Shown here piece after piece: positions 1-64,000 of a DNA stretch of 64,000 bases; the first letter of the stretch is position 1; each line of letters opens with the position of its first letter. A program made the position numbers and the translations under genes. A model generated the notes under the pieces. That model was given only the letters and a program-made list of their open reading frames with translations. It did not search any database and was not told the DNA's origin. Origin of the DNA: Hydnum rufescens UP504 (taxonomy: Eukaryota > Basidiomycota > Agaricomycetes > Cantharellales > Hydnaceae); the NCBI GenBank assembly GCA_014904985.1, contig MU128925.1, positions 36,100-100,099 on the forward strand. The letters are read 5' to 3'.

Positions 1-300
1 AGGACTTCTCTGTGTGTTCTTCCTGCCATTGCTGCTTAATTCACCTGGGCGACTCGAGTCTCGCCAGTCTACCGAATTCGTCCTCACCCGCTTAGTAATC
101 AGGGGGAGTTCTTCTCGCGCGAATACCATAACTCTCACTAACCCTCATGCACCAAGATCGGCGAAGCAATTGCTTTGCAATCTCTCGCACAACCACGCCA
201 GTAGATACAAAAGGTTTTGACCAGAAACGGATACAAACTCGCTAGCCAGTGTCACTGTCAATCCACTTGCGAGTCGCGGCAACACCCGAATTCACCCACA

Positions 301-1236
301 ATGAAGAACACTGGAGAACACTTGTTCCCCTCAGTCCCGCTCGAGGAGTTTTCAGAATGGGCCAGAACGGGCGACATTGCATCTACCCAAATTGTCAGGG
401 TTGAGCACTGGAAATACCGGAGCTCTCTTGCTTTTTGGCACGAGTTTGTGCTCGTCAAGATATCAGGCACTTCGAGGGACATTTCCCTCCCCAGATTTGT
501 AACATCTGGAAAATTAGATGCTACATTTCGGACTTTGATGCATAATGGACTCGCCGTCCGGTTCGACCGGCGCGTTCTTGGGGATTTCGCTGAATTCGTC
601 ACGTCCGATGATGAAGCCGCCATTGCAAGCAGCGGCGATCTCATCCAAACCGTCATATTCCCTGCCACTGATGAGGGCTCCGATGACGATTCCCTAGAAC
701 GTAGCCCATACCTCCGGCCTTGTTTACGGGATATCGTGTTCTTCTTTGGAATGTTTACCGATAACGCCCCTGGCTACCACCTGCTTTCTCGTAATTGTTA
801 CACCTTTGCATGGTGCATCATCGGTTTATTGCATGACATCTTTAGAGTGGATATTATAATCGAGCGTGGCCCCCGACGTCTTTGGAGGTCAACTCAAACA
901 CAAAAGCTGCTACGACCAGCGAGATTGACGCCCAAGCTTTTAAACAATGAGGCGTTTGCCATGGCGGGATATGTTCATCATCATTTATTGAAGCTGCAGG
1001 CAACTTTAGCACCGGGAAGGTGAGAGCTTCATTCCCTGCGGAAACCAATCCAGCGCATCCTTCCATGACGGATTATTTTCTACAGCGAATACACCGAGCG
1101 ACTGATCGCAGAATCTGTTCCTCAGAATGAGGATGATGAATATCATCGCCGGCTGAAAAAGAGATACAGACCAGAGGGAGAGTCGAAAGTCACTGCGTAC
1201 GTCCTCGCTAACTGCTATTTCTTCCTCCCTCCCTGA
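301..1236 (+). CDS. Putative H...NC permuted-papain-like fungal protein
   Basis: I do not recognise a named family. The reading frame opens at ATG 301 (MKNTGEHLFP) and runs to a GT donor at 1020. A 66-bp intron (1020-1085) restores the frame into a charged tail that reaches TGA at 1234-1236, unless a further intron starts at 1197. Two short blocks stand out: WHEFVLVKI near residue 45 and NCYTFAWCIIGLLHDIF near residue 165. A His followed much later by an Asn-Cys pair before a hydrophobic helix is the arrangement of LRAT/NlpC-like circularly permuted papain folds, so a cysteine hydrolase or acyltransferase fold is possible but is inference. The next exons downstream, which are ARM-like, could belong to the same transcript. 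The splice phase between them does not work as read, so I keep them apart. Confidence 0.55.
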
Positions 1237-1249
1237 ATTGAATTCATAG

Positions 1250-3035
1250 CCTTGATTGACCATCCCTTCCGTGGCTATCTTCGTGCACTTGAGCGTTGCG
1301 ACACCTTGATCAAGAGTGTTGATGATGTCTACTCCCTGCTGCAAGGGTTTAGGATGCTTAGCCAACGTCCCGAATGGCTTGGCAACATTTTATGCCCTGG
1401 ACCTCATCTTCAAATTTCGAATCATCTGGAGAAGGCTTTTAAGTACGTTATGACGGGTCCTTCCCAGTGAGATTTCGAACTTACACACCTTTGCTTCAGA
1501 GACGCAGAGAAGACTGGGGATTTATCCCAGATCCTGTGTGTTCTGAATCCATTCGTGGATCTCGTTGTAGTGCCGAGAGATCTAGGGAACCTTGGGAAAG
1601 AGGGCAGCAAAGCCCTTCGGGATCAAACAACCAAGCTCTATGAAATGTTTCTTCAACGATCCAATCTACTCCCATTGATAATTGCGTTCGTCGGAAAATC
1701 CCAGTGAGTTTGATGAATTGAGTCTCCATGACTTTCTGGGCTCAGTGTTCTCGAGGTATATTTTAGTGGGAAAGCAAATCGACTTGCACCGGAACGTGAA
1801 GAAGTGATTTGTGTGATTCTGTGCTTTCTCCTGGTCTTGGCTTTCAACCCCAAATTACGACATGTGATGGTGAGAGATGGCCTATTTAAGGCGCTTCTAA
1901 CACTCTTCACCGAACAGTAAGTTGCATCGAAGACCTGGAGGAATATATTCACAGGTCTTTTCAGTCTGCATGATCGAACACTTGAAATTGCTTTGGAACT
2001 CGTGGCCTCATTCTCTTTCGAATTCAGCAATGGGGTGGAATTCCGTGAATTTTACGATATTGTTGTTGCTACCATCCAGAAAAAGTCTCTTACTCCCACC
2101 CAAATACGATGTTTCCATGTCACGCTGACCTAACATTCTAGGGATCTCCCGATCATGGTTCAGGTCCCTGCCGTGCGCTCAATTTGTCATGTCGCAAAGA
2201 ATCCTCGTTCTAAGTGTATAGAACTTTCGCTAATTCCCTTGTTACTTGAGAGACTTTGCTTACGGTGTGTTTTAGAATCTTGATGTGCACCTGTGCCTTG
2301 TTGTGACTAATACTTGGTTCCTAGTCAAGCGGACGAGTTATTGATGCTGAAGCTAACTTGCGCTCTGGGCTTGGTTCTTGACAATTTGCGTCTGTTCAAA
2401 GAGCCTCTCTTGCGCCAGTTGGCCTACGAACATGGTCAGCGACATGTCGTTCATGCAATGCGCCCCCAGTGCGTCTTCCATGTTTTCATGTTACACCTGT
2501 GTTTCATACAATGATTCATCTAGATACCGTCGTCAGTTCCAGCAGTCGATGGTTATCTCGCCTTTACTTCGTCACCAGTCAGACAATGACGGGCAAAAAA
2601 ATGTCACCTTTGTACACGAGCTTACCAATGGTGCCAATCTTGACATCTTGACAAAGCTACTCAGTCGCGAACATAACATGCTTACTCGGTAAGTTGGCCG
2701 GTATGACTGACTATGCTCACTGACCATTACATCTGAATCATTTGTAGAGAGTTGGTTGCACTTGTGATTTGTAATCTAACAGCAAATGCGCACATTTTCC
2801 AAGTATTGGCCGACAGTACCGTAGCTGAAAAGCTGTCCGAGTTAGTCAATGATCCGTAAGCACATCCAATCAACTGCACAGAATCTGAGACTGATAGCAC
2901 CATATTTTCAGCGCTGTAACTGTTACAGCGCACGCCAAAAGCACCATAGAGCACACCGTGTCCGCTCTCGTACCTTACAAACGTAGAACAACCCGTCGAG
3001 GCCATGAATATGAAACGATAGAGCAAATTTGGTAG
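1250..3035 (+). CDS. Multi-exon helical (ARM/HEAT-like) protein, unknown function
   Basis: A chain of about eight short exons, separated by introns of 50-70 bp, encodes leucine-rich amphipathic helices. Examples are the segments around 1252-1440, 1500-1700, 1770-1915, 2150-2270, 2330-2480, 2530-2690 and 2748-2855, with phrases such as LVALVICNLTANAHIFQVL and LMLKLTCALGLVLDNL that resemble ARM or HEAT repeats. The last exon is basic and ends at TAG 3033-3035. No catalytic motif is visible, so a scaffold or chaperone role would be guesswork. The 5' limit is uncertain: the first exon follows an AG at 1249 and might continue from the gene at 301. Not every exon boundary could be fixed by eye. Confidence 0.4.
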
Positions 3036-3110
3036 GCAACCCTAGGCGTCGTAGTTATTCTTGGTGACTTCTGAGACCGACATTGCCCATAGGAGCCCGC
3101 TTTCGTCATC

Positions 3111-6100
3111 ATGGTTGAATTACCTGAAGCCCCGTCTGAGCGATTACGGAAGCGCCCTCTTTATTGTAAGGAACCGCACCCTCGCAGACAACGCAGTCGG
3201 TGAGAATGCTGTGCTCGCAATCACGATATTTCATTCACATCCCACCCATCCCCATGTCAGAGATAGTGTTCTCTGTTGTAGAATTTATGAATGAAGTTCT
3301 CAGAGATACCCTGCGGTGCGTATTGCTTTGCTTGCGATCGCCATTCTATGATGCTAATTTTGATTCTCTAGAGATATTGCGAAGGATGTCGACACCCTGT
3401 TCGGACTAAAACCATCAGCTCGGATCCAAGTGCTGTTTGCGTATCTTCCCGCTTTCAGGGAGCGAGTTGAGTATCTTCAAGGGGAGGTAAAGGTGTACAA
3501 TGAGACTGAGACTCCCTCTGGTGGCAAGTGCTCATTCGCATATCTGATTGCAACTGTTTCCATCACTGATGGCCGGCCCTGGTGGTTTAGACGAAATCGT
3601 ACAAGAACGTACAGAGCAAGAGCTTGAAACCTTACAATCATTTCTGCAATTCTTAGAGGAAGAGTGGGCGCCGTGGTACGTTGATAAGGATCTCCTTCGT
3701 GCGCATCACTTGATACACTCCACTTGAATACGCAGGCAAAAAAAGCAAGACGAGTTACTCGCCGACGGAATGATTGAATTTGACCTTCTTTTCGCCGTCT
3801 TCAAAGAAGGTATGAAAGTTCGGAAAGCTGGCATTTCTCCAGAGCATATGGTGAGAGACGCTTGACTTGCGTACTTTCTATCGCTGATCAATCCTGTATA
3901 TCTTATGTACGCCCCACTCGCAAGTCTGCTGTAGTTCTGACCAAATGCACCCAATTGGAGGGGAAGATCTCTGCTAACTGGGCCGGAGACCTCCATGATT
4001 TTCCCAATGAATGGGACTCGGGCCAAGGGGAGGGTCGCTCAATAGGGTATTATTGTTTTTTTTTCCTTGCAAGAGAAAATGATCACGGACGTTTGAACTT
4101 GGTGTCACCTAGGACTCCGGGCCCTATTCGTTTGGATGGAGAGACCATTCAGTGGGTGGGTAAGAAATATATACGTGTTAGATGGGAGTACCAGATGGAA
4201 CGATTTGAGGTATATGACCACCTTCCCCTTTTAAGTGCACGTCCCTGTGCCGAACTTCATTGTCGTAGGGACCGAGACCCATTGCTACCCTTCCTATTCT
4301 CGAACTGACTGAAGACGAGGAGAATACCCTTAAAGGTCAATGTCATATAACTACCCGCTTCGCTCATTTATACTGGTACTCATCCTTTTCTAAGAGCGAG
4401 GCCGCCGCTTTATAACCTATGTAAACACGCGGCATGTTCAATGTGTGTGATCCCTTCGAACCTCCGATTCATTGCGCAAGGTCCGCCGACATGGACTCGT
4501 CCTTCTATATTCATCACAGTGCAGGGATCGTTGCGTACCTCTCACACTGTCATACCCGTACGTGATGATCTGTTATGCAGATGTTTGTGCGTAATGAAAC
4601 TTTGGCGAGCAGACCCGGTGTCGCGTGGTCATCGATGATCTGCCCAGTCCCGACGCTCGTCGTCGCCACCGTGGCGATTTGTAGGTTACGCTATCATATC
4701 CCTTATGAGACGAAGGATGGAAATTGATCACTTTTTTTCAAGCGTTGGATCCATCACCGAAAGTCTCGCACGTACCGTTGGCGAACCAGTAACCGAAGGT
4801 GACCGTGGGGTCGATGAATTAACAGAGAGCGAGCTATATTTACTCCCGCCTTCCATTCCTGGATTCTCTCTTTCTCTCAATGTAAGTCCTCTTTTCCAGA
4901 TTCCTGTCACGTACCGGTGGAAGGTGATGTGCCCTAGAAATGGGGTTCCATCCGCGTGGATGAATTATCCTTGATTCAATTCAGCGAGTGCGCTTGGGAT
5001 CACCTTGTTCTAGAGCCCAAAATAAAGGTGCCATCTAGACCTCTCGTTGTATGAATTGGCTCGACTTTGGGCTCATACCTGAAGATGTAACAGAATGTGA
5101 TACGTTCGTTGGTTGAGATTTGGGGGAGGCCCTCCAAAGATGACAAGGTGTCGTTTGATTGGATCCGTGGCAAGAGTGAGGGACTCGTGTTTCTCCTGCA
5201 TGGCGCCCCTGGATTGGGTAAGACCTTGACAGCCGAAACGTGGGTGTCTGTCCTCCGCGTTCAATATTGTTTGCGTTGATTGAGAAATTTTTGATATCTG
5301 TGATAGTGTTGCGGAAACTTTGAAACAGCCTCTCTATTCCGTGAGCGCTAGTGAACTCGGCATTGATCCTCATGAAGTGGAGGATGGTCTACAGCACGTC
5401 CTGAGTGTGAGTGTTCTTTTCCATTCCACCCCAGGTTGGACTTTCAATTTGTATCAGAGGGCCAGTACCTGGAATGCAGTACTTTTGATTGACGAGGCAG
5501 ATGTTCTTTTGGAGAAGCGCGGTAGGAATGACGTGAGCCCAGGCTATGCCTCTTCCGGCACATTCGATCATATTCTGACTGTTCCATCCCTACAACAGCT
5601 TGCTCGCAATGCGATGGTTGCAGGAGCACTCCGCCTGATGGAGTATCACTCAGGGGTACTGTTTCTGACAACGAACCGAGTGGAATCGTTTGATCCTGCC
5701 AGTTTGACTCGTGTCTCTATCGGTAAGCGAACCCTTTATTTTTTGTGGACAAACTTTTCATGACGGGCAAGATAGCCATCAAATATGACGAGCTAGATCC
5801 AATGGGGCAGACTCACGTCTGGCGACGGTTTCTTCTTCTCGCCAAGGCGATCCCGCCTGCCGGGGGAGTAGCCGAAGGGGAGACATCAGAAACCTATCTT
5901 TCGGAAGCCGACGTTTTGCAACTAGCAAAACACAATCTTAATGGTACGATGGGTCGTTTCCAAGTGATTGCCCTACTAAGACCGTACTGGTGAAGGCCGT
6001 GCCATCCACAACGTCGTGCGGACTGCCCAATCGTTGGCGTCATCTCGGTACGTCGCTGATTAGAGATCCCTTAACCAGTGCCGTTTTCTGAAAATAGCAT

Positions 6101-6304
6101 TTTGACAGAGATGAGCCCCTCAAAATAAGGCATCTCGAGTTTGTGATTGAAGTAACGAAAAAGTTCATTAAGGACATTTCTGAACTCCGACCAGAGGATG
6201 AGTCGGCTCTGGGGCGGTGGTTGCGACCACAGTACCCGACGTCGGCACATCAATCATCCCCAGTTCCTTCCCACAGACGCCGCCCTCAAAGAAGCAGAAG
6301 GTAG
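3111..6304 (+). CDS. AAA+ ATPase of the fungal DUF7025 type
   Basis: An exon chain encodes a fungal AAA+ ATPase. The N-terminal part contains LFAYLPAFRERVEYL (about 3430-3475) and FDLLFAVFKEGMKV (about 3780-3825), the pattern of the DUF7025-like region found before the ATPase in this fungal family. The ATPase core follows: Walker A HGAPGLGKTLTAE (about 5200-5240), Walker B VLLIDEADVLLEKRG (about 5480-5525), sensor-type LTTNRVESFDPA (about 5670-5700), then a C-terminal small domain with GRAIHNVVRTAQSLA. The last exon starts after an AG at 6097 and reads without interruption to TAG 6302-6304. ATG 3111 (MVELPEAPSERLRKR) is my preferred start, followed by an intron, but an earlier start is possible. 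Its substrate is unknown. The single P-loop suggests a hexameric remodelling ATPase. Confidence 0.75.
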
Positions 6305-6592
6305 AGGTAGATGTGCACGTGTGACTTTCGACCCCAATCCGAGTCTTGCTTTCACTATTGTACTTGTAAATTTTATCTACGGTCGAGTTTCTGCCATTCA
6401 GGCTTGTGAGAAGAGAAAGCTTTACACGGCACTATTGAAGCGGAGTTTGAAGTGACTAAAAAAATCAAACGATTTAAGCCCAGAGTTCAAATTTTTCAAG
6501 CCACTCAAGTCCCCCCCGTCTGATAGCCTTGACTAAAGGCTTGAACCCAACCATTCAAGTTCACTCCAGTCTCAGCATCAAATTCCTAGGAA

Positions 6593-7712
6593 ATGGATCC
6601 GGACATTGCGCGCCAGCTAGACATCCAGAAAGCCGAGGTTCGTCGTCGCCGTCGTCATGTCGAGAACGCGTCTTGCTCACCGACTCGAACTCTCAGCTTG
6701 CAAAATCTTTCAACGAGTGTGCCATCGTGTTGCGACGTACAGCAGGTGTCGCTGAGCACCTCGCTACTGTCGTCAACCATGTGTCTTTTCTCTCTTCTCC
6801 GCCTGAACAAAAGTCACAATATCTCGCAGTGCTCGATATCGCGAACTCTCTCTCCGCTCTCGTGCCTTCTCCGAATGCCACCCCTGCCGCTCCCTCTAAT
6901 AAGCGCAAAGCTGGCGCGTTAAAGGAACCCAAGGAAAAGAAGGAGAAGGCGGCCAAAGATCCTAATGCGCCCAAGAAGCCGGCTACTGCCTATTTGCTCT
7001 ATCAGAATAAGGTTCGCGCGAACGTCAAGGCAGAAAATCCGGAATTCACCAATAAGGAGCTCATGGGGAAAATTGGGGCATTGTGGAGTGCACTGCCCGA
7101 CAATGAGAAGCAGGTCAGTTTCAGCGCGTGCGTCCCCTTCAGAATCCCTGAAGTGAGGTGCTGTGCCATGATCAGCCATATCACGATGCGGTCACGAAAG
7201 CCCGAGAGCAGTACGCGAAAGATGTCAGTGAATACGAAGAAAACAAGGAGGGTGGTGCAGCTGCCGTGAGCATTCTTTTCCGCGCGTCCGTTCTATTGCA
7301 GTCCCACAAATATCGCTAATTAACCTGTTGTTGTTGTAGCCTGCTGACGCTTCTGTTATTTCCGCACCAAAAAAGAAGGATATCAAAGAAAAGCCTAAGA
7401 AGCTGGAGACGAAGAAAGCCTCACCACCGCCGCCGCTTGTTCCAGCGAAACCGAAGACTGCTCCTCCGCCCGAGTCATCTGAAGAGGGATCCGAGGTAGA
7501 ATTTCGTTAGAATTCACCGTAGTACTTCACTCACAGTTATTCTCATCCCTCAGGAGGAAAGCTCAGACGACGATGACGAAGAGGAGGATGAAGAGGAAGA
7601 AGATGAACCTCCGAAACAGCAAAAAAAGAAGCAAAAGCTGGACTCAACGCCCGCTAGCAAACCTATCCCCGTTATGTTGTCGAGCACAAAGAAGGCGAAG
7701 GAGAAAAAGTGA
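6593..7712 (+). CDS. HMG-box chromatin protein
   Basis: Five exons (6593-6637, 6697-7113, 7176-7265, 7340-7495, 7554-7712) join in frame into a protein of about 288 residues. A leucine-rich N-terminal segment is followed by a lysine-rich linker and one HMG box starting at PNAPKKPATAYLLYQNKVR. The box continues through the GKIGALWSALPDNEKQ helix and, after an intron, PYHDAVTKAREQYAKD. The C-terminus is low complexity: Lys/Pro-rich, then an acidic Asp/Glu tract, then a basic KKAKEKK end, as in nuclear HMG proteins. It probably bends DNA non-specifically in chromatin. All introns are GT-AG and 58-74 bp, and the short first exon is fixed by the only acceptor giving the right phase. It is the best-resolved gene in the left part. 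Confidence 0.85.
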
Positions 7713-8457
7713 CGGGACCCGTTATTTGGACGAAAAATCACCCGCGTCCCCAGCATTGGGGCGTGAACATTAATATACTTGAAACTGCCGTATTCTGTTT
7801 GTTCTGCTTTCTTGCCGTCGTGTCCATATTCGAGTTTTGCACGTCTTAATTCTTAGGTCCGTTGAGTGTACCCTGTGCTCCACTGAAGGGGATATGAGGA
7901 TAGAGTCTGCAGGCCTTGCTCAATTTGGCCGAGATATCCGCTGCGATTGGCTGAGGCTTCGAACGTCCGAGGTGTCCACCACATGTGACCCCTCTGAGGG
8001 ACGGGGATGATGAGGGAATCGTGACAATCTCACGCTCCCTCAGATCAGCATTATTCCAGGGGCGATTTTGGGATAGTAGTATGGCATCCATGGTCGGACG
8101 GTATCATCCATACTCGGGATCGGGGCTTGCCGGATCTGTTCACGTCTTCTCCTGTGTTTCTTCCCTCTCGTCATGGATTGTCAATTGCAAGAACCTCACT
8201 GAATTGGTAACTAGTATGTGAACGCTGTACGTGTCCCAAACCCAATTCCTTCTAGCTCTCGATTGTCAAGCCGGACACTAAGACAGGACTCGTTCCATTG
8301 CCTCGGCTGGCATCAGATGTCTGCCTTTATGCACTCCACTCAGATCGACCGACCCTCGTCTACTCCAGCAATCCTTGAAATATCTGTTTTCAGCATGCGT
8401 CGAGCTTTGGAACGGGGGACAGGGGCTAAACCAGGGCTCTCGTTTTAGATATATTCT
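7713..8457. other. Intergenic stretch, convergent gene ends
   Basis: About 745 bp between the tail-to-tail HMG-box and TAD2 genes. Open frames on both strands (for example 7846-8091 minus and 7985-8221 plus) show no recognisable domain, overlap one another and lack support. I see no gene here. Confidence 0.5.
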
Positions 8458-9163
8458 CTATGTAGATGAAACAGGATTATGACCTTTCGAATTCTCGGTG
8501 AGATAGAACCGTCGCAAAATTAGAATACATTCGTCCCTTCGGTACCCGAACTTGCACGGGTAAGGCGTGTGCACGGGATGTGGAAGTCTAGACACAAGAC
8601 AGGGTGTCAATGCAGCAGCCAGTCGCAATATGCAGTTAACTCACGCCTCATTCACACCAAGCACCCCTCCACATCCTCCGAAGCGCTCGTTCGTACAGCC
8701 AAAGTAAACCTCCCTGATTCCAAGTTGGCGGAGAGCAGAGGCACACATGACACATGGTTCCACAGTGACGTAGAGCGTGACACCCTCTAAAGGACGCTGC
8801 GAGGGAGGAAATGCGATAATCTCGGGAGTACTAAGCATGTAGTCAATCGCCTCCAGCTCAGCATGTCTCGTGGCCTTCCCAAATAATTATAGGGTGGCAA
8901 TTATGCATTACAGGAGGAGTCTTGCTCACATTTCGAAGTTCATTGGTGCGATTGCGGGCCGAAGCCAGCACTCTTCCTTCTCGCACAAAGACGCAGCCTA
9001 CGGGTACCTCTTCAGCTTGGAGTGCTTTTTCTGCCTATGAGGACATGTACCTTGAGTATTCCGGCGCGACGACATCACTTCGTATACATGCCATTTCTAG
9101 AGCCAAATCCATCCATATCAGATGTTCTCTCTCCTGCTCTTCAACGAGTACATGTGTGATCAT
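8458..9163 (-). CDS. TAD2: tRNA-specific adenosine-34 deaminase catalytic subunit
   Basis: Four exons on the minus strand (9163-9074, 9034-8930, 8874-8645, 8587-8458) join into exactly 184 codons plus stop. The protein has the cytidine-deaminase fold of Tad2/ADAT2: [11 protein letters not shown] in the first strand, the zinc-ligand and proton-shuttle motif RHAELEAID, and the zinc pair [10 protein letters not shown]. It ends with the family C-terminus, [21 protein letters not shown]. Known role: with the Tad3 partner it converts wobble adenosine 34 to inosine in several tRNAs, an essential activity. The start ATG at 9163 gives a short amphipathic leader before the first intron. All catalytic residues are present and no frameshift is seen. 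Confidence 0.93.
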
Positions 9164-9343
9164 TTAGTGAGCTCGCAGCCGCTCTGATAAAACCGGGATA
9201 TCTGAAGGCCCCGGGGGATTACTCGAATTTGCTTCTACTGTTTTTTTCTAGGATTCCGATGCGGGATTTGCCGGACGACTACAGCTAACAGCCATTGGAC
9301 CGTCTTATTGCTTCTCTTCTCGCCATCAGCGCTAGCGCAATAG

Positions 9344-12300
9344 ATGGGGAAGCTGCCCTTGGGTCTTGACGAATACTTATCTTCCAGAAGTTCAAGTCTA
9401 GTGTCCTCGCCTCCCGTTTCCTCTGTTCGGCGCCTCGTACCCTTGGAACCATTAGTTCAACAAGAATTGCGGGAATTGGTGCCGCTCGTTCCCCAAGTGG
9501 TACATGCACGGGCCCCTCTCCCCAAACCGGAATCATATCCCGAGAATCTCATCGATGTTCTAGCTCCTCATACCGTTCACACCTCGATGCCCTCCGTTCT
9601 CGATGATCCCATCTGGAAGAGCAAACGTCAAATCAGCCAGGAACTTGGGGTATACACTAGCATCTCCCAGTCATCTAATACTCAGTCGTCTAACACTGTT
9701 GAGGTCAGAGGAGGTGCGATACGTTCGTTCATTGGATGTACCCTTTCCTTACACATTGCGTTAGATGCTCGGTATCGAAGACACGTGTCTGGAGATACTT
9801 TTCATGGAGCCTTGGTCCCTCCAATGAAAGAGCCTTTACATTTCCAGACGTTCGCCACCCCTGTGTTGGAAAGGGATCCCCACTCCGAAACGCCCTGGAC
9901 CCCTTCAGCCGTCCTTCATAATGGAAAGGATGAAGCGGGCGAAACATCTGGCTCTCTGTTGACAACGCAGACGGATCCACCCCCCAGGGTCGGCACCCAA
10001 ATGGTCATTTACAAATGTCCTGTACCAGGCCACCCGCACGACCCCGTCTCGAATAATGTCGTCGAACACATGCTGAAGAATAAATGCAGTGGCGGCATGG
10101 TTATGGAAATCATAACGGTAGCATTCGTATGTGTTGACTGCACGATGCATACCTATTCCCAGGATACCATGCGTCTGCACCTGGGCAACTGCAAGCCATT
10201 CCTTGCGCGAAAGCGCACCGAGTCTGCTAGAGACGTTAATGGTGTATTTCCATTCGCCCCCGAGAGGCAGCCGTCACCTTTCCACCCTCAATTGTCTTCT
10301 CTCGAGCCGAATGAGGGTGTTGACGCCAGTATCAGCAGACGTGCGAACCCGGCAACAGGATCAAATCTGGATGAAGATCAGTCTGGTCCAATCACACGAT
10401 ATTCGTCATGTACGACCCGTGCATCTCAGATTGATGTACCAGACTGATACTGTCTCTTGTATCCTTAGCTTCGTTGTCAAGCATTTCTCAGTTTCCCTTT
10501 CCTCACTCAGACCCTTTTGATAGTCTCTCTACGAAACCTCGGCCTCTGCAACAGCTAACTGCCATCAATTTTGCCCCGTTGACTGTGCTGAAAGCGTTAG
10601 GAGCTTCTGATGTGTCAGATTTTACAATGGGTGGTGCGAATATCGTGTGACGGTTATTTAGATACTTTTGACTTACTGGCGTATTTGACATCAGCCATAG
10701 ATATTTCTCGCAGCTCGTTGAAGGGCCATTCGACGGTCGCATCACCCCGGGCACCTCAGCCGAGCATGCAGATAATGATGACTCTGAAGATTCCAAAATC
10801 GTCCGTGAAAGTCTCGAGCTCAACAAGGAGACGTCCTCGGCGCCTTCGACGCCTTCTTCCTCCGTCTTGGTCCCTATTTTAACTGGAAGGCGAAGTTCGG
10901 GGTTGTCCAGCTCAAGCTGGGGATGGACATGCTCGCAGTGTACTCTGAATGCCAGGTATGATTCGAGGGATCTAGTGGATTCTCATATCAAAGAGGAACA
11001 GTGTGGGGGCAGACCAACGAAGTCTTTGGATCCAGAATCCACTCGATGCCACACCTGCTTCGCGACATTTCTTGGTCCGTCCGAGCTGGACAAGCATGAA
11101 TGTGTGAAAGGGCGAATCCTCGCATCCGGTAGCACGTCTAGTCCTATGACCGCATCAAAGTTGGAAGATGGCGGAAAAACAAAGGAAAAGAGCCCGCGGC
11201 GTGGTAAATCGCGGAAATCCGCTGCCCAAATACCCAAGAATGCCACTCAGCCTCGCCAATCTCACGAAGGCTCGACTGTAATCGACATCAGCCAGACGCT
11301 CTTCGAGCTCTTTGCGTGTGACAAGTGCGCCATACTGGAAGACCAGGATAATCCGGAGTATAAATACCCCAGTATTTCGGGTGTCCGGCGCCATGAGTCT
11401 TTCAGGCGCTGTGGTGGAGAGGGGACCAAGGCCTTTTGCAGACCCTACCAGGTGTGCGATAGCTGCTATCGCCCTTGGTTTTCCAAGCGTGCCTGGCAGG
11501 GGCATTGTGCGAGAGGGTGTGGTGGTCGTCCGGCCTCCAGACCTAGAGCCCCATCTTCGCAAGGCTCAGTATCGTCGGATGAGGTCACTATAAGCGCCAA
11601 AGGAGCATCGGGTGCCCAGTCCCAACCCTCTGGGAATCATTCGACTTATAGCCCTATGTTTGGTAAGCCCTCTGCCGTTGTGCATCTTGCTTGCCTAGTT
11701 TTATACGTGTCCAACATATAGACAGGAATAATGTTACCGAAATGCCCTACTATGCAACTGGTCGCCCAGTACGGAAAGCTGGGTTGAAAAGCCACGAGCG
11801 TACATATATATCATATCTTCCATGTGATCATTATGTTCATGAAGCTAACTAATCAAGGATGTAGGCACCTCCTCCATCGCGTCCTTGCTAGATCCGATAC
11901 CCAGGTCTCTACCATCCACGTCAAAGTCAGTACTGCAGAAGCGACTATCCTCTGGTTGGCCCCCAATGTTTCTCGTTCCAACTCCATGATTAACTCGAAG
12001 TCTCGTTTCAGATCGGTTTGCTGAGACTCCCAAACGACAAAAACTTGACCCCAAAATTGAAGACGAGAGCGATTTCGAAGCCTTGACCCGGTTGAAAGGT
12101 ATGCATGTCGTTAGAACAGTGACGTCGTCCTCAGAATTTCGGTGATCCCTAGGCAGGGGGAAATCTGCGAACCAAGAGTTAGCTATCCGTTCACTCTCTG
12201 TGTTTATTCAATCCGAGAAGACGGACGAGTCATCGCCCTCCTCTAAGCGGACCTATGGCGAGGACGGTACCGAGATAGATCGCCCCATCGTGAAACGAAA

Positions 12301-14630
12301 ACGCACCTGGGAGACGGAGCTGGATCAGCATGATGATGCGCATTTGGTCACCCAGATTCAAAAGAAGGGCTGCCAAAGATACTCCCCTGCTATACCTTGG
12401 CAATGTGTTGCTTGCCGACGAAGGCAATATGGAGACGCTTGCCGATTTACTGGAATTCGCGAGTTCACCCTCCGAGGCGATGTAATCGTTGATCGGCGAT
12501 TTGTGTCGAATACGTCTAAAACCCTCCTAGATTTGCCAAGGGAATGGAATATCATCCCCAGTTCCGCCCAGATTACTGCCATCAAGGTAGGCATATCCTC
12601 GTGTCCCCCTCATAGCCCGGCACTTACCACTGGCGGGTGCAGCGTGCAGTCGCGAACACACTTCGTGATCCCCTTCGCCATGAGCTCGCGCACTTGGAAC
12701 AATCGGGGATGATTCGCCGACCCCTAGAAGTAGAAGTTCGAGCAACTTGTGGTACGTCTTTCTACACTTCGTTTCATTTGGTCCTTGACACGCTAGTCGT
12801 AGACACATGCATGACTTCCATATTTTCTGGCTCTTGGATGTGTTCGTGTTGTGGGAGGGAGATATGTGGCGACTGCTATGCCTCTCTCGCCGCTTATGAC
12901 TACTTAGAGCCAAAAGTTGGTCGTGTGGTACTCAAGCGATTCGGATCAAAGTCCCTCGCTAGCAAGGAGGAAATTACTCGCAACCGGCACCTTTACTGCG
13001 AGTTCAACTACGCTCACTTCAGGAGCGGCTTCATCCCTGTATCCCGGTTTGATCCCCCGCTGCTTAAAAATATCATTGCGGCAATGGATGTCCTCCTAGA
13101 AACCGGATCTGGCTCTCAAGACCATGAGGCACCGCGTGCAGATGTTGCATCAAATCATTCTTTCGCTACGCTCGATTATCTCCCGACATCTCCAACTCAT
13201 AGGTTTGTGCTGTGCAGAGAACGGAATGGTTGAGGCATCTAATCCTTTCATGCCCTTATCAGTGAATCTAGAACACCCGCTTTTGTCCCTGTGTTTAATA
13301 ATTTCATCAAGGCTAAGAACCTTCCATCCTCTGGCTCTACCGGTCCCCCCGAAGGTTTCGATCCCCACATTTCACTATACCCTGGGGGATCTACAATCGT
13401 GACCGACGATCCCTCTGGGATCTTGAGTCTTCCCCTCCTTGTGTTCCCTCACGAGGCTTTGACAGAGGATATGTTCCGGACTGTCTGGGCGAGCGGTGAA
13501 CCATTGGTCGTCACCGGACTGCTCCCCCGATTCACTATAACATGGAATCCCGACTACTTCATTAAGACCTATGGTAACCAAGATTGCAGTATCGTTGAAT
13601 GCCAGAGCGAGGTAGAGACAGAGTCTACAGTCAAAACGTTCTTTGAACAGTTTGGTAAATATGATGCACGAGATGGTCGGCTGAAGTTAAAGGTGTTTAT
13701 TGATTTAACAAACACGAAATTTTCAGTTCCCTGATGCTCTATCATAGGACTGGCCCCCAACTGAGGACTTCAAAGCGTCTTTCCCTGAGCTGTTTGCGGA
13801 TTTCAGCCAGGCCGTTCCCATCCCGAATTACACTCGACGGGACGGTGCTCTCAACATCGCATCGCATTTCCCGGGCAATGCTGTAGCACCCGATCTCGGT
13901 AAGCAATGACGTTTGCCGCCTCACAGGCGGATATAGATCCTGGATAAAATATTGTAACAGGACCGAAGATGTATAACGCGTTCGAGTCATACGAAGGAGC
14001 TGGTGGCAAAGGATCCACCCGTCTGCACATGGACATGGCAGATGCCGTGAACGTAATGAATTACGCGGCTCCCCGTAAAGACGGGTCCCCTGGATATGCG
14101 GCATGGAATATATTTCGAGCATCGGATGCCAGGCTCGTTCGCGATTTCCTCAAGGAACATTTTCCTGATGCGTCCGAAGGTCTCGATCCTATCCACTCCC
14201 AGGTGCACTTCCTCGATACTGCATTACGGGCTCGATTGTACGCGGAGAAGGGCGTTCGAAGCTGGCGTATCGAACAGAAGCCTGGCGAAGCGGTCTTCAT
14301 TCCGGCAGGATGTGCCCATCAGGTGTGCAATTCCCGAGAAAATTTTCTTCAATTCCTTGGATTCACGCGCGTACCCTTTAGGTTTGCAACATGGCTGATT
14401 GCATAAAGGTCGCTGTAGACTTTGTCAGCCCGGAGAACGTGCGAAGATGCGAGATTCTGACTCGTGAGTTCCGCGAGCAGAACCAAACTCAGGCATGGAA
14501 AGAGGATGTTTTACAACTCCGCACCATGATGTGGTACGCTTGGTTGTCTTGCGAGCGTCTCGAGCAGCTTCGCGCAGGTAAAGCCAAAGAACCATCAACT
14601 TGTAGCAATCCCCTCGAACAGCGTGTATAA
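9344..14630 (+). CDS. KDM3-like JmjC histone demethylase with N-terminal zinc fingers
   Basis: A long gene of about nine or more exons. The N-terminal third (9344-10440, then about 10490-11720) is Ser/Pro-rich and carries several Cys/His clusters resembling divergent zinc fingers, for example around 10016-10200, 10930-11100 and 11310-11520. A central KDM3-type cysteine cluster, SGSWMCSCCGREICGDCY, lies at about 12825-12885. The JmjC core spans about 13390-14400: PLLVFPHEALTED, then DWPPTEDFKASFPELF after an intron, then the iron-binding STRLHMDMADAVNVM (HxD) and distal FIPAGCAHQV. The last exon ends at TAA 14628-14630. By family it would be an Fe(II)/2-oxoglutarate-dependent nuclear demethylase, probably of H3K9. 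The iron ligands are intact. ATG 9344 opens a frame with no upstream extension, but an earlier exon is possible. Confidence 0.82.
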
Positions 14631-14919
14631 TTTATTCCGTACATTTGACATTGTATTACTCTCCAACATCTCACCATAAACCCAAGAGAAATACAGAAAC
14701 ATAGAAAGGAAGGCAAGGAATAATGCATATCCGATAGCCTAGTGGTTGTCCTCTTTGAGTTTAAGGCCCTGTGATTGGGCCAATAAAAAGGAGAAGTGTT
14801 CCGGATAGGGCAGATCAGAGCACTGGCAAGCAGCACAGAATGGAAAAACAAGGCAAGCACACATCCCACCGAGACCCACACCAAACCTTCAATCGCCACG
14901 TTCTTGTGGGAATATAACG

Positions 14920-17900
14920 TCACTGACCTGGCACGGCTGAAGGAGACGAGGGCGAAGGGGGGACATCCATATACTGAGTATTCTTTCGATGGCGGACATC
15001 GGAGGACACCACTACCTCGGGGCTGAAAGAATGCTCGTGCCCCATCTGCAAAACAGAAGCAATGGATGGACTATGCAGGGGCTTCTGTCCCAATACGACA
15101 CTACCGTTCTGTCTGGCTTGTTCCTCTTTGGCACGCCCTATGAGGTGAATAGGGTGTGCTCTTTTTCCCGAGATCAACTCCCCACTAGGTTTCTCATCTA
15201 GGCCTAACGGCTCACGAATCGGAGTTGGAGACGAACGATTCTGTGATCTCGGTCTTCGAAAGTTGCCGGACTTGGAACGTGACGCTTTTGAGTGAGGCAT
15301 CGTGGGTGCTGATCGAATATTGGTTCCTGGAATCCGAAGCTCGAGGGCTTGAGCACGAGCATCTTGCCTCTCCTGAATGGCGCGTGTTTGATCAGGGTTC
15401 GCCCACATTTGTAAGGCTTTGATAGAGCCCCATTCGATAATTTTTTTGTCAAGCCAGTGTAAATGGACGGGCTTCGTCAGGAAGTCATTGCATCCTGCGG
15501 CCAGAGCGTTCACACGGTCGCTCTGCAGAGAAGAAGCAGTGAGAGCGACGATAATGACGGAAGAATGGTACGGCGTCGTTGGCACAGATCGAGGGGAGTC
15601 AGAGAGCACACGCCCTGCATCGGATGCTGTCATTGAGTTCTCAGACGCTCCGACCTTCTCAAGTCTCCTTATCTCTTTGGTTGCCTCGATGCCGTCCATG
15701 ACAGGCATCTGGATGTCCATCTACAAGAGCGTCACATCAACGAGGAATGGCTGATAAATGACAGCGCAAGGCTGACCAAGATAAGGTGAAACTGTCCCGT
15801 ACGCCACTTCTCTACTGCCTCTTGCCCATTATTGGCGGTGGCATACTTCAATTTTTTGCGACGCATCCACGTTGTTAGAATAGTCTGGTTGATAGGGTTA
15901 TCTACAATATTCGGTTAGTCGCACTATAAAACCTAGTGGTAGATCGACATTATTTGCCTTCCACTATGAGAACGCTAATTGGAGGCGTTATCGCAGATTG
16001 AACTTTAGACTTCGCAGAAATGGGTGATGTTTTGGGCTCCGAAGACTTTCGCGAGGGTTTGGGCCCTTTCTTGGCTTTGGCTGAAGCCAATGACGGGGAT
16101 GGAAGAGCTTCAGACCCAGTGGCAGGCCCCGTGACCTGGTTTTCCGCAGTACCGTGTGCAATCAGCTCTTGGACACTATTTGTCCGAGAGGGCAATTGTG
16201 CACGGTTGTCGACGACCTGGGCATCGACTCCAGAAAGAGGCCGGATTGTCGAGGAAGGAGATTTTGGCCATTGGAAGGCTGGTCCAGGTGTCGCCGATGG
16301 TTCTCCAAAGAGAGTTCTTCGTTCTCGAGCTATGGGACGAATGGGCGAATCCTCTTCGGATTGATGAACACTCAGTCGGCGAGCAACGAGGGGTCGATTT
16401 GATAGAGAATATGCAATCTCCGGGGGTCCTTGGGCTGAATTCGGCCGTGAATGCGAGGATGATGGTCGAGATTGACCAGCGGGGATGAATGACAAAACTG
16501 TCGGAGTCGGAGTATCATCCTCAGCACCTTCCTTACTGCGGCCTTCTGGAGTGGGTGCGGATCCCGATGGAATGCTTGCCAACGATCCAGTAGATCGCTC
16601 TTTATTGGCGGGGATTTGAGGAGGCCGAGGGACTTGTGGATGACGCCGAAGCCCTAGGGAGGGCCGAATAGAGCCGCTGTGGGGGTCAATGTATGGTGAT
16701 GAGCGCTTCAGTGGCACTGGAGGGAGTTCTGTGATCGAGGCCACTCCTTTTGCATTGGGGCGGCGTGGCTGAAAGAATATTCCAGCAGGACGTCCATCAG
16801 GACTCTGGACCATTAGCCCAGATGCTGCAGAGCCACCACCGATCTTGACAGCCGCAGAAGGGAAGTACTCCATAGGATCCGCGCTTAATGGTGACGCCGC
16901 CGGCTGGCCTTGATCAGATGAGCTTGCCAAGCCTGCTCCCCGCTCTCGGGGTGATCGGCTGGGAGCCATCCATTCGTTCAGCGACCCCTGAGATGAAATC
17001 ACTGGGCCACGACCATTATTTGGAGAACTTGGACCGGCCGAAGCCGTGATGATGCACTCGAGGGCATACGACGGGAAGGGAGAGGGGGCGAAGAGAGGCC
17101 GCCTGGACTTTGAGGAGATGTTGCGATGGGGTGAAAATACGGATCAATGGACGGCCTGCGGTGTGCGGTGTGGAGAGCCGTGAGGAATCGCCGTGGTCCA
17201 GCAGGCTTGGGGACGACAATAATGTCAGGAATGGAAGAGGGGGGGACAAGGAACAGGGCAGACTGTACAATGTCCTTCACAATTTTGAAGTTGCGGAGAC
17301 TAGTGATATGAAGGATGACAGCTGATGAAGGTGGTTGGGGAAGATATTTGGCCCCAGATTGTTGCCGCCCTGATTTTGGAGTAGAATCGCCTGGAGTAGC
17401 CGCCCCAAAGACTTTATTCACTTGAGGCGAAGAACGAGGACGATGGTAGGATGGAAGGGATGGACGATTGAGTAGAAAGACAGGAGAGCTATCGGGGCGA
17501 TAACAATTGAGTCGCCGTCGAAGCACATCCACGTCATCATCAATAAGGATGAAGGAGGGCTCTAATGGTAATATCGAGTCTGAATGAGCACCCGACGCTA
17601 CAGAGTCTGTTGCTGGAATGTCTTCAAGAGGTTTAGGGCTCGGTTGTCCATTCGATGCTTCAGAGATCGGCGAAACCGTGGGAGCAACCCTCGGGAAGCT
17701 GTCATATCCTAGTTTGGGAACACTACATGCCTCTTCTTCATCAACAGGTGCCGCAGTTCCTTCCACTGGGACGTGAACAACATCCAGCCCCCAGCTTGTA
17801 AGATAACTGGTCAAATGTCGAGCGAATGTACTGGACTCTGAGGCGTGAAGGACCGCCCTTCTACCCTTGAGAACAGTTTCCGAGAAGATCGCCAGCTCTT

Positions 17901-19213
17901 CCAAGGTTGGTTCCTTAGAGAGTGGTAAACTGGTGGGGAGGGATAACAAACAACCATTGACCTCGTCATCTTCAAGGGACAGTGAGGGAAGACTGGAGTC
18001 GATCATCATCATTGGTCCCCGCGTGAGGGGGATAGTCAAAGAATATAACGAGTCGCAGACTAGGGATGTGGTCGGTCTAGTGTGGGACGAAATATCGGCG
18101 CCTATTCGTGTCATAAGTCTCCGAAGAAAGACGCCATCGAGTTTGGGTGGATCCCGCGGGAGCAGGAAAGATTCGTCTAATACCGGAGCGCATTTATGGG
18201 TGATATCAAACGTGCATGTCATTGGAACGCCTTCTGCCAAAATATCTGGACTGACAATCTCCCCTGGGGTAGCCTCCAGGGGCTCTTCTCCAGGGGGGAC
18301 TGTTAAACACACGGAATTGAGGTGAAGTCCAAGTTCCAGCGAATCGCCTGGCTTAGATGCCAAGATGATTTGCCTCACGATCTGTAGATGCCAAACATCA
18401 ATTATAAACAGAGTTGGGGAGGGGGAGGCTTACATGGGTCAGAATGAACATGATGCAACACTCGTCGCCAATGACATTGATATGCTTCATGCCGACGTCA
18501 CCGTGGTATAGCACAAGGTCCACACTCGAGCGGGAAGCAATCCCGCTGAGCACATCTCCTACGCTCTGCAAGACTTCCCCGATGTCGAAGTTATCCCAAG
18601 CTCTATCAGGCTGAGCGTCCGGATTCGAGGCCGAATATTCGCGATCTGACGCAAAAAAACGGAGGTTGGCGGACATGAAGTTCAGATTTTTCATCGTTGT
18701 AAAGAGAGACGAGACAGAGGGTGATGGGAGTTGTACTGCGCAGGGCGAGAACTGTTCTTTCACAGGGGCGAGAAGGTGTGGGGGCGAGATATGAAGTAAC
18801 GTTTGAACGACTGCCTGAACAGAATCAGCCAGTTCATTCGAAAGCTCATAAAATGCGAACAAGCTGGATGGTTGACTCGTCCCCCAATTCGCCGGCTGGA
18901 GATGGCCAAGGTGCTTTGATCCTGGCATAGAAATGGAGCGCGCAAGTCGAGGTAGACGACCGTACAGTGAAGGTGAGAAGTCGACTTCCCCCGTATCACC
19001 GACGTTACCCAGGATCGAATCATCACCCGGTTTTTCTAGCGGAGGTCCCGAAGCAAATGGATCACCCTCCAGTTCGGAAGGCGGATTTGAAGAGCAAGGT
19101 GACTCAGGTGCAGCTGCAGCGATATTTGAAGCCACAGCCAACTTCTCGGCCTCGTCGGTTGCGGCAGAGACAATGGCAAAGGAAAACTTGTTGTTGGGTC
19201 CCCCTGGCGGCAT
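14920..19213 (-). CDS. SSK1: SSK1-type stress response regulator
   Basis: Minus-strand exons (about 19213-18400, 18378-17000, about 17000-15955, about 15900-15780, 15720-14920) encode a protein of over 1100 residues. Most of it is Ser/Pro-rich and of low complexity. Near the C-terminus is a receiver domain: ISVLIVE, then [18 protein letters not shown], then the phospho-acceptor segment [25 protein letters not shown], and FLTKP with the conserved Lys. This is the architecture of the Ssk1 regulator, which relays from hybrid histidine kinases through a histidine phosphotransfer protein to the HOG-type MAP kinase cascade. The domain is split by an intron just before the phospho-Asp. The stop is at 14920-14922, tail-to-tail with the JmjC gene. 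The start at 19213 is provisional, since the frame upstream is also open. Confidence 0.8.
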
Positions 19214-19789
19214 TGAACGATCCCTCGCTCGACTAGGGACGAGATACGGGTGTCAATTCCTAGACAACTCCAGTACAAAGAGATAAGAATGAGGGTGCAC
19301 ATCGCTGCAAGAAGACGAGAGACCTTGTCTAATTCCACACCTGTGTTCTGCCTCTCGAAGAGTATAGCTTTCACGTTCTAAAGCGTTGTTATCGAGTGCA
19401 CCTAATTATTATGTAACCGAGGCTTTGATTCCGTCGGGTGGCAGTACACCGTGAGACTCATGGTATCCTCAAAGGCCTTAGAGGATTACTGCCTTCTGCC
19501 GCTAGGCTGAGTGCTTCTAGACAGAAATATCCATAGTAGCCTATGAAAAAAAAAACGGGATCCAGTGCAATCGCTGCTCTTCAAATGGAGACAAGTCTCT
19601 TCACGGGTATTATTTGCACCGTACCATTGTGGATCGTTGTTCATCATACGTACTTAACCACCTGAAAATTACCCAGGTTGTTGGAATAATTCCTTCTATA
19701 TGCGACTTGGATCCAAAACATAAAGAAACTGTGTTTCTCAGATTTTCTCCAGATGGCATTGGAGATTGTTGCCTCTCCTTGCACAGATC
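19214..19789. other. Upstream region of SSK1-type gene, no gene seen
   Basis: About 575 bp between the provisional SSK1 start and the oxidoreductase relic. It probably holds the SSK1 5' exon or leader and promoter. An A-run at 19544-19552 and an AT-rich segment near 19400 are the only visible features. Confidence 0.4.
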
Positions 19790-20290
19790 CACTTCGAAAC
19801 ATACGCAATCGTTGCTAACCCTACTCTCCAAACGGACTATGAAGATGTGAGTGAATATTCGTAAGATGCGTTCTATCTCGCTGGGGTATGCGATGCGGAT
19901 CGGCATATTTGTTGGGGGTTTCACCAACAAGCCAACAAGATCTTTTTTCGATATTGGCATTTTATAAGTACATGATACGATCCACTTGACATCACATAAG
20001 GGATACTACCTTCTTTCCTGCTACCGGCGGCCCTGATCCTCCTTGAGGCATCCTTCATCGCGTAGGACTATGACTGAAAACATAATAGTGAGGTAGCGTG
20101 AATGGAGACGCGATGGCCTGATCTGGTCATTTTCGGACTAAGGAAAGAGCCCGAAGAGGAAGTGAACCGCCATGTTCTGACCTCGCCTCGGGAGGAATGC
20201 GTGTACGTGGGTACAAGCATTTCTTGACTTTTTGAAACTTTCCTAGCCTCCACAGCGGCATCGTTAGGGTAGTGATTGTGGTTTGACGTG
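19790..20290 (+). pseudogene. Decayed 5' part of a GMC oxidoreductase (duplicate of the next gene)
   Basis: This stretch parallels the first exons of the intact GMC gene about 0.7-0.9 kb downstream. CTCCAAACGGACTATGAAGA at about 19826 parallels the start-exon motif near 20512. TGTTGGGGGTTTCACCAACA at about 19909 parallels the second exon near 20600. CGTAGGACTATGACTG at about 20062 parallels 20993-21006, followed in both by a diverged copy of the segment that encodes PEKQLNNRV in the intact gene. The relic has stops, lost splice phases and no downstream catalytic part. It is best read as the remnant of a tandem or local duplication. The alignment is by eye, so boundaries are approximate. Confidence 0.55.
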
Positions 20291-20482
20291 CGCATCACCA
20301 GAAATGGTAGAAATATATAATGTCACCGCAGCGAACACAGCGACACTTCATCAAAAATAGGGGAAATAGAAGTAAAATGTCAATGGTTATAGAAATGTTG
20401 CTATGGTCGGTGGATCCGAACGGACCCTAAAAACTTTGGCAAACGCAGCCCGTCTCCTCTCTTCCCCCGTACTTTCTTCCCA

Positions 20483-23145
20483 ATGGCCTCCATAGGTCTC
20501 GAATCTACTGTCCAAACGGAGTATGATTATGTCGGTGGGTAGCCCCGGGATTTTTTCTGTCTTTCTCCAGTGCGGAATCCTGATCTCAATGTTTCAGTCG
20601 TTGGGGGTTTGCCAACAATATCTCTCTGTTCTGTGTTTACGTGCTCACAAATATTCGGATTCTCAATAGGCGGTACATCTGGACCGGTACGATTCATTGG
20701 GTGATGGCGGTTGCATGTTCCATTACCGCTCTTGCCTCGATCCAGGTAGTAGCTCGCCGTCTGGCCCAAGGGGAGCCAAATTCCCAAGTGCTCCTCATCG
20801 AGGCAGGCCCCAGGTCCGTCTATCGTTTTCATGTTTCTCCGGGAAGCTCTGACTATCGAGACCAGCAATGTAAATGTAATGATGTCGCGCATGCCTGCAG
20901 GATTTTCTAAATTGTTCCAAACGGTGCAAGGCTGCCTCTTCTCGATGCCAACGAACAAATCATTGATCTCTCTTGGCATTGTGTTTATCATGTAGGACTA
21001 TGACTGGAAATACCTTACCGAGGTGAGCATAATTCGTCACGTTCTGATCTCGTCTTTTTGGCAATGTTGACTGCGTGGACACAGCCCGAAAAGCAGTTGA
21101 ACAACCGTGTCGTCAACCTTCCTCGCGGGAAATTTCTTGGTGGATCTAGGTACGGGCTTTCCTTGACTCTTCATTTCGACAAACCGTGCTGGAAAGGTGC
21201 ATTCACCACAGTGGGTTGAATGCAACCTTGATTCTCCGTGGCCTGAGATCGGACTATGATTCCTGGCTCGAGGCCGGGAATATTGGGTGGGGTTGGGAGG
21301 ATGTTCTCCCTTTCTTCAAAAAGGTATGTAGTTTATGCTTACCGATTTCTAAACAATCGGTTTCCCACATGCATTAATGATAGAGCGAAACGTTTGTCAG
21401 TACCAACGGGTACCAAGCAGACCTCGACTTCCATGGCACTGAAGGAATCATTCACACCTCTATGCCTCCCCCTCTTGCTATCAATGACCCACTGGTAGAA
21501 TCCTTTATTGACAAAGGAATCCCTTACCAACCAGACATGCATGTCAAAGGTGAAGCGGTTGACGGGGTTGGTATTGCCACTAGAACCATTCATCAATGGA
21601 GTACGAACCAGCGGGTGTGTGTATGCTTTTTCCCCTTGCATCTGGCATCATAACTCACAAAGGCATCGGATTTCCTCCTGGCTATGATCGCAGGGCTGAC
21701 TATGTGAACATTGACCCTCCCGCGAACCTTCATGTCGCTTACAACACGACGGTTCTTCGCATCATTCTTGACGATCAGTCATCCGGCGCCACTACGGCAC
21801 CTAAATACACAGCCACGACTGTCGCAGCCGAGATTAAGAACGAGACAGGTACCGTAGAGATGGTCACGTATCGTGCTAGAAAAGAAATAATCCTATCGGC
21901 CGGAGCGTACAACTCGCCTTTTCTTCTCTTGCATAGTGGTGTGGGCCCCAAGGACCATCTCAAGGAAGTGGGAATTGAGGTCAAGGTTGATTTGAAAGGT
22001 GTCGGAAGGAACCTGGGCGATCATATGCTTTTGAACCAGCTCTATCAGGTGAAGGATATTGCAACGTGAGCGACTGGAACTATATCGCGAAAGTCGGTTG
22101 ACTTATGGGAAATGTTCACCAACAGCGAAGACATCCACTATTGGCCCCCGGGCGCAGAGGCAGGTGTGCGGGAGTGGATCGAGAAAAAGGTGCCCATTTT
22201 GTTACGACCCAGAATGGGGGTGCTGAAAAGCGTGGGCTGATTATAGACGGGTCCTATGGCTTCGTTCTGTGTAGGGGTTCTGGCATTCAAGGTACGTTAC
22301 CCCCCTTGCCCGGTATGGAGACAATGCTCATTCCTATCTTGCAGGACTTGAGCGATCGCATAATAAACAAGCCACTGTGGAGAGCAGCCAAGGTGGCCAA
22401 TCCAGATGCCGACATCTCTGGGCATTTGCCTGGTCAACCACATGTCGAGTGTAAGTTCATCCTTGATATAGAGGACAATCACTCCTAATTGGGGGTGTCT
22501 CTTACATGTCCAGACTATCCGATAGCAAGCGCGATTGGAAGCGAGCTTCCAACTAAAGGCGAAACCATAGTTGGACTAGCCGCCATGCTGTTCGGCTTCG
22601 ATCAGCCTGGGACGGTCACCCTTAGGTCTTCCAACCCTCATGATCCTCCAAAGATTAACCACAACTATCTCTCTTCTGAGCTGGATCTCGCCCTGTACGT
22701 AGAAGCTGCACGCTTCGGGCATGAGATCATGGTGGAGGGCTCCGGGACGCACGATCACATCGTTGGCCCCTGGCCCGTTGACCGAATCGTGCCGAGCACC
22801 GACGAAGAATGGAAGGAATTTGTGAAGGAAGGAGTAACCACTGACTTTCACCCCTCGTCAACATGCAAGATGGGGCCAGATACGGACGAGGAGGCTGTGG
22901 TGGATCCTCGCCTGCGTGTACGAAACGTCGCAGGGCTCCGAGTTGCCGGTGTGTTCAAGGTGCTTCCCAACCCTATGCCCCTGGCAGCTGACCGATCGAT
23001 CTTTTAATGCATGGGGCCCACCTTGCCAGACATTTCAATCCTTCCTACGCTTGTTCATGGACATACTCAAGCAGTGGCGTACATGATAGGTGAGAAGGCC
23101 GCTGATATGATTCTTGAGGACAATAGAGTCAAAGCAGCTATATGA
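20483..23145 (+). CDS. GMC family FAD-dependent oxidoreductase
   Basis: About ten short-intron exons. The start exon [16 protein letters not shown] leads through an intron into the glycine-rich FAD loop, completed as GGTSGP after two more introns, then [10 protein letters not shown] and VLLIEAGP. Next come the GMC signature block RGKFLGGSS and the second signature [17 protein letters not shown] (about 21880-21930). The substrate domain follows, then the C-terminal [13 protein letters not shown] with the catalytic His. A final intron (donor just after 22946) joins LRVA to [28 protein letters not shown], supplying the second active-site His, and TGA lies at 23143-23145. The family includes aryl-alcohol oxidase, glucose oxidase, pyranose dehydrogenase and choline dehydrogenase. 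The sequence does not say which substrate is used. A decayed 5' copy lies just upstream. Confidence 0.85.
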
Positions 23146-23741
23146 GGCGGCTTTATACCTGAAGGGAATGTTCTACTAAGCCTGCTCACAAAGTTCTGGG
23201 CGAACAGCATCCCGTCGGCTCTGACCTTGTAATATTGTTTTCATGTAATTGTTGTGATTCCCCCTGGGCATTGGCAAAAGACAAAAATTGTAAATGTTGG
23301 TGAACCCTCTATAGGACCTTAGTAATTATGTTCAGTAGTGGAATAAGAACTTCCCATATCATCTCACTGGCAGTGCGGTCTGACTGACACAATCCTCATC
23401 TACGACGGGTTATCTTACAATCCACCCTCTATCCCTCGTTACTTCTGGGACGAGTGCTCAGGTGAGCTTGGTGAAGGAGCAGCGAGGGGACGCCTCATCG
23501 TCGAGATTGTAGTCGAAGTGTGTAGGGTAGTACCGATATTGCTCGAATGACACGCAGCAGAGCAATTCACTCACCTGCTTCCTGCACGTTTTACTCATGC
23601 GAGATAATGCGCTCTGAACCTCCCATTATTGATTCCCGCACAGTAGACGCGAATTCGCAGATTAATAGGGTCCATAGAAGCGAGTACTACCTTGCATACT
23701 GGGCATGGGATTCATCATAACGCAATACATGGCCGAGTCGC
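23146..23741. other. Convergent intergenic region
   Basis: About 595 bp between the 3' ends of the GMC gene and RPL6. I see no open frame with a domain, no RNA gene and no clear repeat. Confidence 0.5.
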
Positions 23742-24470
23742 CTAGAAGACGATTTGGTGAGGGAACTGCCCCTTCGATAAACCCCAGCTAGCTTTCAGGT
23801 ACTTGGCCAGGTTCTCCTTGGCCTTCACCACCTCCAAAACGGCCTTGTCAACCTGCTTTTGGTCCGCTGCCTTGGACTCTGGGAAGGCCGCCTTGACCTT
23901 GGGCTTACCCTCCTCAAAGAACTCCGCCTCGGCAGATTGCTTCACACTCGCCGCCTCCTTCGCAAAGTACGCATCCGTGAACTTTTCTGCAATCTGTTAT
24001 GGTGAAGGTAGTGAGTGGCTCGACTCCGATGTTTGTACTCGAGCAAGGTACCTGGGTGTCCACCTCTATTTTTGTCGACGTTGCAATAACGTATGCCTGA
24101 TTAACGCGGCGTAATGGAACGCCATTGACCTTGTAGGGGCCTGTGATGAGGAGAAGGCCAGACTCGAGCTGCTTGAGGAAAACCACGCGTTTCCCGCGGA
24201 ATCGGCCAGCCAAGAGGATCAGAATGGTACCCGGAGTAATGGAGGGGCGTAAAGTGGAGCGGGGGTGATTTTCTTCGACTTTTTTGGTGGCAAAACGTCG
24301 TCTGCGGGGTAGAACCGGGATGCGCGAACAGCAGGAATTAAACGTGTCCCTCCATTCTTTTCACCACCAACTTTGACCTCCTTGGGAGAGACATCAACAG
24401 CGATGGGGGAGGAGCCAGTCGCCCTGAAGCCCCGACGGGTCTGGTGAGGTTTGATTGTAGTTCGGACCAT
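23742..24470 (-). CDS. RPL6: 60S ribosomal protein L6 (one apparent frameshift)
   Basis: Two main exons on the minus strand, joined across an intron whose donor follows IEVDTQ (about 24053) and whose acceptor precedes [10 protein letters not shown] (about 23996). Signature eL6 segments are [27 protein letters not shown] and [16 protein letters not shown]. The C-terminus is lysine-rich, ending at TAG 23742-23744. It is a structural protein of the large ribosomal subunit. As read, the frame breaks between PPKKSKK and the LRPSITPG block, near the A-run at about 24268-24273. One extra A would restore the family sequence, and no intron could fit there. The N-terminal leader from ATG 24470 is divergent, and an upstream exon is possible since a TATAG acceptor-like site directly precedes the ATG. 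Confidence 0.9.
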
Positions 24471-25991
24471 CTATACCAATGCCAAGTCAGCATCATCCGC
24501 GTACACGCAGAGTAATCCAGCGAATCTGCCAATTCTGCCACACTCCGAAGCCAGAGGGTGGCATCATAGGGGACCCGGGGGGCGATTAAACACACTGAGA
24601 ATATCTAACCTATGCAGAGAGGCCGCCGGTCGTCGGCTGTCGATTGTCTTGAAGTTGAGTCCCGGATAACCCCGAAATCCCAAAGCAGTAAGACACTCAC
24701 GTGAACATAAAGGGGCAGTATCGAGAACACATTGTGTCTTCCGTAGACCAAAACCAAAGCATTTCATTTCAGAGTAACAGAGTTTGTCCCCAAACTGCGG
24801 ACACTCCAGGTCTCGTCTCTTGTGGCTTCCTAGAGCCTGTACAGAAGCGACAGGGAACGACGAATCGATTCACTAAAAACTTGCCGTGGCATGGTACACT
24901 TCTGCAGTAAAATTATTTCTGGATCTCTGCTCATAATGAAGCCATTTTCCTGCTTTCCCGCTGGTATCCAATCCTAGACGACATCCTCGAGACCGCTATA
25001 ATTCAGACAAGTTCCTTGAGGCGATCCCCTCAGTTCCGTTTAAGCACTGTGCTGGGCCCTGTGTTGCTTCTAACCAATATACTCATTAGGCTTGGGGCAC
25101 TGCACCCGACCTCTATCGCCATTTCGTGTTTTTCATGTCGTAAGAGTACAATCTCAACCCATGGCGTAGGCTAATCGCCGTGGGCCCTCGCAAGCCAAGC
25201 ACTCCTCCAATCCCCATGCCTAGCCCTTGATTCAAGGTCCTGCGAAGACCTCTGGGAATCCAAGCTCGCCGACTCAGGTTTCGTGTTCCACATCATTCCA
25301 TTACCGTCTATTCGCCCTTGGTCCGGATTTCGTGGGGGTTGGAGTAGGACGCCTCCACGCATTCGTCCATGAAACCACAGTAGAACATAACAATTCTCGG
25401 GCACACGCCCACTACTTCTTTCGATTTCGTGTCTTATAACCATCTCCTAATCGTCGTACATGGGAAATATATTTATCTGTTCTTCCTTTCCTAGCTCGGT
25501 TTCCCTCGGCGATCGACTGACGACCTCGGCCTGGGTCTTATTTTCGGTACGATGAACTCTCCGGCAGCCCTCAAGGCCCCACCCCTTGCCTTGATATTCT
25601 CAAGTGAACGAAAACTGGGAAACATTCCCAATCACAACTAGTAACAATCCAGCCGATATGCCCAAAGCTCCAAACCACTATCACGCATACCCCCCCACCT
25701 CCGGTCTTCCTTATTCATTAACTCTTCTCTCCCTTGCCCCAATCCCGACCTGCGATCTGCCCCGTGCAACTCTGACATAATTCATAATCCCCTTGGTAAA
25801 GTAAATGTGGCCTCTTCTGTTTTCGCAATGTTCATATTTACATTGTACTTGGGTAGTGTCACATCATAATCCCAGCCATCATTCTCTTTCAGACTCATGA
25901 AGTTACACTCGCACAACAAGGGGACTGCCACAAGATACAATCAAACCATAATTAAGCAAATCCAGTAATGTACATCCCCATGTTTACCAGA
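24471..25991. other. 1.5-kb intergenic region
   Basis: Lies between the RPL6 start and the RAT1 stop. It contains the RPL6 promoter and leader and the RAT1 3' untranslated region. Open frames such as 25171-25443 (minus) show no domain. I see nothing else I can support. Confidence 0.4.
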
Positions 25992-28900
25992 TTATCTGCC
26001 TCGCCCACGAGAAGCCCCGCGATATGAAAAGTTGCGATCGCTATTGTATCCGCCATTTCCATACCCACCTCGGGTAGGAACACCTCGTTGGCCATACCCC
26101 GTGGAAGCGTGATAAGTCGCGCCACCATAACCGCCATAAGTTGTGGGAGGATAGGATGTACCGTAGCCGCCATAAGCTATGCCCTCCCCACGTCCATTAT
26201 AATAAGGCGCCGAATTCGAAGGCCCACCATAGCCTCCTCTGGACGAAGGATAGGCGGGGACAGGTATGCTAGCCCGGCCACCATAGTAGCTTGGTCCATT
26301 CCCGTTGCCATTGCTATAGCCCGAGATACCGTACACACCATCCCGGCCTCCGCCGTATGACCCTCCTGAATTGTGGTAGGCTCCATCGCCTCCACCACCA
26401 CCACCGCGACCTCGATTTCCCCCCCTGCGAACAGATTCTTGATCCTGTTCGGTCAGTGTCGGTCGGTTGCGCCGAACCCCGGGCAAAAGCTGTGAGCGGT
26501 GAGGCTGTAACTGCTTCGGGTAAAAGTACAGAGCAGATATCGATCGATCATTATATAGGTCGCCCAGGTCCCGGGTAACGAACGGCGACAGATAGGTCGA
26601 GCCAGGCACACAGGAGGGATCTGCGAGGACTGAGCCCGACATCCCTTTGCTGAGGGTTACGTCGATTGGAACAGGCTAAAAAGCAATAGCCATTAAGATC
26701 AACCCGATCGATGCACAAGAGAAGAAAGCAATGATCCTCACTTGCATACTTCGCTTTTTGGTATACAGCCCACAAAAATAGTCATATAATGGATCCGCAT
26801 CGGCCGTTAGGATCACATTATTGCCCCATCGATTTCGCCGAACCTCGTCCTCGTCCAGCTCAGGGTACCGAGTGGCCATGGCGTCCAAGAGCCGTTTCGG
26901 ATCGATAAACGGAAGAAGTGCGACCCCTTGCCACGCCATCTTTTTGCCATTCATATCTATTTCAAACGTCTCGGGGTAGAAATCCAGAATCGGCGAATCT
27001 TCCTCAATCATCAGCCTCTGGAAAGGCTCTGGGAGATGTTTTCGACTAGAGATGGGTGGTAAGACAGATGTCCATTCCCTGAGATTGTAAAAAAGCCTGA
27101 CCTTGCGGCCGGGAAGACCCCCATCAATTGTTCGAAGGGTTTGAATGGAACACCCAGGGTGAATCGGATTTCAATGTTCGCGATGTCCTCAAAATCGGAT
27201 GCAAAAGGGGCGAAATGATAAGGATAATACCATTGCCAGGAAGGCGTCTATATGCAGGCGCGCAGTCAACTTCTGAGCTCTGAATTAAGATAGGAAGCTC
27301 ACTCCTTGATAATAATAGTGAAGGACCCATGACAGACCCTCAAGGTAAGATTTGGTTATCCTTAAAGGGAAAATAAGCGATTCGAAAATCCAAACACGGC
27401 GCGCGACGCACTCTCTTCGGAACTGGGTATCGCTCAGTTCCACCCCAAACTTCTGCCTATAATACCGTTCCTTATACCCAGGCTCCCATAGACTGCAGGA
27501 TCAGGTATAAGTATCTGAACGAAGCCATGGCCTATACGCAAGCAAATATAGCACACCGGACAGTATCGACTTGATCCACCGTCCCATCGGGATTAACAAC
27601 GCGGGCCTTGCTCGGTACATCAGCTTGATCTTCGTCTACATCCTCTGAAATATCTGGCTCGAGGATATCGTCAACGGAAGCAGGATCGACTTCCTCCACT
27701 TCATCAATTTTACGCTTGTGCCCACGGGGGCCGTCACTGGGGATCTCAGGATTCGCCCCACCAACCTCGTGATCTTGAGGCGGATAGGCATTATCTGATA
27801 ACTGCGGCGGCAGGGGATCGTCTACAGGAAGGGACGGATGGTCTTCGACTATGTTGGAGTCATCGGAAGGAGTGGTAGGCTTGGTGGCCTCTGCTGGACC
27901 GCGCTTTGATGCGTTGCGACCCAAAGGAACCAAACCTGCGAGTTCTGCCTTGAGATGTTCCGCAGCACTCATGTTGGCCATTCGGATTGCCCGTCTATTG
28001 TTCACCACGTCCGCATTGGATCCCCCAAGTGCTTTCGCACCTTCCGCAGGGGGGAAGGACCCAGGGGAGGGGATCTCCTCCACAGGACCAGTAAAAATAT
28101 CGAACGCAGGACGTGCGGGCAAGGAATGATGTATGGGAGATTCTGAGGGTGGGGCTAGGGGCGTAAATGGCACATAGGATGTGGCCTGCATTGACAGGGC
28201 AGGCGAGCTTGCTGATGGCCTCAATCGGTTGCTGTCTTCAATTTTCCGGCGTTTTGCATTTTGGTCTTGTCGTTCTTCGGCTGGGGGGTGCGATGCCACG
28301 TTAAGATATGTTTCGCACATGTATTGATAACTGGAGGGGAGTAATGCCCATCGGACTGTGCTGCTCACTTTCACGCCTCTTTCTGAATATCTCGTCTTCT
28401 CTACGAGCAAGACCTTCAAGTATGATCTGTGCCCGTTCCATTACGACATGTCCGTGATTGGTAAGATAACCACCCATACGAGGGAGCTCAGTCTTCCAGA
28501 TCCTCAACAATGTGTCGATAGCACCTTCTCTGATCTCAAGGGATGGTAGATGTGGAAGAAAATCGTTTCCGACGAAAAATATGAGGAAAACCCAATCGTC
28601 AAGTGCCTGCTCGAGATTGAAAGCAAAGGGTGTATGAGGTTGATCCAGTTCGATTTCGAGGTATTCCCGTAGAACAGAAACATCGAGGAATATGAAGGGT
28701 TTTTTCTCCGCCGGCTTCCCTGGCTTGACAGCAGACGCGTCGTCTTTTGCATCAACTAACTTCTTGGGGCATTGATTCGCGTAATGGCCCTCTTCACCGC
28801 ATATTCGGCAACCTCGACTTTCTTGCGCAAAAACGTCCTCTCGGAGAACACGGAAATTAGGTTCGTGAGTTGCCAAAGCAAGCATGATAAGGTCCGCGTC

Positions 28901-30110
28901 CTGCAGCGGGGTGAGAATAGTTCAAACACGCCCAATTCAAGCAATTCTTACCAAGCCATATATAACATGTTGCGTATTTGGGTCATGGCCTTTGTTGACT
29001 CTTTGACGACGAATATAATCCATGATTTTATGTTCCCCCTCTCCGGGCACACTTGCATCGGATATTATGACTTGCATCTACAAGCACGCATCAAAATTCG
29101 TAAGGGTAAGAACCACTGCAGACTAAACTTACGTTCTTCCATGCAGGGTCTGAATTAAGTTTTTGAACTATCCAATAACGCAAACTCGAGGCAAGTAAAT
29201 CCATGAATGGAGTTCCTATGTAACGCGGCATAGCAGATTGTTATGCACTGCAAAGCCAACGACCAACTATGTCTTACCAGGGGTTATCGCGTTCGAGTCC
29301 CAGGATTTCTTGTTTTTAGTCTCCTCGCTCACAGTCTTTCCCATAGCTAGCCAGAGGTAAGACGCTATAGAAATGCACCAGAAATAGAAAGCGTGCCTTC
29401 AAACATTGCAATCCCAGCCTCTCTTTCCTCGTCCTTTTCCCGGGCCTCTTGGACAGCTCTAAAGCGTCTTGAACGTTGTTGGTTCATTTTGGCCCTTGGG
29501 GCAACACCATCTAGCGACTGCATGTCAGCAATGGCACCACTGTTCAAATTGAAGCGCCAACCGATAGCCAGGAAGAGGAGCTTTCGAGGACGAGCCATAT
29601 TGACAACTCGGTCGGTATAGGCAAAAATTTCCAACATCATGTCCTCTTCAGTTTCGGGTGGAGGCTAGAATATATGCGAGTCAGCACCTGTAGTAAACTG
29701 TGATGAATTGAAGGTCACCTTGCCCTCCGGATGGGTACATGGATGAACCTGGTGGCAGTATGAATAAATTCCAAAAAAAAAAAAAGAAAAAAAGCCAGAC
29801 TTACAATTCCGTTCATATCCAAATACAAGTTGTCGACTTCGAAACCGTTTGGATTCGGTAATGAGATATCAACGGGAAGTAATACGTCTTTTCCATCTGC
29901 ATCTTGAATAGTGACTGGCTCGTCCTCGACGACACGTTCGACTGCAAAACTGGAGATGAAAAACATGCCTAACACAACCAAGTCGGGAGGCGCACCAATT
30001 TTGGGGTATTTCTTGCTAAGCCAGCGGAAGAGAGCGGGCACACCCTAGAAGATAGAGTTCCGGAGGGTTAACTGACAGCCACTGGAACGATATTCAGTAG
30101 CGCTGACCAT
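25992..30110 (-). CDS. RAT1: Nuclear 5'-3' exoribonuclease RAT1/XRN2
   Basis: Multi-exon gene on the minus strand. The first exon is just ATG (30108-30110), followed by a 63-bp intron (30107-30045). The coding sequence then continues [16 protein letters not shown]. The XRN N-terminal nuclease motifs follow: [22 protein letters not shown], then [18 protein letters not shown] after an intron, [16 protein letters not shown] and [15 protein letters not shown] zinc knuckle ([14 protein letters not shown], about 28764-28805) marks the Rat1/Xrn2 rather than the cytoplasmic Xrn1 subtype. [19 protein letters not shown] and the PFKPFEQLM block follow, and the protein ends in a long Gly/Tyr/Arg-rich RGG-like tail with TAA at 25992-25994. 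Known roles are rRNA and snoRNA 5' trimming and torpedo transcription termination. No break was seen. Confidence 0.92.
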
Positions 30111-30127
30111 GCTGAAAGTTGCGGCAA
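30111..30127. promoter_or_regulatory. Minimal divergent spacer between RAT1 and GCD2 start codons
   Basis: Only 17 bp separate the RAT1 ATG (minus, 30108-30110) from the first in-frame ATG of the eIF2B-delta gene (plus, 30128). If GCD2 starts at the next in-frame ATG (30167) the gap is 56 bp. The two 5' leaders must therefore overlap each other or the partner's coding exons, and the promoters must lie within transcribed sequence. No TATA-like element is visible between the ATGs. Confidence 0.5.
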
Positions 30128-31777
30128 ATGAGACCGGCACAAGCCGAACAAAGGTGCCGCCACCAAATGTCCAGTACAAAACACACCAATGGTCTCTCCC
30201 GGGACCCTCAACCTCGAGGGCCGCCTCCCAATATCCAACCGAGGCCAAAGTTATCAAAGGCAGAACGAAGAGATTTGCAAGAGAAACAAAAGGCCGCCAA
30301 AGCCGCGGCTGCCTCGTCCACAAATGCTAAAGACAAGCCCAAGGAAGTAGAGAAAACCCTCGCTGTCCCTGACAAAAAGAGCGAGTCTCGCTCCAAGCCG
30401 TCTGCCGTTCGATCTATAGCGAGGATTAACCAGCCGTCACCATCCAAAGACTCAGCCAGCGTAGAATCTGCTGAAACCGAACATGTGTTACGGGACCTAA
30501 GAATATTTTCCCATTTTGGCTTTACGAGCAAGATAGGGTCGTCTGCTACTTCCACTAAAGCAGACATACACCCGTCCATTCTTCGACTGGCACTACAATT
30601 TGCTGAATTTCGTATCGTCGGTGCGAATGCTCGCTGTATTTCTACTTTAACCGCGCTCAAGACAGTGCGTGAATTTATTACGTCGTTTGTCGCGATCTTA
30701 TATTTCCCAACGTCAGGTAATTCAAGATTATGCTACTCCTCCTCAGACCACTCTATCTCGACATCTTATGACTCACCTATCTCCTCAAATCACTCATCTT
30801 GTTGCCGCACGACCCATGTCCACCAGTATGGGCAACGCCATTCGATACCTCAAGTATGAAATCAGCATTCTCGACATTGATTTGCCTGAACAAGACGTGA
30901 GCCATCTGAGTCTGCTCACGCATGGTGTTCATGGGAGTAATTATTACAGGCAAAACAATTTCTTTGCGAACGATTGGACCACTACGTTCGAGACCGCATA
31001 ATTCTAGCCGATCTCGTCATTCAAGACCTGGCAATTGAAAAGATCCATGACGGTGATGCGATCCTCACTTACGCTAGGTAATCAATCGGTGTCAATATGG
31101 GTTCGCTTCTAATATGGCTTTATATCAGGTCCTCTGTGGTAGAGAAAGTCCTTGTGCAGGCCCACCAGGCTGCAAAAGACTTTTCAGTGATCATTGTCGA
31201 CTCTGGGCCACTGTTTGAAGGTGCGAAGTACGATATGGCTACGTTCATTGCGCATAATTGATGTATATCCATATAAAGGCAAACGATTACTTGCATCGCT
31301 TCGTCGAACGGGCATAAAATGCACTTATTGTCTCCTCTCAGCTCTCGGTGCCGTAATTCCAAGTGTATCGCTTGTTTTTCTCGGAGCCCATGCATTGCAC
31401 GCGAATGGTGCATTATATTCTCGTGCAGGTACTGCGCTTGTGTCCATGATGGCCAAACAGCATTCCGTGCCGGTCCTCGCATGTTGTGAGACGTACAAAT
31501 TTTCCAACGTCGTCCCTTTTGACGGGTTTACGAAGAACGAATTGGGTAATAAATGACATTTGCATGCTTTTTGGTGTGGACTCCATCGCTGAGGACCACT
31601 TCTCTGATTATAACAGCGCCGGAAGACGGATTCGAGTCCAGACCGTTCCTGCAGTCACTAAGCCCGCTTTACGATCTCACACCCTCTGAGGCTGTTTCAG
31701 CCGTGGTCACAGAAGTGGGCTTGATCCCCCCTAGCTCTGTCCCTACAATACTATTTCGAGCAGGAGTCCAGGAATGA
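30128..31777 (+). CDS. GCD2: Translation initiation factor eIF2B subunit delta
   Basis: Multi-exon gene. A Lys/Ala-rich N-terminal region (PRPKLSKAERRDLQEKQKAA) is typical of eIF2B-delta. The conserved C-terminal IF-2B domain follows: IHPSILRLALQFAEF, VIQDYATPPQTTLSRHL, MSTSMGNAIRYLK, a block containing LADLVIQDLAIEKI, and ILTYARSSVVEKVL. The strongly conserved VIIVDSGPLFEGKRLL, VFLGAHALHANGALYSRAG and VPVLACCETYKFS complete it. The last exon encodes YDLTPSEAVSAVVTE and GLIPPSSVP and ends at TGA 31775-31777. The protein is a regulatory subunit of the decameric guanine nucleotide exchange factor for eIF2 and a target of eIF2-alpha phosphorylation. It is divergently paired with RAT1. Start is 30128 or 30167, both in frame. 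Confidence 0.9.
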
Positions 31778-32545
31778 TGACTCGGGTGGTATTTTTCGTA
31801 CCACGTGATTCTCGGCCCTCCATAGAAATGGACGCGTTATTTTTCTTTCGTCTTTTGACGATCAACAGCGTTGGCAGTTGAATATTGCACCGGCCTAGGG
31901 GAAAATTTGAGGCCGAGCTCGGTCGGGTTCTCATTCACTGTTTACCCTCCGGGGCTTCCCTATCTGCTTGGGAATCGATATCCACAACTGATAACACCGT
32001 ATCCATATGGGCAAAGTATGCTAATTGCTCCCCCACCAGATCTGTTTACCCTCCCAATAGATCACAACATCGGTGTAAGTCAAGTCGGACAGTAGATAAG
32101 AAGCCAGGAACTATGACCAGTCTAATCATACCCCGCAGTTCGGGGGTACATTCCCTCCCAGGTTCCGTGAGCTGGGGAGATCGTCAGTAGGAACCAGGAT
32201 GATTTAATTGAGGGGCAAAGTGTGAAATATGAGCGCGAGCCCACAAAGACTGTTCGGGTGTAGTTGTCTGATTTCTCCGATTTTCAAAAAGTGTGGGCAT
32301 CAACAGCCCTCTTCGTGTGGGGGGATTCGTTAAAACTTTAACGAGGCGCTCAAGCTCCACTGGGGCAATGGGAGTGGACTGAAATTGCATAATTCTAACG
32401 ATTCCCAGAATCGTCCGAGGTCACGTACATGGATCGTTTACCTTGTTTCTGATTGTACAACATGACGGGAATGGATTTGATCGAAAGCTTCATGAATAAG
32501 GGGAACACCGGTGGGGGGGGCTCCGACTCCATTAATAAGCAGATT
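31778..32545. other. Convergent intergenic region
   Basis: About 770 bp between the GCD2 stop and the stop of the HAD nucleotidase. It contains overlapping open frames without domains. The region would hold two 3' ends. I see no gene or repeat. Confidence 0.4.
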
Positions 32546-33602
32546 CTACGAGGTGGCGGACCGGAAGACTTCGGGCCAGATGGTGCGCAATTGCTGAAGG
32601 TCATGGATAGTGTGGTCCACCCCCTCGAACGGCGCATGCGATACCTGTGCCTCTGGATCGTCGTGCTCGAGAAAGTAGACGCACGATCCCCAGCCTAGTG
32701 CCTTGGCGGCTTGGACGTTCTTGAGACTGTCATCGACAAAGTAGGACCGTGATGGATCTGAGATCCCGGCCTGAGCTAGAGCCTGGAACGAAGCTCACGT
32801 GAGTCCTATCACGTCACGAAGGACAGCAAGCGAGTAGGCGAGGAGAACAAAAGTGGTAGTAGGGCCCACGAAATAATCACCATCTCGAAGAAGGCTTGGT
32901 GTGGTTTGCAAGTGAAATCGGTATTTGTGTAGTCGCAGTACACGAGACCTTCGATCTCCTCTTCCAATCCAAGAATTCGCAGCACTCGTCGGGCGTGCTG
33001 CAGAAAAGGGGGGAGTTAAGACTGGAGATGTCATGGGAGAGTTTTCCACTTGCTTTCTTGTACGCATTTGTGAGTGTCCATACATGTGCCTTTGAGCGGT
33101 CGATATCCCGAAAGAGCAGGATTAAGTTGGAATCGGGGTGCAAGATATCTTCGAGCGGAAGGGACCCGTCGCACTGTTCGTCAAAGTCAATGGGATCTGG
33201 GAATCATGGCGCCAGAGACAATAATATCAGGGAGGAGGGGCCGACTACGGTAGAACCAGAAGCATCGGTGGGATCGATACCTATTGCATGATGCTGGCTC
33301 AAGCCACGGATGGCAAGGCCGTATTCGGTCAGGTACTTCATGTGAAGGCTATGAGCCGACTCCTCGTCCAAGTTCATGCCGAGAAAGTATGCTAGGTGTG
33401 ATGTGTCATTGCACGGGTGACAAAAGTGGAGGGGATGGAGAGGTGAGCCACACCATGTATACGCTGGAATTTCTGCTCAGTGATGGCGGAATTATAAGCG
33501 GCCAAACCCACTCACCTGGCTCATCAACTCTGCTATGCGGGCAGACTTTGGATATAAAGTATTGTCTATGTCGAACCAAAGGATTATCTTGTTGTCTGCC
33601 AT
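32546..33602 (-). CDS. HAD-superfamily pyrimidine 5'-nucleotidase (SDT1/PHM8-like)
   Basis: Minus-strand gene of about five exons. It opens at ATG 33602 with MADNKIILWFDIDNTLYPKS, giving the HAD nucleophile motif DIDNTLY. Following exons encode GLAIRGLSQHHAIGIDP, LILLFRDIDRSKAHVWTLTN (HAD motif II region), and a C-terminal exon with the acidic motif SYFVDDSLKNV and KALGWGSCVYFLEHDD, ending at TAG 32546-32548. The layout and motifs match Sdt1/Phm8, which dephosphorylate pyrimidine or general nucleoside monophosphates. An intron between the middle and C-terminal exons contains stops and is required. No key residue is missing. Which nucleotide is preferred cannot be told. Confidence 0.85.
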
Positions 33603-34096
33603 TCTACACGCCGAATTAACACAGAGGGATCTGTCTCCTGCCCCAGGGATGTGCGCGGGAGGCGCCGAACACTATCCCAACTAGGGAACAGCAGTGCAAT
33701 GTGGAGTCAACGAGGCGAGACTGAGAAGGTGATGGGGCCAGCTCGTGGGCAACAGCAGGCAAGGGATAATAAGGAATAAATTACAGTGAGAATTGCCGAG
33801 GACATATACACAATTACATCTACAGTGGAGCTATACTGGCACCTGTGATATGGAGCACACTTCGACATGAAGGCAGTGAGATTCTCAATCCCTCTCCGTA
33901 TCCTGACAAACGAGCGTTCATGGGACTGTCTACCTCTGTAAGGGGGTGTGCGGCACCCGTACACAAACAATTGAAACCATGGATCACGCCAGAAAACTAA
34001 ATTCGGCATCGGCACCTGTAGAAAATCCCCCTTCGTGTATCAGCCCTCGGCAAGAGTAACGTGCAAGTGGCGTGACGACCAGTCAGAAGACTCAGG
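33603..34096. other. Divergent intergenic region
   Basis: About 490 bp shared upstream region between the nucleotidase (minus) and the conserved unknown gene (plus). It probably contains both promoters. No clear motif was recognised. Confidence 0.4.
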
Positions 34097-35513
34097 ATGG
34101 TGGTTATTGCGGATAACTCCGGCAGTCCACCAGTTGGAAGTCGTTACTGCAGTACAGCGATGCCACTTTCTGCATACGACGGCCCTGATGCATTGAATAA
34201 GATTGCGCTGCCCGCGTTTCTCAAGGTCCTGACAGCAGCGGAGCTTTCCATGCCCGATGCCATGTCCATCGCTGGGAAAATGTGAGCCGCTCTCGCTCGA
34301 GTGTCGGACATGCAAATTGTGTGCTCAGTCACAAGTCTAGTTACAAGTCACACAATACTCCTGCACAGCTCTCCACGCTCAGTAATGCGTCGCTTGAATC
34401 ATTGAAGATTGAGAACAAGGATCAGCGAAAGCGAATCTTGGCTGGTATCAAGAAAGCGGGATGGAGGGCGCCTGGGCGCGGCAAACAGAGTGTAATATCT
34501 ACTCCTCCAGTGGCGGGACCTTCAGTAAGATTTATGGTGTACGATGATAGGTCGTATCGGCGCTAACGGGCTACTTAAAAGAAAGCCGCCAGTACACCGT
34601 CACGAAAAAGAAAACGCACGGACGATGGGGAAGAATTACTCCGCGACCGAGGTACAGAATATAAGAGTTTCGATTTTGAGGAGATTTTGGATGAAAAGGT
34701 GCGCGCCCGCCCTGTTTTACCATATTCAAGACTCTCAGGTATTTACTCGAGCCTCTTCGTAATTGGAGGCGCTGGCATCCAAGTTTGTAGTTGTGAATCG
34801 GGCCCCTGTGATGACGGCCTGGGCCACCGTTGTCGCGGAGAGACTTAATTTCAAGCGCGAAGAAGCTCTGAGTATTGGTTCGCTCTTCGTTCATTTGTGC
34901 GATGTACTGTATACGTGCTCACTCCTGTCCTGAAGCCTCCGTGTATACAGAAATGAACGCGACTTCAAAGGGAATTTCACTCGGAATATTTGATACTGGA
35001 AAGAATGCGGATTATGAAGTTGGTTCGGCACAGCCGTTTGTAGAATTGATGGGCAGACAGTGAGTACATTTGCACCTGCAAACATCGTGGGGTTGATGGT
35101 GATAATATTGTGTACAGAATGTAAGAGCACACATCGACAGAAGGTATTATTGCTAACGGACTGTGCCATAGACCGGTGTTAAAGACGGAAGGGGGGGAGT
35201 GGCGAGGTGTTACGAAAGGAGGGGCTGTTGAACCAGAAGTAGTAAGTGTCAACTCTGTCAAGCCAGCGATGGGCGTAATAATTCACCGATTTGCAAATAG
35301 GCATTTGGATATATGCGCAAGTCTTTCCGACATACCATTGGATCGGTTATTGGAGGAATGCGGCTGCTAGCCGAGGCTTTTTCGCCTGACGAGTTGAACA
35401 AAGAGGGCTTTGCGCTTTACACAGATTTTCGGCCGAACTCTGGAGGCGAGTGGGGCCAACGAGGGGAGATGAGGATGAGCACAATTCTCGCACTGCGCCG
35501 GACGTTGCCGTGA
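34097..35513 (+). CDS. Conserved fungal protein of unknown function
   Basis: Exons beginning at ATG 34097 encode PVGSRYCSTAMPLSAYDGPD and KIALPAFLKVLTAAELS. Next come a charged helical block (SLESLKIENKDQRKRIL followed by AGIKKAGWRAPGRG), a basic linker with a nuclear-localisation-like RKRKRTDD, and FDFEEILDEK. After that, VVVNRAPVMTAWATVVAERL and REEALSIASVYTEMNATSKG are the most conserved-looking parts, and the C-terminal exon encodes FRHTIGSVIGGMRLLAEAF and ends at TGA 35511-35513. The pattern is familiar to me from uncharacterised basidiomycete proteins, but I know no function. A nuclear location is suggested only by the basic stretch. The helical block in the middle could be a SAM-like DNA- or protein-binding domain; this is inference. 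Confidence 0.65.
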
Positions 35514-35626
35514 CGTTCTGAATTGAGCGCTTGTGACCTTATCTACTGCTATCCGTGCCTGTATTTATAGCGGGCTGCCTTGAAACTTGCCCTCCCAACT
35601 CCTTCACTCGTATCTCCTAGTGGCAC

Positions 35627-36970
35627 ATGGCTCTCGCTCGTCCAGACCTCCTCGCACCCTACCTTAAGCTCGACCAGGGCGGTAAAATTCAGGCGGAATG
35701 TGAGTTGCTCCCAGTTTGGGTGCATACCATTGTTTTTAATTATCATGCGAATACTCTCCAGACGTCTGGATCGATGGTGACGGTGGCTTGCGCACCAAAA
35801 CCATGGTCGGTGTCTCCCTTTCCCCATTCTCAAATTTGATTTATCATGGCACTTTTTCCCGGCTGATGTATTCCTCCTTGTGTGGATGCTTTGGTTGCAG
35901 ACCCTAGCCAAGAACATCAAAGACATCACGGAGCTTCGCGTATGGGATTTCGACGGGTCTTCCACCAACCAGGCTCCAGGGCATGATTCCGATGTGTACC
36001 TTCGACCAGCAGCCATCTTCAAGGACCCATTCAGAGGCGGTAGCAATATCCTTGTGCTTGCTGAAACCTACAATAGCGATGGGACTCCCAACCGCACCAA
36101 CTACCGCCATTTCGCTGCGAAGTCTATGGAGCTTGCCAAGGAACACGTCCCCTGGTTTGGTCTCGAGCAGGAGTATACCCTCCTTGACGCTGATGGCTCC
36201 CCTCTCGGTTGGCCTAAGGGCGGTTTCCCTGGACCTCAGGGCCCGTACTACTGCGGTGTAGGTGTGTGTCTGCATTTCATACTTTCTCTTCGAGAAGATT
36301 GGGTCAATATTTACGGCTTCGGTAGGCACTGGCAAGGTGTTCGCGCGAGATTTGATCGAGGCCCACTACCGCGCATGCTTGTACGCCGGTGTCAGTATCA
36401 GTGGTATCAATGCAGAGGTGATGCCATCCCAATGGGAGTTCCAAGTTGGGCCTGCGAGGGTATTCATATGGGGGATCATCTATGGATGGCTCGCTTCCTG
36501 CTCGTTCGCATTGCGGAGCAGTTCAACGTCAAGGTGTCGTTCCACCCCAAGCCTTTGCAGGGAGATTGGAACGGTGCTGGCTGCCACACCAACTATTCGA
36601 CCAAAACTATGCGGGAGCCAGGTGGGATCAAAGCGATCAACGAAGCTATTGCGAAGCTCGCCGAAAGGCATAACGACCACATCGCAGTGTACGGGGAGGA
36701 CAACGAACAGAGATTGAGTGGGAGGCACGAGACGGCTCATATTAGCTCGTTCAGCTCGGGGGTTGCCAATCGTGGTGCTAGTATTCGCATCCCCAGGCAG
36801 GTTGCGGCGCAAGGCTTTGGTTATTTGGAAGACAGGCGACCTGCCTCTAACATTGGTGAGTTGTGTCCTGGATCCTGTCAATGTTGCCCGCATCTGAAGC
36901 GTACTTGCACCCCTTTTCAGATCCCTACAGGGTCACTTCCATCATTGTGGAGACCACCCTTTTGTCGTAA
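35627..36970 (+). CDS. GLN1: Glutamine synthetase (one apparent frameshift)
   Basis: Eukaryotic type II glutamine synthetase (glutamate + ammonia + ATP to glutamine). Exons: [19 protein letters not shown] at ATG 35627, a short [12 protein letters not shown] exon, a large exon with [19 protein letters not shown] and the metal/ATP-site [15 protein letters not shown], then after an intron [20 protein letters not shown] and the catalytic [27 protein letters not shown], the ATP-binding [20 protein letters not shown] and the GRHETAH loop follow. The final exon is [16 protein letters not shown] with TAA 36968-36970. The frame changes at about 36452: the bases CCTGCGAGGG lack one T relative to the GP-CEG of the family, so as given the protein would be truncated in its catalytic half. 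An assembly error is more likely than a real pseudogene. Confidence 0.92.
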
Positions 36971-37679
36971 ACACACAACTGTCTTTCTGTCGCTTGAATT
37001 CATTGAAGCCTCCCTGTTCACATCTGGGTGATGAATGTTCAATTTGGAAGACGACAAGCTAGGCAAGAATTTTGGACTGGGTCACACGGCCATATAGATC
37101 GGCACCGATGGGGCGATCATTCGTTATGGCACTGTAATGGCCTGCCAGAAAAGGAATTGAAATCAATATACTCCTGTTGGTCGTCTTTGGCTCCGCATTG
37201 CCAGTAAAAGCATGTCCCCCCTGCCCTTCTTTCCATATTGGATCTTTCGGTGGCTGGTGATCTATGTGGCTTGATGTGCCTTGGACAAAAACGCACTGTT
37301 TTTTTGCACCTCACGTGTACGATAAAGCCTGGTTTGGCCTATACCGGATCGAACTACCGAGATCATACAGTACCCTCTACCATTCACTCATTCGTTGTGC
37401 GTAGTGTGTAGAATGCAGGCTCAGGCGACTAGTATCAGAGATTCACGAATAGAGCTCCCGGGTCAAACTACATCATGTCTTTGAGTGTTGTCTTTTGGCC
37501 CCGCCATATTTGTGAGGCCCCTTTTTTGTTATCGTGAAAGACCCCAATTGGCATGATACCAGCAGTTCAAATTACCGGTGGACCGCGCGCGCGCGAAATC
37601 AAACAAGCGTGACATTGTACAACGCCGTATATATACTGTATATCCAGAAGAAATTGAAAGTACATGCTATCTTTTGTTT

Positions 37680-38290
37680 CACCTTACTATAATAGGAGAC
37701 TGTGGAATACTGCCATGAATTGAGCTCCACTGCCCCTGGCCTGAGGGTTTTATTTGAGCGGATTAGGGCCAATGCATATGGATGGATGGATGGCGATAGC
37801 GGCCCCGAATGGGTAAATTGCCCGGAATAATAGAACGGGGGACTTGTGCTTTTCAGAGGATACGATATATCTATCGCCACGGGTCGCGTTGAAGACAGGG
37901 GCACCGATATTCTAGTAGTAACACTGGGCGGACAACCACCACCACTATTTGCGTATCCTAAGCACCACCGTTGCATGTCCTCGTTCTCCATAACAACCTA
38001 TCCTCTGTATTTCTACACGAGGTGGACCTACTACATTGACAGAACACGGAGTTACATTTACAATAGGCCATTGAGTGGATGGCACTCATAGAGATAGGAT
38101 AGATAAAATGGGAGGCATTTTACTTTGTGGCTCGGAAAAATCATTATATCCTGTGGTCCTCTCTTGTCCTTGATGCCTACTCAAGGTCAAAGTTGGGAGG
38201 GAGGAGAATCGGGGTGCGCAACTGCTGTTGCAAACGGGGTTCTGTTTCCCAAGACGTTGAAAAAAACGGCCACTCATCCTTCCTTGCGCT
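37680..38290 (+). repeat. Dispersed direct repeat, copy 1
   Basis: This segment of about 600 bp is collinear, in the same orientation, with 46091-46645. Shared blocks include AATTGAGCTCCACTGCCCC (about 37718), ATGGCGATAGCGGC, GGGTCGCNTTGAAGACAGG, and near the end TATCCTGTGGTCCTC and CTTGTCCTTGATGCC. Both copies have suffered many indels and neither encodes a protein I recognise. It could be a decayed transposable element or an old segmental duplication. Boundaries are by eye. Confidence 0.6.
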
Positions 38291-39650
38291 GGGGGAGGGT
38301 GGTCCCTCATATGGGTCTAGAACAAATTCGGACCCCAGTTCCTTTTTTTTTTTGATGCCCCCTTGAAGAGTAGCTAGAATCACATATATGTCCATAAGGA
38401 AAGCTTCAAGTACCCACAACTCAAGTCGACCCAAGTCGACCCAAGTCGCAAGTCACCGAGAGTTGCCCAGCCGGGCCAAGTCGCGCCGTGGCAACACCCC
38501 ACAATATTACTGTAATAACGACTAAGGCCGACTGCACGGCAGAGCCGTTACCAGCTCGTCATTTGCATTCTTTTTGTTGCAGAGACACACATATAGATCT
38601 ATTTGGGTAAGTAATAAGAAAGAAAAACTACCTCTTCCCTTCATCCCTGTTTGGTAGTGTCAGTATGTCTCCCAAATAAGGAATCCGTCTGCTTACAACT
38701 GACCGAAGGCTTTTCCATTTTATTGTCATTATCTGATCCCGTGGATTCTCTGACACAGGAGTCGAATTCCTCTTTATCGATGAGAAGCCTTTAGGAGTTG
38801 GGAAATCAGGGATTGAGGCGGGAGTGTTTTTCTCGAGGAGTCTTCATCTGTTGAGCGCACTATAAGTGGTTTGTTTTTCGGTGGGGCTTGTTGAATAATC
38901 GGTGCGGAGTCACTTAGATTTGTACAACAAGAAGAACGATAGAGCGTTTGATCAGAGCTCAAGCAAACGCTTGAGGGAACTTCGGTACATCCCGCGAACT
39001 ATCTAAGAATACGCTGACTAAGCGATGAGCGTTAGAGCTCGCCCATCCCCAATCCAACAGGGCTGATGTTGAATTCTTCAGTGTTTGTTCTGTGGTGTGC
39101 TACATGGAACAAGGGAAAAATCATATAGCAAAGAGGTCGGAAAACGGAAACACGCAGCAAGTCTGAAACAAAAGACAAGGGAGGATAACGAAGAGATGAC
39201 GGCAGCACTATCACGTAGGTGGACGCACGCTTTTCTCAGAGGTACCATCTATTTTATAGTAAACCTGGGAATATTAATCTAGGCCGCCAAGAGGTACTAG
39301 GTAGCTGACAGAGACTGAGAACGAGGAACGAGCCTCAGTCTCCCAGTTAGATAATCAGTCGAGCGGCAGAGTCACGTGTTCTCGACCGTACTTGATCCGC
39401 TCGACTGGAACTCTCGCACATCGACCTTCCTCATCAGTTTAACTTTTGCACCCACCTCCCCCTTTTGCTCTTACTGTTGGTCCAATGAAAAATGTGCCTG
39501 ATGTAGGGTCTTTCAGTTGTGTAGTCTACATCCTGCACTCCAAGGCTCCAGGCCATTCAACCTGGATCCTTCAACCCAAGCAAGAGATTATCTAATGGGA
39601 ATATCTCCTTGGCTTAAGGCTCCTCGGTATTAGTATTAAATCTGTATTAT

Positions 39651-39668
39651 AACCTATTATAATAGGTT
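39651..39668. repeat. 18-bp perfect palindrome
   Basis: AACCTATTATAATAGGTT reads the same on both strands. A partial copy (ATTATAATAGGTTATTAATACC) occurs at about 40252. The two may be ends of a small AT-rich repeat of about 600 bp, but no coding or flanking duplication was seen. Confidence 0.3.
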
Positions 39669-40513
39669 AATGATAGGTTGTATATAGCCCAAAACTGCCA
39701 GAAGGAAGTTCAATACTACCAGTAGATACCAGTGTAGTGTCCACCAGTTGGTTTCTCGATCATTCGGATTCATTCGGAGCCAGATGTGGCAGATGCCGGG
39801 TCAAGTCCCCGGCATCGTAATTTCTCGAAATATTATCTTATAACTGGTCACACTGTTGCTTGTCCCCCACCAAATTCTCTCTTAGTTCCGCATTATCTCT
39901 GGCAACACCACGTGATTTTGACAAAGAGCACAGACAATGCGTATACAATCTCAAGCTTCTCCGCAAGACTATCATCAAATTGCTAACCACTGTTCCTGTT
40001 GGAATGCCAGACGGAATTGTGGTGCAGAACTTTAACATAAGTACTTGGAGGGTCCATATTCTGTGATCATATCCACAGCCATGCTGACAAAGCACTGGCT
40101 GAAAGACGGCTTGCATCCGAATTTTACTGACCAACCATCATGGAGGGAAAGGAATCGGGCCAGAAGTAGTTGAAGAAGCGGATTCCCATCGCTTTGACAT
40201 CATTTCCTCAACATTTTAGCGGGTACGGCATCTTCCATCTATCAGTAATCAATTATAATAGGTTATTAATACCTTACATACTTTATCCTCTCTTGGAGTC
40301 ATATCTAACCTGACAAGCCTTACCTTGCTTGGCTCGGAGGCATCATTCACTATGGCACGGGCTCACCACTCGAAATCAGCACCTCTTAATTTAACAAATC
40401 ATGCCGTACCGGGATCTGTCTGAATTCAGAGGCGGTTCCTACAAATGTTTCATCACACAAGTACAAAATTGTTTCAAGGACATTGACACATCCCAATGAC
40501 AACAAATACAAGG

Positions 40514-41543
40514 TCACCATTTTTCATGGGCGGGTCGCAAGTCGAGCTCCCAAGTCCAAGCAGATCGATGTTGCTTGGTTAAAAATTCGTACGCCTGTTG
40601 AGGGATTGAAATATCAATAACGTATGAGCATCGGAAATGGGCGTTTGGAGCACACCTCAGCGATAGCCTCGGGATGAACGAAGGAGTCCGGGTTAGCATC
40701 TTTTCCATGCTTTCTGTCGGTAGCGATAAATCCATCTACGATGGCGTGGGAGACCTGAAATTGCGGCAGTGTTAATGAGGGAAAATTACAGAGTTGAATA
40801 GAGTATACGTGGATGTTCTGCTTTCCAAATTCCTTCGCCAAAGATTGGGATAGGGCTCTGAGGGCGAACTTTCCCGATGCGAAGGCGGAGGTGGTGACAC
40901 CCCCATAAAGAGAGGCTTTGGCCCCGGTAAATATGAGTGTACCCCTCGATCCTCGGTCGTCCAACCTGAAATCACACATGAGCGGGCGATATGCTACTTG
41001 GCCTATCGCTGTGAAAACGTACTCTTGTTCCTTGAAACTGGTGATGGATTCCCGAGCAAAGGCAAAAGGTCCGAAAACATTACCGTCCACAGTTTTGTGG
41101 AGCTGCTCTTCAGTTATATCCCCGAAGGGCGAGAAGATGCCATCTCCAGCATTCCACACGGTGACCCTTATAGAATCACCAGGCCATTCCTTTTTGATAG
41201 AGTTGAAGGCGTTGCTGACTTCGGAGTATGAGTACACGGAGAGTGGGAACGGGACCGCCTTCCCGCAGGGGATGTGAGACGCCGCGGACGATATGAATGA
41301 ATGGGGAAACCTCGTACCAAACCCCCAGTAGCTTTGATGGAATCGGAAAGCCCTTGAAGGGCTTGTCCATTCCGGGAAAGGAGAGCGACTTTGTAACCCT
41401 CGCTTGCGAAGCGTCGTCTAGAGCAGAGCCTGAGAGACCTATCAAGAGAGACAAGAATAGACGAGGAATTCGTACGCTACGGCCCCGCCGGTTCCTCCTC
41501 CCGTGCCCACTCCAGCGATGACTGCAATCTTAGACGATGCCAT
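40514..41543 (-). CDS. Atypical short-chain dehydrogenase, copy 1
   Basis: Minus-strand gene of about five exons from ATG 41543 (MASSKIAVIAGVGTGGGTGG, the NAD(P)-binding glycine motif) to TGA 40514-40516 (C-terminus RPAHEKW). Intermediate parts are GYKVALLSRNGQALQGLSDS, VTVWNAGDGIFSPFGDI (the NAG-type motif), RGTLIFTGAKASLYGG, SAFASGKFALRALSQSLAKE and AIVDGFIATDR. In the usual YxxxK active site the Tyr is Phe (FASGK), as in a known divergent SDR subfamily. Conventional hydride transfer chemistry with Tyr as the acid is therefore doubtful. It is tandemly duplicated, in the same orientation, with 43353-44389. Substrate unknown. This copy appears intact. Confidence 0.75.
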
Positions 41544-41601
41544 GGAGTTGTTTGGATTTCACACCGAGCTTATAAACAGGTGTTTATAAGAAGCACATAA
41601 T

Positions 41602-41763
41602 TAGTCACAGGTTCCAGACTCAATAGTACTTTGCTTTGTGATCATGGAAGTGGATGTAGTGATATATCGCGCAAGATGTAGTCACAGGTTCCAGACTCAA
41701 TACCGTACTTTGGTTTTGCTTTGTGATGATGGAAGTGGATGTAGCAATATATCGCGCGAGATG
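41602..41763 (+). repeat. Tandem duplication of about 80 bp
   Basis: Copy A spans 41602-41678 and copy B 41679-41763. Both begin TAGTCACAGGTTCCAGACTC and both contain GGAAGTGGATGTAG followed by ATATATCGCGC. They differ by a few substitutions and an 8-bp insertion in copy B. Non-coding, in the spacer between the two SDR copies. Confidence 0.85.
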
Positions 41764-43352
41764 ACACCAGAATCTCTCGACACAAATAATACTGCACACC
41801 GTCAATGCGATCACTATTCGGACATTCATCACCACTCTTTGGAATGCATATCTGCAACCTTTGTTGAGGGCTGGACGCCGGTTCCAGACTTGTTACTGTT
41901 CACTCCAGACCCGCTTGCCAGTACATCAGGGTGTAGACCCCCATTGGAGATCCTTACGTCTCATGTCTCTCGAATTTCTAAGTATCCTATAGTGTTCTTA
42001 AATTCTGATTCATCTCCTTGCATAGCACAGTGCAGTAATATTATCAGATGCATCTATTTCTCAGAACTAGTCGATCAGTACAATGGAATATAGAATAGAC
42101 GGATGACCTTGGCAGGCCGTTTCACTGTGGCATCGCGGAGCAAGTGCGCGCATCACCTCCAGTATTGTTCTTTCCAAGAAACCATCGACCCCGGTTACAG
42201 CAAAGATATTCCCTTAGCATACCGACCGCGCCTCATATCAGCCCCACAAATGGGTGAACCTTGCGTCTCATTCCTTCTCGCCCTATCTTCCGACCGTGCC
42301 ATGAGCATCTCCCGCCCCTTACACGGAGTCGAGGGCCGTTTCACCCCCAAACGCCATCCTTCGCTATCAAGGGCACCCTCCTTGTGACCTTGTCTCTTGT
42401 AGCTTCCTCAACCTTGTCATGATAGCTCTGATTTAGCCCGAGGAACTTGGGCCCGTGAATCTTTCTTACGCATGCTGTGGTTCTGCCAGAAGAGTCTTGT
42501 TAGGTCTCTGACCATAACGAACCTATTTCCTCGGCGTATGACACGGCTCATGGTGTGGGACGTTTCGATCTGCGCTCCCACAATGGCTTCTCGTGTAGAT
42601 TGGGACGCTGTTCCGCTGATCGAGTTCATCGGGAGACGGGAGACAGATACAGTTGCTTTCCTGACACAGGTCCCTCAGGTGCATCTCTCGAGTCGCTGAG
42701 TGCCCTACATTGTTCCTAAAAGCTAATGCATACTTCCTCAGGGGGCATCTATTTCTACTAGTACGTAATAGTCTGCTAGAAGCTGAGCTCTGATGGCAAT
42801 ATGAAGCAGGGTGCTGGCCTGAGGCAGAATTTTTCCTCGAAGCGTCAAAAAGAATGAGTGTCACTTTTAGCCAAGAAACGCACCATATGGGAATTTGGAA
42901 GTTTGGCGCCTGGGTCACGTGCGTCGACGCCAAGAGCTTATTGCATGATAATGGCCTCATGACCAAACGGTGTCTCACATCGACCGTACCGTGGTGTGAA
43001 GCAATCCGACTCCCTGTGTCTTCTTTCAATGGTATTAAGGAGACAGGCTGAGGAAAGATATGTTCACTACTACTCCAGCTGTTTTAATAGGTTACAGTAG
43101 AATGCAGTACTGGTGTTCGTCACTCGCAAGACTACCGACTCAATGAGATTGCTTTCTCGTATAGGACTTTAGGGCACAGGCATCCCGCTCAAAATGGGGG
43201 CGTCTCAATGAGCAGAATCATGCGTTCCAAGAACTCTCTGCGCAAACGGTGTAGGCCGTATGGAAACCCTGAGCTGGCACGGAATTTTTCTTCACGGATA
43301 AGTACAAAATCTTTCCAGAACATTGGAGCATTCCAACACGCAAACAGAAAGA
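41764..43352. other. Spacer between the two SDR copies
   Basis: About 1.6 kb without a recognisable gene. Open frames such as 42523-43029 (minus) show no domain or consistent splice structure. A few bases before 43353 resemble the 3' flank of SDR copy 1, so the duplication unit included some 3' flank. Confidence 0.4.
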
Positions 43353-44389
43353 TCACCACTTTTCGTGAGCGGGTCGCCAGTCGAGCTCCCAAGTCCTAGC
43401 AGATCGGTGCTGCCTCGATGAAAATTCCGTAGGCCTGTCCATGTTCATAGATTGCAATATCAATGCAATGATGTATGTGCGCGCACCACAGACTGGCCAT
43501 TCGGGACGCGCCTCAGCGATAGGGTCTGGAGAAAGTATTTCATCTGGGTTACCATCTTTTCCAGTGCATTCGATCGGTAGCGATATGACCATCTATGACA
43601 GCATGGGAGACCTGAAAACCCAGAAACGTTAATGAGAGGAAAATTATCGAGTAGAGTAGTGCATACATGGATATTCTGTTTCCCAAATTCCTTAGCCAAA
43701 GATTGGGAGAAGGCTCTGACGCCGCACTTTACTGATGAAAAGGCGGAGGTAGTAACATTTCCTCGAAGAGAGGCTGTGGCTCCGGTGAATATCAGTGTGC
43801 CCCTCGATCCTCGGTCGTCCAATCTGCAATTACACATGAGTGGGAGATGTAAGTTGGGCGGTCGCTATTAAAATGGACTCTTGTTCTTCGAAGCTGGAGA
43901 TAGATTCGCGAGCAAAGGCGAAAGGTCCGAAAATATTGCCAGGGACGGTGTCGTGAAGTTGGTCCTCGGTTATATCCAGGAAATGGGACCAGATGCGATC
44001 TACGGCATTCCACACCGAGACTCTGATTGAATCGCCAGGCCATTCCTTTCTGATACCGTCGAAGGCTTTACTGATTTCGGAATGTGTATGCTGAGACTGG
44101 GAATCAAGCAGTCTTTGCACAGGCAAGATGAGAACTGGCAGACTAGATGGCTGCCAAAGGATCGTACTACATTGCCGGTAGCGTTGGTGGAATCTGAAAG
44201 TCGTTGAAGGACTTGCACATTTCGGGACAGGAGAACAACGTTGTAGCCCATGTTTGCAAAGCGTCGTCTAAAGTAGGGCGTGGGGGACCTGTCGGAGGAG
44301 ATAGAAATAGAAGAACTCGTACGCTACCGCCCCGCCTGTTCCCCCCCCGTGCCTACTCCAGCGATGACTGCAATTTTAGACGGCGTCAT
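43353..44389 (-). CDS. Atypical short-chain dehydrogenase, copy 2 (one apparent frameshift)
   Basis: Paralogue of the gene at 40514-41543, same strand and exon plan: ATG 44389 (MTPSKIAVIAGVGTGG), GYNVVLLSRNVQVLQRLSDS, VSVWNAVDRIWSHFLDI, RGTLIFTGATASLRGN, SAFSSVKCGVRAFSQSLAKE and C-terminus RPAHEKW, with TGA 43353-43355. The active-site pattern is again F-S-S-V-K instead of YxxxK, and the NAG motif is changed to NAV, so it is more diverged than copy 1. The glycine-rich nucleotide-binding loop is interrupted at the run of eight C on the plus strand (44341-44348). One base more would restore GTGGGTGG as in copy 1. This could be an assembly error or the first step of decay. Confidence 0.65.
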
Positions 44390-45714
44390 GGTGCTGTTCC
44401 TCCAGATAAGCGAAGGAATAGGTGTTTATAATGGATCATTAGCCATGGATCCTAGATGCACGGATGGTACGATTCTGAGGGGTATCGGGCAAGATGACAC
44501 CTATCCTGTCTGGTTGACCAATGACAATGCGCAGTTCCCCACGACGTCGGAAATCCGCCATCGCCTGCGCGAAGCAGAGATTGAATAGTTTATCACTAGC
44601 CAAAACATTCGGGGCTCACAGGATAGGGGCTCGAAGTGTACATCTTCAGAAGCAAACTACATGGTCCTTGCCACTCGAGTTGTTCGGGTGTTTGTATATC
44701 CGCATTGATATTGTGCACCTTCACGCATAGTTATTTCCAAAGACGGCTTGTGACTCCAAAATGCAAAGTACGATAGAAAAGGAGGTAGACCGGAGCATGG
44801 CATGAGAAATTTCAAACGATTTGAGGGGCGACGGCACCTGGATATGGTGACAGCAACGCAAGAAAACGATAGTCCGCTCGTCCCCCAATATTCTAATTGA
44901 ATCAATTAGCGCGAGCGGTCCATCCGCGTGGAAAAACAATCGATATTGAACCCAGTAACAAGGAGGCCGCATTGACAAAACTAATGGCAGGGCAGCCATG
45001 GCCCAGGAGAGCCCTTCGGCAGATTGCAGATCCAGCCACAAGTGCAGGGTCCCTACATCTTCTTGAGCAACGTGAGTTGACTGCGCCAGCCAGTGAGCTG
45101 TTCCAGGGCGGAGCGAACAAGACGCTAGCTAATCGGTCAAAAGCGATATCGGGCCCGGAGACTTGCGCATCAGACGCATCCGCATCCGCATCGCTAGGGA
45201 TGCACAGTAGTGCTGGACGTGTTTTGTTGGCCGGCTCCCTCGGCTATGTAGGTGATACTATCGAACTTTGAACTCCAACATCATCGGTGTCAGGAGCCTT
45301 CAGCGGAATGGCCTCAATAATGAATCGTGCCTTCCTCATACCCTCATCAAGTCCATCTGGCCACTCCCAGTTAAGCAGTTCCACAGGATCCTCGATGTAC
45401 GGTCTCGACCGCAACGGTCTCCCTATCCCATTGCCCATTCGAGGAAGTCATGGCCCATCTCGTCAAGAGTTCACGTGGTTTACTATTTCAAGACGCGTCA
45501 CGGAAATGAGTAGGAACAGAGAGCGGGTTGGACAATCATGCCGATTCTGGAAGTCACGTACTCGTGCTAGTAAATTACTTTCCTACGCTCCGTGATTTCG
45601 TGCTTGGGCGACATCCCATGCGTGAACGGCAACGCGAGAGCCGGAGAGGCGAGGACTTGACGGTTTCAGAAAAGATGGGACTTTGGGAGGGCATCCTGTG
45701 CCAAGGGATCTGAG

Positions 45715-47075
45715 AAAACGCGTACCGAATCGCGAGAAGGGTCTCAGGCGCACACGACCAAGCAGGAAAAGAATCTCAAACAGGTTCGAAAGTGAGATCA
45801 GGATGAAAAATCGCAGGTCGCCTGGGTGCCCGCACGTGATGAATGCTCACAGCATCCTCGATTGCCTTGAGCCTTCCCGTAAGTAAGGGCGTAAGAGGGA
45901 CGGTGAATTTGTTGAGCAAGAGGGCGAGCCACGGGCGATCTGCGGAAGAGACGGACATCATCCTGGGTGCTTCCTCGCAGGTGCCAGGTTCTGAAAGATG
46001 ATAGATGGTGAATTAACAGAGCGAAACATGCGCTACCAGCAGGGGGGAAATGCTGAGGCACGTTCCATTTGCGAGTGCTATCTTGGGTTTCACCCTGCAA
46101 TAGTAGGCTCTGAACTATAAATTGAGCTCCACTGCCCCGGGGGGTTTTATTCAGCGCATTATGGCCAACGGATGGCGATAGCGGCTGATGGGTGAATTGC
46201 CGGGAATAATAAAGCGGGACAGAGGCCCACAGCTTGAAGATACGAGATCGCCAGGGGTCGCATTGAAGACAGGCGCATCCTAACTGGTAACACCGGGCAG
46301 GCACCCCGCTGCTGATGCGTATCTTAATATTCCTAACCACTACCGTGGCATGTCCTTGTCCTCCATAACCTGTCTTCTGTATTTCTAAACGAGGCGAACC
46401 TACTACAGAGCGTGCAGTTACATCTACAACACGGTACTGAATGGGTGGCACGGACAGAGGTCGAATAGATACGACGTGGGATGCATTTTACTCTGGCGAG
46501 GAAAATTTATAATATCCTGTGGTCCTCCCTTGTCCTTGATGCCCGTCCGAGGTCAAAGTTAACAGAGAGGTATGGGAACGAGACTGTCTATCCAGGAGAC
46601 GGGGTTCTATCTCCAAAGACGTGGAAGAAAATGCCCCTTCGCCCTCCCCTGCGCTATTACCGCGGGCAACGTGTTGCATTTTACGGGCTTACGCATTCAA
46701 TCTCCGTGCCTTTCGTGTTTGCAGTGTATCTTGTTACATCCCCTAGAACGACAAGGATAAAAGTGGAGAAAGTGAGGAACGTGAGGTGTGAAGCGTTCGG
46801 ATGAAGGGGCGGGAGTTCTGTGGAAGGGTGACTGATACGCCCACTGCATCCCAAATCGCTAGGAAGGCCTCAGGCATACAATCAAGTTGGAAAAGAATCT
46901 CAAAAAGGGGCGAGAGTGAGCATGCCGCATCAGAATGAAAAACAATGGATCACCTGGAGGGCAGCGGGTGCTAAATGCCCAGAACATCCTTCATTGCCGT
47001 GAGCACTCCCTTGATATTTAAGGTGGCTGTGTCGAAAAAGGACGAATAGGTGTTTGAGCAAGGTGGCGACAGGCA
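45715..47075 (+). repeat. Diverged direct repeat pair (45715-45950 and 46845-47075)
   Basis: Both units share GGAAAAGAATCTCAAA, a following GAAAGTGAG or GAGAGTGAG stretch, ATCAGGATGAAAAA or ATCAGAATGAAAAA, and further collinear blocks over about 230 bp, in the same orientation. Between them lies copy 2 of the other dispersed repeat. No coding content is recognised. Confidence 0.55.
46091..46645 (+). repeat. Dispersed direct repeat, copy 2
   Basis: Collinear with 37680-38290 in the same orientation. It shares AATTGAGCTCCACTGCCCC, ATGGCGATAGCGGC, TATCCTGTGGTCCTC and CTTGTCCTTGATGCC, with several indels, including loss of the GGATGGATGGATGG microsatellite present in copy 1. Confidence 0.6.
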
Positions 47076-47482
47076 GATCGTACATGCTCGAAGCCTCCTC
47101 AGACCTGGAGCCCCCCCTCAAGGTGCCCAATTTCCAAAAGGTCGCTGGGGAGGCTGACGACGAAGAAAGCAAGGCTTAGTTGGAAAACACTGGTCAAGAC
47201 GGTGGAAATCACCAGAAAATGCCGACAGCCTCTCCGATGGTCTTGGACAGTTTCTGATGGGGACCAAGTTCTTCAAGATGGATGGTGAAGAACCAAGTGA
47301 AATTTGGGAGAAATGTATTCGGCCGGTAGTAGGCAGAAAATGCTCAGGCCCCCTCCCAGCTAGTTTAAAACTTTGCGAGATAGTTCATCCGGTGCAACCC
47401 GGTGAATCCGGAGTGTGCATCACAGCCGATTGGGGGTTCTCCACGAACAACGGCTCGATTGGGTGGCAGATAGTCTCCCTAG

Positions 47483-47511
47483 GCAGACGTCACGCTCCGC
47501 GTGACGTCTGC
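47483..47511. repeat. Terminal hairpin of the small element, left
   Basis: GCAGACGTCACGC, loop TCC, then the exact complement GCGTGACGTCTGC. An identical hairpin in inverted orientation is at 48474-48502. It lies 12 bp inside the terminus. Confidence 0.9.
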
Positions 47512-47638
47512 TTCCAGATCAAAAAACTTACTGTTAGGTCCCAATTTCGGAGTTATCCGGCTTGCTGCGCGGTCAAGTGACTTTATTTACTATACTTTGA
47601 TCAAAATTTACATGTAAATCACTGTAAACAACCCCAAT

Positions 47639-48225
47639 ATGAGCCAGACGCTCCCTTTTGACTGGTCTAGAAGAACTAGAGTTGACTGGAAAACATCTGA
47701 AAGTCTGTCCGACATCCAAGATAAGCTTCGAGACCCTCTGGGATATAATCTGGACGACGGGCCGCTACGAGGCATCGGTACTATTCTAAATGGGACAGGC
47801 CTGCTCTTTCTCAGAGCTACGGGGGACGGAAAATCCGCCCTAATATACGGCCCACTCATTATGGAACCGGGTATAGTTGGCATCATAGCCTCGCCAATAG
47901 ATTTCTTGGAGAGTGACCAAGTTAGTCCGGATCCTATATACAAGCTTGTATCTTACCTTATTCTAATGCTAGGTCCGGAACATGGAGGGGAAGGGAGTGA
48001 CCGCTGTGGAAATTAACCAGAGTACGCTGCGTGCGGCGGCTCCGGCTGCCCCATCTTGACCTCTGGGACGCAGCGCCGGAAAGGAAAATATCAAGCCATT
48101 TTCTGGAACTCCTCATCTCACCCGCCTTTGATAAGCTGTTGAAGGATGAGGGCTTCTCCAATCGTCTAGCCATATGCCTAGTGGATGAATGCCAAGGCTT
48201 TATCAAGAAATACGGGAAATGTTGA
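47639..48225 (+). pseudogene. 5' fragment of a RecQ-like helicase
   Basis: From ATG 47639 (MSQTLPFDWSRRTRVDW) the frame encodes a helicase N-terminus with the Walker A motif LFLRATGDGKSALIYGP and the motif Ia-like IGIIASPIDFLESDQ. After a break it continues as ISSHFLELLISPAFDKLL and LAICLVDECQ, which stands where a DEAH box is expected. The coding sequence then stops, and everything from motif III onward is missing. It differs from the intact helicase of the larger element (51805-54227), so it comes from a related element and not from that copy. Confidence 0.65.
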
Positions 48226-48357
48226 CTTGTTGGCCTTGATTGCATCAAATATGGCATCAATTTTCTCGGAATCAGTCTTCCTTGGAGCGTAATTTTGAGG
48301 CGTAGAGACCGACTCCTGATCTCGCTGAATGATAGGCGTCTTAGGCAATTGAGACAT
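48178..48357 (-). pseudogene. 5' fragment, probable DUF6589-type protein
   Basis: A 59-residue frame from ATG 48357 to TAG 48178-48180, read inward from the right end of the small element. It contains PRKTDSEKIDAIFDAIKANK and STFPVFLDKA, a helical pattern like the N-termini of DUF6589 proteins. That assignment rests on memory of the family and on its position, which mirrors the DUF6589 gene of the larger element. Its 3' end runs into the antisense helicase fragment, marking the deletion junction. Confidence 0.45.
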
Positions 48358-48512
48358 GAGGGAGTTTGTCCTGAGCTAGTTAGAAGGCTGGGTCACGTGA
48401 ATTCGGATATACAGTATAACTCCGGCGGAGGCCTTTAACGCCGAATTGGGGAGTAAGACCCCCGCGTCTGGAAGCAGACGTCACGCGGAGCGTGACGTCT
48501 GCCTGGGGAGAC

Positions 48513-48646
48513 TAGTCTCGTGACCAGACCTCAGCTACCGCTGAAGGTCTGGCAGAATGGGGAGTTCCGAAGGCGGGCATGAAGCTTCCGCTCCAGCCAA
48601 TCACAAAAAGTTTTGACCGGCGTTTGCCGTGTTTTTTCAGTTGGCT
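48513..48646 (+). repeat. Left terminal inverted repeat with hairpin
   Basis: Begins TAGTCTCGTGACCAGACC and ends CAGTTGGCT. A stem-loop, CCAGACC-TCAGC paired with GCTGA-a-GGTCTGG, sits about 12 bp inside the end. The right repeat has CCAGACCC-TCAG paired with CTG-t-GGGTCTGG at the same place, so the pairing is kept although the sequence changed. Confidence 0.85.
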
Positions 48647-48734
48647 TTGACTCGCAAATATTTCTTAGAATAATACTGACTCTGTACCTTGAGGCTTGAG
48701 CTGTCAATCTGCCTCCGTCGGCTGCCTTTGAGAT

Positions 48735-51729
48735 ATGCCTCCCGTTCGTACTAGCCCATCGAAATATGGCCCTTCTTCTACTGTTGGATTTATCAAAATC
48801 GGGGATCGAGTCTTTCAACGAAATACGTCATCTACTTTGCATACACCTGGTATGCTCTTTCGCGAAATATTCAAATACTCACGCACTTCCTTACATTGTT
48901 GATTAGCATTTGCGGGAGTAAGTCTACCATACCTTAGGCGACCGCCCGCAACCTCCTCTACCTCATCAGCAACAGCGGTGCCATCGATCGCAAACAACCA
49001 TGCGTCGTATTATGCATCATATTATTCGGATTATTATCACTCATGGTACACTCGTTTCCAAATACAACTCCCTCTCCCCCCCTCTCCTTCACCACCTCCA
49101 CCTCCGCCTAGCGTGTGGAGTCCGGCATCATCTTTTCGCATGGACTCCAACAAGGAGAATGAATGGCCCAATTTAATAGGCCTGTCTCGACCAGAGGTGG
49201 TTGAGGCAGCAATTGCCTATAGCTTAGTGTATCTGACGCAACAAAAGATCAGTTTCCGTACCCTTATAATGGAAGTCCTTCACAGCAACCCCAGATTTCA
49301 GAATAATTGCACCAACTTTTTCCGCCACCCATCGAGTGTTGAGGATATCATTAATATCTTTCATCAGCAAAATTCCACACGTGTAGGAGCATGGATGGAA
49401 GAGCAGGCTATTTCTATTGTTCAGAAGATACTCATGCGTGAGATGGACGTTCTGAAGAGAGTCTGGATGTTCAGAGCGAAGGATGTAAGTGTGGATTACC
49501 TCATTAATATGGATATGGGGAGCTACCGCAGTACACTTCGAAGATCCGCACCAGTATTATGGGGACTTCTTGTTGCATGCGTGCAGTCTGAAAGAGCCAT
49601 GGACGAAAATCTTATCAAGAGTCCTGAGACGGTACATTTGTTGGTTTTTCATCGCCACAAATGACACTAATTCTAATTTTTTGCTCAGCTCTGTACTGTC
49701 GTCGCATTTCAGTTGGCAAAACAACACTCAGCCAATGCAAATCTATTTGCTGCTCGATTCTCGATTTATTTGTGGTCATGTGGGACCCCCCGAGCAGTCG
49801 TGGACATCCTTGCGAAATTTGGATTGTCTCTTTCCTTCTTCAGTATTCGGGAGTGTCTCGACAATCTATCGAAAGCGTGTTTGGCATCAACTATCAACGC
49901 AGTTCGACGCCCCGGCGTGGCCTTTGGTATGGGATATGACAACCTCAATATTTCAACATCTACCCACGCAGAGCAGTATCTGCATGCCCGTCCGAAAATC
50001 GAGAATCTCACCATGCACACGATCTATATAATGAAGAATGCAACATTTGTCGAAATGCAGGCCAGCCCCATGGACGTTCATGCGCAACGTGCCCCACTCC
50101 TTACCCTATCCGACCTCTCTCCTAAACCCCTTGTCATCGCTCGCATTAATCATCAATTTAATGTCCAGATAATCCAAATTCTGCTCGAACATCCTGCATT
50201 TAATCACCTCGGTCCGGATGATAAGGCTGCGATTGCACAATACAAGGACGTCAGGCGTCCAATGGTGCATTCACGGACAGAGGAGTTTCCTCTTCCTGTG
50301 GCTGAGATTGACGAGTCCACGACCGAGGGGAATCACCAAAACCTTGAGGACATGGTTGCCACTATCAAGTATTCGCCGGATGAGGTGTCAGCACTCAAAA
50401 TTCCTGTTAGTGGAGACCAGCTTACGCTTTCACGAGGTCGTTCGATAATCGAGGAGCGGCTGGGTGATCTAACCCCCTATTTACAGGGAACCCCCTTTGT
50501 TGGCATGCCCGATTACTTCCATGTCATGAACTGGCTGTTGATGATCCTCAGTGTATATCGTGGCTCGACCATTGATGATGGTTCTCTCGCGACCTATATC
50601 AATCTTCTTGGGCTGAATCGGTTAGGATCGGCGAAACCAGACCACCACTTACTGGAGCGCTTAGTCCTCCAAGTGTATAAAGGCCATATCCTTGCTGCTT
50701 GGGTACAAATCAGTGGTTTCCATGCTATCGAGGAATTTGCGGCAAGCAAGCCAGATCGTAATCTCCTTTCTCAGCTTGGAGAGAGGATTGCACATCGATA
50801 TATCGGTGCTCCAAGCAAGACTGCCTTTCGAACCTCCGCAGACGACCCCACTACAACAGATGAGATATTTCGCCAATGTGTTCTCTTTAATCGCGATGCG
50901 GCAATATACCTTGAGCTGAAAAATGCAATTCAACTAGGAGACTTTGGCCGTGTTGAGGACCTTATTCCAACCATGATCTGCATCTTCTGTGGGGGTGGAT
51001 CTCCCAATTATGCAAACGAGCTTCTTCATCTGCTTCAAAATTTGAAATACTCGTGGCTGCCAACATTTGCGGATATGGTTCGAGACAACATCCTTGTCAA
51101 TATCTCTGGCCGACACAACTCATATATGCCTGTGGATATGAATCAAGAGCACCATATACGTCTTCTTAAGGTTTGTCTTAATGGGCATTGGCAGGACGGA
51201 ATCACATGATCTTCTTCATTAGTACTTCATTGCTGCGAGGGGCCTCCATGCAGATACAAGCTTCTTGAGGACTATTGGCCCTATTATTCGCACTGTCGGT
51301 GCATGCAAGAGCAATATGCAACGTCAGCTTGGTGCCTCATACTCGGGGAGTCGACACACAACTCCAGATGTCTCGTCGGACAGCCGGAAAGTCGCCCAAA
51401 TGTGCATTGAACATCATACATTCACTTTGCAAGCAGGCAGATGTACCCAGGTGCCAGTTCTAGATACATTGGTTCAGGGACATCACATGATGGCAAGTTC
51501 AAGTCTTCGCGAATTTTGGGCGCAGAAATCATTATTGGATGACTCGACGGATATTCCTGAGAGTGAAGACATGGTTGCAAAAGAAAGAGACAAGGTGGTA
51601 GAGGCGGAGGAATATGCAGACACTCAGTACATCAAGGATGAAGAGGGTGAATTTCAAGACCATGGGTATTGGGAGAGTGAACAAGCGGAGGAGGAATTCA
51701 TGCGCCTTTACAATCTGATAGATAATTAG
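48735..51729 (+). CDS. DUF6589 domain protein, candidate transposase
   Basis: Exons: ATG 48735 (MPPVRTSPSKYGPSSTVGF), a second exon from about 48907 with a Tyr/Ser stretch and a proline-rich run, then after an intron near 49632-49690 a long open exon to about 51170 and a last exon to TAG 51727-51729. The protein of roughly 900 residues matches DUF6589 along its C-terminal two thirds. Characteristic blocks are PLVIARINHQFNVQIIQILL, RTEEFPLPVAEIDESTTEGN, SGDQLTLSRGRSIIEERLGD, GMPDYFHVMNWLLMILSVYR, NRDAAIYLELKNAIQLGDF and RVEDLIPTMICIFCGGG. The C-terminus is very acidic. DUF6589 has no assigned function that I know of. Position inside a bounded element, with the invariant-looking acidic residues of SGDQLT, MPDYFH and YLELKN, suggests an RNase-H-like transposase; this is inference. 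Confidence 0.85.
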
Positions 51730-51804
51730 CACCCATACATAAATATTTAATTTGAAGACTTTGATTGCGGTGTATTACCTATGAGACTTCTTCCCTTTTG
51801 ATGG

Positions 51805-54227
51805 TCATTGTCGAAGAGTATAGCTACTTGGTCCTTGTGGCACTGGCGGGAGTGAAGAAGCAACTCCTTGGCGAGGGTGCTTTGGGATATTGGTGGCAGT
51901 CTCCGACTCCGAAGCTTTTCGAGTCCGCAAAATGGTTGTGTGTTGAGGCTTCATGTCTGGAGGAATAGGGGCTGAAGAGTGGGCCCTAACATTAGTGTTC
52001 TCTTCAGGTTGTTCACCTTGTGCATTCGAACATCCTGTTGAAACATCCCCAGCTGGTGCATCTCCATTCTTGCCTTCACCATCAGATCTGGAGGGCACCA
52101 ATGCCACCATGCCTTCCTGCACTGCTTGCCTACTATGTACGCCATTTTTCACCGCACGAGATACTGCCACAGCTTGTACCCCATGGCTGATTGATTGCCA
52201 CCCACCATTATCAAAATCATGAACAAGATCGAAGATCGACCGGATATAATTTGGAGGAAGTGAAAGTTGTTCAAGGGTAGGAATGATGGCATCAACCGAA
52301 ATAGGAAATTTGAGCTTGGCCACAGATTGAATCAAGGCATCGGGAATAAACACCTCTACAGGGAGGATATTGCCAAATTTCTCCTCTGTATGTGTAGCCA
52401 AGTGCCACTCCTCAATTATATGCTGGAGAGGCAATCTCTGCGCCACAGGACAGTGGGAGGTTCGTGGTTGAGGTTTCTTTTTGGAGACAATGATTGGCCA
52501 GGTTTCTTCCGCTGTCTTTCCACCAGGTAATCCGCATCCTTTACCATCACAGCAGTACCATCCCAGTGCAACAACTATATCACATAGTTCAAATGATGGT
52601 ATGATATGGTCACAAGTACAAATCATTCTAACCTCATGGTTCTCACTTTCCATTTTGTGACACCAGTTCCAAGCCACAGCACCAATCCCCTCCTTTAGCG
52701 TCATTTTCGAGATTAATGTAATCAAGAATACATTGCTGAGTTTGATTCTTTTTGGTGACAGGAATCTTTTTCTGACCTTTGTGAGCCTTGGGTATTAACA
52801 TCCATGCTTCATGCTCAGCTTTAGGAGCTATTGCCCATGGCTCATACAGCAGCAAGGCAATGCCATTAAGCACGCATATCTGGCCCACTCTTTGCTGGTA
52901 ATCAATTAGATCTGTACATAGACCAATCTGATAGGTGTTATGGGTAACTGGCACATTGCATCCCTAAAAGAAAGGTAACCAATGATCATTGTTAGAAATA
53001 TTCTCCAAGCTACAACTTGTGCATACCATTCTGGCTGCAGATGTGGCAATCAACATCAAAACTTCCCCTGCCACAAAATCACTCCACATCTTCTTACAGT
53101 ATTCATCTGAAAATCCCGAGTGAAAAGAGCGAATAAGACCATCCTTTTGCAGAGTGGGAGAAAGGCGGTGGGTGAGGTATCGGGTGATTTTACATGCCAA
53201 GCACCAGTCATCACAAAATACGATTGATGACTCTGGACAAGTATCAGGTGTGGGGATGAGAAAATTGTAATTTCACATGTTTTTGATTCCATTGACAAGA
53301 GGACAAGCTGCATAGCAGATATTGGGACAATTTATGCTGCCAACTGACACTATATGTTTGTTGGGGTGGAGATTGAGGCCAGTGACTATGTGACGCAGGA
53401 CAATTGGGGGGCTGTGGCTGTGAGTGCAAGAACTTGTGGCAAAGCAAAAAGCTGTATGAGTGCCATTCCCAGCTGTCCCCACTGTGGTTGAAATGCAGGC
53501 GAGTTTCCATGAGGTAGACCCCACCGATCGATATTATGTGCCTCATCAACTACAAACAGCCCTACATGATCTCGGAAGGCAGGGTTGTGGAGAAGTGCAT
53601 TAAATGGCCCATGACCTTTTAGAAGTTCAGCTGGCTGGATAATAAAATTCTGTATTATATGTTTTTCTCACACATCCTATAGACTCATAGTTGGTTATTG
53701 TGTATCATAGACAAATATGCCACTCACACCCCAGAAAGCCAAGTTACATGTCATCTCCTTATTAATGGCAAGGGACTTCAGACCAAATTTCTCAAGGTCC
53801 AACACCTATGCATAGGCTTAGCACAATGGATTCTTTTGTGGTAAATACATTTTAATAACACTTTACGAACCTGGCCACGTTGTAGTTCTTTCAATGGCGA
53901 AATAGTGACAACATACTTATCTGGATTGAGCAGCATCCACATTGCAATGATAAGTGTTTTTCCGGAACCTGTGGCAGCAACATATACTAAGTCTAGCTTA
54001 TGCCCTATCAATGTGACCAGGGCTTCAAGCTGATCTTGGCGGGGTTTGATTGTGGAGCGAGAATGTACCCATTCAACTGCATCACAGATGATGTGCTGAT
54101 ATTCCTTTGGAAATGATAGATAAACATCAGCATCAAGGAGGCACTGGCCCAAGCGCTGGCCCAAAGGGGTCCCAAGTGCATCTGAGGTGCAATCTTGGTC
54201 TGGAGGAGACTGGAAATTTTCCATCAT
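51805..54227 (-). CDS. RecQ-like DEAH helicase of the transposon (one apparent frameshift)
   Basis: Minus-strand gene of several exons, starting at ATG 54227 or slightly upstream. Motifs in order: KPRQDQLEALVTLIGHKLDL (Q-motif region), Walker A VAATGSGKTLIIAMW, YVVTISPLKELQRGQV (Ia), NFIIQPAELLKGHG, DEAH box LFVVDEAHNIDRWG, motif III LALTATAP, VGSINCPNICYAA, then the second domain with IRSFHSGFS, VLMLIATSAARM-GCNVP (motif V region) and the motif VI site QQRVGQICVLNG, where the usual QxxGRxGR arginines are missing. A Cys/His-rich segment and a Ser/Pro-rich tail of about 150 residues follow, ending at TGA 51805-51807. Just after motif III a run of six C (53406-53411 as G on plus) is one base short. 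It probably unwinds element DNA during transposition; its motif VI raises doubt about ATPase coupling. Confidence 0.8.
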
Positions 54228-54304
54228 CAAATCCCTGTTTTGGTCCCGGATCACTAAAGTGGAAGCCCGCACTCAGACCATAATTGGCTAGTAGATCAGT
54301 GTAT

Positions 54305-54438
54305 AGCCAACTGAAAACTATGGCAAATGCCGGTCAAAACTTTTTGTGATTGGCTGGAGCGGAAGCTTCGTGCCCGCGCCTTCGGAACTCCCCATCTCAC
54401 CAGACCCTCAGTTTACTGTGGGTCTGGTCACGAGACTA
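54305..54438 (-). repeat. Right terminal inverted repeat with hairpin
   Basis: Reverse complement of the left repeat (48513-48646), with 134 bp on both sides after three small compensating indels. It contains the 20-bp perfect match TCAAAACTTTTTGTGATTGG and the block GGGGAGTTCCGAAGGC on the complementary strand. Confidence 0.85.
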
Positions 54439-54456
54439 TGGGGAGACTAGTGGCAG

Positions 54457-54880
54457 CAATCGAAGCAACTTCCCGCGATTATATAATCATTCAAGGACTG
54501 TCCTGGACCATCTGTCAGACTAGATCAGAGGCCGATCTCGACCGATCTCATAGTGTCCTGTATTGATTTTGACACGACTCTTGCCCACGACAGTGGGAAA
54601 CTTGATCGACACGCTCTCATATCTTGCATGTTGCCTATGGCACATAATAACACTTTTATCAGTGAGTTTTTCCCTTTCGAATTCCTTAGTGCACGCTCGT
54701 ATAACTTCCCTCCTCAGCTGCCGGTAGTGGTGGTGCCGGGACTGGAGAAGGTGTCGGAATCGGCGGGAGGGGAGGGGATGTTCATATCACTCATAACCGT
54801 CAGTTATCCCTCCACTATCCCCTGTTGTCATTCCTCATTCATAGTATTCCTTTTCAGACGCCTCGACGGCGGCGGCTCTG
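54457..54880. other. Flank between the transposon and the NACHT-WD40 gene
   Basis: About 420 bp. Open frames at 54327-54566 and 54553-54915 carry no recognisable domain. This is where a promoter and possibly an N-terminal exon of the NACHT gene should lie. The intergenic transposon pair sits directly upstream, so the native promoter may have been displaced. Confidence 0.4.
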
Positions 54881-57800
54881 ATGTCTCTCCCTCGAGCAGA
54901 CTATGCCAGCCATGACTCTGGCCGTAAGGACGCCCATGTGCCATGTCTCGAGGGTACACGCGTCGCTGTATTGGACGAGACCATGTCATGGTTGGAGAGC
55001 GAGAATGGAGACATGCCGCCCATATACTGGCTAAATGGTCTCGCTGGAATCGGGAAATCAACGATTGCGAAAACGGTGGCTGAACTAGCAGAGGAGAGGG
55101 GGATGCTCGGCGCCAGCTTCTTCTTTTCCCGAGGCGACGAGCCTTTAAGCGATCCATGCCTTGTCTTCCCCACAATCGCCTTCCAACTTGCTCACTCGGA
55201 CGACGAATTCAAGAGGGTGATCCTGGACGCTGTACAAGAAGATCTGACACTCGGAACGAAGACACTTCTACCTCAGCTTCGGGAATTGATAATAACACCA
55301 CTCCTCAAGGTGAATCCGAATCGGCGTACGACACTCATCATCCTTGATGCGCTCGACGAGTGTAGGGAAAACGGTGCAGTAGAAATTCTACGACTTCTGT
55401 TCTCGCACGGGACTCGAGTACCGTTTCTGCGGATCTTAATCACGAGTCGGCCGGAGCCCCACATATCCTCGGTGTTCGACGAGGCTCCGAATGTCGCCAA
55501 GAGGATTCTCCATGATATTGAAAGCTCAGTGATTGAACACGACATCCGGCTTTACCTCCACACTGAATTATCCAAGATTCCACATAACCTTCGTCTTCCT
55601 ATGAGCCCCCATTGGGTATCGGAAGACGAGCTAAATTTGCTAACAGAGAAGTCGGGAAAGCTCTTCGTTTATGCGGCCACGTCGATACGATTCATTAGCG
55701 ACAATCGTGTCCGAAATCCTCGTCGGCATCTCGACCTTATACTCAGCACCCAAATTGCGCAGGAGGTCGGGGCGACACCATATACACAACTGGATAAGCT
55801 TTACATGGGCGTGATCCGCAACTCCCTTTCTGATTCTAACCGTCAAGATGTCGTTGAGCGTTTTCAAGTCGTCCTTGGGAGCATTGTTTTGCTGCGCGAA
55901 CCTCTCCCGCTGCGTTCATTATCAATATTTGTGCAGTGCGAAATTGAGGTGATTAATGGGCGTTGTACCATCTCGGTTCGGTTATTATCCCCCCAACGAA
56001 TGAGGATGACATCCCTCGCATTTATCATCCTTCGTTTCGGGACTTCATTATGGATGCATCGCGATGCTCTGATCCTGGCTTTGTCATTGTTCCGACCCCA
56101 AGCCAGGAGCGACGACATGCGATTCGATGCTTCGAGCTGTTGGCGAGATCCCTGAAACGGGATATAGCTGGGATCTCGGATCCCTCGCTTCTGAACGAGG
56201 AGGTGGATGGGTTCGAAGAGAAGGTGAGGGAATCTGTATCGCCTGAGGTGCGGTATGCGTGTCGGTATTGGGCGTCACATCTGGTGTGTGTGGGGTTCGG
56301 AGATGAGGTGGTAGAGAAAGAACTGAAGGGGTTTTCGATGCGGTCCCTTTTGTGGTGGTTCGAGGTGATGAGCCTAATTGGCAGTGTCTCCAGTGCTGTA
56401 ACTTCGATACGAGAAGCGCACCGCTGGGCAGTGAGTGTCTTCCATTATGTATCATTGAATAACGTACTGATTGACAATTATGGTGATGGTAGATAATGTC
56501 GAAATGCGAGTCAACTGTGGTTACGATGCTGGCGGACGCGCACCGGTTTGTACTTGCTTATGGTGATATCATTCGAGCGAGCGCGGTGCATGTCTACGAG
56601 TCTGCTCTGCCATTTACACCGCATAACACTGCGTTGTACAGAGTGTATTCCAATGAAGCAAAGCATTTAATCCGTGTGCTGCAGGGGGTGGAGCCTGAGT
56701 GGCCGCGGTCCTTGAGCTGTTTACTTGGTCATTCTGATAGTGTTTGGTGTGTGGCATTTTCGCCAGATGGCTTGCGATTGGCTTCGGGTTCCTATGATTG
56801 CACTGTGCGATTATGGGATGCCATAACCAGCACACCCATTGCAACACTGGAAGGTCATTATGGGAGTGTTAATTCTGTGGCATTTTCACCGGATGGCTTG
56901 CAATTGACTTCTGGCTCCCATGATTGTACTGTGCGATTGTGGGATATCATGTCTGGCACCCTGATTGCAACCCTGGAAAGTCATTCTTCCTCAGTTGGGT
57001 GTGTTGCTTTTTCCCTGGATGGCTTGCAATTGGCAGTGGGCTTCTATGATTGCACTGTGCAATTGCTGGATGCCACATCTGGTACACCCATCACAACACT
57101 AAAGGTTCATTCTGACCCAGCTACCCCAGTTGTATTTTCATCAACTGGCTGGCAACTGGCTCTGGGCTCTTTGTATTGCACTGCTGTGCAATTGTGGGAT
57201 ACCATGTCTGGTGTGCTCATCAGAACACTGGAAGGCCATGATGAAGGGGTGCACTCTATTGCATTTTCACCAGATGACTTGCAATTGGCTTCAAGTTCTG
57301 GCCATTCTGTGCGATTGTGGGATGCCATGTCTGGTGCACCCATTGCAACAATGGATGGCCATTCTTATACTGTTAATTCTGTTGCATTCTCACCCAATGG
57401 CTTGCAATTGGCTTCAGGTGTTTCTGGTGGCACAGTGCAATTGTGGGATGTCATGTCTGGTGCATCCATTGCAATAATGCAAGGCCATTCTCAAGGTGTT
57501 GGTTCTATTTCATTTTCACCAAATGGCTTGCAATTGGCTTCTGGTGGTTTTGATTCCACTGTGAGACTGTGGGATGTCATGTCTGGGACCCCCAGTGTGC
57601 CACTGGAAGGACATTGTTCTGCCATTACATGCATGTCATTTTCACCAAATGGCTGGCAACTGGCTTCAGGCTCTTGGGACTATGATGTGAAATTGTGGGA
57701 TGCCATATCTGGTGCCCTCATCACAACACTGCAAAGTCACTCCAAGGAAATTATGTTTCTTCAATTTTCACCAAATGGCTGGCAACTTGCTTCATGTGCT

Positions 57801-58832
57801 CGCACAGGTGATGTGCAATTGTGGGATGCCATGCATGGCACACCTATTGCAATAATGCATGATCCTTCTTACCTTGCTAGATGTATTTCATTTTCCCCTG
57901 ATGGGTTGCAATTGGCTTTGGGCTGTCATGATGGCACTGTGCAATTGTGGGATGCCATGTCTGGTGCACCCATCACAACCCTGGATGCTCATTCTGACCT
58001 GGTTACATGTATTGCATTTTCACCAAATGGCAGGCAACTGGCTTCAGGCTCCCAGGATGGTACTGTGCAGTTGTGGGATGCTGGTGCATTCCTCACAACC
58101 CTAGAACTTGAGGTTCATTCTGGCCCAGTTAACCATATTGCATTTTCACCAAATGGGCAGCAATTGGCTTCAGGCTCTGATGATTGTACAGTGCAATTGT
58201 GGGATGCTGTGTCTGTTGCACCCATTGCAACCCTGGAGGCTCATTCTGGCCCAATTACAGATATTGCATTTTCACTGAATGGCTTGAGGTTGGCTTCAGG
58301 CTCCAATGATTGTACTGTGCAATTGTGGGATGCCACATCTGGTGCACACATTGCAACACTGCAGGGTCATTCTGGGAAGATTACTGTCATTGGATTTTTA
58401 CCCAATGGTTCATCACTAGCTTCAGGCTCCCTGGATGAGGATCTGCGATTGTGGGATGCAATGTCTGGAAGACCTATCACAACAATTAAAGATCATTTTT
58501 ATCACATTTATCATGAGCCACGGGCACTGAATGGTACACAACCAGCTTTGAACTCCTTGAATGATCGTATCCAATTAGGGAATGCAATGCCTCACACACC
58601 TGTTGCATCCTTGGGGGGCCATTCACCACCACCATATACTATTTGGTCTCACAGGAATCAATGGATACATGTACTGCATGCCCCAGAATACTGTGCTAGA
58701 CGTGTTTTCTGCCTGCCCCAACTTTATTCCCCTTCCACTGAGATCACAGTTCCAGGCCTCCCATTTCCTTGGATTGCACTTGGATGTTGTGATGGTCGCC
58801 TCATCATCATCCATCCTCAAGGCCATACATAG
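54881..58832 (+). CDS. NACHT-WD40 NLR-like protein (one apparent frameshift)
   Basis: From ATG 54881 the protein goes almost directly into the NACHT module: CLEGTRVAVLDETMSWLES, P-loop LNGLAGIGKSTIAKTVAE, SFFFSRGDEPLSDP, Walker B LIILDALDECRENGA, FLRILITSRPEPHI. A winged-helix-like middle part follows with PRIYHPSFRDFIMD and WASHLVCVGFGDEV. An intron at about 56430-56491 then joins to a WD40 array of about 14 clear repeats (roughly 56700-58510, unit GHS...VAFSPNGLQLASGS..TVQLWDAMSG) plus a degenerate end, stopping at TAG 58830-58832. No HET, Goodbye, PFD or other N-terminal effector domain precedes the NACHT. The frame breaks at GGG 55958-55960, where one more G would restore GALYHLGSV. In fungi such proteins act in non-self recognition and programmed cell death; this one's trigger is unknown. 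Confidence 0.82.
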
Positions 58833-60094
58833 TCTTGTCAATTTTTGTACTATATCTGTGTAGGCATGTCCCCAACCAGCATAGCTGTCAGGGTGACATT
58901 TCCATTGAAGCCACAAACAGAAAGAGGAAAGGGATTAATTAACCACATGCCTATTGCAGTGGGAATCCTGAGAGTGTAATATCGCGCTATCCGACTTTGA
59001 ATATATGCGAGAGTCATCATTGGATGAGACGGAGTCAACTTGCCTGTGAACTGAAAGGGAAAGGAAATCCCACCATTCTAAGCACTTGCTTTGAATGGGG
59101 AGACCACGTGCGAGGCTAGGCACTAGCTTCGCCTCAAGTGTGGGAGAAGTGAGGGAAAGGGACAAGGGAATGGGAGGATGGAGTGGCAGCCATTGGCCAA
59201 GGGGTGCAACAGCTGTCTAGAAGGTAGGAAGGGGGTGTTAGCGAATAGAGGCTAGGGGGATGGACTTACTGTGTGAGTTGTGCTCATACATGACTTGTAC
59301 CCCAGATCCTTTGTATACAGCAGGCTTGTGGAGCAGCTGTGGTTGTACCTGTTTGTATGTTAGTATTGTGGCTGCGTTGCTGAGACACAAGGCTAGACTG
59401 ATAGAGAGAAAGTCATGGTTTCATGCATTGCATAGAAGTCCAGGCAAAAGATGATTCTATTTACAGCTAGGCCCATGGCTACAATCCTTGCAACTACGCT
59501 AATTACATCAGCAACTAGATTAGGAAGGAGGTTAAGGGTGCTTCACAGGAGCGTGTGCAATAGCATTTGATCACTATATTACAGTGCCCCCCAGTGTAGA
59601 CACTAGGATTTGTAGTTGTGAGTTTTGGAATTGTCTGAGTCAAGATCAAGGTCATCGAGAGTGACTTCAAAGCACTTGTATGTGTTGTTCCAATGGAATT
59701 GCTCACCTGTGTAAGTACCTCAGGCCCCCATGGAGGTGGGATCAACCTCAGGAGTCTCGTAGGCTAGCCAGACTAAGGTGTCATGATGGTGGCCAACGAA
59801 TGGAATGGGGAGGTTGAATTGTACCAGTTCCTTGTAGGACAAATGTCTCTCTAGGATAGCTAGTAGACTCTTTGTGGCTTCCAGTAACTGAGAGGCTAGG
59901 GGAATGTTCATCTCTCAGAGAAGGTTGATTCTATGTTCTAGGAGACCCATAAACACCACTGGCTGGATGAGATAGCATGACATGAGAGATTGGCTCGTCC
60001 TGTAGGTTCTAGGAAGGCCTTGAGGGTAGAAGAGTTCGACAAGGTGTGCTGACTTGAAGACCATCTCAGGGGGACGAGTCATGCTTCCTCGGAC
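58833..60094. other. Region between the NACHT gene and the retroelement ORFs
   Basis: About 1.25 kb with only short overlapping frames. It may include the 3' end of the minus-strand retroelement, possibly an LTR. The matching LTR would lie beyond the window, so I cannot define it. Confidence 0.35.
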
Positions 60095-60978
60095 TCAAAT
60101 TGGCTCAGGGATGGGGTACTTTTCAAGGCGGCCTAGGTACCTCAGCTCCACCACTTCCTCGTGCCATGCTATGGAACCTGAGCTCCAGGGGCTGCACTGG
60201 TTTTCAACGTAGGGGAGCGCTCGGGCTGATGGCTCAGAAGGATAGAATCTTGTGGCCTGCTGCTGACGTTCCAAAGTGCAACGGGCTCGGTCCTGGTCTA
60301 CGAATACAAGGATGAGATGTGGTTCCTCATATAACCATTCCACCACGCCTGAGGCATAGCAATCAACCAGTTCATCCTCAAGTTTCTCCTGGGAGCTAAG
60401 GTAAACAAAGGGGGCCAGTTCCACTGGGAACCTGGCCAACTGTGCTCCTGGGGAATCCCATACCTCGTTTGGGTCTTGTGAGGTAGGGACGATTGGTGGT
60501 CCCATGGCTGCTGGGTCTGCTAGTGGGACTTCAGGGACTTTGGGCAGTGTGAAGTCCACTGACATGGGGTCGTAATCCTCATAAGGGGCCAGCTCCTCCT
60601 CTGGGAATGTAGGAGCATTCTGGTGTGCTCGGACCTGTCTTTCCTCAGCGATTCGGATCTCAACCTTCTAGTGGAGCATGGGACTGAGGGATAAAGGGCG
60701 TCAAGATCGCTCAGCCAGTCTAGTAGTGCGGGTGGGGCCCCATAGGTGTGTAGTAATGGGTCCACTAAGCATGCAGACAGTTCTTCCTGTACTGCTAGCT
60801 GTGGGAAGGACTCAGGCTCGTGCCATTTGATTCCCCGATTCCTCATCCATTTGCGACACTGGGGGTAATTCTGATGGAGGAATGCTGGGAGAGGAGGGGA
60901 TTGTTCCTGAGGCTCTAGCTTCATGAGCAGAAGGGTGGCTTCTCCCAGACAGGCTTGTATCTCTGCCAGTATTGTCAT
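60095..60978 (-). pseudogene. Extra ORF 3' of the retroelement pol, frameshifted
   Basis: Two overlapping frames, 60978-60520 and 60565-60095, join into one protein of about 295 residues if a single base is restored near 60669. The sequence includes ACLGEATLLLMKLEPQEQ, HQNYPQCRKWMRNRG, LEDELVDCYASGVVEWLYEE and LILVFVDQDRARCTLERQ. I recognise no domain. It is acidic, Glu/Pro-rich and on the same strand as pol, about 1.4 kb further 3'. Being 3' of integrase it is not gag. It may be an accessory gene of this retroelement or part of another inserted element. Confidence 0.45.
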
Positions 60979-61199
60979 GTAATTCCTGTTGTTTACTTGG
61001 GTAAGCCATCATGTGAGACCTTCAAGGTAAATCTTGCCTGGAGGACCTTTGGGTTTACGAAAGTAAGCAGGATGATGGATGTAGTATGGTCCTGTCCACC
61101 TAGTTTCACAAGGGTGATCCTTTTTCATTATCCAAACAGTCTCCGGCGGGCCAATGAGATGCTGGTGTTGTTGAGTCTTGAGCTTCTGCTTGAATAGCT

Positions 61200-62250
61200 C
61201 TTGTATGGCTCATAGGGAGATCATGTCCCTCAAATTCCAATGGGGGTGCCGGTCCTTAATCGTTCGCTTTGCTTCTTCCCATAGAGGTGAATTCTGAGTG
61301 GTGCCTTGGGGGTATAACTCAAGTGGCAGAGTCTTGTCATCTACTCCGGTGGACCATACGGGGACTCCCAGTTGTGCTAGCCCCTCTCCAATTAGTCAAG
61401 AGCGCTTGTCTCTCTTGAGAACAATGAGACCAGTGAGTCAAACCGTTGTCCTAAATTGGGGAGGGCGCAGCCTCTCTTTGAAGCATAAGAGATGGAGGAG
61501 GATGCAGAAAGCCATGGAGACATATCCTGTCATGTCGAGGACCTGCCTCCTAAGCTCCTGTGCAACATGGACAGCTTTCCAAGCGGGGGCTGGAGTGGTT
61601 CCCTGCTGGAGGAGGAACATCCAGGACTGTCCGAAGTGCCAATCTGGATCATAATTGGAGGGGAGTGTAAGGTCGTAGCTCTTGGTCATACACTCAATCC
61701 CTCTGATACATCACAACATTGACTGCCCTGCCTCATGGACAGCTTGCAGGTAGGTATTCGAGAGGGATCTGAGGCTGGTATTGGGACCTCTGGCCTGTAG
61801 GAGATGCTGGTGGGGGTCAAAATTGAATTGCTTCATGTCAAACAGGATGAAGGCTTGGTGTAAAGGGAATGGATGATTCATAGGGAGTAGCTGCATGCGG
61901 TAAGTCCACTCGAACTTCCTGAGCCATCCCCATTCATCCAGATCCTCCCAACAGTAGCCATAAGGGTCCTTGTAGAATGGAGGAAATCCTTGAACTCATG
62001 GGAAAGCACTGGCTAGATTCAACATGGTTAGCATATATACATAGAAGTATGCCAATCTCTCCAGGGAGAAGTATTCCGCAGGGCGTCATTCTGGATTGTC
62101 CTCCTCATCACCATATTGAGCATAGTACAGGTCAAGAGGATCAGTGTCATCGCCAGGCATTGTGTAGCGCCAGCCACGGCACACTCCCTTGTGTCTTCAA
62201 GGGCCAGGATGCTGTATCGGATCGGAGTCTGAGTTGAGGGAGGTCATAAA
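61200..62250 (-). pseudogene. Second extra decayed ORF between pol and the 60-61 kb ORF
   Basis: Interrupted minus-strand frames, best seen at 61896-61711 (NHPFPLHQAFILFDMKQFNF) and 61689-61438 (DPDWHFGQSWMFLLQQGT, KAVHVAQELRRQVLDMTG). Similar coding-like sequence continues on both sides and is broken by several stops. It has the composition of a real protein, rich in Trp, His and Phe, but matches nothing I know. Confidence 0.4.
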
Positions 62251-62340
62251 AACAAGGGGAACTCAATACTGGGAGGATGGGTGTAGAAGTGGCTGGGAAT
62301 CCCCACAGCAGCCTCACAGACCCCACGGGTTACAAGCATG

Positions 62341-63687
62341 TCACTCCAGGGTCTTTTGGTATTCCCTGAGCTGCACGAAGGCATTCCATAATGCGGGTTC
62401 CAGCTCAAACGTGTCATGCTCTGGTCCATATCCCTTCCAACATACTAGATATTCCCTCCTCCTCATCTGTGGGTTATATCGGTGGCCTACCAGCTTCTCT
62501 ACTTTGTACTCCTCTTTGGTGGATAGCTCTCTTAGCTCAGGGAGCTTAGCCCTTCCCTCTTCTTGTACATCCTGGTAGTACTTGGTTAGGTGCTGAATAT
62601 TCATTACAGGATGCATTTTATACTCAGGTGGAAGATGCAAGCGATAGACTATGGGATTTATCTTCTCTGATATAGTGAAAGGTCCAATACACCTTTGGAC
62701 TAATTTCCTTCCCATTCCTTGTACATCAATCAACTCCAGAGAGTGAGGGTTCACTAGAACCTCATCTCCTTCCTCAAATTCATCGTCGCGCCTCTTCTTA
62801 TCATAGGCTCTGGCCTGCCTGGCTTGGGCCTTTACTAGAGCATCTTGTGCTTGAGAGCAATGCACTTCCAGTTCATCCACAAAGGTCGATGCAGATGCAC
62901 TATTGAGCTCGAACCACTCAATTCCTCTGGATACTGGGTCTATCACTATGGCTTGCATTCAAGGAGAGTATCCATGCAATAGGAAGAAGGAAGAGTATCC
63001 TGTAGACGAGTGAGGCATGGCATTGTGGGCCATTGCTAGCGTTCTGAGCCACTGGGCCCAAGAACTGTGATTCCCAGCCATGTGGGCACATAGGGCTACT
63101 TCTAGCAAGTCATTTGCTTTCTCTGTCTGCCCATTGGTTTGGGGGTGATGCAAGGTGGACAGCATCAAATCTAAATCCAAGTGCTTGGCTACTGAAGCCC
63201 AGAAGGATTTGGCCCACCTAGCATCCCGATCCGCGATCATCTGGCAAGGAATGCCATATTTTAAAACGATGGTTTGCATGAACAACTTGGCAAATCCATC
63301 TTGCTTCAGGTGCAATGTGGTTGGGACGTACTGAATGAACTTGGTGAGTTTATCCATGATTACCAGGACTGCATTGTGTCCCTCTGACTTTGGGAGACCT
63401 GTGATCAGGTCTAGGGTCACTACTTCGAACAGAAGGAGGGGGATCGCATGCGGACGTAACTTCCCTATCGGACCGCGTTTATTGGATTTGGTCTTCTGGC
63501 AAAGGTTGCAGGTTTTTGTGAACTCCACAACATCTGCCCACATCTTCAGCCAGTAGAACCTAGCCACCAGCTTGTGGAACAGCCTTGAGGATCCTGTGTG
63601 TGCAGACTCCCATGGTGACTCATGGGATTCCAGGAGGATTCTATGTACTTCCGGTTTTGGCATGCAGAGTCTGGCAACCCAGTCCAT
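62341..63687 (-). pseudogene. Integrase and chromodomain end of Ty3/gypsy pol
   Basis: The 63687-62959 segment has the integrase H2C2 zinc-binding end (CNLCQKTK), the catalytic core with FEVVTLDLITGLPKS, the second Asp in MIADRDARWAKSFW and the Glu in HPQTNGQTEKAND. A TGA at 62959-62961 interrupts the frame, which resumes in phase at 62958 and continues through FEEGDEVLVNPHSLEL, HPVMNIQHLTKYYQ and a C-terminal chromodomain, RREYLVCWKGYGPEHDTFEL. It stops just before 62341. The chromodomain identifies a chromovirus, whose integration is usually directed to heterochromatin. Further stops occur upstream, for example near 63730. Confidence 0.85.
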
Positions 63688-64000
63688 GTCATGAAATATC
63701 AGGAGGCCTTTGTCCGATTTATAGAATCATTGAGCTGCCACCTCAGTCAGCCACTTGGGCTGACCTCAAAAGGAGTACCATTTGAGGTCATTTCGCCAGC
63801 CTAATGAGGGCTAATTTTCTTTGATGTCAATTGACAATCCTCAAATTGACCTTATGGGAAATTTTGACATGACCCAATATCAATACTACATGGAGGGGTC
63901 GTAGCATAGGGGGACCAGGAAGGAGTCCAGAAACCTGGAAAATGCCCTTCTTGGGGTCAGCAGGCAATATGGCTTTATCAGTGATAGTCTCAAGTGCTTA

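Follow-up and report, generated by a model that had tools for sequence, protein, structure and literature searches.

We identified a 5.9 kb (5926 bp) DNA transposon at positions 48513-54438 of a 64,000-nucleotide stretch of the Hydnum rufescens UP504 genome (hereafter the window). We interpret it, with a probability of roughly 0.78, as a class II (TIR) transposon that most likely represents a basidiomycete AcademH family, with a DUF6589 protein as its DDE transposase and a RecQ-like helicase as its own accessory protein. H. rufescens UP504 is a basidiomycete (Cantharellales), and the genome searched (G000) comprises 63.2 Mb in 539 contigs. If this reading is true, DUF6589 genes and adjoining helicases in fungal annotations would be mobile DNA, not host genes. 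Furthermore, a Pfam domain of unknown function would gain a testable function and named candidate catalytic residues, tied to a helicase-bearing transposon, and the empty sites and short derivatives described below would offer clean material for investigating the reason for a helicase in some cut-and-paste transposons.

The element and its two genes

The window element begins with TAGTCTCGTGACCAGACC (48513-48530), which has a perfect 18-bp inverted match at 54421-54438, and two additional arms, one of 35 bp at 86% and one of 64 bp at 92%, extend the inverted repeat to approximately 134 bp, the length originally noted. The left (48513-48646, + strand) and right (54305-54438, - strand, final bases CGAGACTA) terminal inverted repeats are 85% identical over 134 bp. 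Comparison of the flanks identified an exact 9-bp repeat, TGGGGAGAC, immediately outside each end, representing the left (48504-48512) and right (54439-54447) copies of the target site duplication. The interior contains a DUF6589 gene and a helicase gene in convergent orientation, with 75 bp between their stops. Both genes are present as originally noted, but the helicase is broken and not intact. Outside the element, an open reading frame with NPHP3_N/NACHT domains (54881-56155), encoding an NLR-like protein, starts approximately 430 bp past its right end.

The DUF6589 gene (48735-51729, + strand) was identified by a profile scan of open reading frames with Pfam DUF6589 (PF20231; E = 2e-82). 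The splice model predicted from the sequence consists of four exons (48735-48849, 48907-49631, 49689-51170 and 51223-51729) separated by three GT-AG introns, yielding a single stop-free frame of 942 amino acids. The best protein match is BS47DRAFT_1420389 of H. rufescens UP504 (94% identity, covering 70% of the query part), which appears to be identical where aligned; the annotated model lacks one stretch and ends earlier. In protein searches, each scoring the 7991-7994 candidates with the most words in common with the query, relatives of DUF6589 were retrieved from Hydnum itself, from other named fungi, which we take to belong to the Mortierellomycotina, and from a few further entries. A separate search of viral contigs yielded no relative. 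A sequence search of the PDB yielded nothing notable (a single match, E = 3.4).

The DEAD/RecQ-like helicase gene (51805-54226, - strand) comprises several exons. Its DEAD domain scores above the Pfam cut-off (E = 1.4e-8), and the same exon shows a weak match to the NCBIfam recQ_fam model below the cut-off (E = 5e-4). No match above the cut-off of that model was obtained in the genome, and a PDB sequence search with the first helicase ORF returned no match. The window copy is decayed, with a frame shift in a C-run near 53410 and an in-frame TGA at 53273-53275. Helicase motif VI has the sequence QRxGRAGRDG, and the corresponding region does not read so in any of the three alignable helicase copies (window, C28 and C485), so that all three may be damaged as judged from their sequences. 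As the window copy combines an open transposase gene with a broken helicase, a helicase would have to be supplied from elsewhere, if one is required.

Genomic copies, empty sites and gene pairing

A genome search with the left end identified at least 56 places. Copy counts are based on 19 family members with both ends and the related C98 and C28 elements (21 in total), leaving out one-ended or unread places. Fourteen of the 19 two-ended family copies measure 429-482 bp, below the length needed for the genes; the others measure 707, 1173, 1868, 2601 and 5926 bp, with an additional end-like sequence in the interior of the 2601-bp copy (C77). Because the 14 short copies are too small for the genes, a transposase must come from elsewhere to move them, and their size class is as expected for putative non-autonomous derivatives.

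The 9-bp target duplication is exact in 14 of the 21 two-ended copies and carries at most one mismatch in 17, and no exact duplications of 7, 8, 10 or 11 bp occur among the 21. As a control, the left flank of each copy was paired with the right flanks of the others, and none of these 420 pairings agreed with one mismatch or fewer. The duplication is thus above chance in the window and recurs at other copies. Kolobok elements duplicate TTAA; the duplicated 9-mers of the 21 copies share no strong common pattern and include no TTAA. C55 (L047) and C6 (L048) have the same junction in opposite orientation (96% identity over 666 bp, with a common left flank just 16 bp long) and lie in a duplicated segment, leaving 13 independent exact 9-bp duplications. 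The four copies without a duplication of at most one mismatch are two on C138 (two mismatches each), one on C51 and one on C1. The C138 pair, L051 and L063 (C138:47840-48700 and 49480-50350), has flanks that are exact reverse complements over the 60 bp compared per side and represents an inverted duplication taking in the element. The left and right flanks of the C1 copy (L057, C1:713760-714900) are near-identical and mutually inverted, indicating a palindromic locus without target duplication.

The predicted empty sites were found for the C28, C171 and C61 copies. The C28 element (C28:378695-386136), which contains DUF6589 and helicase genes between 154-bp ends, is inserted in a high-copy repeat, and its joined flanks, with one TCAACACTG kept, were matched across the junction in 40 of 40 scored places, the best 40 of 206 first-look candidates. 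The best of these empty sites is 98% identical over exactly 300 bp. The host repeat (flanks of L032) has at least 40 genomic copies at 90-98% identity. For the short C171 copy, three empty-site places (88-96%) cross the junction by 35-37 bp. For a C92 copy, 14 places match the larger part of the joined flanks across the junction, which constitutes weak evidence because identity is only 73-76%.

The C61 copy is inserted inside a copy of TE-B, a shorter relative of 1044 bp with 48-bp ends (TAGTCTCCC...), and the TE-B copy in the window (47471-48514) represents its empty site (283 columns, 93%, no junction gap). The main element of the window is itself inserted in the last bases of TE-B, 2 bp from the TE-B end, and the terminal TA of TE-B can be read in two places, 48513-48514, where the element starts, and 54448-54449. 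Since TE-B, the repeat that forms the left flank of the main element, stops 2 bp past the insertion point, no genomic place crosses the junction of the joined window flanks by more than 12 bases, and an empty site is demonstrable for the TE-B side alone. The flanks of TE-B, GTGGCAG(C)A, match except for a gap of one base. The remnant it holds shares 84% identity over 111 amino acids with a translated sequence from the helicase side of C80, and a Pfam scan of this remnant gave no domain.

Matches to the PF20231 profile numbered 17 and were spread over 11 contigs; they were counted as 11 loci. A DEAD/RecQ-like helicase is located downstream of DUF6589 in convergent orientation at seven of these (C17, C98, C31, C45, C485, C28 and C80), bearing out the predicted partnership; support at C31 is restricted to the C-terminal part at 27% identity. 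At C427, C22, C247 and C213, no helicase was recognized within the DNA inspected, either by tblastn with the window pieces or by reading stop-free stretches by eye. The tblastn matches at C22 and C247 to pieces from other loci fell in several frames on both strands and were set aside as presumed, though unproven, shared repeats. Besides the window, the gene pair is enclosed by matching ends at C98 (77 bp, 97%) and C28 (154 bp, 93%), and the C485 pair has matching ends of 106 bp (95%) with the left tip lost; the same test found no matching ends at C31, C45 and C80. The tips read TAGTCTCGTCACCAGACC in C98 and TAGACTCATGACCAGTC in C28. TE-B-type ends occur at two loci, C80 (helicase side) and C22 (DUF6589 side); on C199 an end is followed directly inside by the start of a helicase, where the contig stops. 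The expectation that both genes co-occur between such ends therefore holds for the diverged C98 and C28 elements, but not for the 14 of 19 two-ended family copies that are too short, a mixed outcome that does not speak against the transposon reading. Read from the genomic sequence, the DUF6589 and helicase genes travel together in the element, and its ends, duplications and empty sites are likewise demonstrable.

DUF6589 as a putative DDE transposase

Two AlphaFold models of DUF6589 were compared with PDB structures, and the best matches obtained with a second-look aligner were the Hermes and P-element transposases, with rmsd values of 6-7 and 8-14% identity in the structural alignments to P element and hAT enzymes. 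Foldseek on the PDB by itself gave nothing significant (best transposase E = 0.065), and neither did a BFVD fold search. In the models, a long helical stretch separates the second Asp from the Glu of a conserved D-D-E set, which consists of D364 (codon 49938-49940, GYDNLN, first core strand), D523 (50415-50417, SGDQLT, just past a core strand) and probably E767 (51147-51149, NQEHH, last core helix), all on the + strand and proposed as the first and second catalytic Asp and the catalytic Glu.

E724 (codon 51018-51020, + strand, NYANELL) had been the first choice for the catalytic Glu and is now the less likely candidate, as only five of eight Hydnum loci have Glu at this position; C28 and C485 have Asp there, and C427 has His. 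E767 is preferred because its position is Glu at all eight loci and lies near known catalytic Glu positions, which we take to be E572 in Hermes, E962 in RAG1 and E531 in the P element. Counted gap-free from the last aligned residue, E767 falls within two residues of these, a placement derived from alignment ranges rather than a residue-level alignment, and E724 is 43 residues away. Gaps aside, both positions have one exception (P0019) among 21 aligned sequences. The predicted fold matches and the conserved D-D-E set, together with the empty sites, the duplications and the gene pairs at seven of 11 loci, suggest that DUF6589 is very probably an RNase H-fold DDE transposase, which supports the role originally proposed for it.

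From the fold, the conserved residues and the duplications, and by analogy with other DDE elements, we infer a sequence of catalytic steps in which DUF6589 would bind the TAG(T/A)CTC... ends, excise the element and join it to target DNA with strand attacks staggered by 9 bp. Repair of the 9-bp gaps would generate the 9-bp target duplication. For the helicase we infer an accessory role, presumably unwinding DNA at the ends or the target, or aiding excision or gap repair after excision.

Classification and alternative readings

According to PMC10045372 (citing Kojima 2020, Mob DNA 11:15), AcademH elements encode a helicase and have duplications of 9 or 10 bp, and AcademX elements encode a nuclease and have duplications of 3 or 4 bp. 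Fungal Academ copies are reported to carry DEAD/RecQ domains (PMC6416283), and AcademH occurs as low-copy elements in Basidiomycota, Ascomycota and Mucoromycota (PMC10799480). The window element resembles this description in its helicase (DEAD above the cut-off, recQ_fam weak, seven of 11 loci), its 9-bp duplication (exact in 14 of 21 copies) and its basidiomycete host, and the RNase H fold of a DDE transposase is found in the predicted models, though not at significance by Foldseek alone. Because helicase, duplication length and fungal host match, the element is probably a new AcademH family, filed by make-up and not by transposase descent. If this filing holds, AcademX belongs to the same superfamily and differs by its nuclease and shorter duplications. 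A reading as an unnamed superfamily is not supported as it stands, since AcademH elements with a helicase and 9-10 bp duplications are already published (PMC10045372). The kind of element is thus known, and the link between DUF6589 and a transposon may be new: literature searched under the names DUF6589 and PF20231 contained no prior assignment.

The lack of an assignment under these two names and the P- and hAT-like fold would also fit a separate, unnamed superfamily, in which a DDE enzyme outside the Academ lineage came in parallel to make 9-bp duplications and to be paired with its own RecQ-like helicase, and fungal DUF6589 genes would be such transposases. We consider this unlikely, as helicase, duplication and fungal range all agree with the AcademH description. 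P element and hAT transposases (Hermes) share with DUF6589 the long helical stretch between second Asp and Glu; they differ, beyond the low identity in structural alignments, by 8-bp duplications and by having, to our knowledge, no partner helicase. The hAT duplication, usually 8 bp and also 5-7 bp according to PMC12730594, is not seen here (0 of 21 copies exact at 8 or 7 bp).

MULEs typically have long inverted ends and 9-bp duplications, and a Mutator-like element would thus account for the TIR length and duplications observed. This assignment is nevertheless very improbable, as Pfam profiles detected only DUF6589, and no MULE domain, in the DUF6589 ORF, and the C/DxxH signature located between the second D and last E in MuDR, hAT, P, Kolobok and Dada (PMC9587614) is not kept. 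Among 21 sequences the His is invariant (21/21), and the residue three positions earlier is Q in 20 and D in the window copy; at the Hydnum loci it is D, R, G or Q. The DYFH of the window, which at first look resembled a hAT/P-like signature, was dropped because the other sequences do not keep it.

In a further reading, both genes would stem from the host or be passengers, caught within an element mobilized by another transposase. This is in keeping with the 14 of 19 end copies that are too short for the genes, yet the same convergent pair in three diverged two-ended elements (window, C98 and C28) and the predicted DDE transposase fold of DUF6589 render it extremely improbable. The 9-bp duplications without fixed sequence and the separate convergent helicase gene already contradict an assignment to KolobokH with its TTAA target, to which we assign next to no chance. 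This fungal Kolobok lineage likewise consists of DNA transposons with a RecQ helicase (PMC9587614), the feature in its favor. According to PMC4522978, telomere-linked RecQ helicases are similarly multiplied in fungi but tied to chromosome ends, unlike the window helicase, which is located between transposon ends beside DUF6589.
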